A DNA stretch of 64,000 nt from assembly GCF_900167935.1 (NCBI RefSeq), contig NZ_FUYL01000009.1:131289-195288 (forward strand). The letters run 5' to 3'. Position numbers and translations under genes: made by a program. Positions within the stretch are counted from its first letter, which is position 1; each line of letters opens with the position of its first letter. Shown here one piece after another: positions 1 to 64,000 of this stretch. This DNA comes from Maribacter arcticus (GTDB lineage: Bacteria > Bacteroidota > Bacteroidia > Flavobacteriales > Flavobacteriaceae). The notes beneath the pieces were generated by a model. The model had not been told where the DNA came from and ran no database searches. It was given only the letters and a program-made list of their open reading frames with translations.

Positions 1-632
1 TCGGCCATTTTCTTAATCAACTTAGGCACACCTGATGTTGATACCGTGATACGTTTTGGCGACATACCTAACCCATCTGGAGATGTTATTTTATCTATCG
101 CTTTCAACACATTATTGTAGTTCATTAAAGGCTCTCCCATGCCCATAAACACAATGTTACTTAATGGTCGGTCAAAATAAAGACGACTTTCATTGTCAAT
201 GACCACTACCTGATCATAAATTTCATCAGGATTTAGATTTCGCATTCTTTTTAACCTAGAAGTAGCACAGAATCTACAATCTAAACTACAACCCACTTGA
301 CTAGATACACACGCCGTAGTTCTTGATTTTGTGGGAATCAGTACTGATTCTACAATTAAATCGTCATGCAAACGTACCGCATTTTTAATAGTACCGTCTG
401 AACTGCGTTGCATTTGGTCTACCTTGATATGATTGATAACAAAATTAGCCTCTAGCATATCCCGAGTTTCTTTTGATAGATTTGTCATCACATCAAAAGA
501 ATAGGCCGCCTTTTGCCAAAGCCATTCGTAAACTTGGTTTCCGCGAAAGGCCTTATCCCCATTGGAAACGAAAAAATCCCTAAGCTGCTCACGCGTTAGT
601 GCTCGGATATCTTTTTTCTTTATCTCTTCCAT
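1..632 (-). CDS. rlmN: 23S rRNA (adenine-C2)-methyltransferase RlmN, 3' end cut off by window
   Basis: Radical-SAM enzyme that methylates C2 of A2503 in 23S rRNA (and A37 of some tRNAs). I translated it from the ATG at 630-632; about 210 residues are visible and the frame stays open to the left edge. The radical-SAM cluster motif CSLDCRFC (cysteines at about 115, 119 and 122) and the SAM-binding GMGEPL motif are present. The missing C-terminal part should carry the second catalytic cysteine. It is the last visible member of the rsgA-dtd-mazG-aroA-queA-rlmN run. Identification is by clear family motifs; only completeness is unknown. Confidence 0.95.
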   Translation of the reverse strand, partial: MEEIKKKDIRALTREQLRDFFVSNGDKAFRGNQVYEWLWQKAAYSFDVMTNLSKETRDMLEANFVINHIKVDQMQRSSDGTIKNAVRLHDDLIVESVLIPTKSRTTACVSSQVGCSLDCRFCATSRLKRMRNLNPDEIYDQVVVIDNESRLYFDRPLSNIVFMGMGEPLMNYNNVLKAIDKITSPDGLGMSPKRITVSTSGVPKLIKKMA

Positions 633-730
633 AGTTTTAAAGGTAGTTATTAAAATAAATCCCGCTTTCTAAATAGTTAGATAAAGCGGGATTCAATATT
701 ATTTCCTTAAGTATAAGGAATGACTCGTAC

Positions 731-1780
731 TTATATAATTAACATGGCATCACCATAAGAATAGAACTTATAGTTTTCCAAAATAGCTTCTTTGTAAGCT
801 TTGTTCATTAAATCATGACCCATAAATGCAGATACCATCATCAATAATGTTGATTTAGGTAAATGGAAATTGGTTATCATGGCATTGGCAAGGCTAAAAT
901 CATACGGAGGGAAAATGAATTTATTTGTCCAACCTTCAAAGGTATTCAATGTATGTTTTGAAGAAACTGCACTTTCTAAACCACGCATAGCAGTGGTACC
1001 TACTGCACAAATACGACGTTTTTTCAACTTCGCATTGTTTACAATATGTGTAGCTTTTTCATCAATAAACAGTTCTTCACTGTCCATTTTATGCTTAGAA
1101 AGATCTTCAACTTCTACTGGATTAAAAGTACCAAGACCAACATGCAATGTTAATTCTGCAAAGTCGATTCCCTTAATTTCCAATCTCTTTAATAAGTGTT
1201 TAGAAAAGTGTAAACCAGCAGTAGGGGCAGCAACCGCACCTTCATGCTTAGCATAAATAGTTTGATAGCGTGATTCATCTTCAGCTTCAACTTCTCTTTT
1301 TATATACTTTGGCAAAGGTGTTTCACCTAATTCCCTAAGTTTTCTTCTAAAATCAACATATGCACCATCATATAAAAAACGTAAAGTTCTTCCTCTTGAT
1401 GTTGTATTATCAATAACCTCAGCAACTAGAGTTTCATCATCGCCAAAATATAGTTTATTACCAATACGTATTTTACGTGCTGGATCTACAAGAACATCCC
1501 ATAAGCGTTGCTCTTCGTTCAATTCTCGTAAAAGAAAAACTTCGATACGTGCACCGGTTTTTTCTTTGTTACCATATAAACGGGCTGGGAATACTTTTGT
1601 ATTGTTCAGAACCATGACATCGCCTTCCTCAAAATAATCGATCATGTCTTTGAACATCTTATGCTCAATCTTTCCAGTATCTCTATGGATTACCATTAAT
1701 TTGGACTCATCTCTATTTTCAGAAGGATGCTCTGCCAATAATTCTTTTGGAAGCTCAAAACTAAAATTTGATAATTTCAT
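731..1780 (-). CDS. queA: S-adenosylmethionine:tRNA ribosyltransferase-isomerase QueA
   Basis: Transfers and isomerises the ribosyl moiety of SAM onto preQ1-modified tRNA to give epoxyqueuosine in the queuosine pathway. At 349 residues it has full family length. The N-terminal [17 protein letters not shown] start and the internal segments [26 protein letters not shown] and [10 protein letters not shown] are characteristic of QueA. It lies 79 bp downstream of aroA on the same strand and about 100 bp before rlmN, so it probably shares their transcript. Nothing looks damaged. Confidence 0.96.
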
Positions 1781-1859
1781 GTAGCTGATTTTGTTAATGT
1801 AGCAAATTGCGGCTGCAAAGATACAATCTGCAGATAGGCCTTGTCAAGTAAAACGCTAA

Positions 1860-3089
1860 TTATAATTCTCTTATGGTAAAATGAAGCTGTTTAAGGTCAT
1901 TCCAAAAATCTGGATATGACTTAGAAACCACCTCTGCATTGTTCACAAAAAGAGTGGTGCGCATTGCCAACGGAGCGAATGCCATAGCCATTCTATGATC
2001 ATTATAGGTGTCAATGGAAACATCAGCAGTAATTGCTTTGGTCGGCAAAAGAGTAAGTGTTTTATCGGTTACCGAAATAGATGCCCCTAATTTTGAAAGT
2101 TCGGTATCCAATGCCTCTAATCGGTCGGTTTCCTTAATTTTTAAAGTATGCAATCCTGTTAAATGACAACCAACACCTAAACCAAAACAGGTAACTGCAA
2201 TGGTTTGGGCAATATCTGGCGCATTAGCCAAATCGAACTCATTTTCTGTGGAAACTTTTTTATCTGTCTTCTTTAAAGTGATTATATTTTCTCCGAAAGT
2301 AGTTTCAACACCAAAAGAGGTATAAATTTTAGCTAGCACACTATCACCTTGAAGGCTTTCTTTTTTATATGCGGATAAGGTTATTTCGGTGCCTGGGTCT
2401 GAAAGTGCGCATATGCTATAGAAATAGGAAGCAGAACTCCAATCAGATTCTACAACAAGTGTGCTAGACGCAACTTTATCTTGAGATGAAACTTTGATTC
2501 TATTGCCTTCAAATGAAGTTTTCACGCCTATCTCTTCAAGCAATGCCAATGTCATTTTTATGTAAGGTACTGATGTAATTTTACCAACCAACTCTAATTC
2601 TAATCCGTTTTCTAGACTTGGTGCAATCAGTAATAAAGACGAAATATATTGACTACTTACATTAGCAGGCAAACTAACTTTATCCTTAACAATACGCTTC
2701 CCTTTAATTTTTATAGGCGGATACCCTTCATCTTGCACATAAGAGATATCTGCGCCCAACGATTTTAAAGCATCGACTAAAATTTCAATGGGTCTTTCGG
2801 TCATTCTTTTTGACCCTGTAAGCACAACTTCCTTCCCTTCTTGTGAAGCAAAATACCCTGTCAAGAAACGCATCGCAGTACCTGCATGATGTATATCTAC
2901 GGTGCCTTCCGTAATTTTCAACCCTTGCTCCATCACCTGAGCATCATCTGAATTCGATAAGTTCTCTATGCTAATCGCTGGATACAACGCAGCCAATAGC
3001 AGACTACGGTTAGATTCACTTTTAGAACCCGTTATAGTAATAGTTTCGTTTAGATGTTTATCTGATGGACCAGTTAAGTGAAGTTTCAA
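1860..3089 (-). CDS. aroA: 3-phosphoshikimate 1-carboxyvinyltransferase (EPSP synthase)
   Basis: Sixth step of the shikimate pathway: shikimate-3-phosphate plus PEP gives EPSP. At 409 residues it is slightly shorter than the E. coli enzyme (427), as is usual in Bacteroidota. Visible motifs are GSKSESNRSLLLAAL near the N-terminus, the HHAGTAMRF loop (NAGTAMR in most families; here H replaces N), SSQYISSLLL, KETDRL and the C-terminal YNDHRMAM signature. Its product chorismate feeds the aromatic operon at 8708-12635. It follows the MazG-like gene with 37 bp between. Confidence 0.95.
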   Translation of the reverse strand: MKLHLTGPSDKHLNETITITGSKSESNRSLLLAALYPAISIENLSNSDDAQVMEQGLKITEGTVDIHHAGTAMRFLTGYFASQEGKEVVLTGSKRMTERPIEILVDALKSLGADISYVQDEGYPPIKIKGKRIVKDKVSLPANVSSQYISSLLLIAPSLENGLELELVGKITSVPYIKMTLALLEEIGVKTSFEGNRIKVSSQDKVASSTLVVESDWSSASYFYSICALSDPGTEITLSAYKKESLQGDSVLAKIYTSFGVETTFGENIITLKKTDKKVSTENEFDLANAPDIAQTIAVTCFGLGVGCHLTGLHTLKIKETDRLEALDTELSKLGASISVTDKTLTLLPTKAITADVSIDTYNDHRMAMAFAPLAMRTTLFVNNAEVVSKSYPDFWNDLKQLHFTIREL

Positions 3090-3126
3090 AGCGTATAGAA
3101 TTAAAAATAGAACGCCAAATATACGG

Positions 3127-3453
3127 CTATTTCAACTTTTTATTGCTGTGGTGGCGGTCATGATCACGCTTTGTTTTTAAATCTAACTTTTTATCAAAAG
3201 CTTGTTGTAAATCGATACCTGTTTGGTTCGCCAAACACAACACTACGAATAGTACATCGGCCAATTCTTCACCTAAATCTTTATTCTTATCAGATTCTTT
3301 TTCACTTTGCTCTCCGTAGCGTCTAGCAATAATACGGGCAACCTCGCCCACCTCTTCGGTCAATTGTGCCATATTCGTTAATTCGTTGAAATAACGAACG
3401 CCATGTTCCTTTATCCAATCATCTACGGCTACTTGTGCATTTTCAATGTTCAT
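3127..3453 (-). CDS. MazG-like nucleotide pyrophosphohydrolase
   Basis: A short (108 aa) all-alpha NTP pyrophosphohydrolase of the MazG/dCTPase superfamily. The metal-binding acidic pattern EEVGE (about residue 33) followed by EELADVLFVV (about residue 62) is the superfamily signature. Such enzymes hydrolyse house-cleaning or damaged (d)NTPs to NMP plus PPi; the substrate here cannot be read from sequence. Its start codon overlaps the stop of dtd by one base, so the two are translationally coupled. Confidence 0.9.
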   Translation of the reverse strand: MNIENAQVAVDDWIKEHGVRYFNELTNMAQLTEEVGEVARIIARRYGEQSEKESDKNKDLGEELADVLFVVLCLANQTGIDLQQAFDKKLDLKTKRDHDRHHSNKKLK

Positions 3454-3905
3454 TATTCTTTGTTTTTTGTATCAATAACTATAGTCACCGGACCATCATT
3501 CAACAACTCTACTTTCATATCTGCACCAAATATACCAGTACCTACCTTTTTACCAAGTTTCAACTCTAAAGCCTTTACAAAAGCTTCATAGATTGGCACA
3601 GCTGTTTCTGGTTTAGCAGCATTTATATACGAGGGTCTATTTCCTTTCTTAGTAGACGCATGCAGTGTAAATTGACTCACAACAATTACATCGCCATTAC
3701 TTTCAAGAAGTGAGTTATTCATTACACCTTGGTCATCATTAAAAATACGTAGGTTTACTATTTTATTTGATAACCAGTCAATATCCTCTTGTGAATCTAA
3801 ATTTTCAATACCTACAAGAATAAGTAACCCAGACTCTATAGCGCTAATTTGCTTTTCATCTACTGTAACACTAGCCTTGGTAACACGTTGTATAACTACC
3901 CTCAT
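3453..3905 (-). CDS. dtd: D-aminoacyl-tRNA deacylase
   Basis: Removes D-amino acids (and glycine from tRNA-Ala) mischarged onto tRNA. At 150 residues it has typical length. Both active-site cross-subunit motifs are present: SQFTL at about residue 77 and NDGPV near residue 137, plus GNRPSY. The start overlaps rsgA by 4 bp, and the stop overlaps the downstream MazG-like start by 1 bp, so all three are tightly coupled translational-quality genes. Confidence 0.95.
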   Translation of the reverse strand: MRVVIQRVTKASVTVDEKQISAIESGLLILVGIENLDSQEDIDWLSNKIVNLRIFNDDQGVMNNSLLESNGDVIVVSQFTLHASTKKGNRPSYINAAKPETAVPIYEAFVKALELKLGKKVGTGIFGADMKVELLNDGPVTIVIDTKNKE

Positions 3906-4855
3906 TTTTTCTCATCATGTATATCAACCCTATAATTCTCATCTTCGCCTTTTACCATTTGCAAATAACTTTGATATCTACTCCATGCTATATCGCCAGA
4001 TTCTAGGGCATCTTTTACAGCACATTTAGGTTCATCTATGTGTATGCAATTATTGAACTTACAGTGCTGCTTTAATTTAAAAAATTCAGGAAAATAATTT
4101 CCTATTTCCTCTTTCTCCATATCTACAATACCGAAACCTTTAATACCTGGGGTATCTATGATACGTGCATCAAAACTTAAATCGAACATTTCGGCAAAGG
4201 TGGTAGTATGCTGGCCTTGTAGATGCTGTTCTGATATTTTTTTTGTCTTAATATCTAAAGTAGGTTCTATTGCATTAACCAATGTCGATTTGCCTACACC
4301 TGAATGACCAGAAAACATGGAAGTTTTCCCTATCATCATCTCTTTTACCGTATCTACATTTTTTCCTGTAACCGCAGAAATACCGATACAGGTATACCCA
4401 ATATTTCGATATAGCGCCGCTAAAAATTTAATTTCGTCAGTTTCCTCGGGAGTATACGTATCTACTTTATTAAAAAGAAGTACTGCGGGAATTTCATAAG
4501 CTTCTGCCGTAATTAAAAATCGGTCTATAAAAACAGGATAGGTTGGTGGATTATTCAATGTAACCAACAAAAAAACCTGATCAAGATTAGCCGCTATAAT
4601 ATGCGTCTGTTTTGAAAGGTTTACCGACTTACGTATAATATAATTTTTACGTTTTTCAATTTCATGAATTATCCCAATAGTATCATCTCCAATAGTTTCC
4701 ACCTCAAAGTGAACTCGGTCACCCACTGCCACTGGGTTCGTGCTTTTTATACCTTTTATTCTAAATTTCCCCTTAATCTTACAGTTATAGAAATCACCAT
4801 TATTTGATTTAACCGTGTACCAACTACCTGTAGATTTGTATACAATTCCTACCAT
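3902..4855 (-). CDS. rsgA: Ribosome small-subunit biogenesis GTPase RsgA
   Basis: Circularly permuted GTPase that acts in late 30S maturation. Order of elements over 317 residues: N-terminal OB fold (VGIVYKSTGSWYTVK onwards), G4 NKVD, then G1 SGHSGVGKST, G3 DTPGIKGFG, and a C-terminal zinc-binding stretch with H and C ligands (HCKFNNCIHIDEPKC). The start ATG at 4855 gives the usual short N-terminus. It heads the minus-strand housekeeping run and is divergent from the secreted-protein gene at 4956; the intergenic 100 bp must hold both promoters. Confidence 0.95.
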   Translation of the reverse strand: MVGIVYKSTGSWYTVKSNNGDFYNCKIKGKFRIKGIKSTNPVAVGDRVHFEVETIGDDTIGIIHEIEKRKNYIIRKSVNLSKQTHIIAANLDQVFLLVTLNNPPTYPVFIDRFLITAEAYEIPAVLLFNKVDTYTPEETDEIKFLAALYRNIGYTCIGISAVTGKNVDTVKEMMIGKTSMFSGHSGVGKSTLVNAIEPTLDIKTKKISEQHLQGQHTTTFAEMFDLSFDARIIDTPGIKGFGIVDMEKEEIGNYFPEFFKLKQHCKFNNCIHIDEPKCAVKDALESGDIAWSRYQSYLQMVKGEDENYRVDIHDEKK

Positions 4856-4955
4856 TTATGCAAAATACCTTCCATTTATACAAAGTAACTGCTTTCAATA
4901 CAAAAAATACTATAAATTTGAATTACAACGTAGAACATTAACCAATAACTTGAAA

Positions 4956-5768
4956 ATGAAAACGATTAAAAAACTATTCTTATTTACGGTATTTGCGATT
5001 ACCACTATCGGCTTCGCACAAGAAACAATCACGAACGAATCTGTAGTACAGATGGTAGAGTTAGGTTTCGACGATTATATGATCATCGATAAAATAAACA
5101 CCTCTGATGTAAAATTCGATGCTTCTATTTCTGCTTTAGGTGAAATGAAAAATGCAGGTGTTTCTTCTGAAATTTTGTCCTTAATTATGGAGAAATCTAA
5201 ACAGAACACAAAATCTAAAACGGGAATTTATTTTACTGATGCTAGTGGAGAAGACAAATTGGTTCAACCAAGTGTATTTTCTGGAGCAAATTCAAATGCT
5301 GTAGCACAAAAATTAGTTTCTGGTTTAATAAACTCAAAACAAAAAGCACAACTACCAAAAACTCAATCGAATAATATCATACGTCAAAGTCAGCCTGAGT
5401 TTACTTTTATTTTTGACCCAAGTGTTACTGAAGTTGACAATATGCAAAACAACCAAGGTAGTGATTCTGGTATTTTTAACTGGTGGTTTAGAATGGCTAG
5501 TAACCCGAACGAATTTGTTTTGGTAAAACTTACTGTAAAAGAAAAGAAAAACCTTAGAGAAGTTATTACAGGAAAAGAAAGCTGGATTACTAGCAGTAGC
5601 GGCATTGACCCAAAATATGCTTTGAACTTTGCAATTGAAGAAATTGAAGGTAACAAGTTTAAGGTTACTCCTGATTCTTTAGAGCCAGGTGAATATTGCT
5701 TTATCTACCAAGGACAAGTACCACAAGGAAGAGATAATCAATCTGTATTTGATTTCTCTATTCAATAA
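4956..5768 (+). CDS. Secreted protein of unknown function
   Basis: I place the start at 4956, not at the upstream in-frame ATG at 4815, because 4956 is followed directly by a signal peptide (MKTIKKLFLFTVFAI, cleavage near GFAQ); the longer version would read back into rsgA. The product is 270 residues. The N-terminal mature part (residues about 22-80: a VVQMVELGFDDYMIIDKI stretch, then FDASISALGEMKNAGVSSEIL) resembles a short helical motif common in secreted Bacteroidota proteins. The C-terminal half looks beta-rich. A TAAATTTG box at 4913-4920 is a plausible promoter -7 element. No function assigned. Confidence 0.85.
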   Translation: MKTIKKLFLFTVFAITTIGFAQETITNESVVQMVELGFDDYMIIDKINTSDVKFDASISALGEMKNAGVSSEILSLIMEKSKQNTKSKTGIYFTDASGEDKLVQPSVFSGANSNAVAQKLVSGLINSKQKAQLPKTQSNNIIRQSQPEFTFIFDPSVTEVDNMQNNQGSDSGIFNWWFRMASNPNEFVLVKLTVKEKKNLREVITGKESWITSSSGIDPKYALNFAIEEIEGNKFKVTPDSLEPGEYCFIYQGQVPQGRDNQSVFDFSIQ

Positions 5769-5784
5769 AAAATACACTTCTTAT

Positions 5785-5817
5785 AAAAAACCCGATGTAA
5801 ATACATCGGGTTTTTTT
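5785..5817 (+). terminator. Rho-independent terminator
   Basis: Stem CCCGATGTA / TACATCGGG (5791-5810) followed by seven T. It ends the transcript of the secreted-protein gene at 4956-5768. Confidence 0.9.
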
Positions 5818-5956
5818 ATTTCTTAAGCTCATTTTTGCTTAGTCACAAATTGATACATTATTATATTTCAGACTATTTTATACAATTTAACATGTTTTGA
5901 AGTGTTAGTATTTTATAATCATCTAAAAGATGACCAATTATTAAAAAACCAAAATC

Positions 5957-6397
5957 ATGAAAAAAAGCATTTTTAGTATTTTATTAATTTTTAGTGGCGC
6001 ACTAAGTTTAAGTGCACAGGAGTTTAAAGTAATTACTAGCGTTGAATCTATAGTATCCAGCGGATTAGGTCGCTCTAGAATTATAGATGGTAATGAGGAA
6101 AAGGACTATGCAGAATTTACCTCTACCCAAACCGAAGATGACAATACCCGTAACAAATCGAAAAGAGACGAGATTAGGGTAAAAGACTTTGATGAAACTA
6201 AGTTGTTGAATTTCTTTAATATTGGTGGTATCCGTTTTCAAAATATTGCCGCTAATGATGCCATAATCACCTCTAAAATCAACGCAATGGTAGCAGATGG
6301 TTGGGAACTAGCCTTTGTAACCAGTGCTGTAGAAAGTGATGGCGGTAAAGGTGATTCTTCTGGTATATTTATTACCCGATATATTTTTAAGAGATAA
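5957..6397 (+). CDS. Small secreted protein of unknown function
   Basis: 146 residues with a clear signal peptide (MKKSIFSILLIFSGALSLSAQ). I recognise no domain. The body is polar with a region rich in D/E/K/R/N/T (residues about 45-75). It ends with a compact segment, MVADGWELAFVTSAVESD...ITRYIFKR, whose pattern (a 'GWELAFVTS...TRYIFKR' ending) recurs in small flavobacterial exported proteins. It stands alone between two terminators (5785 and 6411), so it is monocistronic. Confidence 0.8.
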   Translation: MKKSIFSILLIFSGALSLSAQEFKVITSVESIVSSGLGRSRIIDGNEEKDYAEFTSTQTEDDNTRNKSKRDEIRVKDFDETKLLNFFNIGGIRFQNIAANDAIITSKINAMVADGWELAFVTSAVESDGGKGDSSGIFITRYIFKR

Positions 6398-6410
6398 AAA
6401 ACAAAATAAA

Positions 6411-6442
6411 AAAAAGCCCGGTCAATAGACCGGGCTTTTTTT
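6411..6442. terminator. Bidirectional terminator between convergent genes
   Basis: Stem AAAGCCCGGTC / GACCGGGCTTT with A-run on the left and T-run on the right, so it works for the plus-strand gene at 5957 and the minus-strand gene at 6460. Confidence 0.92.
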
Positions 6443-6459
6443 ATTAAGATTGTTTCAAT

Positions 6460-8550
6460 TTACTTCACCAAGTTGATTTCTACACGTCTATTTTTCTGTC
6501 TTCCATCTTTATACATATTTGTAGCAATAGGCTTGCTCTCTCCATAACCTACCGCTTTAAGACGGGCGGGTGCAATACCTCCATCAATTAAAAACTTCAA
6601 TACAGACTGAGCTCTGTTTTCTGATAATTTCTGATTGGTTTGAACAGAACCTATACTATCGGTATGACCTTCAATTGTAAAGTTTGCATTTGGGTACTCA
6701 TTCAATATGCTAATAATATCAACTAACACCGGAGTAGATTCATCTTTTATAGTTGACTTACCCGTAGTAAATAAAATGGTACGTGCATATTCATTCAATG
6801 ATTTTTGAACCTCAGCAGTCATTTCGGGTTCTGGGCAACCGTTATTAGCAACCGTTCCCATTTCGTTAGGGCATTCATCATCTTTATCAAGAACTGAATC
6901 ACCATCACTATCTGGCCAAGGACATCCGTTGTTCTCAACTGGTCCCGCTTCATTAATACATTCATCTTCATTATCCATTAAAGAATCTCCATCGGTATCA
7001 ATCCAAGGGCAACCACCATTTTCAACTGGACCGGCTTCATCAACACAATCATCTTCATTATCTAAAACCGTATCACCATCTGTATCTCCCCAAGGGCAGC
7101 CATTATTTTCAATAGGTCCGAAATCTTTAGGACAACTATCTTCTTTATTCGGAATTCCATCTCCATCAGAATCTTTTGGCTGGCTGTAATAAACAGGTAT
7201 TTTTAAACCTGCATAAATATCTGCGCCTTTAATCTCGCTTCTCGTTAATGTAGAAATTAGCGACCCTGAACCTATATAAAGTGGCCCTGCTCTTAAACCT
7301 GCTCCTATTTGCATTCCGCTATATTGATAGCTACTTACTGGCAAGTAAAAACTAAACCACTTACTCTCAAAACGAGGCGTTAACGAGATTACATTAGCAG
7401 TTCTCATTACATTTTCACCTGCAGAGCGCATTGACAAATCTGTATTCAAATTCAAATAAAAATGATTCTTAATATTCCAATCTGCATTAAAATGAAGCGC
7501 TGTTGGTAAACCAGCTTTAATATCTTCAGTTGCCTGCGTAAACGTATATAAGTTTTGCAAATCATCAGAATCTTCGATATTGTCATAATCATCTTGGGTA
7601 ATCGTATTATTGATATTGTAGCTATCAATTAAACCACCTTTATAATTTACCGATCCAACATCTGTAAGAGACAACCCTAGCTTAAGCTTGTACTTATTCT
7701 TATCCTTCATGACGGTTTTTACGCCATCAGTACCAGTAACTACATAATCGGCATAATCAGGCCTCCATTCATAAACAAAGCCTAAATCGACTCCAAAACC
7801 CTTAGCATCAGGTACTTCGTAATCGTAATTATCGCTATCATAACCATCTGCACGACCATAAGACAAATCGCCTGTTGATTCTAATGTACCGATTGTTGAA
7901 CTATCAGGTAATGTAGCGCCACTGGCATCATAATTAATAGTCACATTTCTACCAGTAACATATGCGTTTCCGAATCCTTTTAGATATTTCAAAGAAAGAC
8001 CGCCTTTTAAAAAGTGTTGTTCTTTATTCATTAACTCTTGGGCATAGGTAAACCCTACTTCAGCCCAACCATTACCAGCCGCATAGAAATCACCTTCATC
8101 TACTAAAAAATCTTGACTTTCATCTATACTATCATCAAGGTCATCAATACTTTTACCATTAAATTCATTACCCGAAATAACCGTTCTTGCTCTAGTAAAT
8201 ATGGCAATTGAAGATTTTTTACCCACATTAAACATAAATGAAGGACCTAAAACATCTACTGTTCCTGAAAAATTATTATTGTTTGATAGCGACAATTTTG
8301 CATCTGTATCATATTCAAAATTACTTGATGTTAAATCTGAAAACCCTACACCTAAGTAATCATTTGCAAAAAAAGCACTTGCGCCTATTAAATTGATATC
8401 GGTTTTAAAACGTGAATCGGCAATATTTGCCGGGTTGGCAATTACACCATTAACACCACTATAATTGTCAGTCAAATACCCTATATAAGATTGTGCTTTT
8501 GCTGGTAAGGATACTATCAGCATAATCGTAATAAGTAAATATTTTTTCAT
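6460..8550 (-). CDS. DUF5723/OmpA-family outer-membrane protein with thrombospondin-3 repeats
   Basis: 696-residue surface protein. Order: signal peptide (1-19, PAKAQ); a beta-rich DUF5723-type domain beginning YIGYLTDNYSGVNGVIANPANIADSR (about 20-455); four 29-residue thrombospondin type-3 calcium-binding repeats with DxDGDxxxDxxDxC and NNGCPW signatures (about 460-575); and a C-terminal OmpA peptidoglycan-binding domain (about 580-696: FTIEGHTDSIGS, LSENRAQSVLKFL, GYGESKP, NRRVEI). It should anchor the outer membrane to peptidoglycan. Its own promoter must lie in 8551-8650, because a terminator at 8653 separates it from the aromatic operon. Confidence 0.9.
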   Translation of the reverse strand: MKKYLLITIMLIVSLPAKAQSYIGYLTDNYSGVNGVIANPANIADSRFKTDINLIGASAFFANDYLGVGFSDLTSSNFEYDTDAKLSLSNNNNFSGTVDVLGPSFMFNVGKKSSIAIFTRARTVISGNEFNGKSIDDLDDSIDESQDFLVDEGDFYAAGNGWAEVGFTYAQELMNKEQHFLKGGLSLKYLKGFGNAYVTGRNVTINYDASGATLPDSSTIGTLESTGDLSYGRADGYDSDNYDYEVPDAKGFGVDLGFVYEWRPDYADYVVTGTDGVKTVMKDKNKYKLKLGLSLTDVGSVNYKGGLIDSYNINNTITQDDYDNIEDSDDLQNLYTFTQATEDIKAGLPTALHFNADWNIKNHFYLNLNTDLSMRSAGENVMRTANVISLTPRFESKWFSFYLPVSSYQYSGMQIGAGLRAGPLYIGSGSLISTLTRSEIKGADIYAGLKIPVYYSQPKDSDGDGIPNKEDSCPKDFGPIENNGCPWGDTDGDTVLDNEDDCVDEAGPVENGGCPWIDTDGDSLMDNEDECINEAGPVENNGCPWPDSDGDSVLDKDDECPNEMGTVANNGCPEPEMTAEVQKSLNEYARTILFTTGKSTIKDESTPVLVDIISILNEYPNANFTIEGHTDSIGSVQTNQKLSENRAQSVLKFLIDGGIAPARLKAVGYGESKPIATNMYKDGRQKNRRVEINLVK
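6835..7185 (-). repeat. Four tandem 87-bp in-frame repeats (TSP type-3 units)
   Basis: Four consecutive units of about 87 bp, each encoding an Asp-rich calcium loop, the central Cys and a GCPW end. The units differ at many silent and some coding positions, so this is an old duplication rather than a recent expansion. Confidence 0.85.
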
Positions 8551-8652
8551 ACTCTAAAGTTTGATTATTTATCGGTTTATTATAGCCCTAACGACTGACT
8601 TTTCTTCATATTGTAATTTTGTGTAATTTTTCCTACTTTATAGTATTTAAGC

Positions 8653-8687
8653 AAAAAAAAACATCCGTGTGTCACGGATGTTTTTTT
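8653..8687 (-). terminator. Terminator of the aromatic amino acid operon
   Basis: Stem ACATCCGTG / CACGGATGT with a T-run on the minus-strand side (8653-8661 read as A on plus). It lies 20 bp downstream of the DAHP synthase gene. A T-run on the other side also makes it potentially bidirectional. Confidence 0.88.
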
Positions 8688-8707
8688 ATCTAAAAGTTAA
8701 GCAGAAC

Positions 8708-9790
8708 TTACCCGTTCACTATTTTCTCTTGATGGCGAATAGACTCTTGGTGAATCGCTTTAAACATACGAAGAACAAATTCTTCACTAAGTCCTTTGGT
8801 TTCCCCTTCTAAAATCATTGCTCCTAAAATCTCGTTCCACCGTGTACTCTGTAAAACAGCAACATTCTTCTCTTTCTTAAGAGCGCCAATTGCATCTGAA
8901 GTTTTCATACGCTTACCTAAAGTCTCAAGTAATTGATTATCGAAAATATCAATATTCGCTCTTAAGTTGTTCAATTTAGCCTTGTATTCCGTTTCAGTGT
9001 TATCCTCTTTACGTATTTTCAAATCTTTCATGATTTGCACCAATACAGATGGTGTCACCTGCTGTGCAGCATCACTCCAAGCATTGTCTGGATCATGATG
9101 AGTTTCAATCATTAAACCATCAAAATTAAGGTCCAAAGCAGTTTGCGATACATCAAAGATCATATCTCTATTCCCTGTAATATGAGAAGGATCATTAATG
9201 ATAGGTAAATCTGGAAATTTAGTCTGCAAATCAATTGGCATTTGCCATTCTGGAATATTTCTATATTTAGTTTTCTCATACGTTGAGAAACCTCTATGAA
9301 TTACCCCTAAATTTTTTATATCTGCAGTAGCCAAACGTTCAACAGCTCCTAGCCATAAAGCTAAATCTGGATTCACAGGATTCTTTACCAACACAATTTT
9401 ATCAGTTCCTTTTAATGCATCTGCAATTTCTTGAACGATAAACGGACTAACAGTTGATCTTGCACCAATCCATAATAAATCGATATCGTGCTCTAAAGCC
9501 AATTCTACATGTGCACGGTTTGCAACCTCCGTCGCAGTTTTCATGCCAGTTTCTGCTTTAACTTTTTGAAGCCATTTAAGGCCCAATGCGCCTACACCTT
9601 CAAAATTTCCTGGGCGAGTACGTGGTTTCCAAATACCTGCTCTGTAATAATTTACATCGGTATCTTTTAGGGAGTGTGCTATTCCTAACACTTGCTCCTC
9701 TGTTTCCGCACTACATGGCCCTGCTATTACTAGTGGATGGTCTAGTTTTAAATCATCCAACCATGTTCTCATTTGTTTTGAATTTTCCAT
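8708..9790 (-). CDS. Bifunctional DAHP synthase / chorismate mutase type II
   Basis: 360 residues. Residues 1-255 form a class I-beta DAHP synthase (PLVIAGPCSAET, AGIWKPRTRPGNFEG, GMKTATEVAN, IGARSTVSPF, NDPSHITGNR), which condenses PEP with erythrose-4-phosphate at the first shikimate step. Residues about 265-360 form an AroQ-type all-helical chorismate mutase (LNNLRANIDIFDNQLLETLGKRM, ending IHQESIRHQEKIV), which converts chorismate to prephenate. The fusion is standard in Bacteroidota and lets the mutase domain act as feedback sensor. It is the last gene of the operon. Confidence 0.93.
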   Translation of the reverse strand: MENSKQMRTWLDDLKLDHPLVIAGPCSAETEEQVLGIAHSLKDTDVNYYRAGIWKPRTRPGNFEGVGALGLKWLQKVKAETGMKTATEVANRAHVELALEHDIDLLWIGARSTVSPFIVQEIADALKGTDKIVLVKNPVNPDLALWLGAVERLATADIKNLGVIHRGFSTYEKTKYRNIPEWQMPIDLQTKFPDLPIINDPSHITGNRDMIFDVSQTALDLNFDGLMIETHHDPDNAWSDAAQQVTPSVLVQIMKDLKIRKEDNTETEYKAKLNNLRANIDIFDNQLLETLGKRMKTSDAIGALKKEKNVAVLQSTRWNEILGAMILEGETKGLSEEFVLRMFKAIHQESIRHQEKIVNG

Positions 9791-9800
9791 TTTAATTATT

Positions 9801-10661
9801 CTATTTCTTGTTTAACGGTATTCCTTTTAATATTCCTTTTATCTTATTGGTATTGTTCATTTCATTGTAAATGCCTTCGTAATCATCTTGTAACAACAAC
9901 TCTTTAAATGCTGTTAGATTTTGAATATACTCATCTAATGTCTCGACCACATTCTCCTTATTTTGTTTGAAAATTGGAGTCCACATTGCCGGCGAACTTT
10001 TTGCCAAACGAACCGTGCTTTCGAATCCACTGCCCGCCATATCAAAAATATCACGTTCGTTTTTCTCTTTCTCAATTACTGTCTTACCCAACATAAAAGC
10101 ACTTATGTGCGATAAATGAGAGACGTATGCGATATGCTTGTCATGCGCTTCAGGGTTCATATAGCGAATACGCATACCTATCGCTTGAAAAATTTGCAAA
10201 GCTTTTTCTTGTAACTTAAAGGCAGTCAGCTCAACTTCACAAATAATATTCGTCTTATCTCTGAACAGATCATTTATCGCTGCCGACGGACCAGAAAATT
10301 CTGTTCCTGATATTGGGTGGCATGCTAGAAAATTTCTTCTCTTCGGATGGCTCTCCAACGTTTTACAAATTAAAGCTTTCGTTGACCCCACATCAAATAC
10401 AACACAATCTTCAGGTACGGCATCCAATATTTTTGGAATCTCGGTCACCATCACATCTACAGGGATACTTACAATCACCATATCTGCCAATTGTAAATCT
10501 TGATAGGTCGCTTTCTTATCGATAATTCCTAATTCTTTGGCTTCTGCCAAATGTGTGTCATTAGAATCTATACCATACACGGTAACATCTTCTTGCGTAG
10601 ACTTTATGTCTTTCGCTAAAGAACCTCCAATTAAACCTATACCGATTACAAATACATTCAT
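9801..10661 (-). CDS. tyrA: Prephenate dehydrogenase
   Basis: NAD(P)-dependent oxidative decarboxylation of prephenate to 4-hydroxyphenylpyruvate (tyrosine branch). I take the ATG at 10661, which starts MNVFVIGIGLIGGSLA, a Rossmann GxGxxG right at the N-terminus. The longer frame from 10748 would only translate the end of the upstream aminotransferase. This gives 286 residues and a 4-bp gap to the upstream stop. Also seen are CHPISGTEFSGP and the HDKHIAYVSHLSHISAF helix with catalytic histidine. Confidence 0.92.
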   Translation of the reverse strand: MNVFVIGIGLIGGSLAKDIKSTQEDVTVYGIDSNDTHLAEAKELGIIDKKATYQDLQLADMVIVSIPVDVMVTEIPKILDAVPEDCVVFDVGSTKALICKTLESHPKRRNFLACHPISGTEFSGPSAAINDLFRDKTNIICEVELTAFKLQEKALQIFQAIGMRIRYMNPEAHDKHIAYVSHLSHISAFMLGKTVIEKEKNERDIFDMAGSGFESTVRLAKSSPAMWTPIFKQNKENVVETLDEYIQNLTAFKELLLQDDYEGIYNEMNNTNKIKGILKGIPLNKK

Positions 10662-10665
10662 TAAA

Positions 10666-11811
10666 CTAAAATCTTGCGATTGCTTCTTTAATTTTATCCT
10701 CAGTAATACATAGTGAAAAGCGGATATACCCTTCGCCATTACTACCAAAAATGGTTCCTGGTGTTATGAACAAATCCTTTTTATATAATATCTGATCTAT
10801 AAATGCTTCGGATGCCACACTACCTTCAGGTAATTTTGCCCAAACAAACAAGCCAACAGCATCTCTATCATAAGAACAGCCAAGCGTATCTGCCAATTGA
10901 AAAATCAATTCTCTACGTGCACTATATACCTTGTTCAATTCAACGAACCAGTCATCACTGCTCTCCAATGCCGCTATTGCTCCTTTCTGAATGCCGTAAA
11001 ACATACCCGAATCCATATTACTCTTGACCTTTAAAATAGCATTGATATGTTCTTCGCTTCCTAGAACAAAACCTACACGCCAACCAGCCATGTTAAAGGT
11101 TTTGCTTAATGAATTCAATTCTAAACAAACATCTTTAGCATTAGGTATGCTTAAAATACTTGCTGGGTCTGTATTCAGCACAAAACTATATGGATTGTCA
11201 TTTACCAACAGAATAGTATGCTTTTTTGCAAAGGCTACAATTTTCACAAATTGTTCTCTAGTTGCGGTAGCACCTGTTGGCATATGTGGGTAACTCAACC
11301 ACATAATTTTGACTTTAGACAAATCTTGCTCCTCCAACACCTCTAAATCTGGAAACCAACCATTCTCTTCTGTAAGGTCGTAATATGTTGGGACAGCCCC
11401 TACCAAATTAGTTACCGATGTATATGTCGGGTACCCAGGATTCGGAATCAACACCTCATCACCTGCATTTAAAAATGCAAGACTAATGTGCATAATACCC
11501 TCTTTAGACCCCATTAATGGGAGAATTTCAGTGGCAGGATCTGCAGTTACGTCAAATCTCTTGTTATAAAAACTTGCTATAGCCTCTCTTAATTGAGGTA
11601 AGCCTTGGTAGCTTTGATACTGATGTGCACCAGCTTCAAACACAGAATTCTGTATCGCTTTCAATACATGTTCTGAAGGAGTCAAATCTGGACTCCCGAT
11701 CCCCATATTAATGATAGGTTTACCTTGCGCCATTAAACCGCGCACCTCTCTTAATTTCTTAGAGAAGTAATATTCCTGAACAGTCTTAAGTCTATCAGCG
11801 GTCTGTATCAT
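10666..11811 (-). CDS. Class I/II PLP aminotransferase (probable aromatic aminotransferase)
   Basis: 381-residue fold-type I aminotransferase. GIGSPDLTPSEHV begins the core, and the PLP lysine is in SLSKTFNMAGWRVGF. Sequence alone resembles aspartate and LL-diaminopimelate aminotransferases. Its position between pheA and tyrA in an aromatic operon argues that it transaminates phenylpyruvate and 4-hydroxyphenylpyruvate. It overlaps pheA by 4 bp, so translation is coupled. Confidence 0.88.
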   Translation of the reverse strand: MIQTADRLKTVQEYYFSKKLREVRGLMAQGKPIINMGIGSPDLTPSEHVLKAIQNSVFEAGAHQYQSYQGLPQLREAIASFYNKRFDVTADPATEILPLMGSKEGIMHISLAFLNAGDEVLIPNPGYPTYTSVTNLVGAVPTYYDLTEENGWFPDLEVLEEQDLSKVKIMWLSYPHMPTGATATREQFVKIVAFAKKHTILLVNDNPYSFVLNTDPASILSIPNAKDVCLELNSLSKTFNMAGWRVGFVLGSEEHINAILKVKSNMDSGMFYGIQKGAIAALESSDDWFVELNKVYSARRELIFQLADTLGCSYDRDAVGLFVWAKLPEGSVASEAFIDQILYKKDLFITPGTIFGSNGEGYIRFSLCITEDKIKEAIARF

Positions 11812-12635
11812 CCTCTCACATTTTTATATTCACCCAAAACCTTAAAATCTTCTGCCATGATGTTCAATAGACTTTTTGCCTTTGTAAAATCTGCAAAATC
11901 GTTAAAAGTTACATCCACAAAAAAGGCATATTTCCAAGGTGTTTCTATAACTGGCAATGATTGTATTTTCGTTAAATTTAATCTGCAATCGCTCATAACA
12001 TTAAGCACAGCAGCTAAACTGCCCCTTTTATGGTCGGTAATAAAACGAATGGAAGCCTTCGTAATTTCGGCCTCTGGCAACGCATCGTTTTTTGTTTGTA
12101 CAATGATAAAACGGGTTGCATTATTTTTAATAGTCTGTATGTCATTTGCTACGATGTCCAAACCATATAATTCTGCCGCAACTTTTGGTGCAATGGCTGC
12201 TACATGCGCTAATTTTTGTTCTTGAATACGTTTTGCCGTTTCAGCAGTATCGACATCTTCTACCAATTTAATATGCGGATATTGTCTAAAATATTCCTTG
12301 CATTGCAATAATGCCATAGGGTGTGAACTCACTTCAGAAATATCTGAAATTTTTTGCCCTTTCAGCACCATCAAATTATGATGAATGTTTAAGTAATATT
12401 CCCCTATAATATGTAAGTCGTTATGGTTGACAAGAGCATAATTTGGGATAATTGATCCGGCAATCGAATTCTCTATAGCCATCACCCCTTGATCCGCTTC
12501 TTTCGATAATAATTTATCAACCAACTCATCGAACGAAAGGCATTCGACAAGCTCTATATCATCTCCATAACAATCTTTTGCTACTTGGTGATGGTTGGAA
12601 CCTTTAATTCCCTGTATGGCTATTTTTAAACTCAC
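11808..12635 (-). CDS. pheA: Prephenate dehydratase
   Basis: Converts prephenate to phenylpyruvate. Over 275 residues there is a periplasmic-binding-fold catalytic domain (IAIQGIKGSNHHQVA, MAIENSIAGSI, NNATRFIIVQ with the catalytic TRF) and a C-terminal ACT domain (about 195-270). In the ACT domain the usual Phe-binding motifs are altered: GSLAAVL stands where GALV is typical and QSLP where ESRP is typical. Allosteric control by Phe may therefore differ from the E. coli type. No mutase domain is fused; that activity is in the DAHP synthase at 8708. It is the first structural gene after the attenuator. Confidence 0.93.
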   Translation of the reverse strand: MSLKIAIQGIKGSNHHQVAKDCYGDDIELVECLSFDELVDKLLSKEADQGVMAIENSIAGSIIPNYALVNHNDLHIIGEYYLNIHHNLMVLKGQKISDISEVSSHPMALLQCKEYFRQYPHIKLVEDVDTAETAKRIQEQKLAHVAAIAPKVAAELYGLDIVANDIQTIKNNATRFIIVQTKNDALPEAEITKASIRFITDHKRGSLAAVLNVMSDCRLNLTKIQSLPVIETPWKYAFFVDVTFNDFADFTKAKSLLNIMAEDFKVLGEYKNVRG

Positions 12636-12653
12636 TTTTACTCAATTAATTTC

Positions 12654-12684
12654 AAAAAAAAAGTTCCGACATATATCGGAACTT
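12654..12684 (-). terminator. Leader (attenuator) terminator upstream of pheA
   Basis: On the minus strand the perfect stem AAGTTCCGA / TCGGAACTT with a 6-nt loop is followed by nine U. It lies between the leader peptide ORF (stop at 12710) and pheA (start 12635), so it would abort transcription before the operon. Its 5' arm can pair instead with CGGGACU inside the last codons of the leader ORF (12717-12723; seven pairs, one G-U), which gives a mutually exclusive antiterminator. Confidence 0.85.
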
Positions 12685-12709
12685 AATTCTATTTTATTTT
12701 TAAAATATG

Positions 12710-12781
12710 CTAGAACAGTCCCGTACCTCTCTTAAAAAAGAAGTAGAAATAAAAACCTGTCCAGAAATATTGTTTTGTCAT
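12710..12781 (-). CDS. Phe/Tyr-rich leader peptide of the aromatic operon attenuator
   Basis: A 23-codon ORF (ATG at 12779-12781, TAG at 12710-12712). It encodes 7 Phe, 3 Tyr and 1 Trp, including the run FYFYFFF at residues 10-16. The ORF stops 25 nt before a perfect intrinsic terminator that precedes pheA. A ribosome stalled at the Phe/Tyr run would leave the antiterminator segment (codons 20-22) free; one that reaches the stop would cover it and let the terminator form. The layout parallels E. coli pheL and trpL. It is too short for ordinary gene finding. The composition is so skewed toward the operon's end products that chance is unlikely. Confidence 0.85.
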   Translation of the reverse strand: MTKQYFWTGFYFYFFFKRGTGLF

Positions 12782-12799
12782 TGCTCTTGTAAACTTTGG

Positions 12800-12807
12800 C
12801 TAAAGTA
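12800..12807 (-). promoter_or_regulatory. Probable -7 promoter box for the aromatic operon leader
   Basis: TACTTTAG on the minus strand, one mismatch from the Bacteroidota TAnnTTTG box. The same TTACTACTTTAGCC context precedes hppA (about 54240). It would start transcription roughly 10 nt before the leader peptide ATG. No convincing -33 TTG is seen, hence modest confidence. Confidence 0.45.
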
Positions 12808-12906
12808 GTAATTATATTTAAAAATGGTTGTTTTAGCTATTATTTTTTTGAAAAATTCAATTTCTGTTTCAAATATTGAAGCTTTTGTGTTAAATACCTA
12901 AAATTA

Positions 12907-13404
12907 TCACCACTTGATTGCCAAACCAAACCCCGATCCATTAGCAACCGGTTCTAACCTAAATGTTGTTTTTTTATCGAACTGTTTATTATAAGATAGG
13001 ATTGCTCGTTTTCTAGATTTATTGGCACTATTCAAAAAAATAGCTCCAATTATACCAGCACCCAAACTACCCGCTAATGGTCCTATTGCATTTTTAGCTT
13101 TGTCACGGTTCGATAAATTAGGGTCATCGTTAATTAATTCTGATATACCCCAAATACCGACTGCAAATTGACCAAGTAAAGCGACGCCAGCCACCACTTC
13201 CTTGGTGTCTGCTTTTTTCCAGTGCATATATACTTCCTCGTTTTTGGAGAAAAGGTCTTTAACATCCTTTTTGGTTATTTTTTGATCATCTTGATAATAT
13301 TCCATACCCCACATGCTTGCAAAAGACGTAATCTCTTGCGCCATGCTATTCGCAATTACGACTACAAACAGGACCAAAAAGAGTTTCACTTTTAAATATT
13401 TCAT
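12907..13404 (-). CDS. Exported protein of unknown function
   Basis: 165 residues with a signal peptide (MKYLKVKLFLVLFVVVIANSMAQ). The central part has two hydrophobic glycine-rich segments (about 71-90, VVAGVALLGQFAVGIWGI, and about 108-125, AIGPLAGSLGAGIIGAIFL), either membrane-embedded or buried. Between them is a polar DDPNLSNRDKAKN linker. I recognise no family. It lies beyond the aromatic leader region with no obvious terminator and is the last gene of a loose minus-strand envelope group. Confidence 0.78.
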   Translation of the reverse strand: MKYLKVKLFLVLFVVVIANSMAQEITSFASMWGMEYYQDDQKITKKDVKDLFSKNEEVYMHWKKADTKEVVAGVALLGQFAVGIWGISELINDDPNLSNRDKAKNAIGPLAGSLGAGIIGAIFLNSANKSRKRAILSYNKQFDKKTTFRLEPVANGSGFGLAIKW

Positions 13405-13471
13405 AGTTTTAATTTTTATCTAAAGTAGAAAATAAATCAAAAATTACTATTAAAAATAATCTCGCATAAAT

Positions 13472-14794
13472 CTATTGAGAAATACCTGAACTCGGTTGAA
13501 AATAAAACGGAATAGACCAATTATACTCTCGAACATCTCCTAAGGTTTTGGTTACTTCAATTGTATTTTTCCCTTTTTGCAATAGCTCCTTATCGATAAA
13601 ACCAACCATACCAAATTGCTCTGAAGTCTGATGATTCTTCTTAAGAAAATTGATATTTACAATAGCACCATTCAACTTGACTGTATGGTATTTGTGGTAG
13701 CGTTCTAAATAAAATTTACGAGCAAGAATCTTATTTTTTACCATCTGTTGTTGTTTATCATCAACATATTCTCCACAGGCATTATCTTGATAATTACGCT
13801 CATTATTAAAAATGGGAATAAATAATTTAACTGTCTTACCTTCTATAATATCGGACTGAATTTGTGGTGTGACCAAAAAGAAATTGTCTGGATTTTGGTC
13901 ATAATAATAGCTTAAATGCATTTGATCCGCATAGTGGACATCCTGTTTAATCAAATAGAAAATATTAGTGTCATTCACTTTAACAACTGCTACACACATT
14001 CCTGAAACAAAAAACAATAAAACCAAATACACCAATGACTTCTTTTTCTTAAAGTTTGAACCAAAAACCATTGAAACCTGCAACAAATACTTGTATAACG
14101 GACCATAAGTTACCATTGACACCCATTTCACTACCTTAAACAACCAAGTCTGAATAACAACATTATTCTTAAACTGCTTTAAATTTCCAATAATACCGAA
14201 GATGGTTTGGAATACTAATAATACACCAATTAATACCGCAGGTGCTAAAAGTATATACGTATTCACATATTCTGACAACAAATTATAAATCAGCATATAA
14301 ATACTTAGTGTAAGCGCTAAATAAGAATATATCAGTAATATGGTGAAAGCAGCAGAAAATATGACACTACACAGCTCATCTACTTTTTGAATTGTTTCTT
14401 CTTGTTTAGGTAATATCCCTAATATTTTTTCAGTGTAGATTTTAGAATAGGCACTATCCTCTACTCCATATTCCGGAAAAACTGAATTAAGACCTACTAA
14501 CCCAATCCAATAGGCTCGTAAAAAAAAGTGAATAACAAACATTGAAACCAATATACTAACGGCCAATAGCCCCATAAAGACTATGAAATATCCATATTTA
14601 TATTGCTCTACTGGCAAAAGTTCAATGTACCTGTTCGTAATCCATTCTACCAGACCGAATAATTGAAACGTACCGAATATGGCAATGGCGGAGACCAATA
14701 ATTCTGCTTCCCAGCTTTCGTCTTTTAACCGCTGAAGCCATTTTATGGTTTTTTTATTTTCTAAAACTTGGGAGGTCTCTGTTGGTTGACTCAT
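13472..14794 (-). CDS. Multi-pass membrane protein of unknown function
   Basis: 440 residues. About five transmembrane segments are visible (roughly 31-52, 68-92, 145-170, 182-206, 254-274). A long cytoplasmic-looking stretch with charged residues lies between the second and third (SKIYTEKILGILPKQEETIQKVDEL), and the last about 165 residues are soluble. I do not recognise the family. Paired spacing and strand suggest co-expression with the exported protein at 12907. Confidence 0.82.
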   Translation of the reverse strand: MSQPTETSQVLENKKTIKWLQRLKDESWEAELLVSAIAIFGTFQLFGLVEWITNRYIELLPVEQYKYGYFIVFMGLLAVSILVSMFVIHFFLRAYWIGLVGLNSVFPEYGVEDSAYSKIYTEKILGILPKQEETIQKVDELCSVIFSAAFTILLIYSYLALTLSIYMLIYNLLSEYVNTYILLAPAVLIGVLLVFQTIFGIIGNLKQFKNNVVIQTWLFKVVKWVSMVTYGPLYKYLLQVSMVFGSNFKKKKSLVYLVLLFFVSGMCVAVVKVNDTNIFYLIKQDVHYADQMHLSYYYDQNPDNFFLVTPQIQSDIIEGKTVKLFIPIFNNERNYQDNACGEYVDDKQQQMVKNKILARKFYLERYHKYHTVKLNGAIVNINFLKKNHQTSEQFGMVGFIDKELLQKGKNTIEVTKTLGDVREYNWSIPFYFQPSSGISQ

Positions 14795-14867
14795 AGGGTA
14801 TTCAAAATCTCAATAGTTGGTGAGACTAATATACCCTTTCTTTAAAACTTAAAAAATAATTAAATCA

Positions 14868-16001
14868 CTAAGCATCAACCTCGTTAAAAAAACAAGTGAT
14901 AACAGCATCTAACTCCGGCTGAATTTTAGGGTCCGTGCAGTTAATCAGAATTGAAAAAACTAGCTGTTCTTCTGGATATACAAAGAAATTAGAATAGCCT
15001 CCTACTCCGTTACCTACATGTCCATAAAATTTTCTTCCTTTAGTATCTTCACTAACCTGCCAACCCAAACCATAGTATGTCGGTTTACCGTTAACTTCTT
15101 GAGAAGTTAAAAATTGATCAAGGAATTCTGCTTTAACCTCAATTCTCTTTTCTAAATATGCTTGTCCGAATTTGGCAATATCTTTTGATGTGGAAAGGTA
15201 TCCGCCACCTGCTAGTTTGTAAAAGTTATCTACAGGAATTGCTTTTCTAAAACCTGCCAAACATTTGGTGTAAAAGGTAGCAACGTTTTTAGTCGCTTTG
15301 ATTTCTGTAATCTCTTTCACCTTAGTACCATCATACCTTCGACTGCCCTCAGGATGACACTTTGGAATACATGTATTTATCATACCCAAAGGATTCAATA
15401 CTTTTTCCTGAACATATTCCTCAAAAGGAATACCGCTTGCTTCTTGCATTGCTGCTGAAATCATCACCCAATCAAAACTATTATACAAGTATCCTTTACC
15501 CGGTTCAAATAACAAAGGGTCATTTTTAAAAACGGTTAAACTATCTTTTATACTATACGGCTCATTCAATCCGTATTCTTTTCCTTTATAGGCTCGAATA
15601 CCCGCAGTATGACTTGCTAATTGTCGTATTGTAAAATCCCAACGTTTTTTAGGGAAATCAGGAACATAGGTGTAGAAAGACTCATTAATATCAATTAATC
15701 CATCTTGCACCATATGTGCTAATGCCGTTGCAGCAATAGGTTTGGAAACACTAGCTATTCTAAAGATAGATTTTCGTGGATCTATGAACTGTTTTTGCTC
15801 TGTATCGGCATAACCAAACCCTTTTTGAAAAATGGTCTCTCCTTCTTTTAGAACGGTAATTGCTAAACCTGGAAACTTATTTTTTGCATACATCTCTTGT
15901 AAAAGCGAATCTGCTTTTACCAAACCCATCAATTCAAGATTTTCGCCTAAAACTCGTTTAGCAGCAAATACATTTTTTAAATATCTAAGTATGGGATTCA
16001 T
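14868..16001 (-). CDS. Serine hydrolase of the beta-lactamase / penicillin-binding (class C) fold
   Basis: 377 residues. The nucleophile motif SxxK is S84-VS-K87 (RIASVSKPIAATAL); the second motif reads YNS (GYLYNSFDW) rather than the usual YxN; the third is HVG (GHVGNGVGG). No cleavable signal peptide is evident, so cytoplasmic or inner-membrane association is possible. Members are esterases, D-aminopeptidases or peptidoglycan-active enzymes; the substrate is unreadable. It overlaps the GIN lipoprotein start by 4 bp. About residues 214-222 (KCHPEGSRR) are encoded by a dispersed genomic repeat. Confidence 0.88.
   Translation of the reverse strand: MNPILRYLKNVFAAKRVLGENLELMGLVKADSLLQEMYAKNKFPGLAITVLKEGETIFQKGFGYADTEQKQFIDPRKSIFRIASVSKPIAATALAHMVQDGLIDINESFYTYVPDFPKKRWDFTIRQLASHTAGIRAYKGKEYGLNEPYSIKDSLTVFKNDPLLFEPGKGYLYNSFDWVMISAAMQEASGIPFEEYVQEKVLNPLGMINTCIPKCHPEGSRRYDGTKVKEITEIKATKNVATFYTKCLAGFRKAIPVDNFYKLAGGGYLSTSKDIAKFGQAYLEKRIEVKAEFLDQFLTSQEVNGKPTYYGLGWQVSEDTKGRKFYGHVGNGVGGYSNFFVYPEEQLVFSILINCTDPKIQPELDAVITCFFNEVDA
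15336..15359. repeat. Dispersed short repeat inside the serine hydrolase gene
   Basis: CCTTCGACTGCCCTCAGG followed by ATGACA. It is a relative of the core TTCGACTGCGCTCAA at 24463 and 42334. Read on the minus strand it adds the in-frame residues C-H-P-E-G-S-R-R to the hydrolase. Confidence 0.65.
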
Positions 16002-16831
16002 TCCACAAAAATAAGCCTGCCATTATACAATTCTTGAACGTCGATCTCAGCAGGTCTGTTATAACTTAAAACATCGCCTGTACCTCGAAGCACACCCGAA
16101 ATTTTTAATTGCGGATTAATAAGTACATCGTTCGAGCCTCTATGATTAATATTTACATTTTGGGCTACCAACTCTTCAGCCTCGATTCTAGAATCTCCGG
16201 CTGCAATGTTGATATTCAAATTTTCTACATTTCCCCTTAAGTTGAAATAGGCAATTCCATTGACTGTAATACTTAAAGATGTAATATCTAAATCTAAATT
16301 AAACTCCCCATCTGTAGTCTCTGCTTCAGGATTCGAAAAACTTTCAGATAGTAAGTTTAAACGATCAAAGCTTAAAACGCCATCGCTACGAATAGGAAAA
16401 CCTGTACTACTGCGTATTTCTGTCAAATTTGGTGTTGTCACAAAGACTATTGTTGTGCCGTAAGCTCGTACATAATTACAATCGTTCGTATCCGTAAGCA
16501 GTAAACGGCCATCTTCAACGACGGCATCAACTTCAACTCGCAAATTTTCACCGGTTTCAATTTCTACCTTTTGTGTATCTCCTTGCTTTATTACTAAGGT
16601 TACATTTTCAAAAACAGTAATCTTTTCAAACTCCTGTACCTCAACTTCATTCCTTATAATTTCTCCAGTATCTTGAAAACAATCCGCTGCATTTTCAGAG
16701 TCGCAGGAATTGAAGGATATACTTAAGAATAGAATAGTAAACAAAACAAAAAGGTATCTACTGCGCCTTCCGACCTTCAAGACTGACTCGATTTGACAAG
16801 TTACAATAGTATGAATTCTAATTTCTGACAT
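15998..16831 (-). CDS. GIN-domain (DUF2807) lipoprotein
   Basis: 277 residues. A hydrophobic segment ends in a lipobox-like FNSC at about residue 43, after an unusually long, basic N-terminal extension. The mature part is a right-handed beta-solenoid-like GIN domain typical of Bacteroidota (EVQEFEKITVFENVTLVIKQGD..., repeated short beta strands, then SGVLRGTGDVLSYNRP). It is likely an envelope lipoprotein of unknown binding role. No better in-frame ATG exists between 16831 and the hydrophobic stretch, so I keep the long start. It sits 1 bp after the PagL-like gene. Confidence 0.85.
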   Translation of the reverse strand: MSEIRIHTIVTCQIESVLKVGRRSRYLFVLFTILFLSISFNSCDSENAADCFQDTGEIIRNEVEVQEFEKITVFENVTLVIKQGDTQKVEIETGENLRVEVDAVVEDGRLLLTDTNDCNYVRAYGTTIVFVTTPNLTEIRSSTGFPIRSDGVLSFDRLNLLSESFSNPEAETTDGEFNLDLDITSLSITVNGIAYFNLRGNVENLNINIAAGDSRIEAEELVAQNVNINHRGSNDVLINPQLKISGVLRGTGDVLSYNRPAEIDVQELYNGRLIFVE

Positions 16832-16832
16832 C

Positions 16833-17939
16833 TTATAATCTTATTCCAACACCAAGTTCAACGGCTTCTGCCTTTGCTCCGTGCGATTTCAAGGTTATTG
16901 CCCCATAAACATTATCACCAAAATAACGCTTTAGTCCCATACGATTATACATACGCCCTTCAAAGTCAAAAGGATAATACACGTAATATCCCAATTGAGA
17001 TATTATAGACATTTTATTAATGAACAGTTCATGACCTACAAAAATTCCCACCCTTTTATAATCGTCATCTGCAGCAACATTATTTTCAGGAAACGCGATA
17101 CTTTGATAGCGTATCAATTCCTTTAAAAAATTTGAGAAATAGACATCTGCTCCAATCTGAATAGCGCTTTTTCGCCCTAAGCGCTTATCAGCATAAGTAG
17201 AAAGTACAACAAAACCATATTGACCTGAATTTATAACATCACTTTCATTCAATCCGGTTCTAATTGCAAAATTATATCGTAAAGGTTCCGTGACCTTTTC
17301 CTTTTCTCTGTGGATATATTCAATTTCCGTACCGCCATCAAGGTCATACACCAATCCAGCATTTAACGCCATGGTATTTGTCGATGTATTAGGCGCCCTA
17401 AAATTAGCATTAGAATAGTGAATTATTGAAATACCCGCTTTAAAACCTAATCCTTTAAAAATATTCTCTTTATGATAATTAAACATTAGATAGGTCGAAC
17501 TCAAAAAATCGGACCCATAGGCGTTGTTCCTAAAATTGCTTGTTTTATCATACGGATTGCTTGTGTAAGCAATTCCCTGACCTACTCTTAGTTGTATATT
17601 TCGTTTAAAAAAATAGAAGTTATAATGGGCATATAAGCTATAGTTCTTTCCTAAGGTCTCATTATCCATATCCTGGTAAATAAAAGAATACCCTAAATCA
17701 GGATAATTATATAGTTCTTCCCAATCCTTAGAGCCGTAGGTCTTACGATTATAGCTCAATATTACACCAGTTGGGTGTTCTTCAATCAAATGCGAAATAT
17801 CTGGATTATGCAGGATAATAGACCCGTAAAATTGATTTACGTCTAGCGTGTATTTATTAAGCTCTGACCTTTCTTGTGAAAAGCAAAAGGTTATAGAAAA
17901 GAGTAAGAAGAAAAGAAACTTAAAATTCATTGAAAGCAA
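16833..17939 (-). CDS. PagL-like acyloxyacyl hydrolase family outer-membrane protein
   Basis: 368 residues with signal peptide (cleavage near CFSQ). The beta-barrel C-terminal region has the PagL signature region HYSNANFR, where His and Ser of the lipid A 3-O-deacylase active site are expected, followed by repeated amphipathic strands and a terminal aromatic/Leu end (GVGIRL). It could trim lipid A acyl chains; in Bacteroidota most members are uncharacterised. The start may be M4 (MNFKF), four codons in. Adjacent to the GIN lipoprotein and serine hydrolase, it forms a small envelope cluster. Confidence 0.8.
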   Translation of the reverse strand: MLSMNFKFLFFLLFSITFCFSQERSELNKYTLDVNQFYGSIILHNPDISHLIEEHPTGVILSYNRKTYGSKDWEELYNYPDLGYSFIYQDMDNETLGKNYSLYAHYNFYFFKRNIQLRVGQGIAYTSNPYDKTSNFRNNAYGSDFLSSTYLMFNYHKENIFKGLGFKAGISIIHYSNANFRAPNTSTNTMALNAGLVYDLDGGTEIEYIHREKEKVTEPLRYNFAIRTGLNESDVINSGQYGFVVLSTYADKRLGRKSAIQIGADVYFSNFLKELIRYQSIAFPENNVAADDDYKRVGIFVGHELFINKMSIISQLGYYVYYPFDFEGRMYNRMGLKRYFGDNVYGAITLKSHGAKAEAVELGVGIRL

Positions 17940-17985
17940 AAATAGATATTAGAATTTAGTAGAGCGTATTTAGTATTAAGTTCTT

Positions 17986-18052
17986 TTATTCTATCATCTT
18001 CAAACCAATACCGACATATACCTTGTACTCCTTACCCGATTCTATTTTATAA
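17986..18052 (-). pseudogene. Possible coding remnant (C-terminal tail) after metF
   Basis: In the frame one base off metF, the minus strand downstream of the metF stop reads SYKIESGKEYKVYVGIGLKMIE and then stops, with no start codon. It looks like the end of an outer-membrane-type protein. It may be chance in an AT-rich gap. Confidence 0.25.
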
Positions 18053-19006
18053 CTAAAAAAGTTCTTTAGCAATCGCCTTTATATTATCTGATTTTCCCAT
18101 TGAATAGTAATGTAAAACAGGCACGCCAGCTTCTTTCAATTCTTTAGATTGTTGAATGGCCCATTCTATACCAACAGCACGCACATCTTTATTTGAAGTA
18201 CAACCGTCTACCGCCTCAATTAAATCTTGAGGAATATCTATTCGAAAAACCTGTGGTAACAATTGCAAATGACGCTTTACCGCAATAGGTTTTATACCTG
18301 GTATAATTGGAACTGTAATCCCTATATTCTTCGCAGCCTCAACAAATTCAAAATATTTCTGGTTGTTAAAAAACATCTGTGTAACTACATAATCGGCACC
18401 TGCTTCTACCTTCTCCTTCAATCGTTTTAAATCTGATTGTAAGGAAGGTGATTCTAGATGTTTTTCAGGATAACCTGCTACACCAATACAGAATTCGCTT
18501 GAGTATTCGCTCTCTATTGTTTCATGTAAATATTTACCGCAGTTTAAATCTTGAATTTGTTTCACCAAGTCAATTGCAAATGGATGTCCGCCATCTGTAG
18601 GTTCAAAATATTTTTGCTCACTTCGTGCATCTCCCCGTAACGCCATTACATTCTCGATACCTAGGTAATGACAATCAACCAACATATATTCCGTTTCTTC
18701 ACGGGTAAAACCACCACAGATAACATGCGGCACGGTATCAACATTATACTTATGTTGAATTGATGCACAAATACCCACGGTACCAGGTCGCATACGTGTT
18801 GTTTTCTTATCTAAAAGTCCCTCTTTCTGTACATATATAGTCTCTTCCCTAGATGTGGTCACATCAATAAACGGAGGTTTAAACTCCATCAATGGATCTA
18901 TGTTATTATACAGTTCTTGTATATTTCGCCCTTTCACAGGTGGTACAATTTCGAAAGAAAATAAGGTCTTTCCTTGTGCGTTGGTGATATGGTCTGTTAC
19001 TTTCAT
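18053..19006 (-). CDS. metF: 5,10-methylenetetrahydrofolate reductase
   Basis: Flavoprotein that makes 5-methyl-THF, the methyl donor for MetH. At 317 residues it has normal length. Motifs: FSFEIVPPVKGRN near the N-terminus, VDCHYLGIENVMALRGD (folate/FAD pocket), GVAGYPEKH and GADYVVTQMFF. It is the third gene after the two metH parts on the same strand, with a dispersed repeat in the gap. Probably controlled by the SAM-I riboswitch at 23000. Confidence 0.95.
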   Translation of the reverse strand: MKVTDHITNAQGKTLFSFEIVPPVKGRNIQELYNNIDPLMEFKPPFIDVTTSREETIYVQKEGLLDKKTTRMRPGTVGICASIQHKYNVDTVPHVICGGFTREETEYMLVDCHYLGIENVMALRGDARSEQKYFEPTDGGHPFAIDLVKQIQDLNCGKYLHETIESEYSSEFCIGVAGYPEKHLESPSLQSDLKRLKEKVEAGADYVVTQMFFNNQKYFEFVEAAKNIGITVPIIPGIKPIAVKRHLQLLPQVFRIDIPQDLIEAVDGCTSNKDVRAVGIEWAIQQSKELKEAGVPVLHYYSMGKSDNIKAIAKELF

Positions 19007-19073
19007 TTTAATTAAGTTGGTCGTTTTATACGTAATCGACTTTACTTCTAAACTTTTATTTTATTCCTTTTTT

Positions 19074-19186
19074 GGGCGTTACCTAACGGTCGGGCTTTAC
19101 GCTATATTTTTTCTATTTCTAAACCCTATTTTCATTTTGGCAAACATGAGCAAAAATAGAAAAGATGCCGCTTCAATCCCTAACGC
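19074..19186. repeat. Bacteroidota-type intergenic repeat with GCGTTA / TAACGC ends
   Basis: About 113 bp between metH and metF. It starts GGGCGTTACC, continues with CGGTCGGGCTTTACGCT, contains an A/T hairpin (TTTTTCTATTT / AAAATAGAAAA), and ends GATGCCGCTTCAATCCCTAA then CGC. I recall the same block, with different hairpins, between genes in many flavobacterial genomes. It carries no ORF. Confidence 0.65.
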
Positions 19187-19189
19187 AAA

Positions 19190-21901
19190 TTAGGCATCTA
19201 CAATATTTGGAGACAACCATCTCTCAGCTTTTTCGAAAGCTATTCCCTTTCTATCCGCAAAGTCTTTCACCTGGTCTTCCTTTATTTTACCTAATCCAAA
19301 ATAACGTGCTTCGGGGTTTCCAAAATAATACCCACTAACTGATGCCGCAGGCCACATCGCCAAACTATCCGTTAGTTCTACACCTATTGTTTCCTTAACT
19401 TTTAAAATATCCCAAATGGTCAATTTCTCCAAGTGATCCGGACAAGCAGGATAGCCTGGTGCCGGACGAATACCTTTATAGGATTCGTGAATCAATTCTT
19501 CATTGCTCAATTCTTCATTAGCCGCATAACCCCAATGTTTCATACGAACCTCTTTATGTAAGTATTCAGCGAATGCTTCGGCCAACCTATCTGCCAATGC
19601 TTTTACCAAAATGGAGTTATAATCGTCTAAATTCTTTTCATATTTCCCAGCCAACTCTGCAGTACCGAAACCGGTGGACACACAAAAACAACCTATATAA
19701 TCTTGCTTTCGACTTTCTTGAGGTGCAATAAAATCTGCCAAAGCATAATCCGCAACCCCTTCTCTTTTCTGTAATTGTTGACGCAGTGTTCTAAATATGT
19801 AGCTTTCTTCATCTCGCCCTTGAACTGAGCTCAAGGAAACATTGATATCATCTTGGTTGATTGAATTGGCAGAAAATAGCCCAAAAATTCCTTTTGCCTT
19901 TAACTGCTTCTCCCTAATAATTTGCTTCAACATTTCTTTTGCATCGGCAAATAATTCGGTCGCTTGAGCGCCTACTACATCATCGGTTAATATTGCAGGG
20001 TATTTACCATGCAGTTCCCAACTTCTAAAAAATGGAGTCCAATCGATATAAGGCACCAAAAGATTTAAATCTAAATCTTCAATAACTTGAATTCCTAATT
20101 TGTTAGGCTTAAAAATTTCACTTTTGTTCCAATCTATCTTAAACTTATTTCTGCGCGCAGCAGCAATCGTCTTGTATGTTTTACTGGAAGAGCGGTTTAA
20201 AAACTTGGCTCTAAAAACATCATAATCTTCCTTTATTCTCTTTTTATATCCGACAGACGTTTCTTTTTGAAGTAAATCGCCTACTACAGTAACTGCCCTT
20301 GAAGCATCATTTACATGAACCACAGCTTCGTTATATTGCGTATCTATTTTTACCGCTGTATGCGCCTTACTCGTTGTTGCACCACCAATCAATAAGGGGA
20401 TTTTAAAATTCTTTCGTTCCATCTCTTTGGCCATGTGTACCATTTCATCCAAAGAGGGTGTTATTAACCCGCTTAACCCTATAATATCTACATTATGTTC
20501 AATGGCGGCTGCGATTATTTTTTCTGGTGGCACCATAACCCCTAAATCAACAATCTCATAATTATTACACGCCAGAACAACACCCACGATATTCTTACCG
20601 ATATCATGAACATCTCCTTTTACGGTTGCCATCAAAATTTTACCGGCATTATCAGAATCTCCTTCTTGCGGATTCAGTAATTTCTCTTCCTCTATATACG
20701 GCAACAAATACGCCACGGCCTTTTTCATAACCCGAGCAGACTTTACTACCTGTGGCAAGAACATTTTTCCGCTTCCGAATAAATCTCCGACAACGTTCAT
20801 ACCAGTCATCAGGTTCTCTTCAATTACCTGAATTGGCTTATCTGCAGCTAGTCTTGCTTCCTCAACATCTTCAACAATATATTGGTCAATACCTTTTACT
20901 AAGGCACGTGTAATTCTATTTTGTAATGGCTCCTCTCGCCATGATAAATCAATCTTACTTTCTTTTGTTTTACCTACAACCGATTCCGCAAAATCGAGTA
21001 AACGTTCCGTTGCATCGTCCCTCCTATTTAAAATGACATCTTCTACACGCTCCAGTAAATCCTTAGGAATATCATCATAAACCTCTAACATACTCGGGTT
21101 TACAATACCCATATTCATTCCCGCTTTAATAGCGTGATATAAGAATACTGAATGCATAGCCTCACGAACAGGATTATTTCCCCTAAATGAAAAAGAAACA
21201 TTACTCACTCCACCACTTACACTTGCGTGAGGAAGATTTTCGCGTACCCATTTAGTAGCTTTTATAAAATCTAAGGCATTGAGCTTATGCTCATCCATTC
21301 CCGTAGCAACGGGGAAAATATTAAGGTCAAAAATGATATCCTCTGGTGCGAAACCCACCTTATCAACTAAAACATCATACGAACGCTTAGCAATTTCGAT
21401 TCGACGTTCATAATTGTCGGCTTGCCCTACTTCATCAAAAGCCATAACTATTACAGCGGCGCCATAGCGTTTAATCAATTTAGCCTGATGCATGAATTGT
21501 TCTTCACCTTCCTTTAAACTAATGGAATTCACTACACATTTTCCTTGAACCACTTGCAAACCAGCCTCTATGATTTCCCATTTAGAGCTATCAATCATGA
21601 TAGGAACTCGAGAAATATCGGGCTCGGCAATTACAAGGTTTAAAAACTTGACCATGGCTTCTTTACCATCAATCAGACCATCGTCCATGTTAATGTCGAT
21701 TACCTGTGCTCCATTCTCTACCTGCTCCCTCGCTACGACTAAAGCTTCTTCAAATTTCTCTTCTTTAATTAATCGAAGAAACATTTTAGAACCAGCAACA
21801 TTGGTACGTTCACCAACATTAATAAAATTCGTTTCAGGGGTTACAATCAATGGCTCAAGGCCACTTAACTTTAGAAATCGTTGTTCGTTTTTTCCGCTCA
21901 T
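19190..21901 (-). CDS. metH: Cobalamin-dependent methionine synthase, folate/B12/activation part
   Basis: C-terminal two thirds of MetH as a separate protein (903 aa): pterin-binding domain (about 15-290, [22 protein letters not shown]), four-helix cap, cobalamin-binding domain (about 415-555, with the axial-His motif DVHDIGKN and [14 protein letters not shown]), and the SAM-dependent activation domain (about 600-900, [12 protein letters not shown]). It transfers methyl from 5-methyl-THF through cobalamin to homocysteine. The homocysteine module is the gene just upstream (14 bp gap). Splitting metH in two is common in Bacteroidota. Confidence 0.95.
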
Positions 21902-21915
21902 AACTTCTAATGTTC

Positions 21916-22917
21916 TTAATGTAAAACAGAAAATTGTCTAGGTTTGAAATCTTTTACCAAATTGGCAATCGCAGTAATATGCTCTGGTGTGGTACCACAA
22001 CAGCCTCCCACTATATTCACCAAACCTTTTTCCACATATTCCCTAATTTGTTCTGCCATCTGATCCGGAGTTTCATCATACTCGCCAAAAGCATTAGGTA
22101 AACCGGCATTTGGATGTGCAGAAACTGCATGTTCGCTTTTCGTTGCCAACACTTCTAAATGCGGCACTAATTGACTGGCTCCTAAGGCACAGTTAAAGCC
22201 TACGGATAAAATTGGAATATGGGAAATGGAAATTAAAAATGCTTCTGCTGTTTGTCCAGATAATGTTCTACCCGATGCATCGGTAATCGTTCCACTAACC
22301 ATGATAGGAACATCGATATTTCGTTCTTCTTTCACTTCTTCAATGGCGAACAAAGCTGCTTTTGCATTCAGGGTGTCGAATATGGTTTCAACGAGCAGTA
22401 AATCTGACCCACCATCTAACAATGCTTCAACCTGTAGTTTATAAGCTATTCTTAATTCGTTAAAAGAAATTGCTCTATAGCCAGGATCATTTACATCTGG
22501 CGACATACTTGCTGTCTTATTCGTCGGACCAATACTACCAGCTACAAAACGTGGCTTATTCGGCTCTCTTTCGGTGAATTCATCGGCAACCATTTTAGCA
22601 ATACGGGCTGACTCATAATTTAGCTCGTACACCAAATCTTCCATGTAATAATCTGCCATGGCAATGGTGGTGCTTGAGAATGTATTAGTTTCTACAATAT
22701 CAGCACCAGCAGCAAAATATTTGCGATGAACATCAGCAATTGCTTCGGGTTGTGTTAAGGACAATAAATCATTGTTACCCTGTAAAGGGTGTTTCCAATC
22801 TTTAAAGCGTTCTCCCCTAAAATCCTCTTCGGTAAACTTATAGCGTTGAAGCATAGTGCCCATTGCACCATCTAACACTAAAATTCGTTCTTTTAAAATT
22901 TCCCTAATATCCTTCAT
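21916..22917 (-). CDS. metH: Cobalamin-dependent methionine synthase, homocysteine-binding part
   Basis: N-terminal homocysteine S-methyltransferase module of MetH (333 aa): [12 protein letters not shown], the zinc ligands in GFNCALG and [10 protein letters not shown]. It activates homocysteine on zinc and must pair with the product of 19190-21901. It is the first gene of the metH-metH-metF operon; the start lies about 80 nt after the SAM-I aptamer. Confidence 0.95.
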
Positions 22918-22999
22918 TTTACGCTGTAAAAAGTTCTACGTTCATTAAAAATTAATACGATACCAAGGAAGGAAAGGATAGGAAAGTGTTCTTTCTTGA

Positions 23000-23104
23000 G
23001 TTATCTGTCCCAAAAAAAGGGATAGAATGTAGCACCTTCTTATCCGTTAGGGAAAGGGTTGCCAAGGTTTCATAGGGTCTAATCCCTCCACCTTTCTTGA
23101 TAAC
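23000..23104 (-). ncRNA. SAM-I (S-box) riboswitch upstream of metH-metF
   Basis: On the minus strand the P1 helix is GUUAUC / GAUAAC (23104-23099 with 23005-23000). Between these arms are the conserved S-box blocks AAGAAAGGUGGAGGGA, UAGACCC, AUGAAACCUUGGCAACC and AAGGUGCUACAUUC in correct order. After the aptamer I see a small GAAAG / CUUUC hairpin but no U-tract, so the expression mechanism is not obvious; it may act on translation or on an unrecognised structure. High SAM should switch the operon off. Confidence 0.93.
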
Positions 23105-23130
23105 GTTTCAATCTATTTATGAACGAATTG

Positions 23131-23161
23131 CAAAGTAACGGCACTACCCGTTCTAATCCAA
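23131..23161 (-). promoter_or_regulatory. Promoter of the metH-metF operon
   Basis: Minus-strand TTG (-33) at 23159-23161, 20-nt spacer, then TTACTTTG (23131-23138), one mismatch from TAnnTTTG. Transcription would begin about 10-20 nt before the SAM-I aptamer. Confidence 0.6.
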
Positions 23162-23204
23162 AACTTCGCTGGACTTTTTAGCCAACGAAATTTTATAAAT
23201 ATGT

Positions 23205-23252
23205 CATAAAAAAACCTCTGAAACATTAAAGCATCAGAAGTTTCTTTTATAC
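23205..23252 (-). terminator. Terminator of the sulfate assimilation operon
   Basis: Minus-strand stem AACTTCTGA / TCAGAGGTT (one G-U) followed by seven U, just after the ferredoxin reductase stop. It separates the cys operon from the metH promoter. In the remaining gap (23165-23200) there is a second small hairpin, CGTTGG / CCAGCG. Confidence 0.8.
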
Positions 23253-23262
23253 TATCAAAGTC

Positions 23263-24324
23263 TTATGCTATACTTTGTACGACTTCTTTTTTAGCTTCTT
23301 TTTTAGAACCGTCAAATCCTTCAACACCACCTACGGTAGTATATTTCATGACATAACGTTTTCCTGGATTGATTTGCTGATATGCAAACTGACACATTAC
23401 TGCAGCTTCATGAAAACCTGAAAGAATTAATTTTAATTTGCCTTCATACGTATTCACATCACCAATCGCATACACCCCAGGTATATTGGTCTGGTAATCT
23501 CTTGCATTGTTGACCTTAATTGCATTTTTCTCTATTTCTAATCCCCATCCACCTATTGGTCCTAATTTAGGAGAAAGTCCGAATAAGGGAATAAAATGGT
23601 CAACTTCTAAATAAGTATCTGCTTTTTCTTTATCGGTATGCTTCAGCACTACCGCTTCAAGCTGATCCTTACCATGTAACTCCTTTACCTCAGCTTTGGT
23701 TACCAATTTTATCTTGCCCAGTTTCGCTAACTCTGATGCTTTTTCAACAGAATCTAATGCTCCCCTAAACTCATCTCTTCTATGCACCAACGTAACTTCA
23801 GAAGCTACATCGGTTAAGAAAATTGCCCAGTCTAAAGCAGAATCACCACCACCGGCAATGACTACTTTTTTATCTCTATACACCTCAGGATCTTTAATCA
23901 TGTAAGAAACACCAGTATCCTCAAAATTTACAATATTGGAAATGGGTGGCTTTCTTGGCTCAAAAGAACCTAATCCACCAGCAATTACAACTACCGGTGC
24001 ATTATGTTGAGTTCCTTTATTGGTAGTAACCACAAAAGAACCATCTTCTAATTTATCTAAGGTTTCCGCTCTTTCACCCAAAGTAAATCCTGGCTCAAAA
24101 GGCTTAATCTGTTCCATTAGATTATCTACTAAAGTACCCGCCAAAATTTCTGGGTACGCCGGAATATCATAAATAGGTTTTTTAGGATATATCTCTGAAC
24201 ACTGACCACCTGGTTGTGGCAAGGCATCGATTAAATGCGTTTTTAATTTTAATAATCCCGCTTCAAACACCGTAAATAATCCGGTTGGTCCCGCTCCTAT
24301 TATGAGCATATCTGTTTTAATCAT
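23263..24324 (-). CDS. Ferredoxin--NADP+ reductase, thioredoxin-reductase-like type
   Basis: 353-residue FAD/NAD(P) flavoprotein with two Rossmann motifs (IIGAGPTGLFTVFEAG near residue 8 and VVIAGGGDSALDWA at about 155) and the C-terminal GVYAIGDVNTYEGKLKLI flavin motif. It lacks the CxxC of true thioredoxin reductases, which fits the YumC-type ferredoxin-NADP reductases. Last gene of the sulfate assimilation operon, it most likely regenerates reduced ferredoxin for the sulfite reductase at 25302. Confidence 0.85.
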   Translation of the reverse strand: MIKTDMLIIGAGPTGLFTVFEAGLLKLKTHLIDALPQPGGQCSEIYPKKPIYDIPAYPEILAGTLVDNLMEQIKPFEPGFTLGERAETLDKLEDGSFVVTTNKGTQHNAPVVVIAGGLGSFEPRKPPISNIVNFEDTGVSYMIKDPEVYRDKKVVIAGGGDSALDWAIFLTDVASEVTLVHRRDEFRGALDSVEKASELAKLGKIKLVTKAEVKELHGKDQLEAVVLKHTDKEKADTYLEVDHFIPLFGLSPKLGPIGGWGLEIEKNAIKVNNARDYQTNIPGVYAIGDVNTYEGKLKLILSGFHEAAVMCQFAYQQINPGKRYVMKYTTVGGVEGFDGSKKEAKKEVVQSIA

Positions 24325-24445
24325 AATTCTTCTTTAGTATTGAGTAGTTAGTCTTGAGTACTGAGCCTCCACTCAAAAATCATTCGCTTACTACTACTCT
24401 TTATTTTACTTACGACTTTATATTCTACTTACTTAATACTTTTCA

Positions 24446-25300
24446 CTATTTACCATTAAAGGTTTCGACTGCGCTCAACCTGACATTTTCATCACTTGAA
24501 TATTCAAGCTTTGCCTTCATCAATGATTCTCTATGCCTCACCACTTCCCCGATTATAATAATAGCCGGATTAGATAATTCTTCTTTCGCCACAACCTCAA
24601 CAATTGTTTCTATAGTGCCTATTCCTAATTTTTCATTTTCCCGTGTACCATTTTGAATGATGGCAATTGGTGTGTCGGCCTTGCCTTCACTTTTAAATAA
24701 TGCTACAATCTGCGGTAGTTTAGACATCCCCATTAAGATTACAACGGTTGCGCTACTTTTAGCAGCCAATGCAACATCGGTTGATAATTTGTGTTCTTTG
24801 GTTGTACCTGTAATCACCCAAAAACTTTCTGATGCACCCCTTTTTGTTACTGGTATATTTTGATATGCCGGTACACTCAAACTAGATGAAATACCAGGCA
24901 CCATAGCTACTTCTAAGCCAAAGGAAGCTGCATATTCCATTTCTTCTGACCCACGACCAAAAACAAAAGGATCACCTCCTTTTAATCGTACGACATGTCC
25001 GTGAGATTTTGCTCGACTTATAATAAGTTCATTAATTTGCTCTTGCTGGTATGCATAACATCCTTTACGCTTGCCTACAAAAATCAATTCTGCATTCTTA
25101 GCATACTCTAAAAGCTCTTTATTCACCAAGGCATCATACAACACTACATCTGCATTTTCTAGAGCCTTGATGGCTTTTAAAGTGATGAGTTCTATGTCGC
25201 CAGGCCCTGCGCCAACAACAGTTAACCTCCCTTTGTGCTGCGAGGGAGTGTCAACTATTGAATTGATTGTTTTTTGATTGGATAAATTATTGATTTGCAT
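24446..25300 (-). CDS. cobA: Uroporphyrinogen-III C-methyltransferase (siroheme synthesis)
   Basis: SAM-dependent methylation of uroporphyrinogen III to precorrin-2, the first step to the siroheme of sulfite reductase. 284 residues with the family motifs VGAGPGDIELITLKA, VRLKGGDPFVFGRGSEE and PVTKRG. No CysG dehydrogenase/ferrochelatase domain is fused. The last residues (VRLSAVETF) are encoded by a dispersed repeat (24461-24486), so the natural C-terminus has been replaced or extended. It follows the sulfite reductase gene with 1 bp between. Confidence 0.92.
   Translation of the reverse strand: MQINNLSNQKTINSIVDTPSQHKGRLTVVGAGPGDIELITLKAIKALENADVVLYDALVNKELLEYAKNAELIFVGKRKGCYAYQQEQINELIISRAKSHGHVVRLKGGDPFVFGRGSEEMEYAASFGLEVAMVPGISSSLSVPAYQNIPVTKRGASESFWVITGTTKEHKLSTDVALAAKSSATVVILMGMSKLPQIVALFKSEGKADTPIAIIQNGTRENEKLGIGTIETIVEVVAKEELSNPAIIIIGEVVRHRESLMKAKLEYSSDENVRLSAVETFNGK
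24461..24486. repeat. Dispersed short repeat forming the 3' end of cobA
   Basis: Contains TTCGACTGCGCTCAA and then CCTGACA. The same 15-base core is at 42334-42348 and a variant is at 15338. It encodes V-R-L-S-A-V-E-T at the cobA C-terminus. Confidence 0.7.
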
Positions 25301-25301
25301 A

Positions 25302-27392
25302 TTATACCTCTGCTAATTCTTGTTGTCTGAATTTTGCGACAGTTTCTAAAAATAACTTTGCATCACTCAAATACGATTCCGCAAAAGCTTTTGTAGGTTC
25401 GTTTTTATTCAACTGAAGCACCATATTTTCAAATCCACGAGCAACGGCTATTCTTCCATCGGCTACGAACTTCTCATCAAAATCTTTAATGATGCTTGCA
25501 TGTGTATTGACCTTTGTATTTTCTGAAGTCAACATCGCTTTCGCTGAATTCACCATAGAAGAATATGCGTGGTAGATACTTGCCGACCATTTTTCAGCGT
25601 CTAACATATCTTGTGCATTCTGAATTTTTTCTTCACTTTCAAAAAGTAGGGTTGCAATCAAATCAATTACAACTCCGGCACATTCACCAACACCAATTGC
25701 CTTTTCATATCGTTCTGAATTTCCCCAGTCAATAAAATCATCTGCCGTTAAATCATCAACGGAAGATAATGGCGTAAGAAAATCATAGAAATACATTTGA
25801 CCTTTTTCCGCGTAATAATCAGGGAACGATAAATCGCCACCATTGGCATCAAAATCATTCAAGATTAAACGTAATGCTTCTGGGCCTCTTTTACTTGGCA
25901 CTTTTACTACTTTATCAGCAAAACGCCCTTGACCATTTCCATCATTGCTACCTCCTAATAATACTTGAAGCGCAGGTGCAACTAATTTATCTTTTGTACG
26001 AACAGACATTCCTTGAAAACCTATATTGGCCATGTTGTGTTGACCACAAGCATTCATACATCCGCTAATTTTAATAACGACATCTTCGTTATTAATATAA
26101 TCTGGATATTCTGTTTTGATTACACGTTCCAATTCTTCTGCAATACCTGTACTACTTGAAATACCTAAATTACATGTATCTGTACCTGGGCAAGCTGTAA
26201 TATCCAACGCCTTGTTATAACCAGCTTCCGTGAAACCAAATTTTTTCAATTCAGTATAGAAAAACTCTATATTCTCTTCCTTTACAAACGGAATTAAAAT
26301 ATTCTGACGTAATGATAATCGAATCTCTCCGGCAGCATATTTCTGAACCAAACCTGCCAATAATCTAGCTTTATCCGTATAAAAATCTCCTAATAAAACC
26401 TTGATACCGATAGCTAAATAGCCTAGTTGTTTCTGTGGCACCACGTTGGTAGATTTCCACTGCTCAAATTCTTTAGCATCTGTAATCTCTACGGCTGGAA
26501 CTTCTAGATTAGAAACCTTGATTTTCGGATACGCATCTGCATCAATCGGAAACGAATCAAAAGGAACTGCTGTTTTCTCCGCAGCCAATAATTCTTTGAA
26601 TCCGTCTAACCCTAAATCCTTTAATAAGAATTTCATTCTAGCCTTAGCCCTACTCTTACGCTCACCATAACGGTCAAAAACACGCACTACCGTTTCCATT
26701 AAAGGAATAATTTGGTCTGCAGGTAAAAAACTGTATAATTCATCAGCATGCCTAGGTTGAGAACCTAAACCACCGCCTAACATTACCTTAAAGCCTGGCT
26801 CTCCATTTTGAAGTTTAGCTATGAATCCTAAATCATGCATGTATGAAAGTCCGGTATCGGCATCACTTGCAGAGAAAGAAACTTTGAACTTGCGTCCCAT
26901 TTCTTGACTCACAGGATTTCTTAGAAAATACTGGAACAAGGCATGCGCATATGGAGATACATCAAAAGGCTCATCTACATCAACTCCTGCCGTTTCACTA
27001 GCCGTTATATTACGAACCGTGTTACCACAAGCTTCCCTTAGCGTAATATCATCCTTTTCTAATTGTGACCAAAGCTCAGGAGTTCTGTTCAAATCCACAT
27101 AATGAATTTGAATATCTTGACGTGTCGTAATGTGCAATCTACCGGTAGAATACTCGTCAGACACATCACAAATACGCAGCAATTGCTTAGAAGTCACTTT
27201 ACCATAGGGTAATTTTATACGAATCATTTGAACCCCTTCTTGACGTTGGCCATATACACCACGTGCCAAACGAAGGCTCCTAAACTTTTCCTCATCTAAT
27301 TTGCCGCCATGAAACTCATGAATTTTTCGTTCTAATTCAAGAATATCTTTTGCAACTACTTGATTTTCTATTTCTGTTCTAAAACTCTGCAT
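25302..27392 (-). CDS. Ferredoxin-type assimilatory sulfite reductase with C-terminal HEPN domain
   Basis: 696 residues. Residues 1-580 form a siroheme/[4Fe-4S] sulfite/nitrite reductase: cluster cysteines C401, C407, C445 and C449 (CPGTDTC ... GCMNAC), plus STGRLHITTRQDIQ in the first ferredoxin-like half. Six-electron reduction of sulfite to sulfide is favoured over nitrite reduction by the cys-operon context. Residues about 590-690 are an extra HEPN-type helical domain (SIYHAYSSMVNSAKAML, then A-F-ESYLSDAKLFLETV); it lacks the RxxxxH RNase motif of toxin HEPNs. Its role is unknown. Confidence 0.9.
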   Translation of the reverse strand: MQSFRTEIENQVVAKDILELERKIHEFHGGKLDEEKFRSLRLARGVYGQRQEGVQMIRIKLPYGKVTSKQLLRICDVSDEYSTGRLHITTRQDIQIHYVDLNRTPELWSQLEKDDITLREACGNTVRNITASETAGVDVDEPFDVSPYAHALFQYFLRNPVSQEMGRKFKVSFSASDADTGLSYMHDLGFIAKLQNGEPGFKVMLGGGLGSQPRHADELYSFLPADQIIPLMETVVRVFDRYGERKSRAKARMKFLLKDLGLDGFKELLAAEKTAVPFDSFPIDADAYPKIKVSNLEVPAVEITDAKEFEQWKSTNVVPQKQLGYLAIGIKVLLGDFYTDKARLLAGLVQKYAAGEIRLSLRQNILIPFVKEENIEFFYTELKKFGFTEAGYNKALDITACPGTDTCNLGISSSTGIAEELERVIKTEYPDYINNEDVVIKISGCMNACGQHNMANIGFQGMSVRTKDKLVAPALQVLLGGSNDGNGQGRFADKVVKVPSKRGPEALRLILNDFDANGGDLSFPDYYAEKGQMYFYDFLTPLSSVDDLTADDFIDWGNSERYEKAIGVGECAGVVIDLIATLLFESEEKIQNAQDMLDAEKWSASIYHAYSSMVNSAKAMLTSENTKVNTHASIIKDFDEKFVADGRIAVARGFENMVLQLNKNEPTKAFAESYLSDAKLFLETVAKFRQQELAEV

Positions 27393-27508
27393 TCTTTTCT
27401 AGTATTTAGTACTGAATAATCTGTACTAAGTTTATTATCTATTTTACCTATGGACTAAATAGGTTAAAATTAAAAGTCTTGCTTACTATAAACCGTTTAA
27501 TACGTTTA

Positions 27509-28774
27509 TTAACTAATAAAACCTGCTCCTACGGTACTATTTGATTTTGTATCTATCAAGATAAATGATCCATTTGTTCTATGATTTTTGAATTGGTCAT
27601 AAAAAATTGGTTTATTTAAACGGAAACTTACTTGGGCAATATCATTCATGCCCAACGAATCGGTTTCTGTATCGATACCCGAATAATCTGGCGCAATTTT
27701 ATGATGAACCTGTTCAACCTTAGCCAATACTTTATTGACACCGTGCTGCACGATATATTTATTTCCAGCCGCCAAAGGCAATGAATCCATCCAAGAGATA
27801 GTGGCAGTAAAATGCTTATCTACAGTAGGTAAGTCACCAACTTTCACTAACATGTCGCCACGGCTTAGATTAATTTCATCATCTAATGTTATCGTCACCG
27901 ACGACCTTCTTGAGGCAGTTTTATATTTCTTGTCATGGAAATAAATATCTTTTATTCTAGAGCGCGTTTGTGACGGAAGCGCAACAACATCATCACCTAC
28001 ACTTAATTCTCCACCATACACTTTACCGGCGAATCCTCTAAAATCGTGATGCTCATCAGTCTTTGGACGAATAACATATTGCACAGGAAAACGAGGTGTA
28101 CCCACATTAAAAATATCTTTTCTATCCAAAGCTTCAAAATGCTCTAAAAGTGACTGACCTTTATACCAAGCCATCTTTTCAGATTTATTTACCACATTAT
28201 CGCCTTTCAAAGCACTCACAGGGATAAAGGTTATTTTTTGATCTTGATAATCGCGCTTGGCCATCAATTCTTCAAAATCGGCTTTAATCGCATTATACGT
28301 TTCTTCAGAATAATCGACCAAGTCCATTTTATTAATCGCCACTACAACATCTTTAATGCGTAATAAATTATTAATAAAAAAGTGTCTGTTCGTCTGCTCA
28401 ATAACTCCTTTACGTGCATCGATTAAAATAATCGCCGCTTGAGAAGTAGAAGCCCCCGTAACCATGTTACGCGTATATTCTACATGACCAGGTGTATCTG
28501 CAATGATGTAACTTTTCGTTGTTGTAGAGAAATAAATATGGGCAACATCTATAGTTATACCCTGCTCACGTTCTGCTACCAAACCATCCGTCGCCAAAGA
28601 GAAATCTAAATAATCATATCCCTTTTGCTTACTTGTCTTTTCAATCGCGGCTAATTTATCGCTGGTCAATGATTTTGTGTCGTACAGTATTCTCCCAATC
28701 AAGGTACTTTTACCGTCATCTACACTACCTGCTGTTGCTATTTTCAGTACTTCCATTCTAAAGCTGTTCGCCAT
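27509..28774 (-). CDS. cysN: Sulfate adenylyltransferase subunit 1 (GTPase)
   Basis: 421-residue EF-Tu-like GTPase that drives ATP sulfurylase: G1 GSVDDGKSTLIGRI, G3 DTPGHVEY, G4 NKMD, followed by two beta-barrel domains. There is no fused APS kinase (CysC) domain, whose absence matters because no separate cysC is present in the window either. It lies 88 bp after cysD in the operon. Confidence 0.95.
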   Translation of the reverse strand: MANSFRMEVLKIATAGSVDDGKSTLIGRILYDTKSLTSDKLAAIEKTSKQKGYDYLDFSLATDGLVAEREQGITIDVAHIYFSTTTKSYIIADTPGHVEYTRNMVTGASTSQAAIILIDARKGVIEQTNRHFFINNLLRIKDVVVAINKMDLVDYSEETYNAIKADFEELMAKRDYQDQKITFIPVSALKGDNVVNKSEKMAWYKGQSLLEHFEALDRKDIFNVGTPRFPVQYVIRPKTDEHHDFRGFAGKVYGGELSVGDDVVALPSQTRSRIKDIYFHDKKYKTASRRSSVTITLDDEINLSRGDMLVKVGDLPTVDKHFTATISWMDSLPLAAGNKYIVQHGVNKVLAKVEQVHHKIAPDYSGIDTETDSLGMNDIAQVSFRLNKPIFYDQFKNHRTNGSFILIDTKSNSTVGAGFIS

Positions 28775-28861
28775 TCGCTAAACGCTATTGGCTTTTTAAA
28801 TATTATTTTTTACTAGTACCCATTCTCTAAAAGCTAAGGGCTTAATTTTCAGAATAAAATT

Positions 28862-29812
28862 CTAGAAATATCCTTGTTGTTTTCTTTTTTCCATGGCTGC
28901 TTCAGAGCGCTTATCATCTATACGTGCGCCACGCTCAGAAATTGAAGAATCTCGAATCTCTTCAACCACTTTATCTATACTTACCGCATCAGACAATACT
29001 GCCGCTGTACAAGACATATCACCTACCGTACGGAAACGAACCAAACGTTCTTCTACTACCTCATCATCTTCTCTAAAAACAATATCATCTTCAGCAGACC
29101 AAATCATACCATCCCTTAAAAAGGTTTTACGTTTGTGTGCAAAGTATATAGAAGGGATTTCAAAAGCCTCATCTTTGATATAGGACCAAACATCTAATTC
29201 CGTCCAATTAGATATTGGAAATACTCTCACATTCTGACCTAATTCTATTTGACCGTTCAACATATCGAATAATTCTGGACGCTGATTACGTTCATCCCAT
29301 TGACCAAAATCATCACGTACCGAAAATATACGCTCTTTGGCCCTTGCTTTTTCCTCATCTCTACGTGCGCCCCCTATACAGGCATCGAATTTGAATTCTT
29401 CGATAGCATCTAACAAAGTGGTCGTTTGCAAACTGTTTCTACTAGAATATCTACCGGACTCTTCCTTAACCTTACCTTGGTCAATAGAATCCTGCACATT
29501 ACGCACAATTAACTCCAAGCCTAGCTCCTTTACCAATCGATCTCTAAATTCTATTGTTTCAGGAAAATTATGCCCTGTATCGATATGCATTAAAGGAAAA
29601 GGAATTTTTGAAGGCCAAAATGCTTTTTGAGCCAAACGAACCAATGTAATAGAATCTTTACCACCAGAAAATAAAAGAACAGGCTTCTCAAATTGAGCTG
29701 CAACTTCTCTTATAATATAAATAGCTTCATTCTCAAGTGCATTTATAAGGGATGTATCTTTTAAAAGTTTTTGGGTTGGTGTTACTTCCAATTCCGTGCT
29801 TGTATTACTCAT
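28862..29812 (-). CDS. cysD: Sulfate adenylyltransferase subunit 2
   Basis: 316-residue PP-loop ATP sulfurylase catalytic subunit making APS from ATP and sulfate. PP-loop LFSGGKDSITLVRLA at about residue 45, IDTGHNFPET, the RRDEEKARAKERIFS stretch and the C-terminal DKRSEAAMEKRKQQGYF are all as in the family. It forms a heterodimer with CysN downstream. Confidence 0.96.
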   Translation of the reverse strand: MSNTSTELEVTPTQKLLKDTSLINALENEAIYIIREVAAQFEKPVLLFSGGKDSITLVRLAQKAFWPSKIPFPLMHIDTGHNFPETIEFRDRLVKELGLELIVRNVQDSIDQGKVKEESGRYSSRNSLQTTTLLDAIEEFKFDACIGGARRDEEKARAKERIFSVRDDFGQWDERNQRPELFDMLNGQIELGQNVRVFPISNWTELDVWSYIKDEAFEIPSIYFAHKRKTFLRDGMIWSAEDDIVFREDDEVVEERLVRFRTVGDMSCTAAVLSDAVSIDKVVEEIRDSSISERGARIDDKRSEAAMEKRKQQGYF

Positions 29813-29857
29813 TATGCTTTTTTAGATAAATTATCTTTATTCTTTTTTTCCCTTGTA

Positions 29858-30481
29858 TTAACTATGTAATCCACATTCTCTATTCTCTAACACCTTTGTC
29901 GGGTCAAAATAGTTATGCTCGTTAGGGAGTTTATATTTTTTTAAATAGGTATCTAGCTGTGTATCGTTCCAGTGATAAAAAGGACTCACCTTTAGAACAC
30001 CATCTTTACTTAAGCTTAAAATATCAAGGCTATCACGCAAAGCTGTCTGGCCTTTTCTAAGATTCGTAAACCAAACATCTGGCTTAAAATCTGCCATTGC
30101 TCTTTTAAAAGGTTCCAACTTTACTTGTTCAGTAAACTCCGCATGGCGAGGATCATCAATTTGTGGAATTCCCATAACCGCATCTCTATGCGCCGTTGTT
30201 TGTTTAGGAACATACAATTGAATATTCAAGTTCAATCTTTTTGTTAATTCTTCAGCATGCTTATAGGTCTTTGGCGTATTGTAGCCTGTATCGCACCAAA
30301 CTACCGGAATATCACCTCTAACTTCAGATATCGCATGTAGAATAGCAACTTCATAAGGTCTGAAATTGGTAGTCACTACAGGAGTTTGACCATGTTTCAC
30401 CGCCCATGAAATAATTTCTTCTGGCGGTATACCTTTAAACTGAACATTTAATTTTTGAACTTGTGCTGCTGTTAATGCCAT
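29858..30481 (-). CDS. cysH: Phosphoadenylyl/adenylyl-sulfate reductase (CysH family)
   Basis: 207-residue adenine-nucleotide alpha hydrolase fold enzyme reducing (P)APS to sulfite. The C-terminal catalytic motif ECGLH is present (residues about 202-206), as are VVWCDTGY and LRKGQTALRD. It contains only two cysteines, so the CC...CxxC iron-sulfur ligands of bacterial APS reductases are absent, which by family rules points to PAPS. Yet no APS kinase is seen nearby. It is the second gene of the operon. Confidence 0.9.
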   Translation of the reverse strand: MALTAAQVQKLNVQFKGIPPEEIISWAVKHGQTPVVTTNFRPYEVAILHAISEVRGDIPVVWCDTGYNTPKTYKHAEELTKRLNLNIQLYVPKQTTAHRDAVMGIPQIDDPRHAEFTEQVKLEPFKRAMADFKPDVWFTNLRKGQTALRDSLDILSLSKDGVLKVSPFYHWNDTQLDTYLKKYKLPNEHNYFDPTKVLENRECGLHS

Positions 30482-30495
30482 TTTGTTATTCTTTA

Positions 30496-30759
30496 TTATT
30501 TACCCCACTTAATTAAATTCCAAAAACGCTCATGAAAAAAGTACAATATCATTTTTGTAACAAAATCTATCGATGCTATTGAGGCAGCAACCGAAAATTC
30601 ACCAGTAAGTATATAAGATATTATCAACGTATCTACAGTACCTATCACTCTCCAACTAAAAGCTTTGGCGATACTACGTATAGGTTTTTCAGACGTTTTA
30701 TCATCTTGATACGTTGTTTTGTTCTCTTTATTATTTAAAATAAGTTGATCCGCAATCAT
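30496..30759 (-). CDS. DUF2061 small membrane protein
   Basis: 87 residues: a polar N-terminus, SIAKAFSWRVIGTVDTLIISYILTGEF (first hydrophobic segment about 30-53), a second segment (about 57-75, ASIASIDFVTKMILYFF) and the conserved HERFWNLIKWGK end of DUF2061. It is the first gene of the sulfate assimilation operon, 15 bp before cysH. The family is often linked to cys genes; a role in sulfate or sulfite handling at the membrane is an inference from context only. Confidence 0.88.
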   Translation of the reverse strand: MIADQLILNNKENKTTYQDDKTSEKPIRSIAKAFSWRVIGTVDTLIISYILTGEFSVAASIASIDFVTKMILYFFHERFWNLIKWGK

Positions 30760-30782
30760 CTTCTAAATCAATTTTTATTACC

Positions 30783-30876
30783 CTACTAAATTAATAGAGT
30801 TTTCAAAAATAGCATATATTTTCAAAGTAGGTGCATTAAATTTCAAAAAATATAAATTACCCTATAGATTTAGTAG
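30783..30876 (-). promoter_or_regulatory. Control region of the cys operon: -7 box and two candidate operators
   Basis: Minus-strand TACTTTG at 30823-30829 is a plausible -7 box. Flanking it are CTACTAAATTAATAG (30783-30797, an imperfect palindrome of form CTAyTAAwTTArTAG) and CTATAGATTTAGTAG (30862-30876), which shares the TTTAGTAG half. Being next to an Rrf2 regulator gene, these are candidate binding sites. Spacing would put one site downstream of the transcription start and one upstream. Confidence 0.45.
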
Positions 30877-30957
30877 ATTAATAATAAATAGGACTGAAAA
30901 TTTAATAATTCGCAATATGGTATATATTACCTGCGGAAGGATTAAATTAAATAGGAA

Positions 30958-31371
30958 TTACTTGGATATAATATCTCTTAAAGTATTATTTCGATAAACC
31001 TCTAAAGTGCTGTCACGCACCTGAAGCATCAATTTATGCACCGAACAGGCTTGTTCATCGGGGCAGTCATCACATGTTTCGTAGAAATTCAAACTTACAC
31101 ACGGCACCATTGAAATAGGACCTTCTAAGACACGCATTACATCGGTCATTGAAATTTCTTCTGGTGTCTTTAATAGATAATAGCCTCCACCCTTTCCCTT
31201 CTTAGAACCTAAAAAGCCAGTTTTTCTAAGACTTAACAGAATACTTTCTAAGAATTTTTGAGATATGTTCTCCTTCTCAGCAATTTCTGAAATCTGTACA
31301 GGCTTTTTATCTTTCTGTGAAGCTAAATAAGCAAGGGCTTTTAACCCGTATTTTGTCTTTTTGGAGAGCAT
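30958..31371 (-). CDS. Rrf2-family transcriptional regulator
   Basis: 137 residues. N-terminal winged helix (MLSKKTKYGLKALAYLA ... ISQKFLESILLSLRKTGFLGSKKGKGGGYYL) is the Rrf2 signature. A cysteine-rich loop at about 94-111 (CVSLNFYETCDDCPDEQAC, four Cys) could bind an Fe-S cluster or sense thiols. It lies just upstream of the sulfate assimilation operon on the same strand but with about 200 bp between, so it probably has its own promoter. The best guess is a cysteine/sulfur or Fe-S responsive regulator of that operon. Confidence 0.9.
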   Translation of the reverse strand: MLSKKTKYGLKALAYLASQKDKKPVQISEIAEKENISQKFLESILLSLRKTGFLGSKKGKGGGYYLLKTPEEISMTDVMRVLEGPISMVPCVSLNFYETCDDCPDEQACSVHKLMLQVRDSTLEVYRNNTLRDIISK

Positions 31372-31459
31372 AATGCTAAGATAACCAAATATAAAAATAT
31401 CGCTTATATACTTTAGGGCACAATTTTAACGTTCATACATTCATCCATAAAAACAATTC

Positions 31460-31987
31460 ATGAAAAAATATTTATTATTATCAATTTTCACCGTATTAAC
31501 ACTGGTATTCTCATCATGTTCTAAAGATGAAGATGGTGTTTCTAACGCTAGCGAAGCCTCAATTATTGGCACATGGAATTTAACAGCATTAGAAGCAACA
31601 GATGGAAGATCTGATACGAATTTTGATGGAACTTCTATCCCTACAACTTTTAGTGCAGTAGGAAAAGATTTCAATTCGATTGTCACGTTTTCAGAAGAAC
31701 CACAAATTGTAACAAGTGAAGGTTCGTACACCACAGTACTTACAACTACAATAATGGGCGAAACATCAACAGAGGAGGAAGAAGGTGAAGACTTTTTTCA
31801 ATCTGATGAATGGAGATTAGATGGCAGTACCCTTTATTTTGGTACTGGTGAAGAAGAAGTAGGTTTTACTATTATAGCACTTACCGATTCTAAAATGTCA
31901 CTTCGCTATAAATTAGATGAGACTCTAGAAATATTTGGAGCAACAACAAGTGTTAGCGCGACTTATAATATGACATTGACAAAGTAA
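31460..31987 (+). CDS. Lipocalin-like lipoprotein of unknown function
   Basis: 175 residues, signal peptide with lipobox FSSC at about residue 20, then IIGTWNLTALEATDG, the start typical of lipocalin-like exported proteins of Bacteroidota, and alternating beta strands up to the C-terminal TYNMTLTK. An acidic stretch (STEEEEGEDFF) lies mid-protein. It is monocistronic, convergent with the metZ-like gene, and closed by the terminator at 32011. Confidence 0.82.
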   Translation: MKKYLLLSIFTVLTLVFSSCSKDEDGVSNASEASIIGTWNLTALEATDGRSDTNFDGTSIPTTFSAVGKDFNSIVTFSEEPQIVTSEGSYTTVLTTTIMGETSTEEEEGEDFFQSDEWRLDGSTLYFGTGEEEVGFTIIALTDSKMSLRYKLDETLEIFGATTSVSATYNMTLTK

Positions 31988-32010
31988 ACTATTCCCAGTT
32001 TAGTATATAA

Positions 32011-32038
32011 AAAAGCCCGGTCAATACCGGGCTTTTTT
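32011..32038. terminator. Bidirectional terminator
   Basis: Stem AAAGCCCGG / CCGGGCTTT flanked by A-run and T-run, between the convergent lipoprotein gene (+) and the met operon (-). Confidence 0.9.
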
Positions 32039-32054
32039 ATGATTAAAATCGAAG

Positions 32055-33227
32055 TTAACCCAATGCCTGCTCAATATCTGCAATAATATCATCGATATGC
32101 TCTAATCCTACTGATATACGTACCATTCCATCTGAAATACCAACAGCAGCACGCTCCTTTACACTCAATTTACTATGCGTAGTTGATGCCGGATGCGTAA
32201 CTATCGTTCTTGAATCTCCTAAATTGGCCGAAAGGGATAACAATTTAATGGAATCGAAAAATTCCCTACCAGCTTCTAAACCTCCTTTTACCTCAAATGC
32301 GACTACACAACCACCAGCCTTCATTTGCTTTTTGGCTATCTCATATTTAGGATGCGATTTTAAAAATGGATATTTAACCCAATTAATATTCTCGTTTCCT
32401 TCTAAATATTCTGCTAATTTCAATGCATTCTCACAATGTCTATCAACACGAACCGCCAAAGTTTCCAAACTTTTGGAAAGTACCCATGCGTTAAATGGTG
32501 ATAATGCCGGACCTGTAATACGAGAAAAACGATATACTTTATCCATCAACTCAGCACTACCCACTGTAATACCCGCCAAAACTCTACCCTGACCATCCAT
32601 CAACTTAGTACCAGAATGGATAACCAAATCGGCGCCGAATTTTATTGGTTGCTGTAAATAAGGTGTAGCGAAACAATTATCAATGATTAAAATAAGATTG
32701 TTTCTTTTAGCAATCTTACCTAATTCCTCCAAATCCAATACATCTACACCAGGGTTTGTAGGTGTTTCCGCATACAGTATTTTGGTGTTCGGAGTTATAA
32801 GACTCTCAATCGTCTCTAATTCATCAATCTTGAAATACGAATGATCAATATTCCATTTTGGAAAGAAATTGTTAAACAATGAATGCGTTGAACCGAATAT
32901 ACTTCTAGCAGATAAGATATGGTCTCCACTATTCAGCAATGCTGCCAACGTTGAAAAAACTGCTGCCATACCCGATGCAAATGCGAATCCGTTTTCAGCA
33001 CCTTCCATTTGGCATACCTTCTCTATAAACTCAGATGAATTCGGATTGGAGTATCTCGAATAAATATTACGCTCTTTCTCCTCTGCAAATGATGCCCGCA
33101 TATCTTCCGCATCCTCAAATACAAAACTAGAGGTCAAATACAACGGAACAGAATGCTCCAGATTCTCACTTCGTTTTAATTGTGTACGTATTGCGTTTGT
33201 TTCAAACTTATTATTGTTCTCTTTCAT
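32055..33227 (-). CDS. Cys/Met-metabolism PLP enzyme, probable O-acylhomoserine sulfhydrylase (MetZ-like)
   Basis: 390-residue gamma-family PLP enzyme: YSRYSNPN substrate/PLP phosphate loop, FASGMAAVFSTL, and the PLP lysine in HSGTKLMDGQGRVLAG. By sequence it groups with O-succinylhomoserine sulfhydrylase (MetZ) rather than with the longer MetY at 36783; cystathionine gamma-synthase activity is the alternative. As the third gene after metY and the metX-thrA fusion, it would give the operon a second route from activated homoserine to homocysteine. Confidence 0.87.
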   Translation of the reverse strand: MKENNNKFETNAIRTQLKRSENLEHSVPLYLTSSFVFEDAEDMRASFAEEKERNIYSRYSNPNSSEFIEKVCQMEGAENGFAFASGMAAVFSTLAALLNSGDHILSARSIFGSTHSLFNNFFPKWNIDHSYFKIDELETIESLITPNTKILYAETPTNPGVDVLDLEELGKIAKRNNLILIIDNCFATPYLQQPIKFGADLVIHSGTKLMDGQGRVLAGITVGSAELMDKVYRFSRITGPALSPFNAWVLSKSLETLAVRVDRHCENALKLAEYLEGNENINWVKYPFLKSHPKYEIAKKQMKAGGCVVAFEVKGGLEAGREFFDSIKLLSLSANLGDSRTIVTHPASTTHSKLSVKERAAVGISDGMVRISVGLEHIDDIIADIEQALG

Positions 33228-33271
33228 CTCTATTTTCTTTCCTCTTCTTAAAACCTCTTACTATTTCACTA

Positions 33272-33296
33272 TTCAGTAACTGAACTTAGCCGAAGT
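33272..33296. repeat. Diverged copy of the dispersed short repeat at the fusion gene's stop codon
   Basis: Minus strand CTTCGGCTAAGTTCAG resembles the TTCGACTGCGCTCA core at 24463. The stop codon of the metX-thrA fusion (33296-33298) sits at its edge. Confidence 0.4.
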
Positions 33297-36200
33297 TACC
33301 CTTTCTCAGCAATTCTCAATATATCTCCAAATACTCCTCGTGCAGTTACAGCTGCACCGGCACCAGCACCTTGAATAACAAGCGGATTCTCGCCATATGA
33401 TTCCGTGTAAATCTCTATAATAGAATCTGAACCTTTTACCTGCCCCAATGCACTTTCTTTTGGTACAGATATTAGTTTCACATCTAACACCCCTTTTTCC
33501 TTTTGCAGATTTCCATGCAAATCACCTACATAGCGAAGTACATGATTAGGTTTTTGATTCTTTTTAATTTCATCGAACTTCGCATCCAATACCTCTAAAT
33601 TCTCCAAGAAGAAATCCACATCACCTTCTTGTAACTTCTTCGGGATAAGGTTATCAATATGAATATCTGAAAACTCATTATGCAAGTCGAGTTCACGTGC
33701 TAAAATCAATAATTTACGACCCACATCATTACCCGATAGGTCTTCCCTTGGGTCGGGCTCTGTAAATCCTTGTTGCATCGCATCCTTTAATATTGATGAA
33801 AATCGCACATCTACTTCAGAAAACGTATTGAAAATATAACTTAACGAACCTGAAAATACCCCTTTGATTCTAGTGATGTTTTCTCCGGATAAATGCAATA
33901 ATTTAATTGTATCTATTAATGGAAGACCGGCACCTACATTTGTTTCATACAAATATTGCTTTTGGTTCTTCTGCAATTCTTCACGCAACAATTGATAAAA
34001 ATCATAACGCAATGTATTTGCTATTTTATTGGATGATACAATATCAAAACCATGATCCACGAAGTCAAAATAATTGGCTACAAAATCTTGACTTGCCGTA
34101 TTATCAATAACAATTAGATTCTCCAAATGATGACGCTTTGCAAAATCAAAAACATCTTGAATTTTATACGATTTCCCCTTATGTTTTAGATTCGTTTTCC
34201 AACTCTTCGTGATTCCCTTTTCATTCAGTAAAATCTTTTTAGAATTGGCGATACCGAATACTCTAAGGTCTAATTTCTTACGCTCCTTAATTGTTTTGGT
34301 AGACTTCAATATTTGGTCTATCAACGTACCACCAACATTACCATGTCCGAATACAAGAACATTGATTTTCTTACTGATACCGAAAACTTGCCCGTGCATT
34401 ACATTGACTGCCTTGTGCAAATCAGCTTTCTTAACGACCAAACTTACATTCTTGCCCGATACTGTATTATTGAATAATAAGGGTACAATTTGATTCTTAA
34501 TCAGAGAATTGAACGGTTTATGAAACGTACTTAAATCTTGACCTACAATTGATATAATAGATACATCGTCCATAACCGTAATCATATTCACATCTTTCGA
34601 CTCAAAATCGTGACTAAACTCATTTTCCAAAGCCAATTTGGCCCTCTTCGCTTTATCCTTTTTTACTACTAGTCCAATACCTCTTTCCGAAGAACCTTGA
34701 GACACAATACTGACACTAATATTGCTAGCTTCTAAAGCTTTAAAAATACGGGCATCGACACCTACTTTACCAAGCAACCCACGTCCTTCGATATTAATCA
34801 TCGCTACATCTTCAATAACCGAAAGTGATTTTATACCTTCCTTACTTGACTTCGCGCTAATTAAGGTTCCTTCATTATCATCATTATACGTATTCAAAAT
34901 ACGCAGTGGAATGTTCTTTTCTATAAGTGGAATAATGGTTTTGGCGTGTAAAATTGTCGCTCCAAAATTCGCAAGCTCATTAGCTTCTGCATAAGAAAGA
35001 TTAGCAAGCTTTTTCGCTTCAGGCACATAATCAGGATTTGCAGTGTATATACCATCAACATGGGTATAGTTCTGTAATTCTTCTGCATCTAAAAAATTCG
35101 CCAATAAAGCTGCGGAATAGTTACTTCCATTTCTACCCAATGTGGTCGTCTCACCATCCATTGTAGAAGAGATGAATCCCGTAACTACAGCTACGGTATC
35201 TTTTGGAATTTCTGCAAATTTCAATAAGACCTTTTCTTTCGATTCAGCCTCCAACACTTTAGCATCACCGAAGGTATTATCCGTTTTTAAAATATCTCGG
35301 GTATCTACCATTTTGGCTTTTATGCCTTTTCCAATCAATAATTTGGTTACCAATTTCGCAGAAATCAACTCCCCATAAGCCAAAACCTCATCTTTAATTT
35401 TAGCACTATAATCTCCCAATAACGACACACCCTCATATAACTTCGCCAAGCCTTTAAACTCTGCCGATAGGCTAATATTAGAGTAGGTATGCTTTTGATA
35501 CTTTTCTAATGCTTCAAAATCTTTTTTGTAATTTTTGCCTTTGGCAGCTTTCTCTAGAATATTCTCTAACTGATCCGTAGCTTTTTCTCTTGCGGATAAC
35601 ACGATGGCTACATTCTCATCATTATTCACCTTATTCTGAACAATATCCAACACGCGCTCAAGTCCCTCACCATTGCTTAATGATTTACCCCCAAACTTCA
35701 AGATTTTAATTTTCTTGATATTGCCATTGGTATTGAAAATACCTGTCAGCAATTTTTCCATCTGGTCGAACTCAATTAAAAAAGCGTCATGACCATGTAA
35801 GGATTGTACCTCCCCATATGTAACATTGCTTTTCGCTTGTGCCAATTGCTTGAAGGTATCTTTGTTTTCTTGTGCGGTAAAGAACATATCAGAATCCACA
35901 CCTATAATATGAATGTTCGTATTACTATTCTGAAGATTGATAAAATTCTGTTCTCCACTTCTTGTTACATCTATAGTCTTCAACAACTGGTTCATCAGTT
36001 TATAAGCCGATAGTTGAAAACGCTCTTGAAGCTTATCGCCATGATGCATCAACCAGCTTTCTACATTAAAAACCTTTAGCTCCTCATTGGTGCTTCTTTT
36101 GAAACGCTCTTTAAAGGACGCTGGCGTTCGGTAACACAACATCGCATGCATACGAGCATCATGAACAGGTTGTTTCGAATTCACCAAAAACTGCTCTTGT

Positions 36201-36682
36201 ATTTGGCAGTTGGCAATTAGCCAATCAGTAGATTTCCAATCGGATGCTACGGGAATTAAATGTTCAGCTAGATTAGGCTTTATTGCAGACATTTCCCAAG
36301 CAATCCCTCCTCCTAATGACCCACCTATAATAGCAAATAAACGTTCAACCTTTAGTTGCTCCAGACCCAATAAAAAGAGTCTCGCCACGTCACCCGCAAC
36401 AAAATCCTTGTAATTTTCAATGACAAATTTATCATGTCCGTTACCAGGAATATTGAAAGCTAGTATGGTGTATTTCTGAGTATCGATACATTTTTCTTCA
36501 CCTATAAGTGCAGACCACCAACCATCTTCTCCGGTTACATTCGAATTTCCCGTCAGGGCATGATTCACCAAGATTATGGGTGCCGTATGTAATTTCTTCC
36601 CGAACAACTGATACGATAACTGTATATCTTGAGTTGCACCGCTTAGTGTCTTGTATTTTTTAATTTGTAATTGATGTAGCAT
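33296..36682 (-). CDS. Trifunctional homoserine O-acetyltransferase - aspartate kinase - homoserine dehydrogenase
   Basis: 1128 residues, three enzymes in one chain. Residues 1-320: a compact MetX-type alpha/beta hydrolase with intact catalytic triad (S122 in GGSLGGG, D265 in VDSDMFFT, H298 in LHGHDAFL). Residues about 326-765: aspartate kinase (KFGGKSLSNGEG, with K where most have T; VDGIYTANPDYVPEAKKL; NFGATILHAKTI) with ACT domains. Residues about 775-1128: homoserine dehydrogenase (VFGHGNVGGTLIDQIL, SNKIANT, GAGLPLIDTIK). It covers the first, third and O-acylation steps from aspartate toward methionine. Its operon is metY-fusion-metZ-like under a SAM-I riboswitch. Confidence 0.93.
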   Translation of the reverse strand: MLHQLQIKKYKTLSGATQDIQLSYQLFGKKLHTAPIILVNHALTGNSNVTGEDGWWSALIGEEKCIDTQKYTILAFNIPGNGHDKFVIENYKDFVAGDVARLFLLGLEQLKVERLFAIIGGSLGGGIAWEMSAIKPNLAEHLIPVASDWKSTDWLIANCQIQEQFLVNSKQPVHDARMHAMLCYRTPASFKERFKRSTNEELKVFNVESWLMHHGDKLQERFQLSAYKLMNQLLKTIDVTRSGEQNFINLQNSNTNIHIIGVDSDMFFTAQENKDTFKQLAQAKSNVTYGEVQSLHGHDAFLIEFDQMEKLLTGIFNTNGNIKKIKILKFGGKSLSNGEGLERVLDIVQNKVNNDENVAIVLSAREKATDQLENILEKAAKGKNYKKDFEALEKYQKHTYSNISLSAEFKGLAKLYEGVSLLGDYSAKIKDEVLAYGELISAKLVTKLLIGKGIKAKMVDTRDILKTDNTFGDAKVLEAESKEKVLLKFAEIPKDTVAVVTGFISSTMDGETTTLGRNGSNYSAALLANFLDAEELQNYTHVDGIYTANPDYVPEAKKLANLSYAEANELANFGATILHAKTIIPLIEKNIPLRILNTYNDDNEGTLISAKSSKEGIKSLSVIEDVAMINIEGRGLLGKVGVDARIFKALEASNISVSIVSQGSSERGIGLVVKKDKAKRAKLALENEFSHDFESKDVNMITVMDDVSIISIVGQDLSTFHKPFNSLIKNQIVPLLFNNTVSGKNVSLVVKKADLHKAVNVMHGQVFGISKKINVLVFGHGNVGGTLIDQILKSTKTIKERKKLDLRVFGIANSKKILLNEKGITKSWKTNLKHKGKSYKIQDVFDFAKRHHLENLIVIDNTASQDFVANYFDFVDHGFDIVSSNKIANTLRYDFYQLLREELQKNQKQYLYETNVGAGLPLIDTIKLLHLSGENITRIKGVFSGSLSYIFNTFSEVDVRFSSILKDAMQQGFTEPDPREDLSGNDVGRKLLILARELDLHNEFSDIHIDNLIPKKLQEGDVDFFLENLEVLDAKFDEIKKNQKPNHVLRYVGDLHGNLQKEKGVLDVKLISVPKESALGQVKGSDSIIEIYTESYGENPLVIQGAGAGAAVTARGVFGDILRIAEKG

Positions 36683-36713
36683 CCGTAGAAAAAATTACTA
36701 GTATGTGTTAATC

Positions 36714-36747
36714 GGTGGAAAAAAGTAAAAGTTTCCTTTTCTCCACC
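36714..36747. repeat. Inverted repeat between metY and the metX-thrA fusion
   Basis: Outer arms GGTGGA / TCCACC with inner AAAAG / CTTTT around a 4-nt loop, in the 100-bp intergenic gap. No U-tract follows on the minus strand, so it is not an ordinary terminator; it may be a processing or stability element. Confidence 0.5.
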
Positions 36748-36782
36748 AATGCCAACTTATTATATAAAAATAAATAGAATTA

Positions 36783-38057
36783 TTAAAGGCTTTCGAATGC
36801 CTGTGCCAAATCTGATTTTAAATCTTCGATGTCCTCTAAACCAACAGACAAACGAATTAAATCTTGACCAACTCCTGCACTAGCCTGTTGCTCTGCGTTC
36901 AACTGTTGATGTGTTGTACTAGACGGGTGAATAATCAATGATTTGGTATCACCAATATTCGCTAACAATGAAAATATTTTGGTAGCATCTGTCACTTTTT
37001 TCGCAGCTTCAAAGCCTCCCTTTACCCCAAAGGTAACCAATCCACTTTGTCCTTTTGGCAAGTATTCTTTAGCTAAAGCATTGTATTTATTATTCTTCAA
37101 TCCTGGGTAATTTACCCATGCCACTTCTTCTCTACCCTCTAACCACGTAGCCAATTCTAATGCATTTGCACTATGTTGCTTAATACGCACCGGTAAAGTC
37201 TCTAAACCTTGTATGATTTGAAATGCGTTAAACGGACTCAATGCACCTCCGAAATCACGCAATCCTTCTAATATTAATTTAAAGGTAAAAGCAGCAGCAC
37301 CTAATGCTTCGCTATATACTAAACCGTGGTATCCGGCAGATGGCTCTGTAAATTCTGGGAATTTTCCGTTGGTCCAATCAAAAGTACCGGCATCTACAAT
37401 GGCCCCACCTAAAGAAGTTCCTTGTCCGCCAATATATTTTGTCAAAGAGTGAATTACAAGGTTGGCACCGTGTTCAATCGGATTCAACAATGCTGGAGTA
37501 GCTACTGTGTTATCTACAATAAAAGGTACCTCAGCTGCTTTTGCTTCTTTTGAAATTGCTTTCAAATCCAATACATCTAATTTCGGATTCCCTAAAGATT
37601 CTACGAAAAACGCCCTCGTGTTATCTTGTACCGCATCTTTAAAGTTTTTAGCATCTGAAGCATCTACAAATGTTGTTGTAATACCAAATCTTGGTAGTGT
37701 CACATTCAATAAGTTGAACGTACCACCATATAAACTGCTCGATGCTACGATGTGATCACCTGCTTTTAACAAGGTTAATAATCCTGTTGAGATTGCTGCC
37801 GTACCTGATGCAAACACTACCGCACCTATACCACCTTCTACAGCGGCTAATCTATCTTGTAGAATTTGATTTGTTGGGTTGTTTAAACGAGTGTAAATAA
37901 AACCAAGTTCTTTTAACGAAAAAAGATTGGCGGCATGATCCGTATCCTTAAATACATACGATGATGTCTGGTAAATTGGCACAGCCCTAGTACCACCATT
38001 GGTAGTTGTGTCGTGCCCTGCGTGTAATGCGTTTGTTGCTAATTTGTAATCACTCAT
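36783..38057 (-). CDS. metY: O-acetylhomoserine sulfhydrylase (MetY)
   Basis: 424-residue PLP enzyme that combines O-acetylhomoserine with sulfide to homocysteine, joining the cys operon's sulfide to the aspartate branch. The longer MetY type is shown by ALHAGHDTTTNGGTRAVPIYQTSSYVF at the start, YTRLNNPTNQILQDRLAAVEGG, the PLP lysine in HSLTKYIGGQGTSLGG and PSAGYHGLVYSE. It is the first gene of the operon, directly under a SAM-I riboswitch. Confidence 0.94.
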   Translation of the reverse strand: MSDYKLATNALHAGHDTTTNGGTRAVPIYQTSSYVFKDTDHAANLFSLKELGFIYTRLNNPTNQILQDRLAAVEGGIGAVVFASGTAAISTGLLTLLKAGDHIVASSSLYGGTFNLLNVTLPRFGITTTFVDASDAKNFKDAVQDNTRAFFVESLGNPKLDVLDLKAISKEAKAAEVPFIVDNTVATPALLNPIEHGANLVIHSLTKYIGGQGTSLGGAIVDAGTFDWTNGKFPEFTEPSAGYHGLVYSEALGAAAFTFKLILEGLRDFGGALSPFNAFQIIQGLETLPVRIKQHSANALELATWLEGREEVAWVNYPGLKNNKYNALAKEYLPKGQSGLVTFGVKGGFEAAKKVTDATKIFSLLANIGDTKSLIIHPSSTTHQQLNAEQQASAGVGQDLIRLSVGLEDIEDLKSDLAQAFESL

Positions 38058-38178
38058 GATTTTGTTGTTTTTAAATATTATTTAAATAATTAAAAAGCTC
38101 ATCCTCGACCGACATAAAATGTGGGTAGGTAAAATCAAAAAGTTATAAGAAAGTAATATCGAAAAAAAATCGATTACT

Positions 38179-38278
38179 GTTATCCTTCCCGTAAGGGTAG
38201 AATGTAGCACCTTCTTTGTATGGAACAAAGGGTTGCTAAGGTTTCAAAGGGTCTAATCCCTCCACCTTTCTTGATAAC
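38179..38278 (-). ncRNA. SAM-I (S-box) riboswitch upstream of metY
   Basis: Minus-strand P1 helix GUUAUC / GAUAAC (38278-38273 with 38184-38179), then AAGAAAGGUGGAGGGA, UAGACCC, UUUGAAACCUUAGCAACC and AAGGUGCUACAUUC in order. Downstream on the minus strand AGTAAT ... ATTACT around a CGAT8CG core gives a weak hairpin, but no classical terminator. A TATATTTG promoter box lies about 40 nt upstream (around 38310). Confidence 0.93.
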
Positions 38279-38459
38279 TATTCAATATGTGTTTGAACTT
38301 TGCCCTGCAAATATAAGGGCAGAGGATTTTAAAAACCTAATGATTTTTAAAAAATCATATAAAATAACAAGTTGTGTATTTTAAGGGGCTGTTTATAACT
38401 AATTGTGTAAATAATCGCTCAATATCGCTAGTTTTTTGTTCATCTTTCAGAAAAACATC

Positions 38460-38545
38460 TTAACCTCGAATGGTTCTCGATACCTGCTATACGGCAGGTA
38501 GGCACGTTCTTTCTAAATTGACAATTAGAAAGAACTTACTCGAAC
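38460..38545. repeat. REP-like intergenic element with two hairpins
   Basis: Contains TACCTGC / GCAGGTA (38481-38500) and a perfect 11-bp hairpin GTTCTTTCTAA / TTAGAAAGAAC (38506-38535), flanked by CTCGATACC and ACTCGAACTGAT. The flanks look like a dispersed repeat family seen between flavobacterial genes. It lies between the sulfatase stop and the metY promoter, so it may also serve as transcript end for the sulfatase. Confidence 0.5.
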
Positions 38546-38582
38546 TGATAATACGTTTAGATAAAAAGCATAGCGAATTCAG

Positions 38583-40205
38583 CTATTTAATCATCCCCGC
38601 ACTTTTGTACTTATCAATATATTTTTGATCCTGCTCTGGGGAGTCTTTGTATTTTATACGTAGTGCGATTAAATCTTTCTTCAATTTTTTAACTGTGTCT
38701 GCATAGGCTGGGTCGTTGTATACATTGTTCATTTCATTAGGGTCGTTTAACCTATCGTACAATTCCCATTCGTCAACATCATAATAGAAATGAACTAACT
38801 TAAACTCTTTGCTTACAATGCCGTAATGCCGCTTTACCATATGAACCGATGGATATTCATAATACTGATAATACACCGCATCACGTGTCCAGTCTTTTTT
38901 GTTTCCTTTTAGTAGCGGAATTAGACTTTCGCCCTGCATATCGTTTGGTGGTTTAATACCAACAGCTTCTAACATGGTTTGTGCAAAGTCTAAATTCTGC
39001 ACCATTTCATTTTCAACAGAACCTGGTTTCACTACATTTGGCCAACGTACCAATAACGGAGTTTTAAAAGATTCGTCATAAATAAATCGCTTATCGAACC
39101 AACCATGCTCACCTAAATAAAAACCTTGATCAGATGTATAGATAACAATGGTATTCGCTGCTAATCCAGATTCATCTAAATAATCCAAAAGCCTACCTAC
39201 ATTATCATCCACCGAAGAAATACTACCCAAGTAATCTTGCATGTATCGTTGGTATTTCCATTTCATTTTCTCGGTATCGTTCATTTTTGGCCAATTCTCA
39301 TAGAAAAAATCATTGATGGAATCCAGTACAGGATCATACAATGCTTTTTGCTCTGCCGTAGCTCGATTATACGGACCATAAAATCCATTCGGATATTCCT
39401 CCACTACCGGAAATACTTTCCCCTCCATTTTCGCCAAAGTCTCTGGTCTTATTTTACTATCATGACTGTACATCATATGGGTCAACAGATTCATTTCGGC
39501 TGTTTTAGCAGCTGTACCCCTATTTTTATAATCATCAAAAAGGGTAGCTGGCTCTGGGAATCTTTTCTTAGTAAACTCTTTAAACTTATCTGCTCTTGGC
39601 CACCATGGGCGATGAGGAGCTTTATGCAAATACATCATCATAAAAGGTTCGTCGTCGGCTGCTTCTTTCTTCAACCAATCGAGGGATACATCGGTTATGA
39701 TATCGGTTACGTAACCTTCCTTTCTAATGGTATCACCGTTGGTCACAATAAAATCGGGATTAATATAATTTCCCTGACCTGGTAGAATCATAAATTCATC
39801 TACTCCTTTGGGGTTGTTCCCAAAATGAAGCTTGCCGAACATTGCCGTTTTATAGCCGTTCTTTTTAAAGATTTGTGGAAAAGTCACTTGCGTAGTATCG
39901 AACGGAAAATAGTTATCTACTTTTCCATTAATATGCGTGTGCTTACCTGTGAGAATTGTAGCTCTTGAAGGCGCACAAATAGAGTTGGTGACACTCGCAT
40001 TGGTAAACAGCATACCCTCTTTTGCCAGTCGGTCTATATTTGGTGTATGTATCAATTTATCATCATACGCGCTTATCGCTTGATACGCATGATCATCTGA
40101 CATGATGAAAATAATATTTGGCCTTTTGGTTTTACTTTTTTGCGCTTTTGTGTTTAGTGGTAAAAGGAACAAAATACCTGCTACGGCTAGGATTACTTTT
40201 TTCAT
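38583..40205 (-). CDS. Family S1 sulfatase (arylsulfatase type)
   Basis: 540-residue exported sulfatase; signal peptide ends near TKAQ. The formylglycine motif C77-A-P-S-R-A-T-I-L-T-G is complete, so maturation by a formylglycine-generating enzyme is needed; D37/D38 (MSDDHAY) are calcium ligands. Marine flavobacteria use such enzymes to desulfate algal or animal glycans, but no glycan-use locus (no SusCD pair) accompanies it here. It could alternatively scavenge sulfate for the neighbouring sulfur genes; this is inference only. Confidence 0.92.
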   Translation of the reverse strand: MKKVILAVAGILFLLPLNTKAQKSKTKRPNIIFIMSDDHAYQAISAYDDKLIHTPNIDRLAKEGMLFTNASVTNSICAPSRATILTGKHTHINGKVDNYFPFDTTQVTFPQIFKKNGYKTAMFGKLHFGNNPKGVDEFMILPGQGNYINPDFIVTNGDTIRKEGYVTDIITDVSLDWLKKEAADDEPFMMMYLHKAPHRPWWPRADKFKEFTKKRFPEPATLFDDYKNRGTAAKTAEMNLLTHMMYSHDSKIRPETLAKMEGKVFPVVEEYPNGFYGPYNRATAEQKALYDPVLDSINDFFYENWPKMNDTEKMKWKYQRYMQDYLGSISSVDDNVGRLLDYLDESGLAANTIVIYTSDQGFYLGEHGWFDKRFIYDESFKTPLLVRWPNVVKPGSVENEMVQNLDFAQTMLEAVGIKPPNDMQGESLIPLLKGNKKDWTRDAVYYQYYEYPSVHMVKRHYGIVSKEFKLVHFYYDVDEWELYDRLNDPNEMNNVYNDPAYADTVKKLKKDLIALRIKYKDSPEQDQKYIDKYKSAGMIK

Positions 40206-40296
40206 TTTGTTGTTGTTGTTTGGTAAGTTTGATTTCTACTAAAAGTATATAATTCCTGAGTTATGGGCTTAGATATTTCCTGATGCTACAAAACCC

Positions 40297-42237
40297 CTAC
40301 TCCAATACCGAAAACTCAATACTAGAATCTGTAAATACGGTATGGGTTTGGGTTTTAAAGTCCGACTCATCTGCTTCAAAAATATTTTCAACATAGGTTT
40401 GCGGATTTAAATCTATAAGTGGAAACCAAGTACTTTGTACCTGTACCTGTAATTTGTGTCCCTTTTTAATGGTATGAAAAACATCTTGCAATTTAATGGT
40501 AACATCGGTCTTTTGGTTCGGCACAAAAGGTTCTGGGGTTGAGAAGCTATTTCTAAAACGCCCACGCAATACTTCGCTACGTACCATTAAATGGTAATTG
40601 CTCATTTTTAAATGGTCTTGCATGCCTTCATAATCCGGCTCATCGGCTGGGTGAACATCGATAATTTTTACAATCCAATCTGCCGCTGTACCTGTAGTTG
40701 CGACTTTTAACTTGGCTAGAATATCACCCGCTAAAGTCAAGTCATTTTCCATAACTTCAGTTTCAAAAACCAATACATCACTACGGCGAGCCGCAAAACG
40801 CTGGTCATCGGTCATGTATTTTCTTGGCGTGAATACGGTTTTAATATCCTCAGAATACGGTACCGGTTTTTTAATATCACTAATGAACTGAACGCCTTCG
40901 ACCTTCTTGGGTTCTGTAGTCAATTGTTGGTTTGCAGATAGGTACATGTCCTTTTTTACAACTCCTTTTGGAGGCCATGTATCATAAGTTTTCCAGTCTT
41001 TTCTTCCGGTATCAAAAACATAGGCTTCTGGCAATCCGCTATTCTTACCACCATTTCCTTTTAAGAAATGGTCAAAGAATTTCTTTTCTATCTTCTCTTG
41101 AAAAAACTCAGAAATAGAATCTCCGAAGTAATAGTTCCCAACGGTATTCTGACCTTTACTTCGAGCCCATCCACCGTGATCCCACGGTCCGAAAACCAAG
41201 GTGTTATAATTATCGGCATTGTACTTTTCAATATTCTTATAGGTTTCTAACGGTCCGTATAAATCTTCTGCATCAAACTCCCCTGCAACCACCATGGTCG
41301 CCACTGTAGGCTTTACATTTTTTAAATGCTGAATCAATCCGCGACTCTGCCAAAGCTCATCGTAGTTGGGGTGTTCTTTTAATTCGTTCCAGAAGTAATC
41401 ATCGGTAACACCTTCTTTCGCCATACGTGGCGTATCAGCAGTTTCATATTCAAAGAAATGGTCTAAATTCTTTAACGGACCTTCATCTAAAAAGAATTGG
41501 TACTGATCTTCGGTCGGTAATTCTGGCAACACGTACCAAGCGGTATCGATTGGCTTATCGCCATTTGGTCTTGGTGTACCGAATAAAGAGGTCGCTCTAA
41601 AATAACTCAATAAATAGGCTCCGTTATGGTGAAAATCATCAAAAAAGAAATCTGCTATACTCGCTTGTGGCGATGCCGCTTTCAATGCCGGATGTGCATC
41701 TACTACCGCATATGTGGCGTAAAACCCAGGATAAGATATTCCCCAAATACCTACATTACCATTATTGTTTTCAACGTTATTCACCAGCCAATCTATGGTA
41801 TCATAGGTATCTGAACTTTCATCGATATCGGCATCCGTAGTTTTATTTGGATTATAAGCACGCATATTTTCATAATGCCCTTCACTCAACCAACGACCAC
41901 GAACATCTTGGTAGACGACGATGTAGCCATCTTTCATCATATGGATATTTGGTGCAATTTTCTCCTTGAAGTTACCCGCACCGTAAGGCTGCGAACTATA
42001 AGGCGTTCGCTGCATGATTATAGGATATTCTTTTGAACTATCTTTTGGCGAATAAATTGTGGTGTGGAGTTTTATGCCGTCACGCATGGTGATGTCGACC
42101 TCGCTTTTAGTGTAGTTATCCGAAACATAAGTTTCTGAGATTTCAGCATCTGCTACTTTGGGTGTTTTTCTACAGGAAATAATTAGTGTAGAAAGAAAAA
42201 TAAGGGTGAAAAGGTGTTTGATGGTAAACTTCGGCAT
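40297..42237 (-). CDS. CocE/NonD-family serine hydrolase lipoprotein (X-Pro dipeptidyl-peptidase S15 type)
   Basis: 646 residues. Lipobox LIISC at about residue 22, then an alpha/beta hydrolase with S in WGISYPGF (about 170), D in VAGEFDAEDLYGP and H in FGPWDHGGW, followed by the jelly-roll C-terminal domain of the family (KKGHKLQVQVQSTWFPLIDLNPQ). Known members are glutaryl-7-ACA acylases, cocaine esterase and Xaa-Pro peptidases; the natural substrate here is unknown. It precedes the sulfatase by about 90 bp on the same strand and may be co-transcribed. Confidence 0.9.
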   Translation of the reverse strand: MPKFTIKHLFTLIFLSTLIISCRKTPKVADAEISETYVSDNYTKSEVDITMRDGIKLHTTIYSPKDSSKEYPIIMQRTPYSSQPYGAGNFKEKIAPNIHMMKDGYIVVYQDVRGRWLSEGHYENMRAYNPNKTTDADIDESSDTYDTIDWLVNNVENNNGNVGIWGISYPGFYATYAVVDAHPALKAASPQASIADFFFDDFHHNGAYLLSYFRATSLFGTPRPNGDKPIDTAWYVLPELPTEDQYQFFLDEGPLKNLDHFFEYETADTPRMAKEGVTDDYFWNELKEHPNYDELWQSRGLIQHLKNVKPTVATMVVAGEFDAEDLYGPLETYKNIEKYNADNYNTLVFGPWDHGGWARSKGQNTVGNYYFGDSISEFFQEKIEKKFFDHFLKGNGGKNSGLPEAYVFDTGRKDWKTYDTWPPKGVVKKDMYLSANQQLTTEPKKVEGVQFISDIKKPVPYSEDIKTVFTPRKYMTDDQRFAARRSDVLVFETEVMENDLTLAGDILAKLKVATTGTAADWIVKIIDVHPADEPDYEGMQDHLKMSNYHLMVRSEVLRGRFRNSFSTPEPFVPNQKTDVTIKLQDVFHTIKKGHKLQVQVQSTWFPLIDLNPQTYVENIFEADESDFKTQTHTVFTDSSIEFSVLE

Positions 42238-42643
42238 GGCTTAAGATTTTGAATTCTTAAAGCTAAGAAAGTTTACTTGATTATTAGGTTTTTTAAATGC
42301 TTGGAATTACGATAGAAAAAAGAACAAAAGCATTTCGACTGCGCTCAATACAACACAAATTAGTCTGCCAAAAATAGAAGCAGTAGGCTTTAGAATACGC
42401 CCTAAACAATGTGAACAGGCTTAGTTTGACATAAAAGAAAATGGCGTGTTCTAAATAGACATATTGCTTCTCAATATAGAGCCTAACGGCAGCATTGCTC
42501 GCAATTAAATTTAACACTATATCATGAATAACTTTCTTGCCAGCATTAGAATGCCTGAGAAGAAATCGTTGTTGTATACTTGAATTTTAGAATCTTTGAG
42601 TATTTGATTTTTCATTAAAAGGGCTTTTAGGTAGGATTAATAT
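42238..42643. other. Gene-free stretch with one dispersed repeat copy
   Basis: About 400 bp with no supportable gene. At 42331-42352 it carries another copy of the TTCGACTGCGCTCAA repeat. A 74-codon minus-strand ORF (42293-42517) runs through this repeat and has no coding character. Confidence 0.6.
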
Positions 42644-42850
42644 TTAGTCAAAATAGGGAAATATACTCACTGTTTCAACAGCCCTTTTAGATTTTTCAAT
42701 TTCAAAATCTAGATTAAATTTCATTGAACGATACTCGGTCTTTGTAGCATCTAAAACAACAAACTCAGAAATTAGGTCAGTTTCTTTTGAGCAAGATTGC
42801 AATAGAATGCATACTAAAATTGCAAAGGGAATTCTGTGGGGTTTTAACAT
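42644..42850 (-). CDS. Short lipoprotein, probably truncated gene remnant
   Basis: 68 residues. A good lipoprotein signal (ILVCILLQSC at about 11-20) is followed by SKETDLISEFVVLDATKTEYRSMKFNLDFEI, which resembles the mature start of much larger flavobacterial lipoproteins, and then it stops. The surroundings are gene-free and repeat-bearing, so this is best read as the surviving 5' end of a decayed gene. A genuine small lipoprotein remains possible. Confidence 0.45.
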   Translation of the reverse strand: MLKPHRIPFAILVCILLQSCSKETDLISEFVVLDATKTEYRSMKFNLDFEIEKSKRAVETVSIFPYFD

Positions 42851-43222
42851 GGCATTTGTAGGTTAAGTTATTTTCTAAATAGGTTTTTCAAAGACTCCAT
42901 ATCTTTAAACAGGATTAAAATTAAGCTGAATTTTGGGGCTTCAACTTGAATTTGTTACTATCCATTTTTTGTTTGTACTCGTACTATATATTTCATCTTT
43001 TAGGTGGCGAGATTTGGGATTCTCCAATTATTACATTTCAAATGTATGTAATCTTTTTCCTACAAATAAAATTTTGTGGTCAAATGATTATAAGTTGTTG
43101 TGAAGGGATGTTAATTGGCTTGTGATGTAAATTTAAATTTCGTGCTTTAAAGATTGCTACTCTACATAGCCTACTCTAGTATTTTCAAAATGAAGCTTAA
43201 TGTATAAGTCTACATAGATGGC
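42851..43222. other. Gene-free stretch
   Basis: No ORF, RNA motif or strong repeat is visible to me in this AT-rich segment. Together with 42238-42643 it makes the longest non-coding area of the window. Confidence 0.5.
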
Positions 43223-43255
43223 AAAAAAAATGCTTCGTGAAACACGAAGCATTTA
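43223..43255 (-). terminator. Terminator downstream of metK
   Basis: Minus-strand stem AAATGCTTCGTG / CACGAAGCATT followed by eight U (43223-43230 read as A on plus). Confidence 0.85.
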
Positions 43256-43275
43256 TATACTAAACAATAATCAAC

Positions 43276-43302
43276 AGATTGCTTCGCAATGCTGGCAATG
43301 AT
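43276..43302. repeat. Short dispersed element beside the metK stop codon
   Basis: GATTGCTTCGCAATGCTGGC followed by AATGATC. I recognise the ATTGCTTCGCAATG block as a common intergenic repeat type. It abuts the metK stop. Confidence 0.4.
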
Positions 43303-43303
43303 C

Positions 43304-44560
43304 TTAAATATTAAATGCCTTTTTTATCTCGTCTACCTTATCCAGCTTTTCCCAGGTGAACAATTCCACTTCTCTTTCAATACGGCCATTATATGGTGAT
43401 TCAAAAACCTTAGTAATGGTTACTGGTGTTTTCCCCATGTGTCCGTAAGCTGCAGTTTCTAAATAAATAGGGTTTCTTAACTTCAAACGCTCTTCAATCG
43501 CAAATGGTCGCATATCAAATAACTGAGCCACCTTCTTTGCTATTTCGCCATCGCTCAATTGTACTTTTGCTGTTCCGTATGTATCTACATAAATAGAAGT
43601 TGGTTCTACTACCCCAATTGCGTAACTCACTTGTACTAAAATTTCATCTGCTACCCCAGCAGCAACCAAATTCTTTGCTGCATGACGTGCGGCGTAAGCC
43701 GCACTACGGTCTACCTTACTTGGGTCTTTTCCACTAAAAGCGCCACCACCGTGAGCACCTTTACCACCGTAAGTATCAACGATAATCTTACGACCTGTTA
43801 AACCTGTATCTCCATGAGGACCACCAATTACAAACTTTCCGGTGGGGTTTATATGGTACTTAATTTGGTTATCAAACAACTTTTGCGTCTCCTTAGGCAA
43901 TTGAGCTTTTACTCTCGGAATAAGTATAGAAATAATGTCTGACTTAATTTTAGCCAACATTTTCTCATCGTCTTTATCAAAGGCATCATGCTGTGTTGAC
44001 ACAACAATCGTATCTATACGTTGTGGCTCATTGGTATCGGAATATTCAATCGTAACCTGAGCTTTAGCATCTGGCCTTAGATAGGTGATTTCTTTATTCT
44101 CGCGTCTAATTTCTGCCAATGTGTGCAGAATTTTGTGGGATATATCCAATGCTAAAGGCATATAGTTTTCGGTTTCGCTCGTCGCATACCCGAACATCAT
44201 ACCTTGATCTCCAGCACCTTGTTCCTCTTTAGAACCACGGTCAACACCTTGGTTGATATCTTGCGATTGCTCATGAATTAAGGAGATAACGCCACAAGAA
44301 TCACCACTAAACTGATACTCTCCTTTCGTATACCCTATTTTATTGATGACCTCACGGGCAATATTCTGCACATCTAAATAGGTATCACTCTTCACTTCCC
44401 CAGCCAATACTACTTGACCAGTAGTCACCAAGGTTTCGCAAGCAACTTTACTTTCTGGATCAAATGCCAGAAAATTATCTAATAATGCATCACTAATTTG
44501 ATCCGCAACTTTGTCCGGATGTCCTTCACTAACAGATTCTGATGTAAATAAATAAGCCAT
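43304..44560 (-). CDS. metK: S-adenosylmethionine synthetase
   Basis: Makes SAM from methionine and ATP. 418 residues, about 30 longer than E. coli MetK owing to loops. Motifs: [55 protein letters not shown] and [22 protein letters not shown]. Single gene, closed by the terminator at 43223. Its 5' leader of about 170 nt carries a SAM-II-like riboswitch, so the product would repress its own synthesis. Confidence 0.96.
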
Positions 44561-44651
44561 TACAATATTTTTGACAGTAATGGATTTGGTGATATACGGG
44601 AAGAAGTTTATGAGTCTCTATGAAAGAGAATCCAAATTATATTTGGAATAA

Positions 44652-44722
44652 ACTGCTTTAGCATTTTTATCCTTAAAACTAGCTTAAGGCCCCGAGGTTG
44701 CAATCAGACAAATCCTTCCTCT
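44652..44722 (-). ncRNA. SAM-II-like riboswitch in the metK leader
   Basis: On the minus strand: P1 arm GAGG (44721-44718), loop GGAUUUGUCUGAUUGCAA, P1 arm CCUC, then an extra hairpin CCUUAA / UUAAGG (44689-44671), then GAUAAAAAUGCUAAAGC. The blocks GAUUUG, UUGCA, (A)UAAA and GCUAAA are the conserved core of SAM-II aptamers in the right order. The inserted hairpin between P1 and the pseudoknot strand is unusual. Downstream are hairpins UCCAAAU / AUUUGGA and UCUCU / AGAGA but no U-tract, so control is probably translational. Confidence 0.75.
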
Positions 44723-44734
44723 TTAATAATGACA

Positions 44735-44764
44735 CAAAAGTATGTAATTTAAGCTTGCTTGCAA
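44735..44764 (-). promoter_or_regulatory. metK promoter
   Basis: Minus-strand TTG (-33) at 44762-44764, exact 19-nt spacer, then TACTTTTG (44735-44742), a full match to TAnnTTTG. Transcription would start a few bases before the riboswitch P1 helix, which supports the aptamer being the very 5' end of the mRNA. Confidence 0.75.
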
Positions 44765-44820
44765 CATATCTACTAATAAACCTATTAAAAAAAAGGTTTA
44801 TAGAATAGCTTAGAATTATT

Positions 44821-45189
44821 TTAACTTTTATAATTTTTCAATAGTTTTTTCGTGATAGTTAACATTTGTTTTTGCATCTCATATTTTTCACTTTCATAGC
44901 CAGAAACTGTAAATTTTAATTGAGAAAAATGCACATCGTTATTACTTTTATCTTGAACATCAACATCCTTTAATTCAATAAAAAAGGTGATTTTTGAATT
45001 AATTTCATCTAATTCAAAAACGCTAAAAAAATCATCCCAATCAATCGTTTTCAATTCGTCAAGAGAATTAACCGTAATCCCTATTTCGTGAATTTCAAAT
45101 CTTTCAATTTTTGAACTTTTGGTTTGAGAAAAAATAGTAGAAGTGATTGACAAAGCAATTACTGTAAAAAGTGCTTGTAAGGTTTTCAT
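44821..45189 (-). CDS. Small secreted protein of unknown function beside a two-component system
   Basis: 122 residues with signal peptide (MKTLQALFTVIALSITSTIFSQ). The mature part is about 100 residues, acidic and alternating beta-like, ending in a helical LTITKKLLKNYKS. No family recognised. It is divergent from the histidine kinase at 45315 and shares with it a control region containing three phased GTTAA repeats, so it is a likely target of that system. A CATATTTG box at 45218-45225 is its probable -7 element. Confidence 0.75.
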   Translation of the reverse strand: MKTLQALFTVIALSITSTIFSQTKSSKIERFEIHEIGITVNSLDELKTIDWDDFFSVFELDEINSKITFFIELKDVDVQDKSNNDVHFSQLKFTVSGYESEKYEMQKQMLTITKKLLKNYKS

Positions 45190-45247
45190 CTATATCTGTT
45201 TTTTAATTATTATTTCACAAATATGGCAATCAGGACGAACACATTTG

Positions 45248-45277
45248 GTTAATTAACGTTAACGAGTGTTAACACAA
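45248..45277. promoter_or_regulatory. Three 10-bp-phased GTTAA direct repeats, candidate response-regulator site
   Basis: GTTAAT at 45248, GTTAAC at 45258 and GTTAAC at 45268 begin at exact 10-bp intervals, so they lie on one face of the helix, as OmpR-family regulators need. They are about 22 bp from the -7 box of the secreted-protein gene and about 24 bp from a TATCTTTA box before the kinase gene, an activator-like position for both. Confidence 0.6.
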
Positions 45278-45314
45278 AGCTATTTAACCTCGAAAATGGA
45301 TTTATCTTTACTAT

Positions 45315-46751
45315 ATGGACAATAAAAACTACAAGCCCTTCTTTTTAGTTACCATAATTATCACTCTCTTAATCGTTGCAATGCAATTGTATTGGAATTT
45401 TGAAATGTTTGCGTCTAACAAATCACAATATGTTTTCAAAGTTGAAAAAGCTTTTGAAGATGCTATTGAAACATACTACTTTGAGCTAGGCAAATCTGAT
45501 GTGTTAACCATTTTGGACACCGATTTTACTAATAAAAATGACAGCTTAAGCGGAGTACAGTTTTTAAATAAAAACCCTTTAAAGGAAATGTCTACATTCT
45601 TTAAAAAAAACTCCAATACAGAATCAATTGACTTTAGGGAAATAATTGACTCCTCACAGACTGAAAATAACTTTTTATTAGTTACAGGAAAATCTGCAAT
45701 GGATGATAATGTTTTAGCAGAATTAAAATTCAACAATATTACAGTTACTCAAACTCGAGACTCTATAGATTTTAAATTACTTAGGAAAATCACAGATAGT
45801 ATTTTTCTAAAAGAGAAAATAAAAAGCATTTATAACGTGCTACACTACAAAAAAGATACAATTTTTGGAAGTGATATTGTTCTAACAAACAAAACAGGTC
45901 TAATTGAATATTCTAGTACTTCTAATTACATCCCCAATCTTCAAAACTTAGAACTTGAATTCAATAATACTGAAAAACAAGCATTTTTTAAAAGTCTTAC
46001 TGGTATTATCCTTTCTTTAATTTTATCTCTTGGTATTCTTTTCAGCATCTACTATTTAATTAAAACGATAAATAAACAAAAACAACTTTCAAAAATAAAA
46101 GATGATTTTATCAGTAATATAACTCATGAATTTAAAACACCAATAGCAACGGTTTCTGCAGCTATTGAGGCATTAGGTAGCTTTAACGTTATACAGGATA
46201 AAGAAAAAACTAACACCTATTTAACTATATCTAACCAACAATTAAAAAAGTTAGATGTTATGGTAGAAAAACTTCTTGAGACTTCGGCACTTGATGAAAA
46301 TAATGTCAAACTAAATAAACACGTAGTTGACATTGTACCCCTTATCGAAAAACTATTGACTAAATACGAACTAATAACAAACACGAAAGAATTTAAATTA
46401 AATACCAATGTAAGTTCTCTAAAACTGAAAGTTGATTCATTCTACTTTTCTAGTGCTATTTCTAATCTTTTAGATAATGCTGAAAAATATGGAGGTCGAA
46501 AAATTGAAATAAAAATTACTCAAAATGTTAATTCAACTAATATCTCTATTAGAGATAATGGAAATTCTTTAAATCAAACTGACTCCTCTTATATTTTTGA
46601 TAAATTTTCACGAAAAGCAACGGGAAACAATCATGATGCAGCGGGTAGCGGTATTGGACTTTATTTCTCTAAAAAAGTTGTCGAAAAACATGGTGGTACA
46701 ATTACTCTAAAAGTTATGGAAGATTTTACTGAATTTATTATCACCATATGA
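45315..46751 (+). CDS. Sensor histidine kinase
   Basis: 478 residues: TM1 (about 10-28), a periplasmic sensor domain of about 200 residues with no recognised family, TM2 (about 228-250), no HAMP domain, H-box SNITHEFKTPIAT with phosphoacceptor H271, and an HATPase with N-box SNLLDNAEKYG and G-box AGSGIGLYFSKKVVEKHGG. It overlaps the response regulator by 4 bp. HAMP-less kinases of this build are usual in Bacteroidota. The signal is unknown. Confidence 0.93.
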   Translation: MDNKNYKPFFLVTIIITLLIVAMQLYWNFEMFASNKSQYVFKVEKAFEDAIETYYFELGKSDVLTILDTDFTNKNDSLSGVQFLNKNPLKEMSTFFKKNSNTESIDFREIIDSSQTENNFLLVTGKSAMDDNVLAELKFNNITVTQTRDSIDFKLLRKITDSIFLKEKIKSIYNVLHYKKDTIFGSDIVLTNKTGLIEYSSTSNYIPNLQNLELEFNNTEKQAFFKSLTGIILSLILSLGILFSIYYLIKTINKQKQLSKIKDDFISNITHEFKTPIATVSAAIEALGSFNVIQDKEKTNTYLTISNQQLKKLDVMVEKLLETSALDENNVKLNKHVVDIVPLIEKLLTKYELITNTKEFKLNTNVSSLKLKVDSFYFSSAISNLLDNAEKYGGRKIEIKITQNVNSTNISIRDNGNSLNQTDSSYIFDKFSRKATGNNHDAAGSGIGLYFSKKVVEKHGGTITLKVMEDFTEFIITI

Positions 46752-47428
46752 ATCAAAAGATGAAAATACTATATGCTGAAGATGAAGAATCATTAGCCTT
46801 AATAGTCAAAGAGAGCTTAGAGTCTAAAGATTTTGAGGTACTTCATTGTAATAATGGGGATGATGCTTTGGAAATTTTCGATATTAAAAACCCAGACATT
46901 ATTGTTCTAGATATCATGATGCCTAAAAAGGATGGATTTACCGTGGCTAAAGAAATAAGACAAAAAGACAAAAATGTCCCCATTATTTTCCTTACCGCAA
47001 AAATTCAAACAAAAGATGTGGTCCTAGGTTTTGAATTGGGTGCCAATGATTACTTAAAAAAACCTTTTAGTATCGAAGAGCTTATTGTTAGAATACATTC
47101 TTTATTAAACAGAAGAACGAGGAAATCTATAGAACAAAACATAAAAATTGGCAGCTATACGTTTAATCACATAAAACAACAATTAGTAAAGGATGAAGTT
47201 TCTATAAGCCTTACACACAGAGAGTCAGAATTATTGTTTTATTTATGCAAAAACAGAAATGATATTTTAGAGCGAACTTTTATTTTAAATAAAATTTGGG
47301 GAGATGATGATTTCTATAATGCCCGTAGTATGGATGTCTTTATCACTAAGTTAAGAAAAAAACTAAAAAAGGATAATACTATACAAATAATCAACATACG
47401 TGGTATCGGATATAAACTGATTTGCTGA
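46748..47428 (+). CDS. OmpR/PhoB-family response regulator
   Basis: 226 residues. Receiver domain with acidic pocket ED (11-12), phosphoacceptor D55 (IIVLDIMMPKKDG), T/S and K (FLTAK, about 82; YLKKPFS, about 104). C-terminal winged helix (about 130-226; LTHRESELLFYLCKNRN, RSMDVFITKLRKKL, IINIRGIGYKL). An internal Met at codon 5 could be the real start. It probably binds the GTTAA repeats at 45248. Confidence 0.94.
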   Translation: MNQKMKILYAEDEESLALIVKESLESKDFEVLHCNNGDDALEIFDIKNPDIIVLDIMMPKKDGFTVAKEIRQKDKNVPIIFLTAKIQTKDVVLGFELGANDYLKKPFSIEELIVRIHSLLNRRTRKSIEQNIKIGSYTFNHIKQQLVKDEVSISLTHRESELLFYLCKNRNDILERTFILNKIWGDDDFYNARSMDVFITKLRKKLKKDNTIQIINIRGIGYKLIC

Positions 47429-47571
47429 TTAGACAAGCCTGTTCATTATTAGTGATTAAATACTAAACATGTCATTCGTCCAAAAGGACATACTATTTTT
47501 CTTAATGCATAATTTACTTTGTATATTGTGCGTTATAATTTTCACTTAACTAACCGTTAAATAAACTCAAA

Positions 47572-48186
47572 ATGCATATTGCCGTAGCTGGAAATATTGG
47601 TGCAGGTAAAACAACCCTAACCAGATTACTTTCAAAACATTATAAGTGGGAAGCGCATTTTGAGGATGTTGTCGAGAATCCATATTTAGATGATTTTTAT
47701 AATCAAATGGAACGATGGAGTTTCAACCTTCAAATCTACTTTTTAAATAGTCGATACCGCCAAATCTTACAAATTAAAGAAAGCGGCAAAGAAGTTATAC
47801 AGGATAGAACCATTTACGAGGATGCACATATCTTCGCCCCCAACCTTCATGCCATGGGCTTGATGACAAATCGTGATTTTCAAAACTACTCTAGTCTATT
47901 CGATTTGATGGAGAGTTTTGTTGAACCGCCAGATCTTCTTATCTATTTACGAAGCTCTATTCCTAATTTGGTAAAACAAATACATAAGCGTGGTCGTGAA
48001 TACGAAAACACTATTTCTATTGACTACCTAAGCCGTTTGAACGAGCGATATGAAGCATGGGTTCATGGCTATGAAAAAGGAAACTTACTTATCATCGATG
48101 TTGATGATTTAGATTTCGTTGACAACCCTGAAGATTTAGGAATTATACTAAACAAAATTGACGCTGAAATCAACGGCCTTTTTTAA
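47572..48186 (+). CDS. Deoxynucleoside kinase
   Basis: 204 residues of the dNK/dGK family: P-loop AGNIGAGKTTLTRLL, the ERS-like substrate motif in QDRTIYEDAHIFA, and the lid region HKRGREYENTISIDYLSRLNERYE. It phosphorylates salvaged deoxynucleosides; specificity is not readable. Head of a plus-strand group with pabB (27 bp gap) and pabC. TTTACTTTG upstream (about 47513) may be its promoter box. Confidence 0.92.
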   Translation: MHIAVAGNIGAGKTTLTRLLSKHYKWEAHFEDVVENPYLDDFYNQMERWSFNLQIYFLNSRYRQILQIKESGKEVIQDRTIYEDAHIFAPNLHAMGLMTNRDFQNYSSLFDLMESFVEPPDLLIYLRSSIPNLVKQIHKRGREYENTISIDYLSRLNERYEAWVHGYEKGNLLIIDVDDLDFVDNPEDLGIILNKIDAEINGLF

Positions 48187-48212
48187 ACTCACCGTATCTA
48201 AGCTCAAATTCA

Positions 48213-49187
48213 TTGAAAGATTTTGAAAAGAAGGTTACCGACTTTCTTCACGAAGAAAAACCATTTTTATTTATAATAGACTTTAATAAGTCTAAAAAAC
48301 TGGTGTATTCACTTGAGGAAGCAGCCGAACAAAACATCTATTTCAATATTAAAGGAAAAGGAAACGACAATCATCTAGACTCTAGAATACTAGATGACAG
48401 TCTGATAAATTTACACCCTGAACCTATCTCAAAAGAAATCTATCAGAAAGCTTTTGACACGGTTAAAAAGGAATTGAATACTGGCAATAGCTTTTTACTA
48501 AACCTTACATTCCCAACTACTCTTAATACAACAGCAAATTTAAAAGAGATTTATCGAAAAGCATCAGCGCCATACAAGCTACTATACAAAGATAAATTCG
48601 TGCTTTTCTCACCAGAGTGTTATCTAATAATCAAGAACGATGCTATTTTCTCGTACCCCATGAAAGGGACAATAAATAGCGCTATACCAAACGCAAAAGA
48701 ATTACTACTTTCTAATAAAAAGGAACAATACGAACACAATACTATTGTAGACCTAATTAGAAACGATCTTTCTATAATTGCTAAAAAAGTAAAGGTCAAT
48801 AAATTTAGATATATTGAAAAAATAAAAAAAGGCAATCAAGAACTACTGCAAACTAGCTCCGAGATACAAGGTGAGCTACCCAAAAACTGGAAAGATAATT
48901 TCGCAAATTTGTTACTGAAGACTTTACCCGCTGGATCTATAAGCGGAGCTCCAAAAAAGAAAACGATAGATATTATTGAGCATGTTGAAATTATGCCTCG
49001 CGGATTTTACACTGGCATTTTCGGAGTCTTTGATGGTACCCAAATTGATAGTGCCGTTAGTATTAGGTATATTGAACAAATTGACGGACAACTACATTAC
49101 AAAAGTGGTGGCGGTATAACCCACTTAAGTAAGCTAGATGAGGAATATCAAGAACTTTTAGAAAAAATATATGTACCCACTATTTGA
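48213..49187 (+). CDS. pabB: Aminodeoxychorismate synthase component I
   Basis: 324-residue chorismate-binding enzyme making 4-amino-4-deoxychorismate for folate. Short form lacking the N-terminal Trp-binding region of long PabB/TrpE. Motifs: FSYPMKGTI, EHNTIVDLIRNDLSIIAKKV, LLQTSSEIQG, LPAGSISGAPKKKTIDIIE and GFYTGIFGVFDG. The only suitable start is TTG at 48213; no in-frame ATG precedes the conserved part. It overlaps pabC by 17 bp. Confidence 0.9.
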   Translation: MKDFEKKVTDFLHEEKPFLFIIDFNKSKKLVYSLEEAAEQNIYFNIKGKGNDNHLDSRILDDSLINLHPEPISKEIYQKAFDTVKKELNTGNSFLLNLTFPTTLNTTANLKEIYRKASAPYKLLYKDKFVLFSPECYLIIKNDAIFSYPMKGTINSAIPNAKELLLSNKKEQYEHNTIVDLIRNDLSIIAKKVKVNKFRYIEKIKKGNQELLQTSSEIQGELPKNWKDNFANLLLKTLPAGSISGAPKKKTIDIIEHVEIMPRGFYTGIFGVFDGTQIDSAVSIRYIEQIDGQLHYKSGGGITHLSKLDEEYQELLEKIYVPTI

Positions 49188-49773
49188 ATCTGTATGTATT
49201 GCGAATGGTGAGATTCAAAATGCCTTTTACCATGAATCGAGGTTCAAATTATCTTTTTATGCCTTTTTTGGATTCGAGGCAAAATATTCTTTATTTGACA
49301 AAGTAATTTTACCGCAGATTGACAAATCTCTAAAATGTAAATTGAGAATCGAATACAATGAAATTGGTACTAAATGGACAATTTCCGAATACCTCAATAC
49401 TTTACCCACAAGCCTATTGTTACTAAAAGATAATGAAATTGACTACAGATTAAAATATGCTGACCGAAAACACTTAAACCACCTTTATCATCAAAAAATA
49501 AACTTTGAAGATGTTTTAATCATTAAGAACGGATTCGTTACCGATGCGACCTACTCCAATATTCTATTTACTGATGGATATAAAATAGTAACCCCTTCTA
49601 CCCCTCTATTACTCGGTACTTGCAGAACAAGGCTTCTTGCTGAAGAAAAGATCACAGAAGTCCCTATTAAAGCAGCTTCTATTCACTTATTCAAAAGCTT
49701 TCAATTAATTAATGCTTTAAACGATTTTGATGAAAACAGGTGGATACCTATACAAAATATTGTAATCACATAG
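49171..49773 (+). CDS. pabC: Aminotransferase class IV, probable aminodeoxychorismate lyase
   Basis: 200-residue PLP fold-type IV protein, shorter than typical PabC (about 270). ESVCIANGEIQNAFYHESR opens the domain, KHLNHLYHQKI contains the probable PLP lysine region, and VTDATYSNILF is the conserved SxxxN stretch (usually E/T-xx-NIF). Overlap with pabB strongly suggests that it releases pyruvate from aminodeoxychorismate to give p-aminobenzoate. Confidence 0.87.
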   Translation: MYPLFESVCIANGEIQNAFYHESRFKLSFYAFFGFEAKYSLFDKVILPQIDKSLKCKLRIEYNEIGTKWTISEYLNTLPTSLLLLKDNEIDYRLKYADRKHLNHLYHQKINFEDVLIIKNGFVTDATYSNILFTDGYKIVTPSTPLLLGTCRTRLLAEEKITEVPIKAASIHLFKSFQLINALNDFDENRWIPIQNIVIT

Positions 49774-49776
49774 TTT

Positions 49777-50805
49777 TTAGATAAATCCGTTTTCTTTCGC
49801 ATGCGCGATTGCCTCCTCTGTTTTATTTACCATTAAAAAAGGAATATCCTTGAAGTCTAAAAATAAATTTTCAATCCGTTTCATTCGTTTTGAATGGTTT
49901 ACGCTTCGCAGGTAAATCGCTTTTATTCTCCCTGGAAACAAGCTGGAAATTTCTTGGTAAATATCTCCATCTTTCTCTCCGCTATCACCTATTAATATAA
50001 ATGGCAAATTAGGATACGCTTTTAGTAGATTACTGATTTCTCGTTGCTTTTGTGGTTTCTCATCATTCTTTTTACGCATTCTAAAACTAGCTATACTACG
50101 CAATAGAATAGGCCCTTTAGGAAAGCTATTTGTTTTTAAAAAGAGTTCAAGATATCGGTATAAATTCCAAGGGCTATGACTCACATAAAATAAGGGGTTG
50201 GCTTCACTTCCTGTTTTCCCGTTGTGGAGTTTCATGTAAAAGTCAGAAGCACCTTCAAGTTGCCTACGCTTTGTAGCGCGTTTAAACATGGTATTTATTA
50301 TTACCTTCCATTTTAGTGAAGATACTACACCGGTATGTAAAATAGTATCGTCTATATCACTTATGACCCCGAATTTAGCATGCTCATTAGGAATCAGCAT
50401 TTCACCTGTAAATCGATTTTGTAGTACTACTTCCCTTTTTAAGTTTGGATTGCTAAATGACAGTTCAAAACTCAGCCAACCCTCATCATTTGCTAAACTT
50501 TGAAGGCCCTCAATATTCTTATCAAATAAGTAATACCCATCATCATCAGTAGTCCCTTGTACCGTTTCTCCGTTGGCAAAAGTAATTTTAAGAGCTGTAT
50601 TTCTAACTTCATCCGTTTCAAACCGCTTCCAAGTATTCCCCATCAAATTGAAAATACCTTTTTGGTCTAAATCAATATTTTCATCCTCAATAGCGCGACC
50701 ACGTACATACAGCCGGGTTCCACTTCCGTATGACTGAAAGTTGATAATTTGAAGTTTGTCTTTCTTAAAAATACCCATGGCGTTAAAATTACGGTCTTTC
50801 GACAA
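49777..50805 (-). CDS. App1-family (DUF2183) phosphatase
   Basis: 342 residues. The C-terminal half has the HAD-like signature DIDDTILHTG (about 151-160), VSHSPWNLY and ILIGDSGEKDGDIYQEI, as in yeast App1 phosphatidate phosphatase. The N-terminal half is a beta-rich domain (LYVRGRAIEDENID...). It is likely a lipid or phosphoprotein phosphatase in the cytoplasm or at the membrane. The start may be the second Met (50778). Convergent with pabC with 3 bp between; divergent from the TonB-like gene. Confidence 0.88.
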   Translation of the reverse strand: MSKDRNFNAMGIFKKDKLQIINFQSYGSGTRLYVRGRAIEDENIDLDQKGIFNLMGNTWKRFETDEVRNTALKITFANGETVQGTTDDDGYYLFDKNIEGLQSLANDEGWLSFELSFSNPNLKREVVLQNRFTGEMLIPNEHAKFGVISDIDDTILHTGVVSSLKWKVIINTMFKRATKRRQLEGASDFYMKLHNGKTGSEANPLFYVSHSPWNLYRYLELFLKTNSFPKGPILLRSIASFRMRKKNDEKPQKQREISNLLKAYPNLPFILIGDSGEKDGDIYQEISSLFPGRIKAIYLRSVNHSKRMKRIENLFLDFKDIPFLMVNKTEEAIAHAKENGFI

Positions 50806-51014
50806 CCTTTAAAATTTTTATTTCAATAAATACCACTTTTAAGTCACTACATAAACCATTTATGATAGTACTAATCAGATTTAAAAGTCAATTCCCTCAG
50901 TGAAAACTACCATTGACTCATTTCTCGTTTCACAACCTCTTTCTAAAGAATAGCTTTATGGAAGCAAAAGAATAATAACCGCACTTGTTCGCAACAAGTC
51001 TAAATCTCTAAATT

Positions 51015-51716
51015 ATGGAACCAAAAAAAAATCCACAGCAAGACCTCAACAAAAAGAGTAGCATGTATTTCGTATTCGGACTACTATTAGTATTGGCCAT
51101 GGTATACGTAGCCTTAGAATGGAAGTCGTTTGAATCTGATAGGCATATCGATGAAGCCATGAATACTAACGAAAGTGAAATAGAAGAAGACCTAGTTGAG
51201 AAGTTCAAAATTGAAGAACCTGAAGTCAAACAAGTTTTACCACAAGAAATTAAAATTGAAGAGAATGATGCCGAAATCGAGGAAACGGAAGTAATTTCCT
51301 CAGAAGCAGACCCCGAAACTGAGGTTTTAGAAGCTACAGATTTAGAAGTTATTGACGTACCCGACGAAGTAGAGGTAAATTGGGTGACTATTGAAGAAGT
51401 TCCTGTTTTTCCAGGTTGTGAAGATGAAAAGGACAAGAGGGCTTGTTTTAATGACATGATGCAAAAACATATTCGAAAAAACTTCAGGTATCCAGAATTG
51501 GCACAAGAAATGGGACTTCAAGGCAGAGTAAGTACGCAATTCATCATTAATAAAGATGGAAGTATTGGCACTATTCAAAAAAGAGGGCCACATGAATTAT
51601 TAGAAAATGAAGCAGCACGCATACTTTCTAAACTACCAAAAATGACACCGGGCATGCAACGTGGAACAGCAGTTAAAGTTCCTTTCAGTATTCCTATCAC
51701 TTTTAAATTACAATAA
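51015..51716 (+). CDS. TonB-family energy transducer
   Basis: 233 residues. Cytoplasmic start, one transmembrane segment (about 17-36, YFVFGLLLVLAMVYVAL), an acidic periplasmic spacer rich in Glu (about 45-125) in place of the usual Pro-rich spacer, and a C-terminal TonB domain (about 135-233: VPVFPGCEDEKDKRACFNDMM, YPELAQEMGLQGRVSTQFIINKDGSI, KVPFSIPITFKL). A perfect hairpin ACTTGTT-CGC-AACAAGT sits at 50983-50999 in its leader. No exbB/exbD nearby. Confidence 0.9.
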   Translation: MEPKKNPQQDLNKKSSMYFVFGLLLVLAMVYVALEWKSFESDRHIDEAMNTNESEIEEDLVEKFKIEEPEVKQVLPQEIKIEENDAEIEETEVISSEADPETEVLEATDLEVIDVPDEVEVNWVTIEEVPVFPGCEDEKDKRACFNDMMQKHIRKNFRYPELAQEMGLQGRVSTQFIINKDGSIGTIQKRGPHELLENEAARILSKLPKMTPGMQRGTAVKVPFSIPITFKLQ

Positions 51717-51726
51717 GTTAAAGCAT

Positions 51727-51762
51727 AAAAAAAGCCATCAGCAATACTGATGGCTTTTTTTT
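51727..51762. terminator. Bidirectional terminator
   Basis: Stem GCCATCAG / CTGATGGC with A7 left and T8 right, between the convergent TonB-like gene and hppA. Confidence 0.92.
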
Positions 51763-51778
51763 ATATTCTAAGCATCAA

Positions 51779-54202
51779 TTATTTGTTAATCTCTACTTTT
51801 TCAATAGTTACTTCTGTTGCTGTTCCTTTTTTAAGAACATTTGCATTTTCAAATTCAGCCAATTGCGCTTCTACTTCAGCTTTAGTTCCATTATAAACCA
51901 CCTCTTCAGTAACCGATTCGCCATTAATCGTAGTAGTATATGTTACGGTAGCTTCTGCTAAATCAGCACTTTCTACATTCATTTCTATTGTAACTTCATT
52001 CGTTTCATTTTGTACCGCAACACCTTCTTCTGCATGTCCACCCAATATTGGCGCAATTACCAAACCAATTAAACAAGTCAGTTTTATTAAAATGTTCATT
52101 GAAGGACCTGATGTATCTTTGAAAGGATCGCCAACTGTATCTCCTGTTACTGCTGCTTTGTGAGCTTCAGAACCTTTATAGGTCATTTCACCATTAATCT
52201 CAACACCAGCTTCAAATGATTTCTTAGCGTTATCCCAAGCACCACCAGCGTTATTTTGGAATATAGCCCATAATACACCTGAAACAGTAACACCTGCCAT
52301 ATAACCACCTAACATCTCTGCAATAGCTAATTTGTTCATTCCAAATAATAAGGGTGCAAAAGCAATCAATAACGGGAAACCGATAGTCAATAAACCTGGC
52401 AACATCATCTCTCTAAGAGAAGCTTGTGTAGAAATAGCAACACATTTATCATATTCTGGCTTACCCGTACCTTCCATAATACCAGGAATTTCTTTAAACT
52501 GACGTCTAACTTCCTGAACCATTTCCATTGCAGCTTTACCAACAGCGTTCATCGCTAAGGCAGAAAATACTACTGGTACCATACCACCAACGAATAACAT
52601 TGCTAATACTGGAGCTTTGAATATATTAATACCATCAATACCAGTGAATGTTACATAAGCAGCAAACAATGCTAAAGAAGTTAATGCTGCAGAAGCAATG
52701 GCAAAACCTTTACCAGTTGCAGCCGTAGTGTTACCTACAGAATCTAAAATGTCTGTTCTTTCTCTTACGATAGGCTCTTGCTCACTCATTTCTGCAATAC
52801 CTCCAGCGTTATCAGATATAGGACCAAAAGCATCTATAGCTAATTGCATAGCAGTAGTTGCCATCATTGCTGATGCCGCTAGTGCTACACCATAAAAACC
52901 TGCAAAAGCATAAGACGACCATATAGCAGCCGCAAATAACAATACAGATGGGAAAGTAGAAATCATACCTGTCGCCAAACCTGCAATTATATTCGTACCT
53001 GCACCCGTAGAAGATTGTTGAACAATTTTTAAGATTGGACTTTTTCCTAATCCTGTGTAATATTCTGTTACTGAAGAAATTCCTGCACCAACTACTAAAC
53101 CAACTAGCGTTGCATAAAATACACGCATCGAAGAAATTTCTTTTAAACCTTCACCAAAGAAATTCATTTGCATTGTTTCAGGTAACATCCAAGTTACTAA
53201 ACCAAAGCACGATACAGCAACTAAAGCTATAGATACCCAATTTCCTAGGTTTAAAGCTCCCATTACTTGAGATTCTTTAGCATCGTTACTCTTTATTTTT
53301 ACTAGCATCGTTCCAATTACAGAAATAATAATTCCAACCCCTGCAATTGACATTGGCAATAAAATTGGACCAATACCACCAAAGGCATCAGCAATATTTC
53401 CACCCATATCTTTAATCACATAGTTACCAAGAACCATTGCAGCTAAAACTGTAGCTACATAAGAACCGAATAAATCTGCTCCCATTCCTGCAACATCACC
53501 TACGTTGTCGCCAACGTTATCGGCAATAGTTGCTGGGTTACGAGGATCATCTTCTGGTATACCTGCTTCTACCTTACCCACTAAATCTGCACCAACATCT
53601 GCAGCTTTCGTGTAGATACCACCACCTACACGTGCAAACAATGCAATAGATTCAGCACCTAATGAAAAACCTGCAAGAGTTTCAAGTACAATAGTCATAT
53701 CCATAGTCGTAGTCCAAACACCTCCCATAAAAAATTGGAAGAATAGAATAAAAAATATGGTAAGACCTAGAACTGCTAAACCTGCAACACCCAGACCCAT
53801 AACGGTACCACCACCAAATGAAATTTTCAATGCATTAGGCAAACTTGTACGGGCGGCTTGTGTGGTACGAACATTCGTTTTCGTAGCGATTTTCATACCT
53901 ATGTTTCCTGCAAAGGCTGAAAAAATAGCTCCAAAAATGAATGCTACCACAATTAACCAATGTGTTGTTGGTACTACAAATGAAACTATTGCAAGTAAAA
54001 CACTTACTATTACTACGAATATGGACAAAAGTTTATATTCTGCACTTAAAAAAGCTAGAGCGCCTTCATAAATGTAATCTGATATTTCTTTCATTTTCCC
54101 ATCTCCGGCATCTTGTTTCATTACCCAAGACCTCTTGATACCCATATAAATTAGGCCTAAAACAGCCATTACTATTGGCATATAAATCATTAGTGACTCC
54201 AT
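51779..54202 (-). CDS. hppA: Membrane-bound ion-pumping pyrophosphatase
   Basis: 807 residues, about 16 transmembrane segments. PPi hydrolysis drives cation export; the PPi site is [33 protein letters not shown]. The segment [18 protein letters not shown] has Ala where K+-independent pumps have Lys, so it should be K+-dependent; Na+ transport is likely, but Na+ versus H+ is not settled by eye. After the last membrane helix (ending about 725) there is an extra acidic beta-like tail of about 80 residues, not part of the core enzyme. A TACTTTAG promoter box lies at about 54240. Confidence 0.94.
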
Positions 54203-54264
54203 TTAATCTGTTGTTTGTTTAGTTATAAAATTAGCGCGGCTAAAGTAGTAAATTAGAATAGAAT

Positions 54265-54302
54265 AAAAAAAAGCCACTTTTTTATACAAAAAGTGGCTTT
54301 AA
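54265..54302 (-). terminator. Terminator of the soluble pyrophosphatase gene
   Basis: Minus-strand stem AAAGCCACTTTTT / AAAAAGTGGCTTT followed by a U-run; it sits between ppa and hppA, so the two pyrophosphatases are separate transcripts. Confidence 0.88.
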
Positions 54303-54318
54303 AACTGAATAAAATTAT

Positions 54319-54846
54319 TTAAATCACAAAAGTTCGCTTTGCTTTGTGCTCACTTTCGTTATATCTCTTCACACATTCGTGGTATATTTCTATTGCCTCC
54401 TTAGCATCTCCCCAACCGCCAGTATCTACTTTTTTCTCTTCTAAATCTTTATATACCTGAAAGAAATGTTCAATTTCTTTTAATCTATGAGGATTCAAAT
54501 CACTGATATCATTGTTGTTACTCCAAATTGGGTCAGAAACAGGCACACAGATAATTTTCTCATCTGGTCCTTTTTCATCGGTCATATGAAACACACCTAT
54601 TGGCTTCACTTCCATTACTGTCATTGGGTAGGTTGGCTCCGTTCCCATTACCAAAACGTCAAGTGGATCCTTATCTAAGGCCAATGTTTCTGGAACAAAC
54701 CCATAATCACCTGGGTACATCATGGAAGAAAAAAGCATACGATCAAATCGTATTTTATGTAAAGCAAAATCGTATTCGTATTTATTTCTACTTCCTTTCG
54801 GAATCTCTATTAACACATCAAAGGTCAATCCTTTAGCTGCTGCCAT
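54319..54846 (-). CDS. ppa: Soluble inorganic pyrophosphatase, family I
   Basis: 175 residues, normal length. EIPKGSRNKYEYD, MYPGDYGFVPETLALDKDPLDVLVMG (the DxDPxD metal site) and KEIEHFFQVYKDLEEKKVDTGGWGDAKEA are family motifs. It hydrolyses PPi to phosphate without conserving energy, next door to the energy-conserving HppA. Confidence 0.96.
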   Translation of the reverse strand: MAAAKGLTFDVLIEIPKGSRNKYEYDFALHKIRFDRMLFSSMMYPGDYGFVPETLALDKDPLDVLVMGTEPTYPMTVMEVKPIGVFHMTDEKGPDEKIICVPVSDPIWSNNNDISDLNPHRLKEIEHFFQVYKDLEEKKVDTGGWGDAKEAIEIYHECVKRYNESEHKAKRTFVI

Positions 54847-54918
54847 ATTTTAAGTTGTTTAATTTATAGTTGTCTATGAAACGGTACTTCTCTGTTATAA
54901 TTGTAAAAAATAAATGAA

Positions 54919-57423
54919 TTAAAAGACAAATCCAAACGTTCCGGTAACTCCGAACGGCCTTGCTTCTGGATTATCTAAATAATTACCTCTAAAATTAAAA
55001 TCTAATCTAAAGATCTTGAAAATATTACCTATACCGAAGGAATATTCATAATATATCTTTTCTGATGGCGCACGCAACGGTGTATTTGCCGTAGCTGGCG
55101 CACTTAATGCTTTGTTTGCATCAGACAAATCGCCCCAAACTCCACGAATCGCCACAATCTCTCTAAGATTATATTTTCTAAGGAATGGTATTCTTGAGAA
55201 AAATCGTCCATTAAAATTATGCTGCAAATGCACCGCAGCATAAGTATCGGTTACAAATTCGTAAAAATCTAAATTTGGAAACGTCCCGTAATTTGAGAAA
55301 AAAGTTTGATTCCCTGGCACCACACTTAAAAGCCCTAAAGGTACTTCTCCGAATGTTTTACCAAGCTCTACAGTACTTAACAACCTACCAAAACCACCTA
55401 GCTGCCAAGGCTGACTATATGAAAATTGAAGCTTACTATAATCAAAATCACTATCAAGCACACCCTTTATTCCTTTAGTGTAGTTCAGTAATATGGTACT
55501 ATAAGTATCATTAACATCACGACGCTCAACACCATAACCAATGGTCTTCTTACCCGGTGTATATAGAATTAGCGCATTAAAATCGAATTGTCGTATTTCA
55601 GATGAAACCCCTGTAGGTGATTCTGGATCTACATAGTCCAAACTAAAATCATTTGGCAAAGCAGAACTTAATGTTCTAAAGGTACCTCCTACCGAAAACT
55701 TAAAATTAGTTAGCGGTTCAATTTCGAAATTAAGAGCACTCAGGTTAATATTGGTCAATCGATTATTGGCGCCGACCGTTAATAATGATGATGAGGCAAT
55801 ACTGCGACCCAAAACATCATTTGTCGCCGTTAAACTAACACCAAGTTGTTCAATATCTCTTCTATTCCCCCCTGATACGATTAACCTACTATTTCTATCT
55901 ACTAAAAATTTACCGGCAAGGCCATGTTTAAATTTATGATCTTTAAATCCGTATGCCGTATAACCTTCAATTCGCCAAGGGTCATTTTGACCATAATATG
56001 TTCTTGCCCCAACTCTTACCCGAGCACCTTCAGCACTATTGTATCCGAAGAAATCATAAACCGAACCTAAATCTAGATTCCATTTATCCATTTCAACATA
56101 ACCAGACCCTAATATACTTACGAAGTTATAATATGATTTAAATTTAGGAACCGTCTTTAACGTATCTAATAACTTGTAGATTCCTTTTTCATCTTTATTT
56201 AAGGTTTCTAGTCTATTTTTCTCCCAAAACGCATCATCTTTCAATATTTGATTAACATCTAATGGATTTCGTTCTTTTCTATAGGCCTCCCTTGGCTTAA
56301 GTTTATTAAAATCATAATTATCATAAACCGTTGTTCGTTTACCATACAAACCTCTAGACTCCTCTTTCTTGTTAAAACTGAAATCACTTAACATATAATC
56401 TCGTTTCAGAAGAAAAACAGAATCATTAACTACTTCAAAATCTTGTTCAATATAAATCTCTTTAACCCAGTTGATATTTGCACTTTTGGTAACCTGTAGA
56501 TTTATATTTTTAATGGCGTATGTGGAATCATTCACCCAAAAATCACCTTTAAATGTCAGTTCGTTTTTACGTCGAGGGTAGTATACTATATTATAACACC
56601 ATTTATTATCTATAAAAGCGCTATCGCGCAATGCATAATTATAGGTGTCAACACCAGTTCTTGACAAAGGACTAGTAAAACTTTTATCGAAAAATTTTAG
56701 GTAATTATTGTAGACATCATACTCTTGATACAAATCTTTAACAAAGGCAATAATGGCTTGGTTGTTTTCAAAACCTGAATTCTTATTACCTAATATATCT
56801 TCCTTTTCTTCATTAAGTTTATTATCACCATAGACTTTAGAAAATGTTTCATTCAAGAAAATAGGCAAATAGGTTTTGCCTGTAATTCTAGAGGTGTCCA
56901 AATCTTGAAATACAAATTCTAGTCCTTTAAATATTTTACTTTTTATTAGAGAACTGTCTATCGTATTTAAATCAAACTCAACCTTTTCATATTTATCAAA
57001 AGCATACTGGTTAAATTGGCGAACCCCGTTTTGCCTTTTTTTTGCCCAAATTTTACGAAGAATATCTACAGCAGGGTTATTCTTTTTAGATTGTTTACCC
57101 GCTATTAGAACCACCTCATTTAGCTGCTCAGCCGACTCTGTAAGTATGATTTTTAAATCATACATTACCTTAGAGGTAAGTTCAAGCTCGTATTCTGTAT
57201 ATCCTATAAATGATATGATTGCTGTACTATAGTCGTTTTCAGATTCTAAATAAAACCTACCATCATCATTTGTAATCGTACCCTCAGTAGAATTTTTAAA
57301 TAAAACATTAGCAAACGAAACTGGTTCGCCTTGTTCATCTATTACAATACCCCCAACTTTAGTTTGAGCGTGAGTTATAAAAAAACAAAAACTGACTATT
57401 ACAAAGAATATATCTTTCATCAA
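54919..57423 (-). CDS. DUF5686 outer-membrane protein with carboxypeptidase-regulatory-like domain
   Basis: 834 residues: signal peptide (cleavage near THAQ); a CarboxypepD_reg-like beta domain (about 20-100: VGGIVIDEQGEPVSFANVLFKNSTEGTITNDDG); the DUF5686 region (about 110-420); and a C-terminal barrel with aromatic-ended strands finishing in GVTGTFGFVF. It resembles TonB-dependent receptor scaffolds but has no plug domain. Function unknown, outer-membrane location likely. Single gene. Confidence 0.9.
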   Translation of the reverse strand: MMKDIFFVIVSFCFFITHAQTKVGGIVIDEQGEPVSFANVLFKNSTEGTITNDDGRFYLESENDYSTAIISFIGYTEYELELTSKVMYDLKIILTESAEQLNEVVLIAGKQSKKNNPAVDILRKIWAKKRQNGVRQFNQYAFDKYEKVEFDLNTIDSSLIKSKIFKGLEFVFQDLDTSRITGKTYLPIFLNETFSKVYGDNKLNEEKEDILGNKNSGFENNQAIIAFVKDLYQEYDVYNNYLKFFDKSFTSPLSRTGVDTYNYALRDSAFIDNKWCYNIVYYPRRKNELTFKGDFWVNDSTYAIKNINLQVTKSANINWVKEIYIEQDFEVVNDSVFLLKRDYMLSDFSFNKKEESRGLYGKRTTVYDNYDFNKLKPREAYRKERNPLDVNQILKDDAFWEKNRLETLNKDEKGIYKLLDTLKTVPKFKSYYNFVSILGSGYVEMDKWNLDLGSVYDFFGYNSAEGARVRVGARTYYGQNDPWRIEGYTAYGFKDHKFKHGLAGKFLVDRNSRLIVSGGNRRDIEQLGVSLTATNDVLGRSIASSSLLTVGANNRLTNINLSALNFEIEPLTNFKFSVGGTFRTLSSALPNDFSLDYVDPESPTGVSSEIRQFDFNALILYTPGKKTIGYGVERRDVNDTYSTILLNYTKGIKGVLDSDFDYSKLQFSYSQPWQLGGFGRLLSTVELGKTFGEVPLGLLSVVPGNQTFFSNYGTFPNLDFYEFVTDTYAAVHLQHNFNGRFFSRIPFLRKYNLREIVAIRGVWGDLSDANKALSAPATANTPLRAPSEKIYYEYSFGIGNIFKIFRLDFNFRGNYLDNPEARPFGVTGTFGFVF

Positions 57424-57468
57424 ATATTTTGGTTGTCTTGCATTTTTTAAATCAAATTACCTATCAAT

Positions 57469-57505
57469 AAAAAAAGCTTCTCCAGACTTGGTCGGAGAAG
57501 CTAAG
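57469..57505 (-). terminator. Terminator of pdhB
   Basis: Minus-strand stem TAGCTTCTCCGACC with GGAGAAGCTTTT partner arm (AGCTTCTCC / GGAGAAGCT) followed by U7. Confidence 0.88.
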
Positions 57506-57526
57506 ATACTTTTACAAAATTGTATT

Positions 57527-58504
57527 TTATTTATATAAAACTTTTTTAACAGCCGCAACGACATCTTTATAATTCGGCAACCACTCTTCTAATAAAACTG
57601 GTGAGTAAGGTGCAGGAGTATCAGCTGTGTTAATTTTAACAATAGGAGCATCTAAATAATCGAATGCATGCGCTTGAACATGATACGTAATTTCAGTAGC
57701 AACATTACCAAATGGCCATGCTTCTTCTAAAATCACTAAACGGTTTGTCTTTTTTACAGATTTAAGAACAGCCTCATAATCTAGCGGCTTAACAGTACGT
57801 AAATCTATAATTTCACAACTAATACCATCTTTCTTTAATTCATCGGCAGCTTTATCAGCTTCCTTTATAATCTTACCAAAAGAAACTATCGTTACATCTT
57901 TACCTTCACGACGAATATCAGCAACACCTAACGGAATGGTATAATCTCCTTCTGGAACTTCACCCTTGTCACCATACATTTGTTCAGACTCCATGAAAAT
58001 AACTGGGTCATTATCACGTATAGCTGCTTTCAACAATCCTTTTGCATCGGCTGGGTTCGACGGCACAACAACCTTTAAACCTGGACAGTTCGCATACCAA
58101 CTTTCAAAAGCTTGTGAATGCGTTGCTCCCAATTGACCTGCAGAACCTGTTGGCCCTCTGAATACTATTGGACAAGGAAACTGTCCGCCAGACATCTGTC
58201 TAATTTTAGCTGCATTATTTATAATTTGATCTATACCTACCAACGCAAAGTTGAAGGTCATAAATTCAATAATCGGTCTATTCCCTGTCATTGTAGAACC
58301 AACACCTATCCCTGCAAAACCAAGTTCTGAAATTGGCGTATCTATAACCCTCTTAGGGCCAAATTCATCCAACATACCCTTGGAAGCTTTATAGGCGCCG
58401 TTATATTCTGCTACCTCTTCACCCATCAAATAGATAGACTCGTCCCTTCTCATTTCTTCGGACATCGCCTCGGCTATCGCTTCTCTAAATTGTAGTGTTT
58501 TCAT
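57527..58504 (-). CDS. pdhB: Pyruvate dehydrogenase E1 component, beta subunit
   Basis: 325 residues, thiamine-diphosphate E1-beta: MKTLQFREAIAEAMSEEMRRDESIYLMGEEV, RVIDTPISELGFAGIGVGS, FRGPTGSAGQLGATHSQ and the C-terminal ADTPAPYSP. With E1-alpha (not in the window) it decarboxylates pyruvate in the PDH complex. Standing alone, separate from pdhA and pdhC, is normal for flavobacteria. Divergent from etfBA; the shared 170-bp gap holds a perfect inverted repeat. Confidence 0.93.
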   Translation of the reverse strand: MKTLQFREAIAEAMSEEMRRDESIYLMGEEVAEYNGAYKASKGMLDEFGPKRVIDTPISELGFAGIGVGSTMTGNRPIIEFMTFNFALVGIDQIINNAAKIRQMSGGQFPCPIVFRGPTGSAGQLGATHSQAFESWYANCPGLKVVVPSNPADAKGLLKAAIRDNDPVIFMESEQMYGDKGEVPEGDYTIPLGVADIRREGKDVTIVSFGKIIKEADKAADELKKDGISCEIIDLRTVKPLDYEAVLKSVKKTNRLVILEEAWPFGNVATEITYHVQAHAFDYLDAPIVKINTADTPAPYSPVLLEEWLPNYKDVVAAVKKVLYK

Positions 58505-58601
58505 CTATCGAAAATATTAATCTTTGTTATATGCTAGAAAGCAAGCAAAAATAGGAAATATAATGTCAATTAATAGAACGCTCTATTTAAAAAAAGTTAT
58601 A

Positions 58602-58629
58602 AAATTTACTATGCGTGCATAGTAAATTT
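58602..58629. promoter_or_regulatory. Perfect 28-bp inverted repeat, candidate operator for etfBA/pdhB
   Basis: Arms AAATTTACTATGC / GCATAGTAAATTT (13 bp each, no mismatch) around GT. It covers the expected -33 area of etfB, whose TATCTTCG box (58643-58650) is a near match to TAnnTTTG. Size and symmetry suit a dimeric TetR- or MarR-type repressor. Confidence 0.7.
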
Positions 58630-58676
58630 AGAATTAAATAGTTATCTTCGTCGTCATTGAATTAAAGTTTTTACAC

Positions 58677-59417
58677 ATGAAGATATTAGTTTGTATAAGT
58701 AATGTTCCAGATACCACCTCTAAAATTAATTTCACCGATGGCGATACCAAATTCGACACCAATGGCGTGCAATTTGTTATCAACCCAAATGATGAATTCG
58801 GATTGACAAGAGCAATGTGGTTCAAGGAAAAACAAGGAGCTACGGTACATATCGCAACCGTTGGCGGACCAAGTGTTGAACCTACAATGCGCAAAGCACT
58901 AGCTATTGGTGCAGATGAAGCTTTTAGAATAAATGCTGAACCTACTGATGGTTTTTATGTTGCACAACAATTGGCTGAAGTTGTTAAGAATGGAGGTTAT
59001 GATTTAGTAATAGGCGGTAGAGAATCTATTGACTATAATGGTGGTATGGTGCCAGGTATTTTAGCTTCCTTATCTAACATGAATTTTATAAACTCTTGCA
59101 TTAACCTAGAAATAGATGGCAACAATGTTACCGCTGTAAGAGAAATCGATGGAGGTAAAGAGAAATTAAGCAGTTCACTACCTCTAGTTGTTGGAGGACA
59201 AAAAGGTTTAGTTGAAGAAAGTGATTTACGCATACCGAATATGCGTGGTATTATGATGGCTAGAAAAAAACCTTTGAGTGTTTTAGAACCTGTTGATGGT
59301 CTTAAAGCAACTGAAGACAAAAAATTCGATAAACCAGCAGCGAAAGGCCAGGTTAAACTTGCCGACAGTGTAGACCAATTGATTGATCTATTACATAATG
59401 AGGCTAAAGTCATTTAA
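58677..59417 (+). CDS. etfB: Electron transfer flavoprotein, beta subunit
   Basis: 246 residues. MKILVCISNVPDTTSKI start, VINPNDEFGLTRAMWFKE, VIGGRESIDYNGGMVPG, and AMP-binding-type segments typical of EtfB. With EtfA it accepts electrons from acyl-CoA dehydrogenases in fatty-acid and amino-acid oxidation and passes them to the quinone pool. First gene of etfBA, downstream of the inverted repeat at 58602. Confidence 0.94.
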   Translation: MKILVCISNVPDTTSKINFTDGDTKFDTNGVQFVINPNDEFGLTRAMWFKEKQGATVHIATVGGPSVEPTMRKALAIGADEAFRINAEPTDGFYVAQQLAEVVKNGGYDLVIGGRESIDYNGGMVPGILASLSNMNFINSCINLEIDGNNVTAVREIDGGKEKLSSSLPLVVGGQKGLVEESDLRIPNMRGIMMARKKPLSVLEPVDGLKATEDKKFDKPAAKGQVKLADSVDQLIDLLHNEAKVI

Positions 59418-59455
59418 TATCCCACAAGACGGGTACTAATTAAAAAGAAAGAAAA

Positions 59456-60424
59456 ATGTCAGTTTTAGTATATACAGAATCAGAAAAAGGAAAATTTAAA
59501 AAGAACGCACTTGAAGTTGCCTCTTACGCATCAGCTGTTGCAAAAATGATGGGAACCACTGTTACCGCAGTTGCCTTCAATAGCACCGATAATGAATTGC
59601 TAGGTGATTATGGTGTTTCTAAGGTTTTAAATGTTAAAGATGAATCTTTGGCAACATTTAACGCTGGCGCTTATGCGGCGTCTATTACACAAGCTGTTAA
59701 AAGTACAGACGCCAAGGTTGTTATTCTTAGCTCTAGCACCGATACCAAATATTTAGCCCCTTTACTAGCTGCCAAATTATCTGCTGGGTACGCACCTAAC
59801 GTGGTACAAGCACCTGAAAGCACTTCTCCATTCATGGTCAAAAGAACCGCATTCAGTAATAAAGGATTTGCTCACACTCAAATAGATACTGATATTAAAA
59901 TAATCGGAGTATCTAACAATGCATTTGGTGCTCATGAAAGCAAGACAGAAATTACTATAGAAGAAATTAGTGCTACTTCGGATGAAAATATGAACAACAC
60001 CAAATCCGTAGAAATCGACAAAGTTGTAGGTAAAGCTACAATAGCAGATGCCGATATTGTAGTATCTGCAGGAAGAGGATTGAAAGGTCCAGAGAATTGG
60101 GGAATGATAGAAGAACTTGCTGATATACTCGGTGCTGCAACAGCATGCTCTAAGCCAGTATCTGACCTTGGTTGGAGACCTCATGGTGAACATGTTGGCC
60201 AAACAGGTAAGCCAGTGGCAAGTAACCTTTACATCGCTATTGGTATTTCTGGAGCAATTCAGCATTTGGCAGGAGTAAGCGCCTCAAAAACAAAAGTTGT
60301 TATCAATAATGACCCCGAAGCACCATTTTTTAAGGCTGCCGATTACGGAATTGTTGGCGATGCCTTTGAAGTAGTTCCACAATTGATTGAAAAATTAAAG
60401 GTTTTTAAAGCTCAAAACGGCTAA
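59456..60424 (+). CDS. etfA: Electron transfer flavoprotein, alpha subunit
   Basis: 322 residues. The FAD-binding C-terminal domain is clear: VSAGRGLKGPENWGMIEELADILGAATACSKPVSDLGWRPHGEHVGQTGKPVASNLYIAIGISGAIQHLAG. The N-terminal half is the EtfB-like fold. It starts 38 bp after etfB and is closed by the terminator at 60452. Confidence 0.95.
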   Translation: MSVLVYTESEKGKFKKNALEVASYASAVAKMMGTTVTAVAFNSTDNELLGDYGVSKVLNVKDESLATFNAGAYAASITQAVKSTDAKVVILSSSTDTKYLAPLLAAKLSAGYAPNVVQAPESTSPFMVKRTAFSNKGFAHTQIDTDIKIIGVSNNAFGAHESKTEITIEEISATSDENMNNTKSVEIDKVVGKATIADADIVVSAGRGLKGPENWGMIEELADILGAATACSKPVSDLGWRPHGEHVGQTGKPVASNLYIAIGISGAIQHLAGVSASKTKVVINNDPEAPFFKAADYGIVGDAFEVVPQLIEKLKVFKAQNG

Positions 60425-60451
60425 TTTTTTGTTATTTTGTGCCCCTTAAAG

Positions 60452-60498
60452 GGCTGTTCAGATAGTTGGAGCCCCAAGTATTTTGAACAGCCTTTTTT
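60452..60498 (+). terminator. Terminator after etfBA, 12 nt before the next start codon
   Basis: Perfect 9-bp stem GGCTGTTCA / TGAACAGCC followed by T6. The 23-nt loop holds a nested TTGG / CCAA hairpin. The T-run ends at 60498 and the next gene starts at 60511, so either the promoter of that gene lies upstream of the terminator (a TTATTTTG box is at about 60432) or the gene depends on read-through. Confidence 0.85.
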
Positions 60499-60510
60499 AG
60501 TTAAAGATAT

Positions 60511-61140
60511 ATGAGTCTAGTACGTTTAAAAATAAAAGGTATTTCCTATAGCCAAACTCAAAATGGTGCCTATGCACTGATTCTGAACGAGGTAGAAGGT
60601 GACAGAAAATTACCAATAGTCATTGGTGCTTTCGAAGCACAGTCTATCGCAATCGCTTTAGAAAAAGAAATAAAGCCGCCAAGACCCTTAACACATGACC
60701 TTTTTAAGAATTTTTCAGATAGGTTCGATATTGTTATCAAACAAGTAATCATTCACAAATTAGTGGATGGCGTTTTTTATTCTAGCATCATTTGTGAAAG
60801 AGACGGTATCGAAGAAATTATAGATGCGAGAACAAGTGATGCCATTGCATTGGCTTTACGTTTTAATGCACCCATCTTCACTTATAAAACTATATTGGAT
60901 AAAGCCGGAATTTTCCTAAAATTCTCATCAAAGGACAAAGAGAAAAAAGATAGCGATGATAGCATCATGGTAGATGAAATCCTACAAGAAGGTGAAACTA
61001 TAGAAATAGAATCTGGAGCTTCCGACGGTTATACTGAACTAACGATAAATGAACTTGAGGTAGAATTAAAGAAGGCAGTCGCCAATGAAGACTACGAAAA
61101 GGCGGCAAAATTGAGAGATGAAATCTCTAAGCGCAACTAA
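60511..61140 (+). CDS. Bifunctional nuclease (DUF151/BFN) family protein with UVR motif
   Basis: 209 residues. N-terminal BFN domain (about 1-135: VRLKIKGISYSQTQNGAYALILNEVEGDRKLPIVIGAFEAQSIAIAL, then DARTSDAIALALRFNAPIF) and a C-terminal UvrB/UvrC-type helical hairpin (about 173-207, ELEVELKKAVANEDYEKAAKLRDEI). Related proteins have been described as nucleases, with a role in stress; activity here is unproven. Coupled to nupC (17 bp gap). Confidence 0.9.
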   Translation: MSLVRLKIKGISYSQTQNGAYALILNEVEGDRKLPIVIGAFEAQSIAIALEKEIKPPRPLTHDLFKNFSDRFDIVIKQVIIHKLVDGVFYSSIICERDGIEEIIDARTSDAIALALRFNAPIFTYKTILDKAGIFLKFSSKDKEKKDSDDSIMVDEILQEGETIEIESGASDGYTELTINELEVELKKAVANEDYEKAAKLRDEISKRN

Positions 61141-61157
61141 ACACTAAATTACAGTTT

Positions 61158-62618
61158 ATGAAAAAGGGCAAATGGCTGCTATTTTTTGCACTACTACTTA
61201 CCTCAATAACATTTGCTCAAGACTTAGAAGTGACAAAAGTACTGGAAAACAGTGTTGACACTACCCTGGTTGACGACGCCATAACAGCTAATGTAATGGA
61301 CATGGAACCAAATGATGGGTTCTCCCTTAATAGCCTTGGAAGAGGTGTTTTAGGCATGTTGGCTTTACTACTACTCGCTTTCTTATTCAGTTCTAACCGA
61401 AGAGCAATTAATTGGAAAACTGTAGGTATAGGTTTAATACTGCAATTAGTAATTGCTATTGGTGTTCTTAAAGTCCCTTTTGTACAATTAGTTTTTGAAC
61501 AAATTGGAAGAATATTCGTTAGCATCCTAGAATTTACACGTGCAGGAAGTAAATTCCTTTTTGAAGGACTTGTTGTAGACACAGGTACCTTTGGCTACAT
61601 CTTCGCATTTCAGGTATTACCTACTATTATATTTTTCTCTGCTCTTACCTCTTTGTTATTCTACTTAGGAGTTATTCAAAAAGTGGTTAAAAGCTTAGCT
61701 TGGTTATTGTCTAAAAGTTTAGGAATTTCGGGACCAGAAAGTCTTTCTGTTGCCGGTAATATATTTCTAGGTCAGACGGAAGCACCTTTACTTATTAAGG
61801 CTTATTTGGAGAAAATGACGCGCTCAGAAATACTTCTTGTAATGATTGGCGGTATGGCCACCGTAGCAGGTGCTGTTTTGGCTGCATACATAGGGTTTTT
61901 AGGCGGTGAAGATGAAATGCTACAATTGGTTTTTGCTAAGCATTTATTAGCTGCCTCTGTAATGGCAGCACCCGGGGCAATTGTAATTTCAAAAATCCTC
62001 TACCCACAGACCGAAAAAGTAAATAGTGATATTCATGTTTCATCTGAAAAAATTGGCTCTAATGTTTTAGATGCCATTGCAAATGGTACAACTGAGGGTT
62101 TAAAATTGGCAGTTAACGTGGGTGCTATGCTCTTGGTTTTTGTTGCTATAATCGCAATGGTTAATGGTATTCTAGAATGGACTGGAGATTTCACTAATTT
62201 AAACGCTTGGATTGCAGAAAACACATCGTATCAAAAATTTTCCCTTGAAGCAATCTTAGGTACAATTTTCGCCCCTTTAATGTGGTTAATAGGTGTTGCC
62301 AATGAAGACATTATGTTGATGGGTCAATTATTGGGCATCAAATTAGTTGCAAGTGAATTTGTCGGCTATATTCAGTTGGCAGAATTAAAAGATTTGGCTA
62401 CTCAACCCCATTTAAAATTTAATAAGTCGGTAATTATGGCTACTTATATGCTATGTGGCTTTGCAAACTTTGCTTCAATTGGAATACAAATAGGTGGTAT
62501 TGGCTCCCTTGCACCTGGACAACGAAAAACCTTATCTGAATTCGGTATGAAAGCTGTATTAGGCGGTTCTTTAGCCTCTCTACTTTCTGCAACTATTGCT
62601 GGTATGATTTTAGGATAA
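61158..62618 (+). CDS. nupC: Concentrative nucleoside transporter, CNT family
   Basis: 486 residues, larger than E. coli NupC (400). It begins with an apparently cleavable signal peptide (MKKGKWLLFFALLLTSITFAQ) and about 35 acidic residues before the usual membrane core (from about 60). Core motifs: GQTEAPLLIKAYLEKMTRSEILLVMIGGMATVAGAVLAAYIG and LCGFANFASIGIQIGGIGSLAPGQRKTLSEFGMKAVLGG. It imports nucleosides with Na+ or H+. Confidence 0.92.
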   Translation: MKKGKWLLFFALLLTSITFAQDLEVTKVLENSVDTTLVDDAITANVMDMEPNDGFSLNSLGRGVLGMLALLLLAFLFSSNRRAINWKTVGIGLILQLVIAIGVLKVPFVQLVFEQIGRIFVSILEFTRAGSKFLFEGLVVDTGTFGYIFAFQVLPTIIFFSALTSLLFYLGVIQKVVKSLAWLLSKSLGISGPESLSVAGNIFLGQTEAPLLIKAYLEKMTRSEILLVMIGGMATVAGAVLAAYIGFLGGEDEMLQLVFAKHLLAASVMAAPGAIVISKILYPQTEKVNSDIHVSSEKIGSNVLDAIANGTTEGLKLAVNVGAMLLVFVAIIAMVNGILEWTGDFTNLNAWIAENTSYQKFSLEAILGTIFAPLMWLIGVANEDIMLMGQLLGIKLVASEFVGYIQLAELKDLATQPHLKFNKSVIMATYMLCGFANFASIGIQIGGIGSLAPGQRKTLSEFGMKAVLGGSLASLLSATIAGMILG

Positions 62619-62795
62619 AAATCTACACCATAACACTAATTACCAAATACTTATGCTTTTTCAGCATTTGTTAATTGTACTTAATCGAAGTAAATGAATT
62701 ACTTCAGTATTATTTAATAACTTTCATTTCCCCCTTTATATTTCAACTTTTCAGTGCTTAAAAAAGGTACTTGAAGCAAAAATCTTAGAATTGGA

Positions 62796-64000
62796 ATGAA
62801 GTATTATTTTATATTTTCCCTCTTGCTTACCCTAAGTGGCAAAGCTCAAAACATAGGAGATTTCATTTCGGTTAATCCAGTATCCCAAAATTCGGATTTC
62901 AATATTCCCTCTACCCATACGTTTCAGGCCATTATCTCAAGAGGTGATGCTTTAACGCAGGGTGGAACATTACCTGGAAATACAGATTTCACCGGTTATG
63001 TTCCTATAAACGGAAGCAGTGAAAATGGCTACCTAAGCATTAATGCAGAAATTGCTCCAGGTGCTGTGTCCATTTTAGACATTAACTTTAATCCAACCTC
63101 AAAACTTTGGTCTACCTCCTATTCACAAGCCGTTGATTTTAGTGATTATGTATTAACTGCTGCGAATTGCTCTGGAACTGTAACCCCATGGAATACTATA
63201 ATAAGTTGCGAAGAGTACACATCAGCAGAATTGTTTCAAAATCAGTCAATTCCCGTTGACATCAATGGTGATGGCTATCATGATTTAGGCTGGGCCGTTG
63301 AAATAAATCCTGCAACCAAAACCGTAATCGATAAGCGATGGGCTTTAGGAAATTTCAAACATGAAAATTTAGTCATACATAGTAATGAAAGAACAGCTTA
63401 CCAAGGTGCTGATGCTGCAGTAGGATATCTTCATAAGTTTGTTGCTGATAGCCCACAAGATTTAAGTAGTGGTAAACTTTATGTATATAAAGGATCTAAA
63501 AACGGACCAGGAAATTGGATTCTATTAAACAATACCACAAAAGAGGAACGAAACACAACTGTTGACCAAAGCGCTGCTTTAGAAGCTACTGTTTTTAATG
63601 GAATAGAAGATGTAGAAATTGGACCTGACGGCTTCATTTATTTTGCGGTAAAAAATGAAGATCAAGTATATCGATTTCAAGATTCTGACCCAATTTCTGG
63701 AACAACAGTAATTAATATGGAAACCTATGTTGGCAATAAAACATATAGCATTAATCATTCCGGTGGCCCAACTAGTGTAAATTGGGGTTATGGAAATGAC
63801 AACTTAGCTTTTGACAATGATGGTAATCTTTGGGTTTTACAAGATGGTGACAACAACTATATATGGGTAGTAAAAAATGGTCATACTCAAGCAATTCCTC
63901 AAGTTGAAATTTTTGGCATTGTTCCTTCTGGGGCAGAGCCAACCGGAATAACGTTTTCCCCTGATTTTCGTTTCCTATTCATGTCTATTCAACACCCAAA
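62796..64000 (+). CDS. PhoX/DUF839-type exported phosphatase-like protein, 3' end cut off
   Basis: I translated it from the ATG at 62796; about 401 residues are visible and the frame is open at the right edge. A signal peptide (MKYYFIFSLLLTLSGKAQ) is followed by the PhoX/DUF839 beta-propeller: RGDALTQGG, TPWNTIISCEEYTS (PhoX metal-site TPWGT...CEE equivalent), DLGWAVEINPATK, RWALGNFKHEN and EPTGITFSPDFRFLFMSIQHP, the last being the family's C-terminal metal-site region. It is probably a calcium/iron phosphatase or relative. A GAAGTAA / TTACTTC hairpin lies upstream at 62687-62705. Confidence 0.88.
   Translation, partial: MKYYFIFSLLLTLSGKAQNIGDFISVNPVSQNSDFNIPSTHTFQAIISRGDALTQGGTLPGNTDFTGYVPINGSSENGYLSINAEIAPGAVSILDINFNPTSKLWSTSYSQAVDFSDYVLTAANCSGTVTPWNTIISCEEYTSAELFQNQSIPVDINGDGYHDLGWAVEINPATKTVIDKRWALGNFKHENLVIHSNERTAYQGADAAVGYLHKFVADSPQDLSSGKLYVYKGSKNGPGNWILLNNTTKEERNTTVDQSAALEATVFNGIEDVEIGPDGFIYFAVKNEDQVYRFQDSDPISGTTVINMETYVGNKTYSINHSGGPTSVNWGYGNDNLAFDNDGNLWVLQDGDNNYIWVVKNGHTQAIPQVEIFGIVPSGAEPTGITFSPDFRFLFMSIQHP

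Follow-up and report, generated by a model that had tools for sequence, protein, structure and literature searches.

A probable Phe/Tyr leader-peptide attenuator upstream of the pheA operon of Maribacter arcticus and its conservation in Flavobacteriaceae

Leader region and operon

We analyzed the region upstream of pheA in a 64,000-nt stretch of the Maribacter arcticus genome (the window), where a short aromatic-rich ORF and an intrinsic terminator are followed 3' by four genes in the order pheA, aminotransferase, tyrA and DAHP synthase-chorismate mutase fusion (DAHPS/CM) (table 1). Only one gene of this genome, pheA, matches PF00800, and the nearest named relative found was Maribacter orientalis, with a pheA 98% identical; for tyrA the ATG start was chosen, an alternative TTG lying further 5' at 10748. 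The leader peptide contains seven Phe, three Tyr, and one Trp, with FYFYFFF as residues 10-16, and 25 nt separate its stop codon from the terminator, whose arms (12684-12676 and 12669-12661) are accompanied by nine T (12662-12654). The first-pass annotation had described this minus-strand ORF of 23 codons and its aromatic residues, which we confirm base by base, and had set a 9-bp terminator between a -7 box and pheA, where we also find it. Of 132 leaders, 122 have a match to the -7 consensus TAnnTT[A/T]G no more than 60 nt 5' of their ATG, compared with 139 of 1,320 shuffles, and the window's own copy is probably a promoter -7 element. The 23-residue peptide matched no family in NCBIfam (E up to 1) or Pfam (E up to 0.01), and at the gathering score no Rfam family matched the leader site.

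Table 1. Features of the pheA leader and operon in the window, with the evidence for each
Feature	Position	Strand	Evidence
Putative promoter -7 box TACTTTAG, 18 nt 5' of leader start	12800..12807	-	Sequence
Leader peptide ORF MTKQYFWTGFYFYFFFKRGTGLF, 23 codons	12710..12781	-	Sequence and family conservation
Segment 1 CTGGACAG, codons 6-9, proposed protector arm	12757..12764	-	Ribosome-free whole-leader fold
Control codons 10-16 (FYFYFFF), proposed ribosome stall site	12734..12754	-	Codon variation pattern
Segment 2, antiterminator 5' strand CGGGACTGTTCTA, codons 20-24	12711..12723	-	Distance to last Phe codon
Antiterminator 3' strand TAGAATTAAGTTCCG, overlapping terminator 5' arm	12677..12691	-	Fold with ribosome at codon 16
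Intrinsic terminator AAGTTCCGA/TCGGAACTT and nine T	12654..12684	-	Sequence; hairpin -12.2 kcal/mol
pheA, prephenate dehydratase, GTG start at 12635	11808..12635	-	PF00800 E 4.6e-58
Class I/II aminotransferase	10666..11811	-	PF00155 E 9.5e-60
tyrA, prephenate dehydrogenase	9801..10664	-	PF02153 E 1.3e-31; PF20463 E 9.2e-27
DAHPS/CM	8708..9790	-	PF00793 E 1.3e-36; PF01817 E 3.5e-20

We infer that the leader ORF is translated. In 61 unique 23-codon leaders, variation across codons 10-16 was 0.054, 0.155, and 0.219 at bases 1, 2, and 3, the low overall level being partly selected, because these leaders had been chosen for their length and for a motif touching the aromatic run; the changes are mostly TTT/TTC, TAT/TAC, and Phe/Tyr swaps. 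In the antiterminator (codons 20-22) the values were 0.144, 0.247, and 0.129, with base 3 lowest, unlike in the run. Such a pattern would be expected if the run is conserved as coding sequence and the antiterminator as an RNA element. Across 132 leaders, the last eight aromatic codons comprise 624 Phe, 348 Tyr, and 79 Trp; Tyr is present in all 132, at least twice in 129, and Trp occurs somewhere in the leader in 91. Such Phe/Tyr content, together with the products of the operon, fits the sensing of both amino acids. Past the run, the C-terminus of the peptide is clade-dependent (TGLL, NEALYV, SRD, or a stop codon inside the antiterminator element), and the first base of the antiterminator core can fall in any of the three reading-frame phases (66, 30, and 12 of 108).

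Conservation within the family and beyond

A first sample, from a scan of genome contigs with pheA, comprised 80 loci, of which 78 show an aromatic-run leader followed by a terminator; of the remaining two, L037 has only 149 bases upstream and L077 is without a leader. The four-gene order follows the leader in 77 of the 80, and in the other three (3971 to 4515 bases) only pheA and the aminotransferase were found. A wider sample of 149 family genomes represented each genus about once; pheA was present in 136 and all 136 upstream regions were read, a leader being defined as an ATG ORF with at least six aromatics in 10 residues and a strict terminator by a scan for perfect stems. The first-pass annotation had made a conserved aromatic-rich ORF in relatives one test of its proposal, and the ORF is indeed conserved: a leader is present in 133 of the 136 family loci, and a leader with a strict terminator in 129. 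No leader was found at L246 and L268, and L251 is cut by the contig end. Within 400 bp of pheA, ORF and terminator co-occur in 127/136 real regions versus 0/136 opposite strands and 0/680 dinucleotide shuffles; for the ORF alone the figures are 131/136, 3/136, and 17/680. Leaders that all have a strict terminator were gathered into a set of 149, with 131 from the family (129 of the 136 loci plus L123 and L135), 14 from the rest of the class, and 4 from other classes; seven without a strict terminator (L155, L225, L260, L270, L290, L298, and L299) were excluded.

Outside the family, the loci read were 20 of 48 matches in the order, 26 of 27 in the class, and 32 of 158 in other classes, a non-random choice made for similarity and mostly one per genus; later loci of the class and order (L322-L361) entered the presence tallies only. 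Four families of the order (f2, f3, f9, and f15) have a leader in 9/9 loci, two of them with only five aromatics in 10. No leader was found at the one locus of another family of the order (L348), nor at five loci of GTDB family f5, whose pheA is divergent. In family f16, five 0.6-Mb genomes (L352-L356), from their size probably insect endosymbionts, keep pheA, and no leader with terminator was found; L354 and L355 show an aromatic-run ORF, possibly a relic or chance. In other orders of the class, a leader occurs in 23/26 loci and is joined by a strict terminator in 17/26; three congeneric genomes from a different family of the class (L144-L146) yielded no leader. Leader and terminator are also found in 4/32 loci of other classes of the phylum (L282, L284, L286, and L297), and since those four pheA are among the most similar to that of the window, transfer of gene and switch together, or mis-binned contigs, is possible. 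A covariance model, R1, was dropped as a finder for these counts because its weaker matches were mixed, and was replaced by a protein search for pheA with reading of the upstream region: its second match in the Maribacter arcticus genome (47.4 bits) lies just beyond an OmpA-like gene with no aromatic leader seen, and a match of 44.8 bits in genome G039 lies directly upstream of pheA.

Covariation of terminator and antiterminator, which the first-pass annotation had proposed to look for, was scored on aligned leaders. In 73 aligned leaders all 650 of 650 lettered cells of the terminator helix are paired, and cells changed on both sides number 66 versus 21.1 in shuffles; pair types (12 vs. 11.7) are not above shuffles, and doubly changed pairs number 4 versus 2.9, with four reached in 35/500 shuffles. 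The 7-bp antiterminator helix in a MAFFT alignment has 87.1% of its cells paired and covariation not above shuffles (56/500 reach it), in part because clades with a shifted stop codon are out of register in that alignment.

Antiterminator geometry and ribosome position

CGGGACT (12723-12717, codons 20-22) can pair with AGTTCCG of the terminator 5' arm (7 bp, one G-U), as first proposed. The predicted antiterminator of the window is larger than first described, with 13 bp between CGGGACTGTTCTA and TAGAAT-AAGTTCCG enclosing an A+U hairpin; it is made of 7 bp, a 2-nt bulge, 6 bp, and the hairpin, and at -14.1 kcal/mol is slightly stronger than the terminator (-12.2 kcal/mol). Its 5' strand, segment 2, begins 13 nt past the start of the run's last Phe codon, counted from the first base of that codon. 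The same spacing recurs in relatives: among 79 leaders, the antiterminator starts 13 nt past the first base of the last aromatic codon in 64, 12 nt in 10, 14 nt in 4, and 16 nt in 1, which places 78 of the 79 at 12-14 nt after the last Phe/Tyr codon's first base; these leaders include close relatives, and the 73 distinct segments give 58, 10, 4, and 1. The end of the antiterminator, on the other hand, counted from the base that follows the stop, varies between -13 and +4 in the same 79 leaders; the stop codon moves. Because the antiterminator was placed wherever complementarity was best in a range of 24 nt, the fit of the pairing is partly built in; the constancy of the codon-to-antiterminator distance is not built in by the search. 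In a wider set, a search between 9 and 19 nt from the codon found the complete 6-bp core helix in 108 of 142 leaders, with a standard deviation of position of 1.30 nt from the last aromatic codon versus 5.85 nt from the stop (108 leaders). An initial antiterminator search had taken A+T-rich helices in L020, L029, L051, L062, and L076; the later search was limited to the terminator core.

The pairing is partly specific to each leader's own terminator arm. The table of arm classes covers 139 of the 149 leaders, and these score 5.22 on average with their own arm versus 3.05 when combined with arms of other classes (973 pairings). Specificity is absent in the window's clade: its GTTCCG class (4 leaders) fits the GTCCCG arm better (6.00 vs. 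5.40 with its own), and the ATCCCG class (9 leaders) scores 3.42 with its own arm, below two other arms. A free search with swapped arms gave only a modest separation (mean 18.1 own vs. 14.3 swapped), with 27% of own scores at or above the 95th percentile of swapped ones.

The first-pass annotation had held that a ribosome at the stop codon would mask the antiterminator and that one stalled at the Phe/Tyr run would leave it free. A folding model, in which the RNA was assumed to be free from 13 nt past the first base of the codon in the A site and the antiterminator was scored as formed when at least half of the terminator 5' arm paired backwards, agrees with this: the antiterminator forms in 139/149 leaders when the last aromatic codon occupies the A site and in 1/149 with the ribosome at the stop codon. 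With the intervening region shuffled, 345/745 (46%) pair back; mean energies are -13.8 versus -6.1 kcal/mol. In the window, the predicted energy passes from -14.1 kcal/mol with codon 16 in the A site to -5.4 (codon 17) and -4.0 kcal/mol (codon 18). The identical test on Escherichia coli trpL leaves the antiterminator open when the ribosome sits at either Trp codon, half open when it is at codon 13, and closed at codon 14 and later.

A protector hairpin between segments 1 and 2 is likely in many relatives, judging from the computed folds, and doubtful in the window. In the ribosome-free fold of the window's whole leader, codons 6-9 are paired to codons 22-24 and the terminator is present. Across the 149 leaders, the segment 1:2 duplex reaches -13.81 kcal/mol with the leader's own segment 1, -9.67 with that of another clade (clades being defined by peptide motifs), and -9.41 with a shuffled one, and the own duplex beats all eight shuffles in 75/149. 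The window's own duplex is weak (-9.9 kcal/mol), and ribosome-free folds of the leader before the terminator retain the antiterminator in 110/149, the window among them, which makes protection by segment 1 doubtful there.

Mechanism, alternatives, and comparison with known systems

Taken as a whole, the element is very probably a transcription attenuator of the trp/phe type. The analysis establishes its sequence, conservation, complementarity, geometry, and computed folding energies; ribosome stalling, termination, read-through, and the sensing of both Phe and Tyr we infer. RNA polymerase would transcribe the leader from a promoter just 5', with a ribosome following. When charged tRNA-Phe or tRNA-Tyr is scarce, the ribosome would pause within codons 10-16 with its leading edge ending right before the antiterminator in codon 20; segment 2 could then pair with the terminator 5' arm, forming the 13-bp antiterminator and allowing read-through into pheA-aminotransferase-tyrA-DAHPS/CM. 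With Phe and Tyr plentiful, the ribosome would reach the stop codon and cover segment 2, the terminator would form, and transcription would end near 12654. Less certainly, on an RNA with no ribosome, a pairing between codons 6-9 and 22-24 may keep the terminator unobstructed.

Other explanations account less well for these data. The aromatic run could belong to a sequence-specific arrest peptide, whose nascent chain would stall its own ribosome on an aromatic metabolite rather than through slow decoding, and the peptide is in fact well conserved in some clades (e.g. MTKQYFWNGFYFYFFFKRGTGLL in several loci); yet between genera the sequence changes and aromatic density is maintained (e.g. MTVHYTYFNNWFYFFFSKRNEALYV and MATNRFYFSNNFYFFFSRS), Phe and Tyr swap within the run, and the C-terminal residues vary with RNA complementarity and reading-frame phase, all of which renders this explanation very unlikely. 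We give marginally less credence still to an attenuator that binds a protein or metabolite (a riboswitch, T-box, or target of an RNA-binding protein) with the ORF incidental. Such an element would share the structured leader with terminator, and sub-threshold Rfam matches do occur, but none reaches the gathering score at the site, an aromatic-run ORF with coding-type variation in its run is present in 133 of the 136 family genomes, and the position of the antiterminator is fixed relative to the last Phe/Tyr codon. That a plain terminator merely separates an upstream gene from the pheA operon, the aromatic ORF having arisen by chance, seems hardly credible: a same-strand upstream ORF ending at 12907 could be served by it, but ORF and terminator stand together in 127/136 regions as opposed to 0/680 shuffles and 0/136 opposite strands, and 122/132 leaders have a promoter-like box just 5' of the ORF.

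With regard to the origin of the attenuator, we somewhat favor a model where a Phe/Tyr attenuator already lay 5' of pheA in the ancestor of most of the class and was kept despite drifting peptide, phase, and stop codon, because only the aromatic codons and their distance of about 13 nt, set by the leading edge of the ribosome, would matter. If so, transcription and translation would be tightly coupled across the group, and attenuation would be a general control of its amino acid operons. Bacteroidota ribosomes are known for initiation without Shine-Dalgarno pairing. An attenuator needs a ribosome close behind RNA polymerase, and a conserved natural reporter of this kind would thus make coupling in Bacteroidota testable. 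The proposed attenuator further points to a way in which a single Phe- and Tyr-producing operon might be matched to both products. Leaders of this type could be searched for and annotated by a simple rule: aromatic codons and, about 13 nt on, an antiterminator.

Further leaders and structured RNAs lie elsewhere in the same genome. Upstream of hisG (L315), a His-rich leader, MKNRTTHHHTHAQAR, precedes a strong terminator, and is likely a His attenuator. Upstream of one ilvD-family gene (L317), an Ile/Val-rich leader, MKLSFLNINVIVVIPG, followed by a terminator, is likely an Ile/Val attenuator; for two other ILVD-family genes (L318 and L319) the same scan found no terminator in 700 bp upstream. 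Upstream of trpE (L316), the strong hairpin after a Trp-rich leader, MENLIVNTWWWYNLRITT, lacks a T run, and control may therefore not depend on intrinsic termination. If these readings are true, the Phe/Tyr, His, Ile/Val, and perhaps Trp operons would be attenuated in this genome alone. The window also holds three riboswitches of the SAM families (38177-38280, 22998-23106, and 44648-44727, all on the minus strand), two SAM and one SAM-II, and a Flavo-1 RNA, an Rfam motif, at 19084-19191 on the minus strand; PMC9723704 leaves the function of Flavo-1 unclear.

The first-pass annotation had known of no standard annotation of this leader in Flavobacteriaceae, which has to be corrected: passages of PMC9723704 already report that a structured, conserved 5' element precedes pheA and recurs in other genera of the family, and they describe clues to leader-peptide attenuation upstream of amino acid biosynthesis operons of Flavobacterium psychrophilum, where 5' elements precede pheA and hisG. 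That pheA element, as far as those passages describe it, is very likely the same as the window's, and the passages give no leader sequence, antiterminator, geometry, or class-wide distribution. Leader-peptide attenuation seems little described in Bacteroidota, the direct mention found being that of PMC9723704; leader-like short ORFs in Bacteroides are mentioned in a passage of PMC7366714. The genus-by-genus conservation and the 13-nt rule go beyond the prior literature found in a search that covered mainly open-access papers. According to the relevant part of PMC2965389 (2010), such leaders were known to its authors only in Proteobacteria and Actinobacteria, ermC excepted as atypical, and that work added one leader-peptide attenuator in Firmicutes.

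The mechanism itself is textbook, and the pheL/trpL logic invoked by the first-pass annotation stands, relatives having retained an aromatic run and a terminator as well as the complementarity for an antiterminator and the spacing that the ribosome model requires. As in the window, E. coli pheL-pheA (RF01859, Phe_leader) has a Phe-rich leader and a hairpin with a T run 5' of pheA, and RF01859 aligns end to end (model 1-125 of 125) at 12779-12655, with 22.2 bits and E 0.13, below the cut-off of 55. Unlike E. coli pheL, the window leader contains Tyr besides Phe, and the operon that it heads includes tyrA and DAHPS/CM; the E. coli tyrA and aroF genes are on the strand opposite pheA. E. coli trpL-trpE shares the mutually exclusive antiterminator and terminator, and closes two to three codons past the Trp codons; it differs in amino acid and gene. 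Compared with the leader attenuators of Proteobacteria and Actinobacteria, the logic proposed here is the same, in Bacteroidota and with a stop codon that is free relative to the antiterminator.
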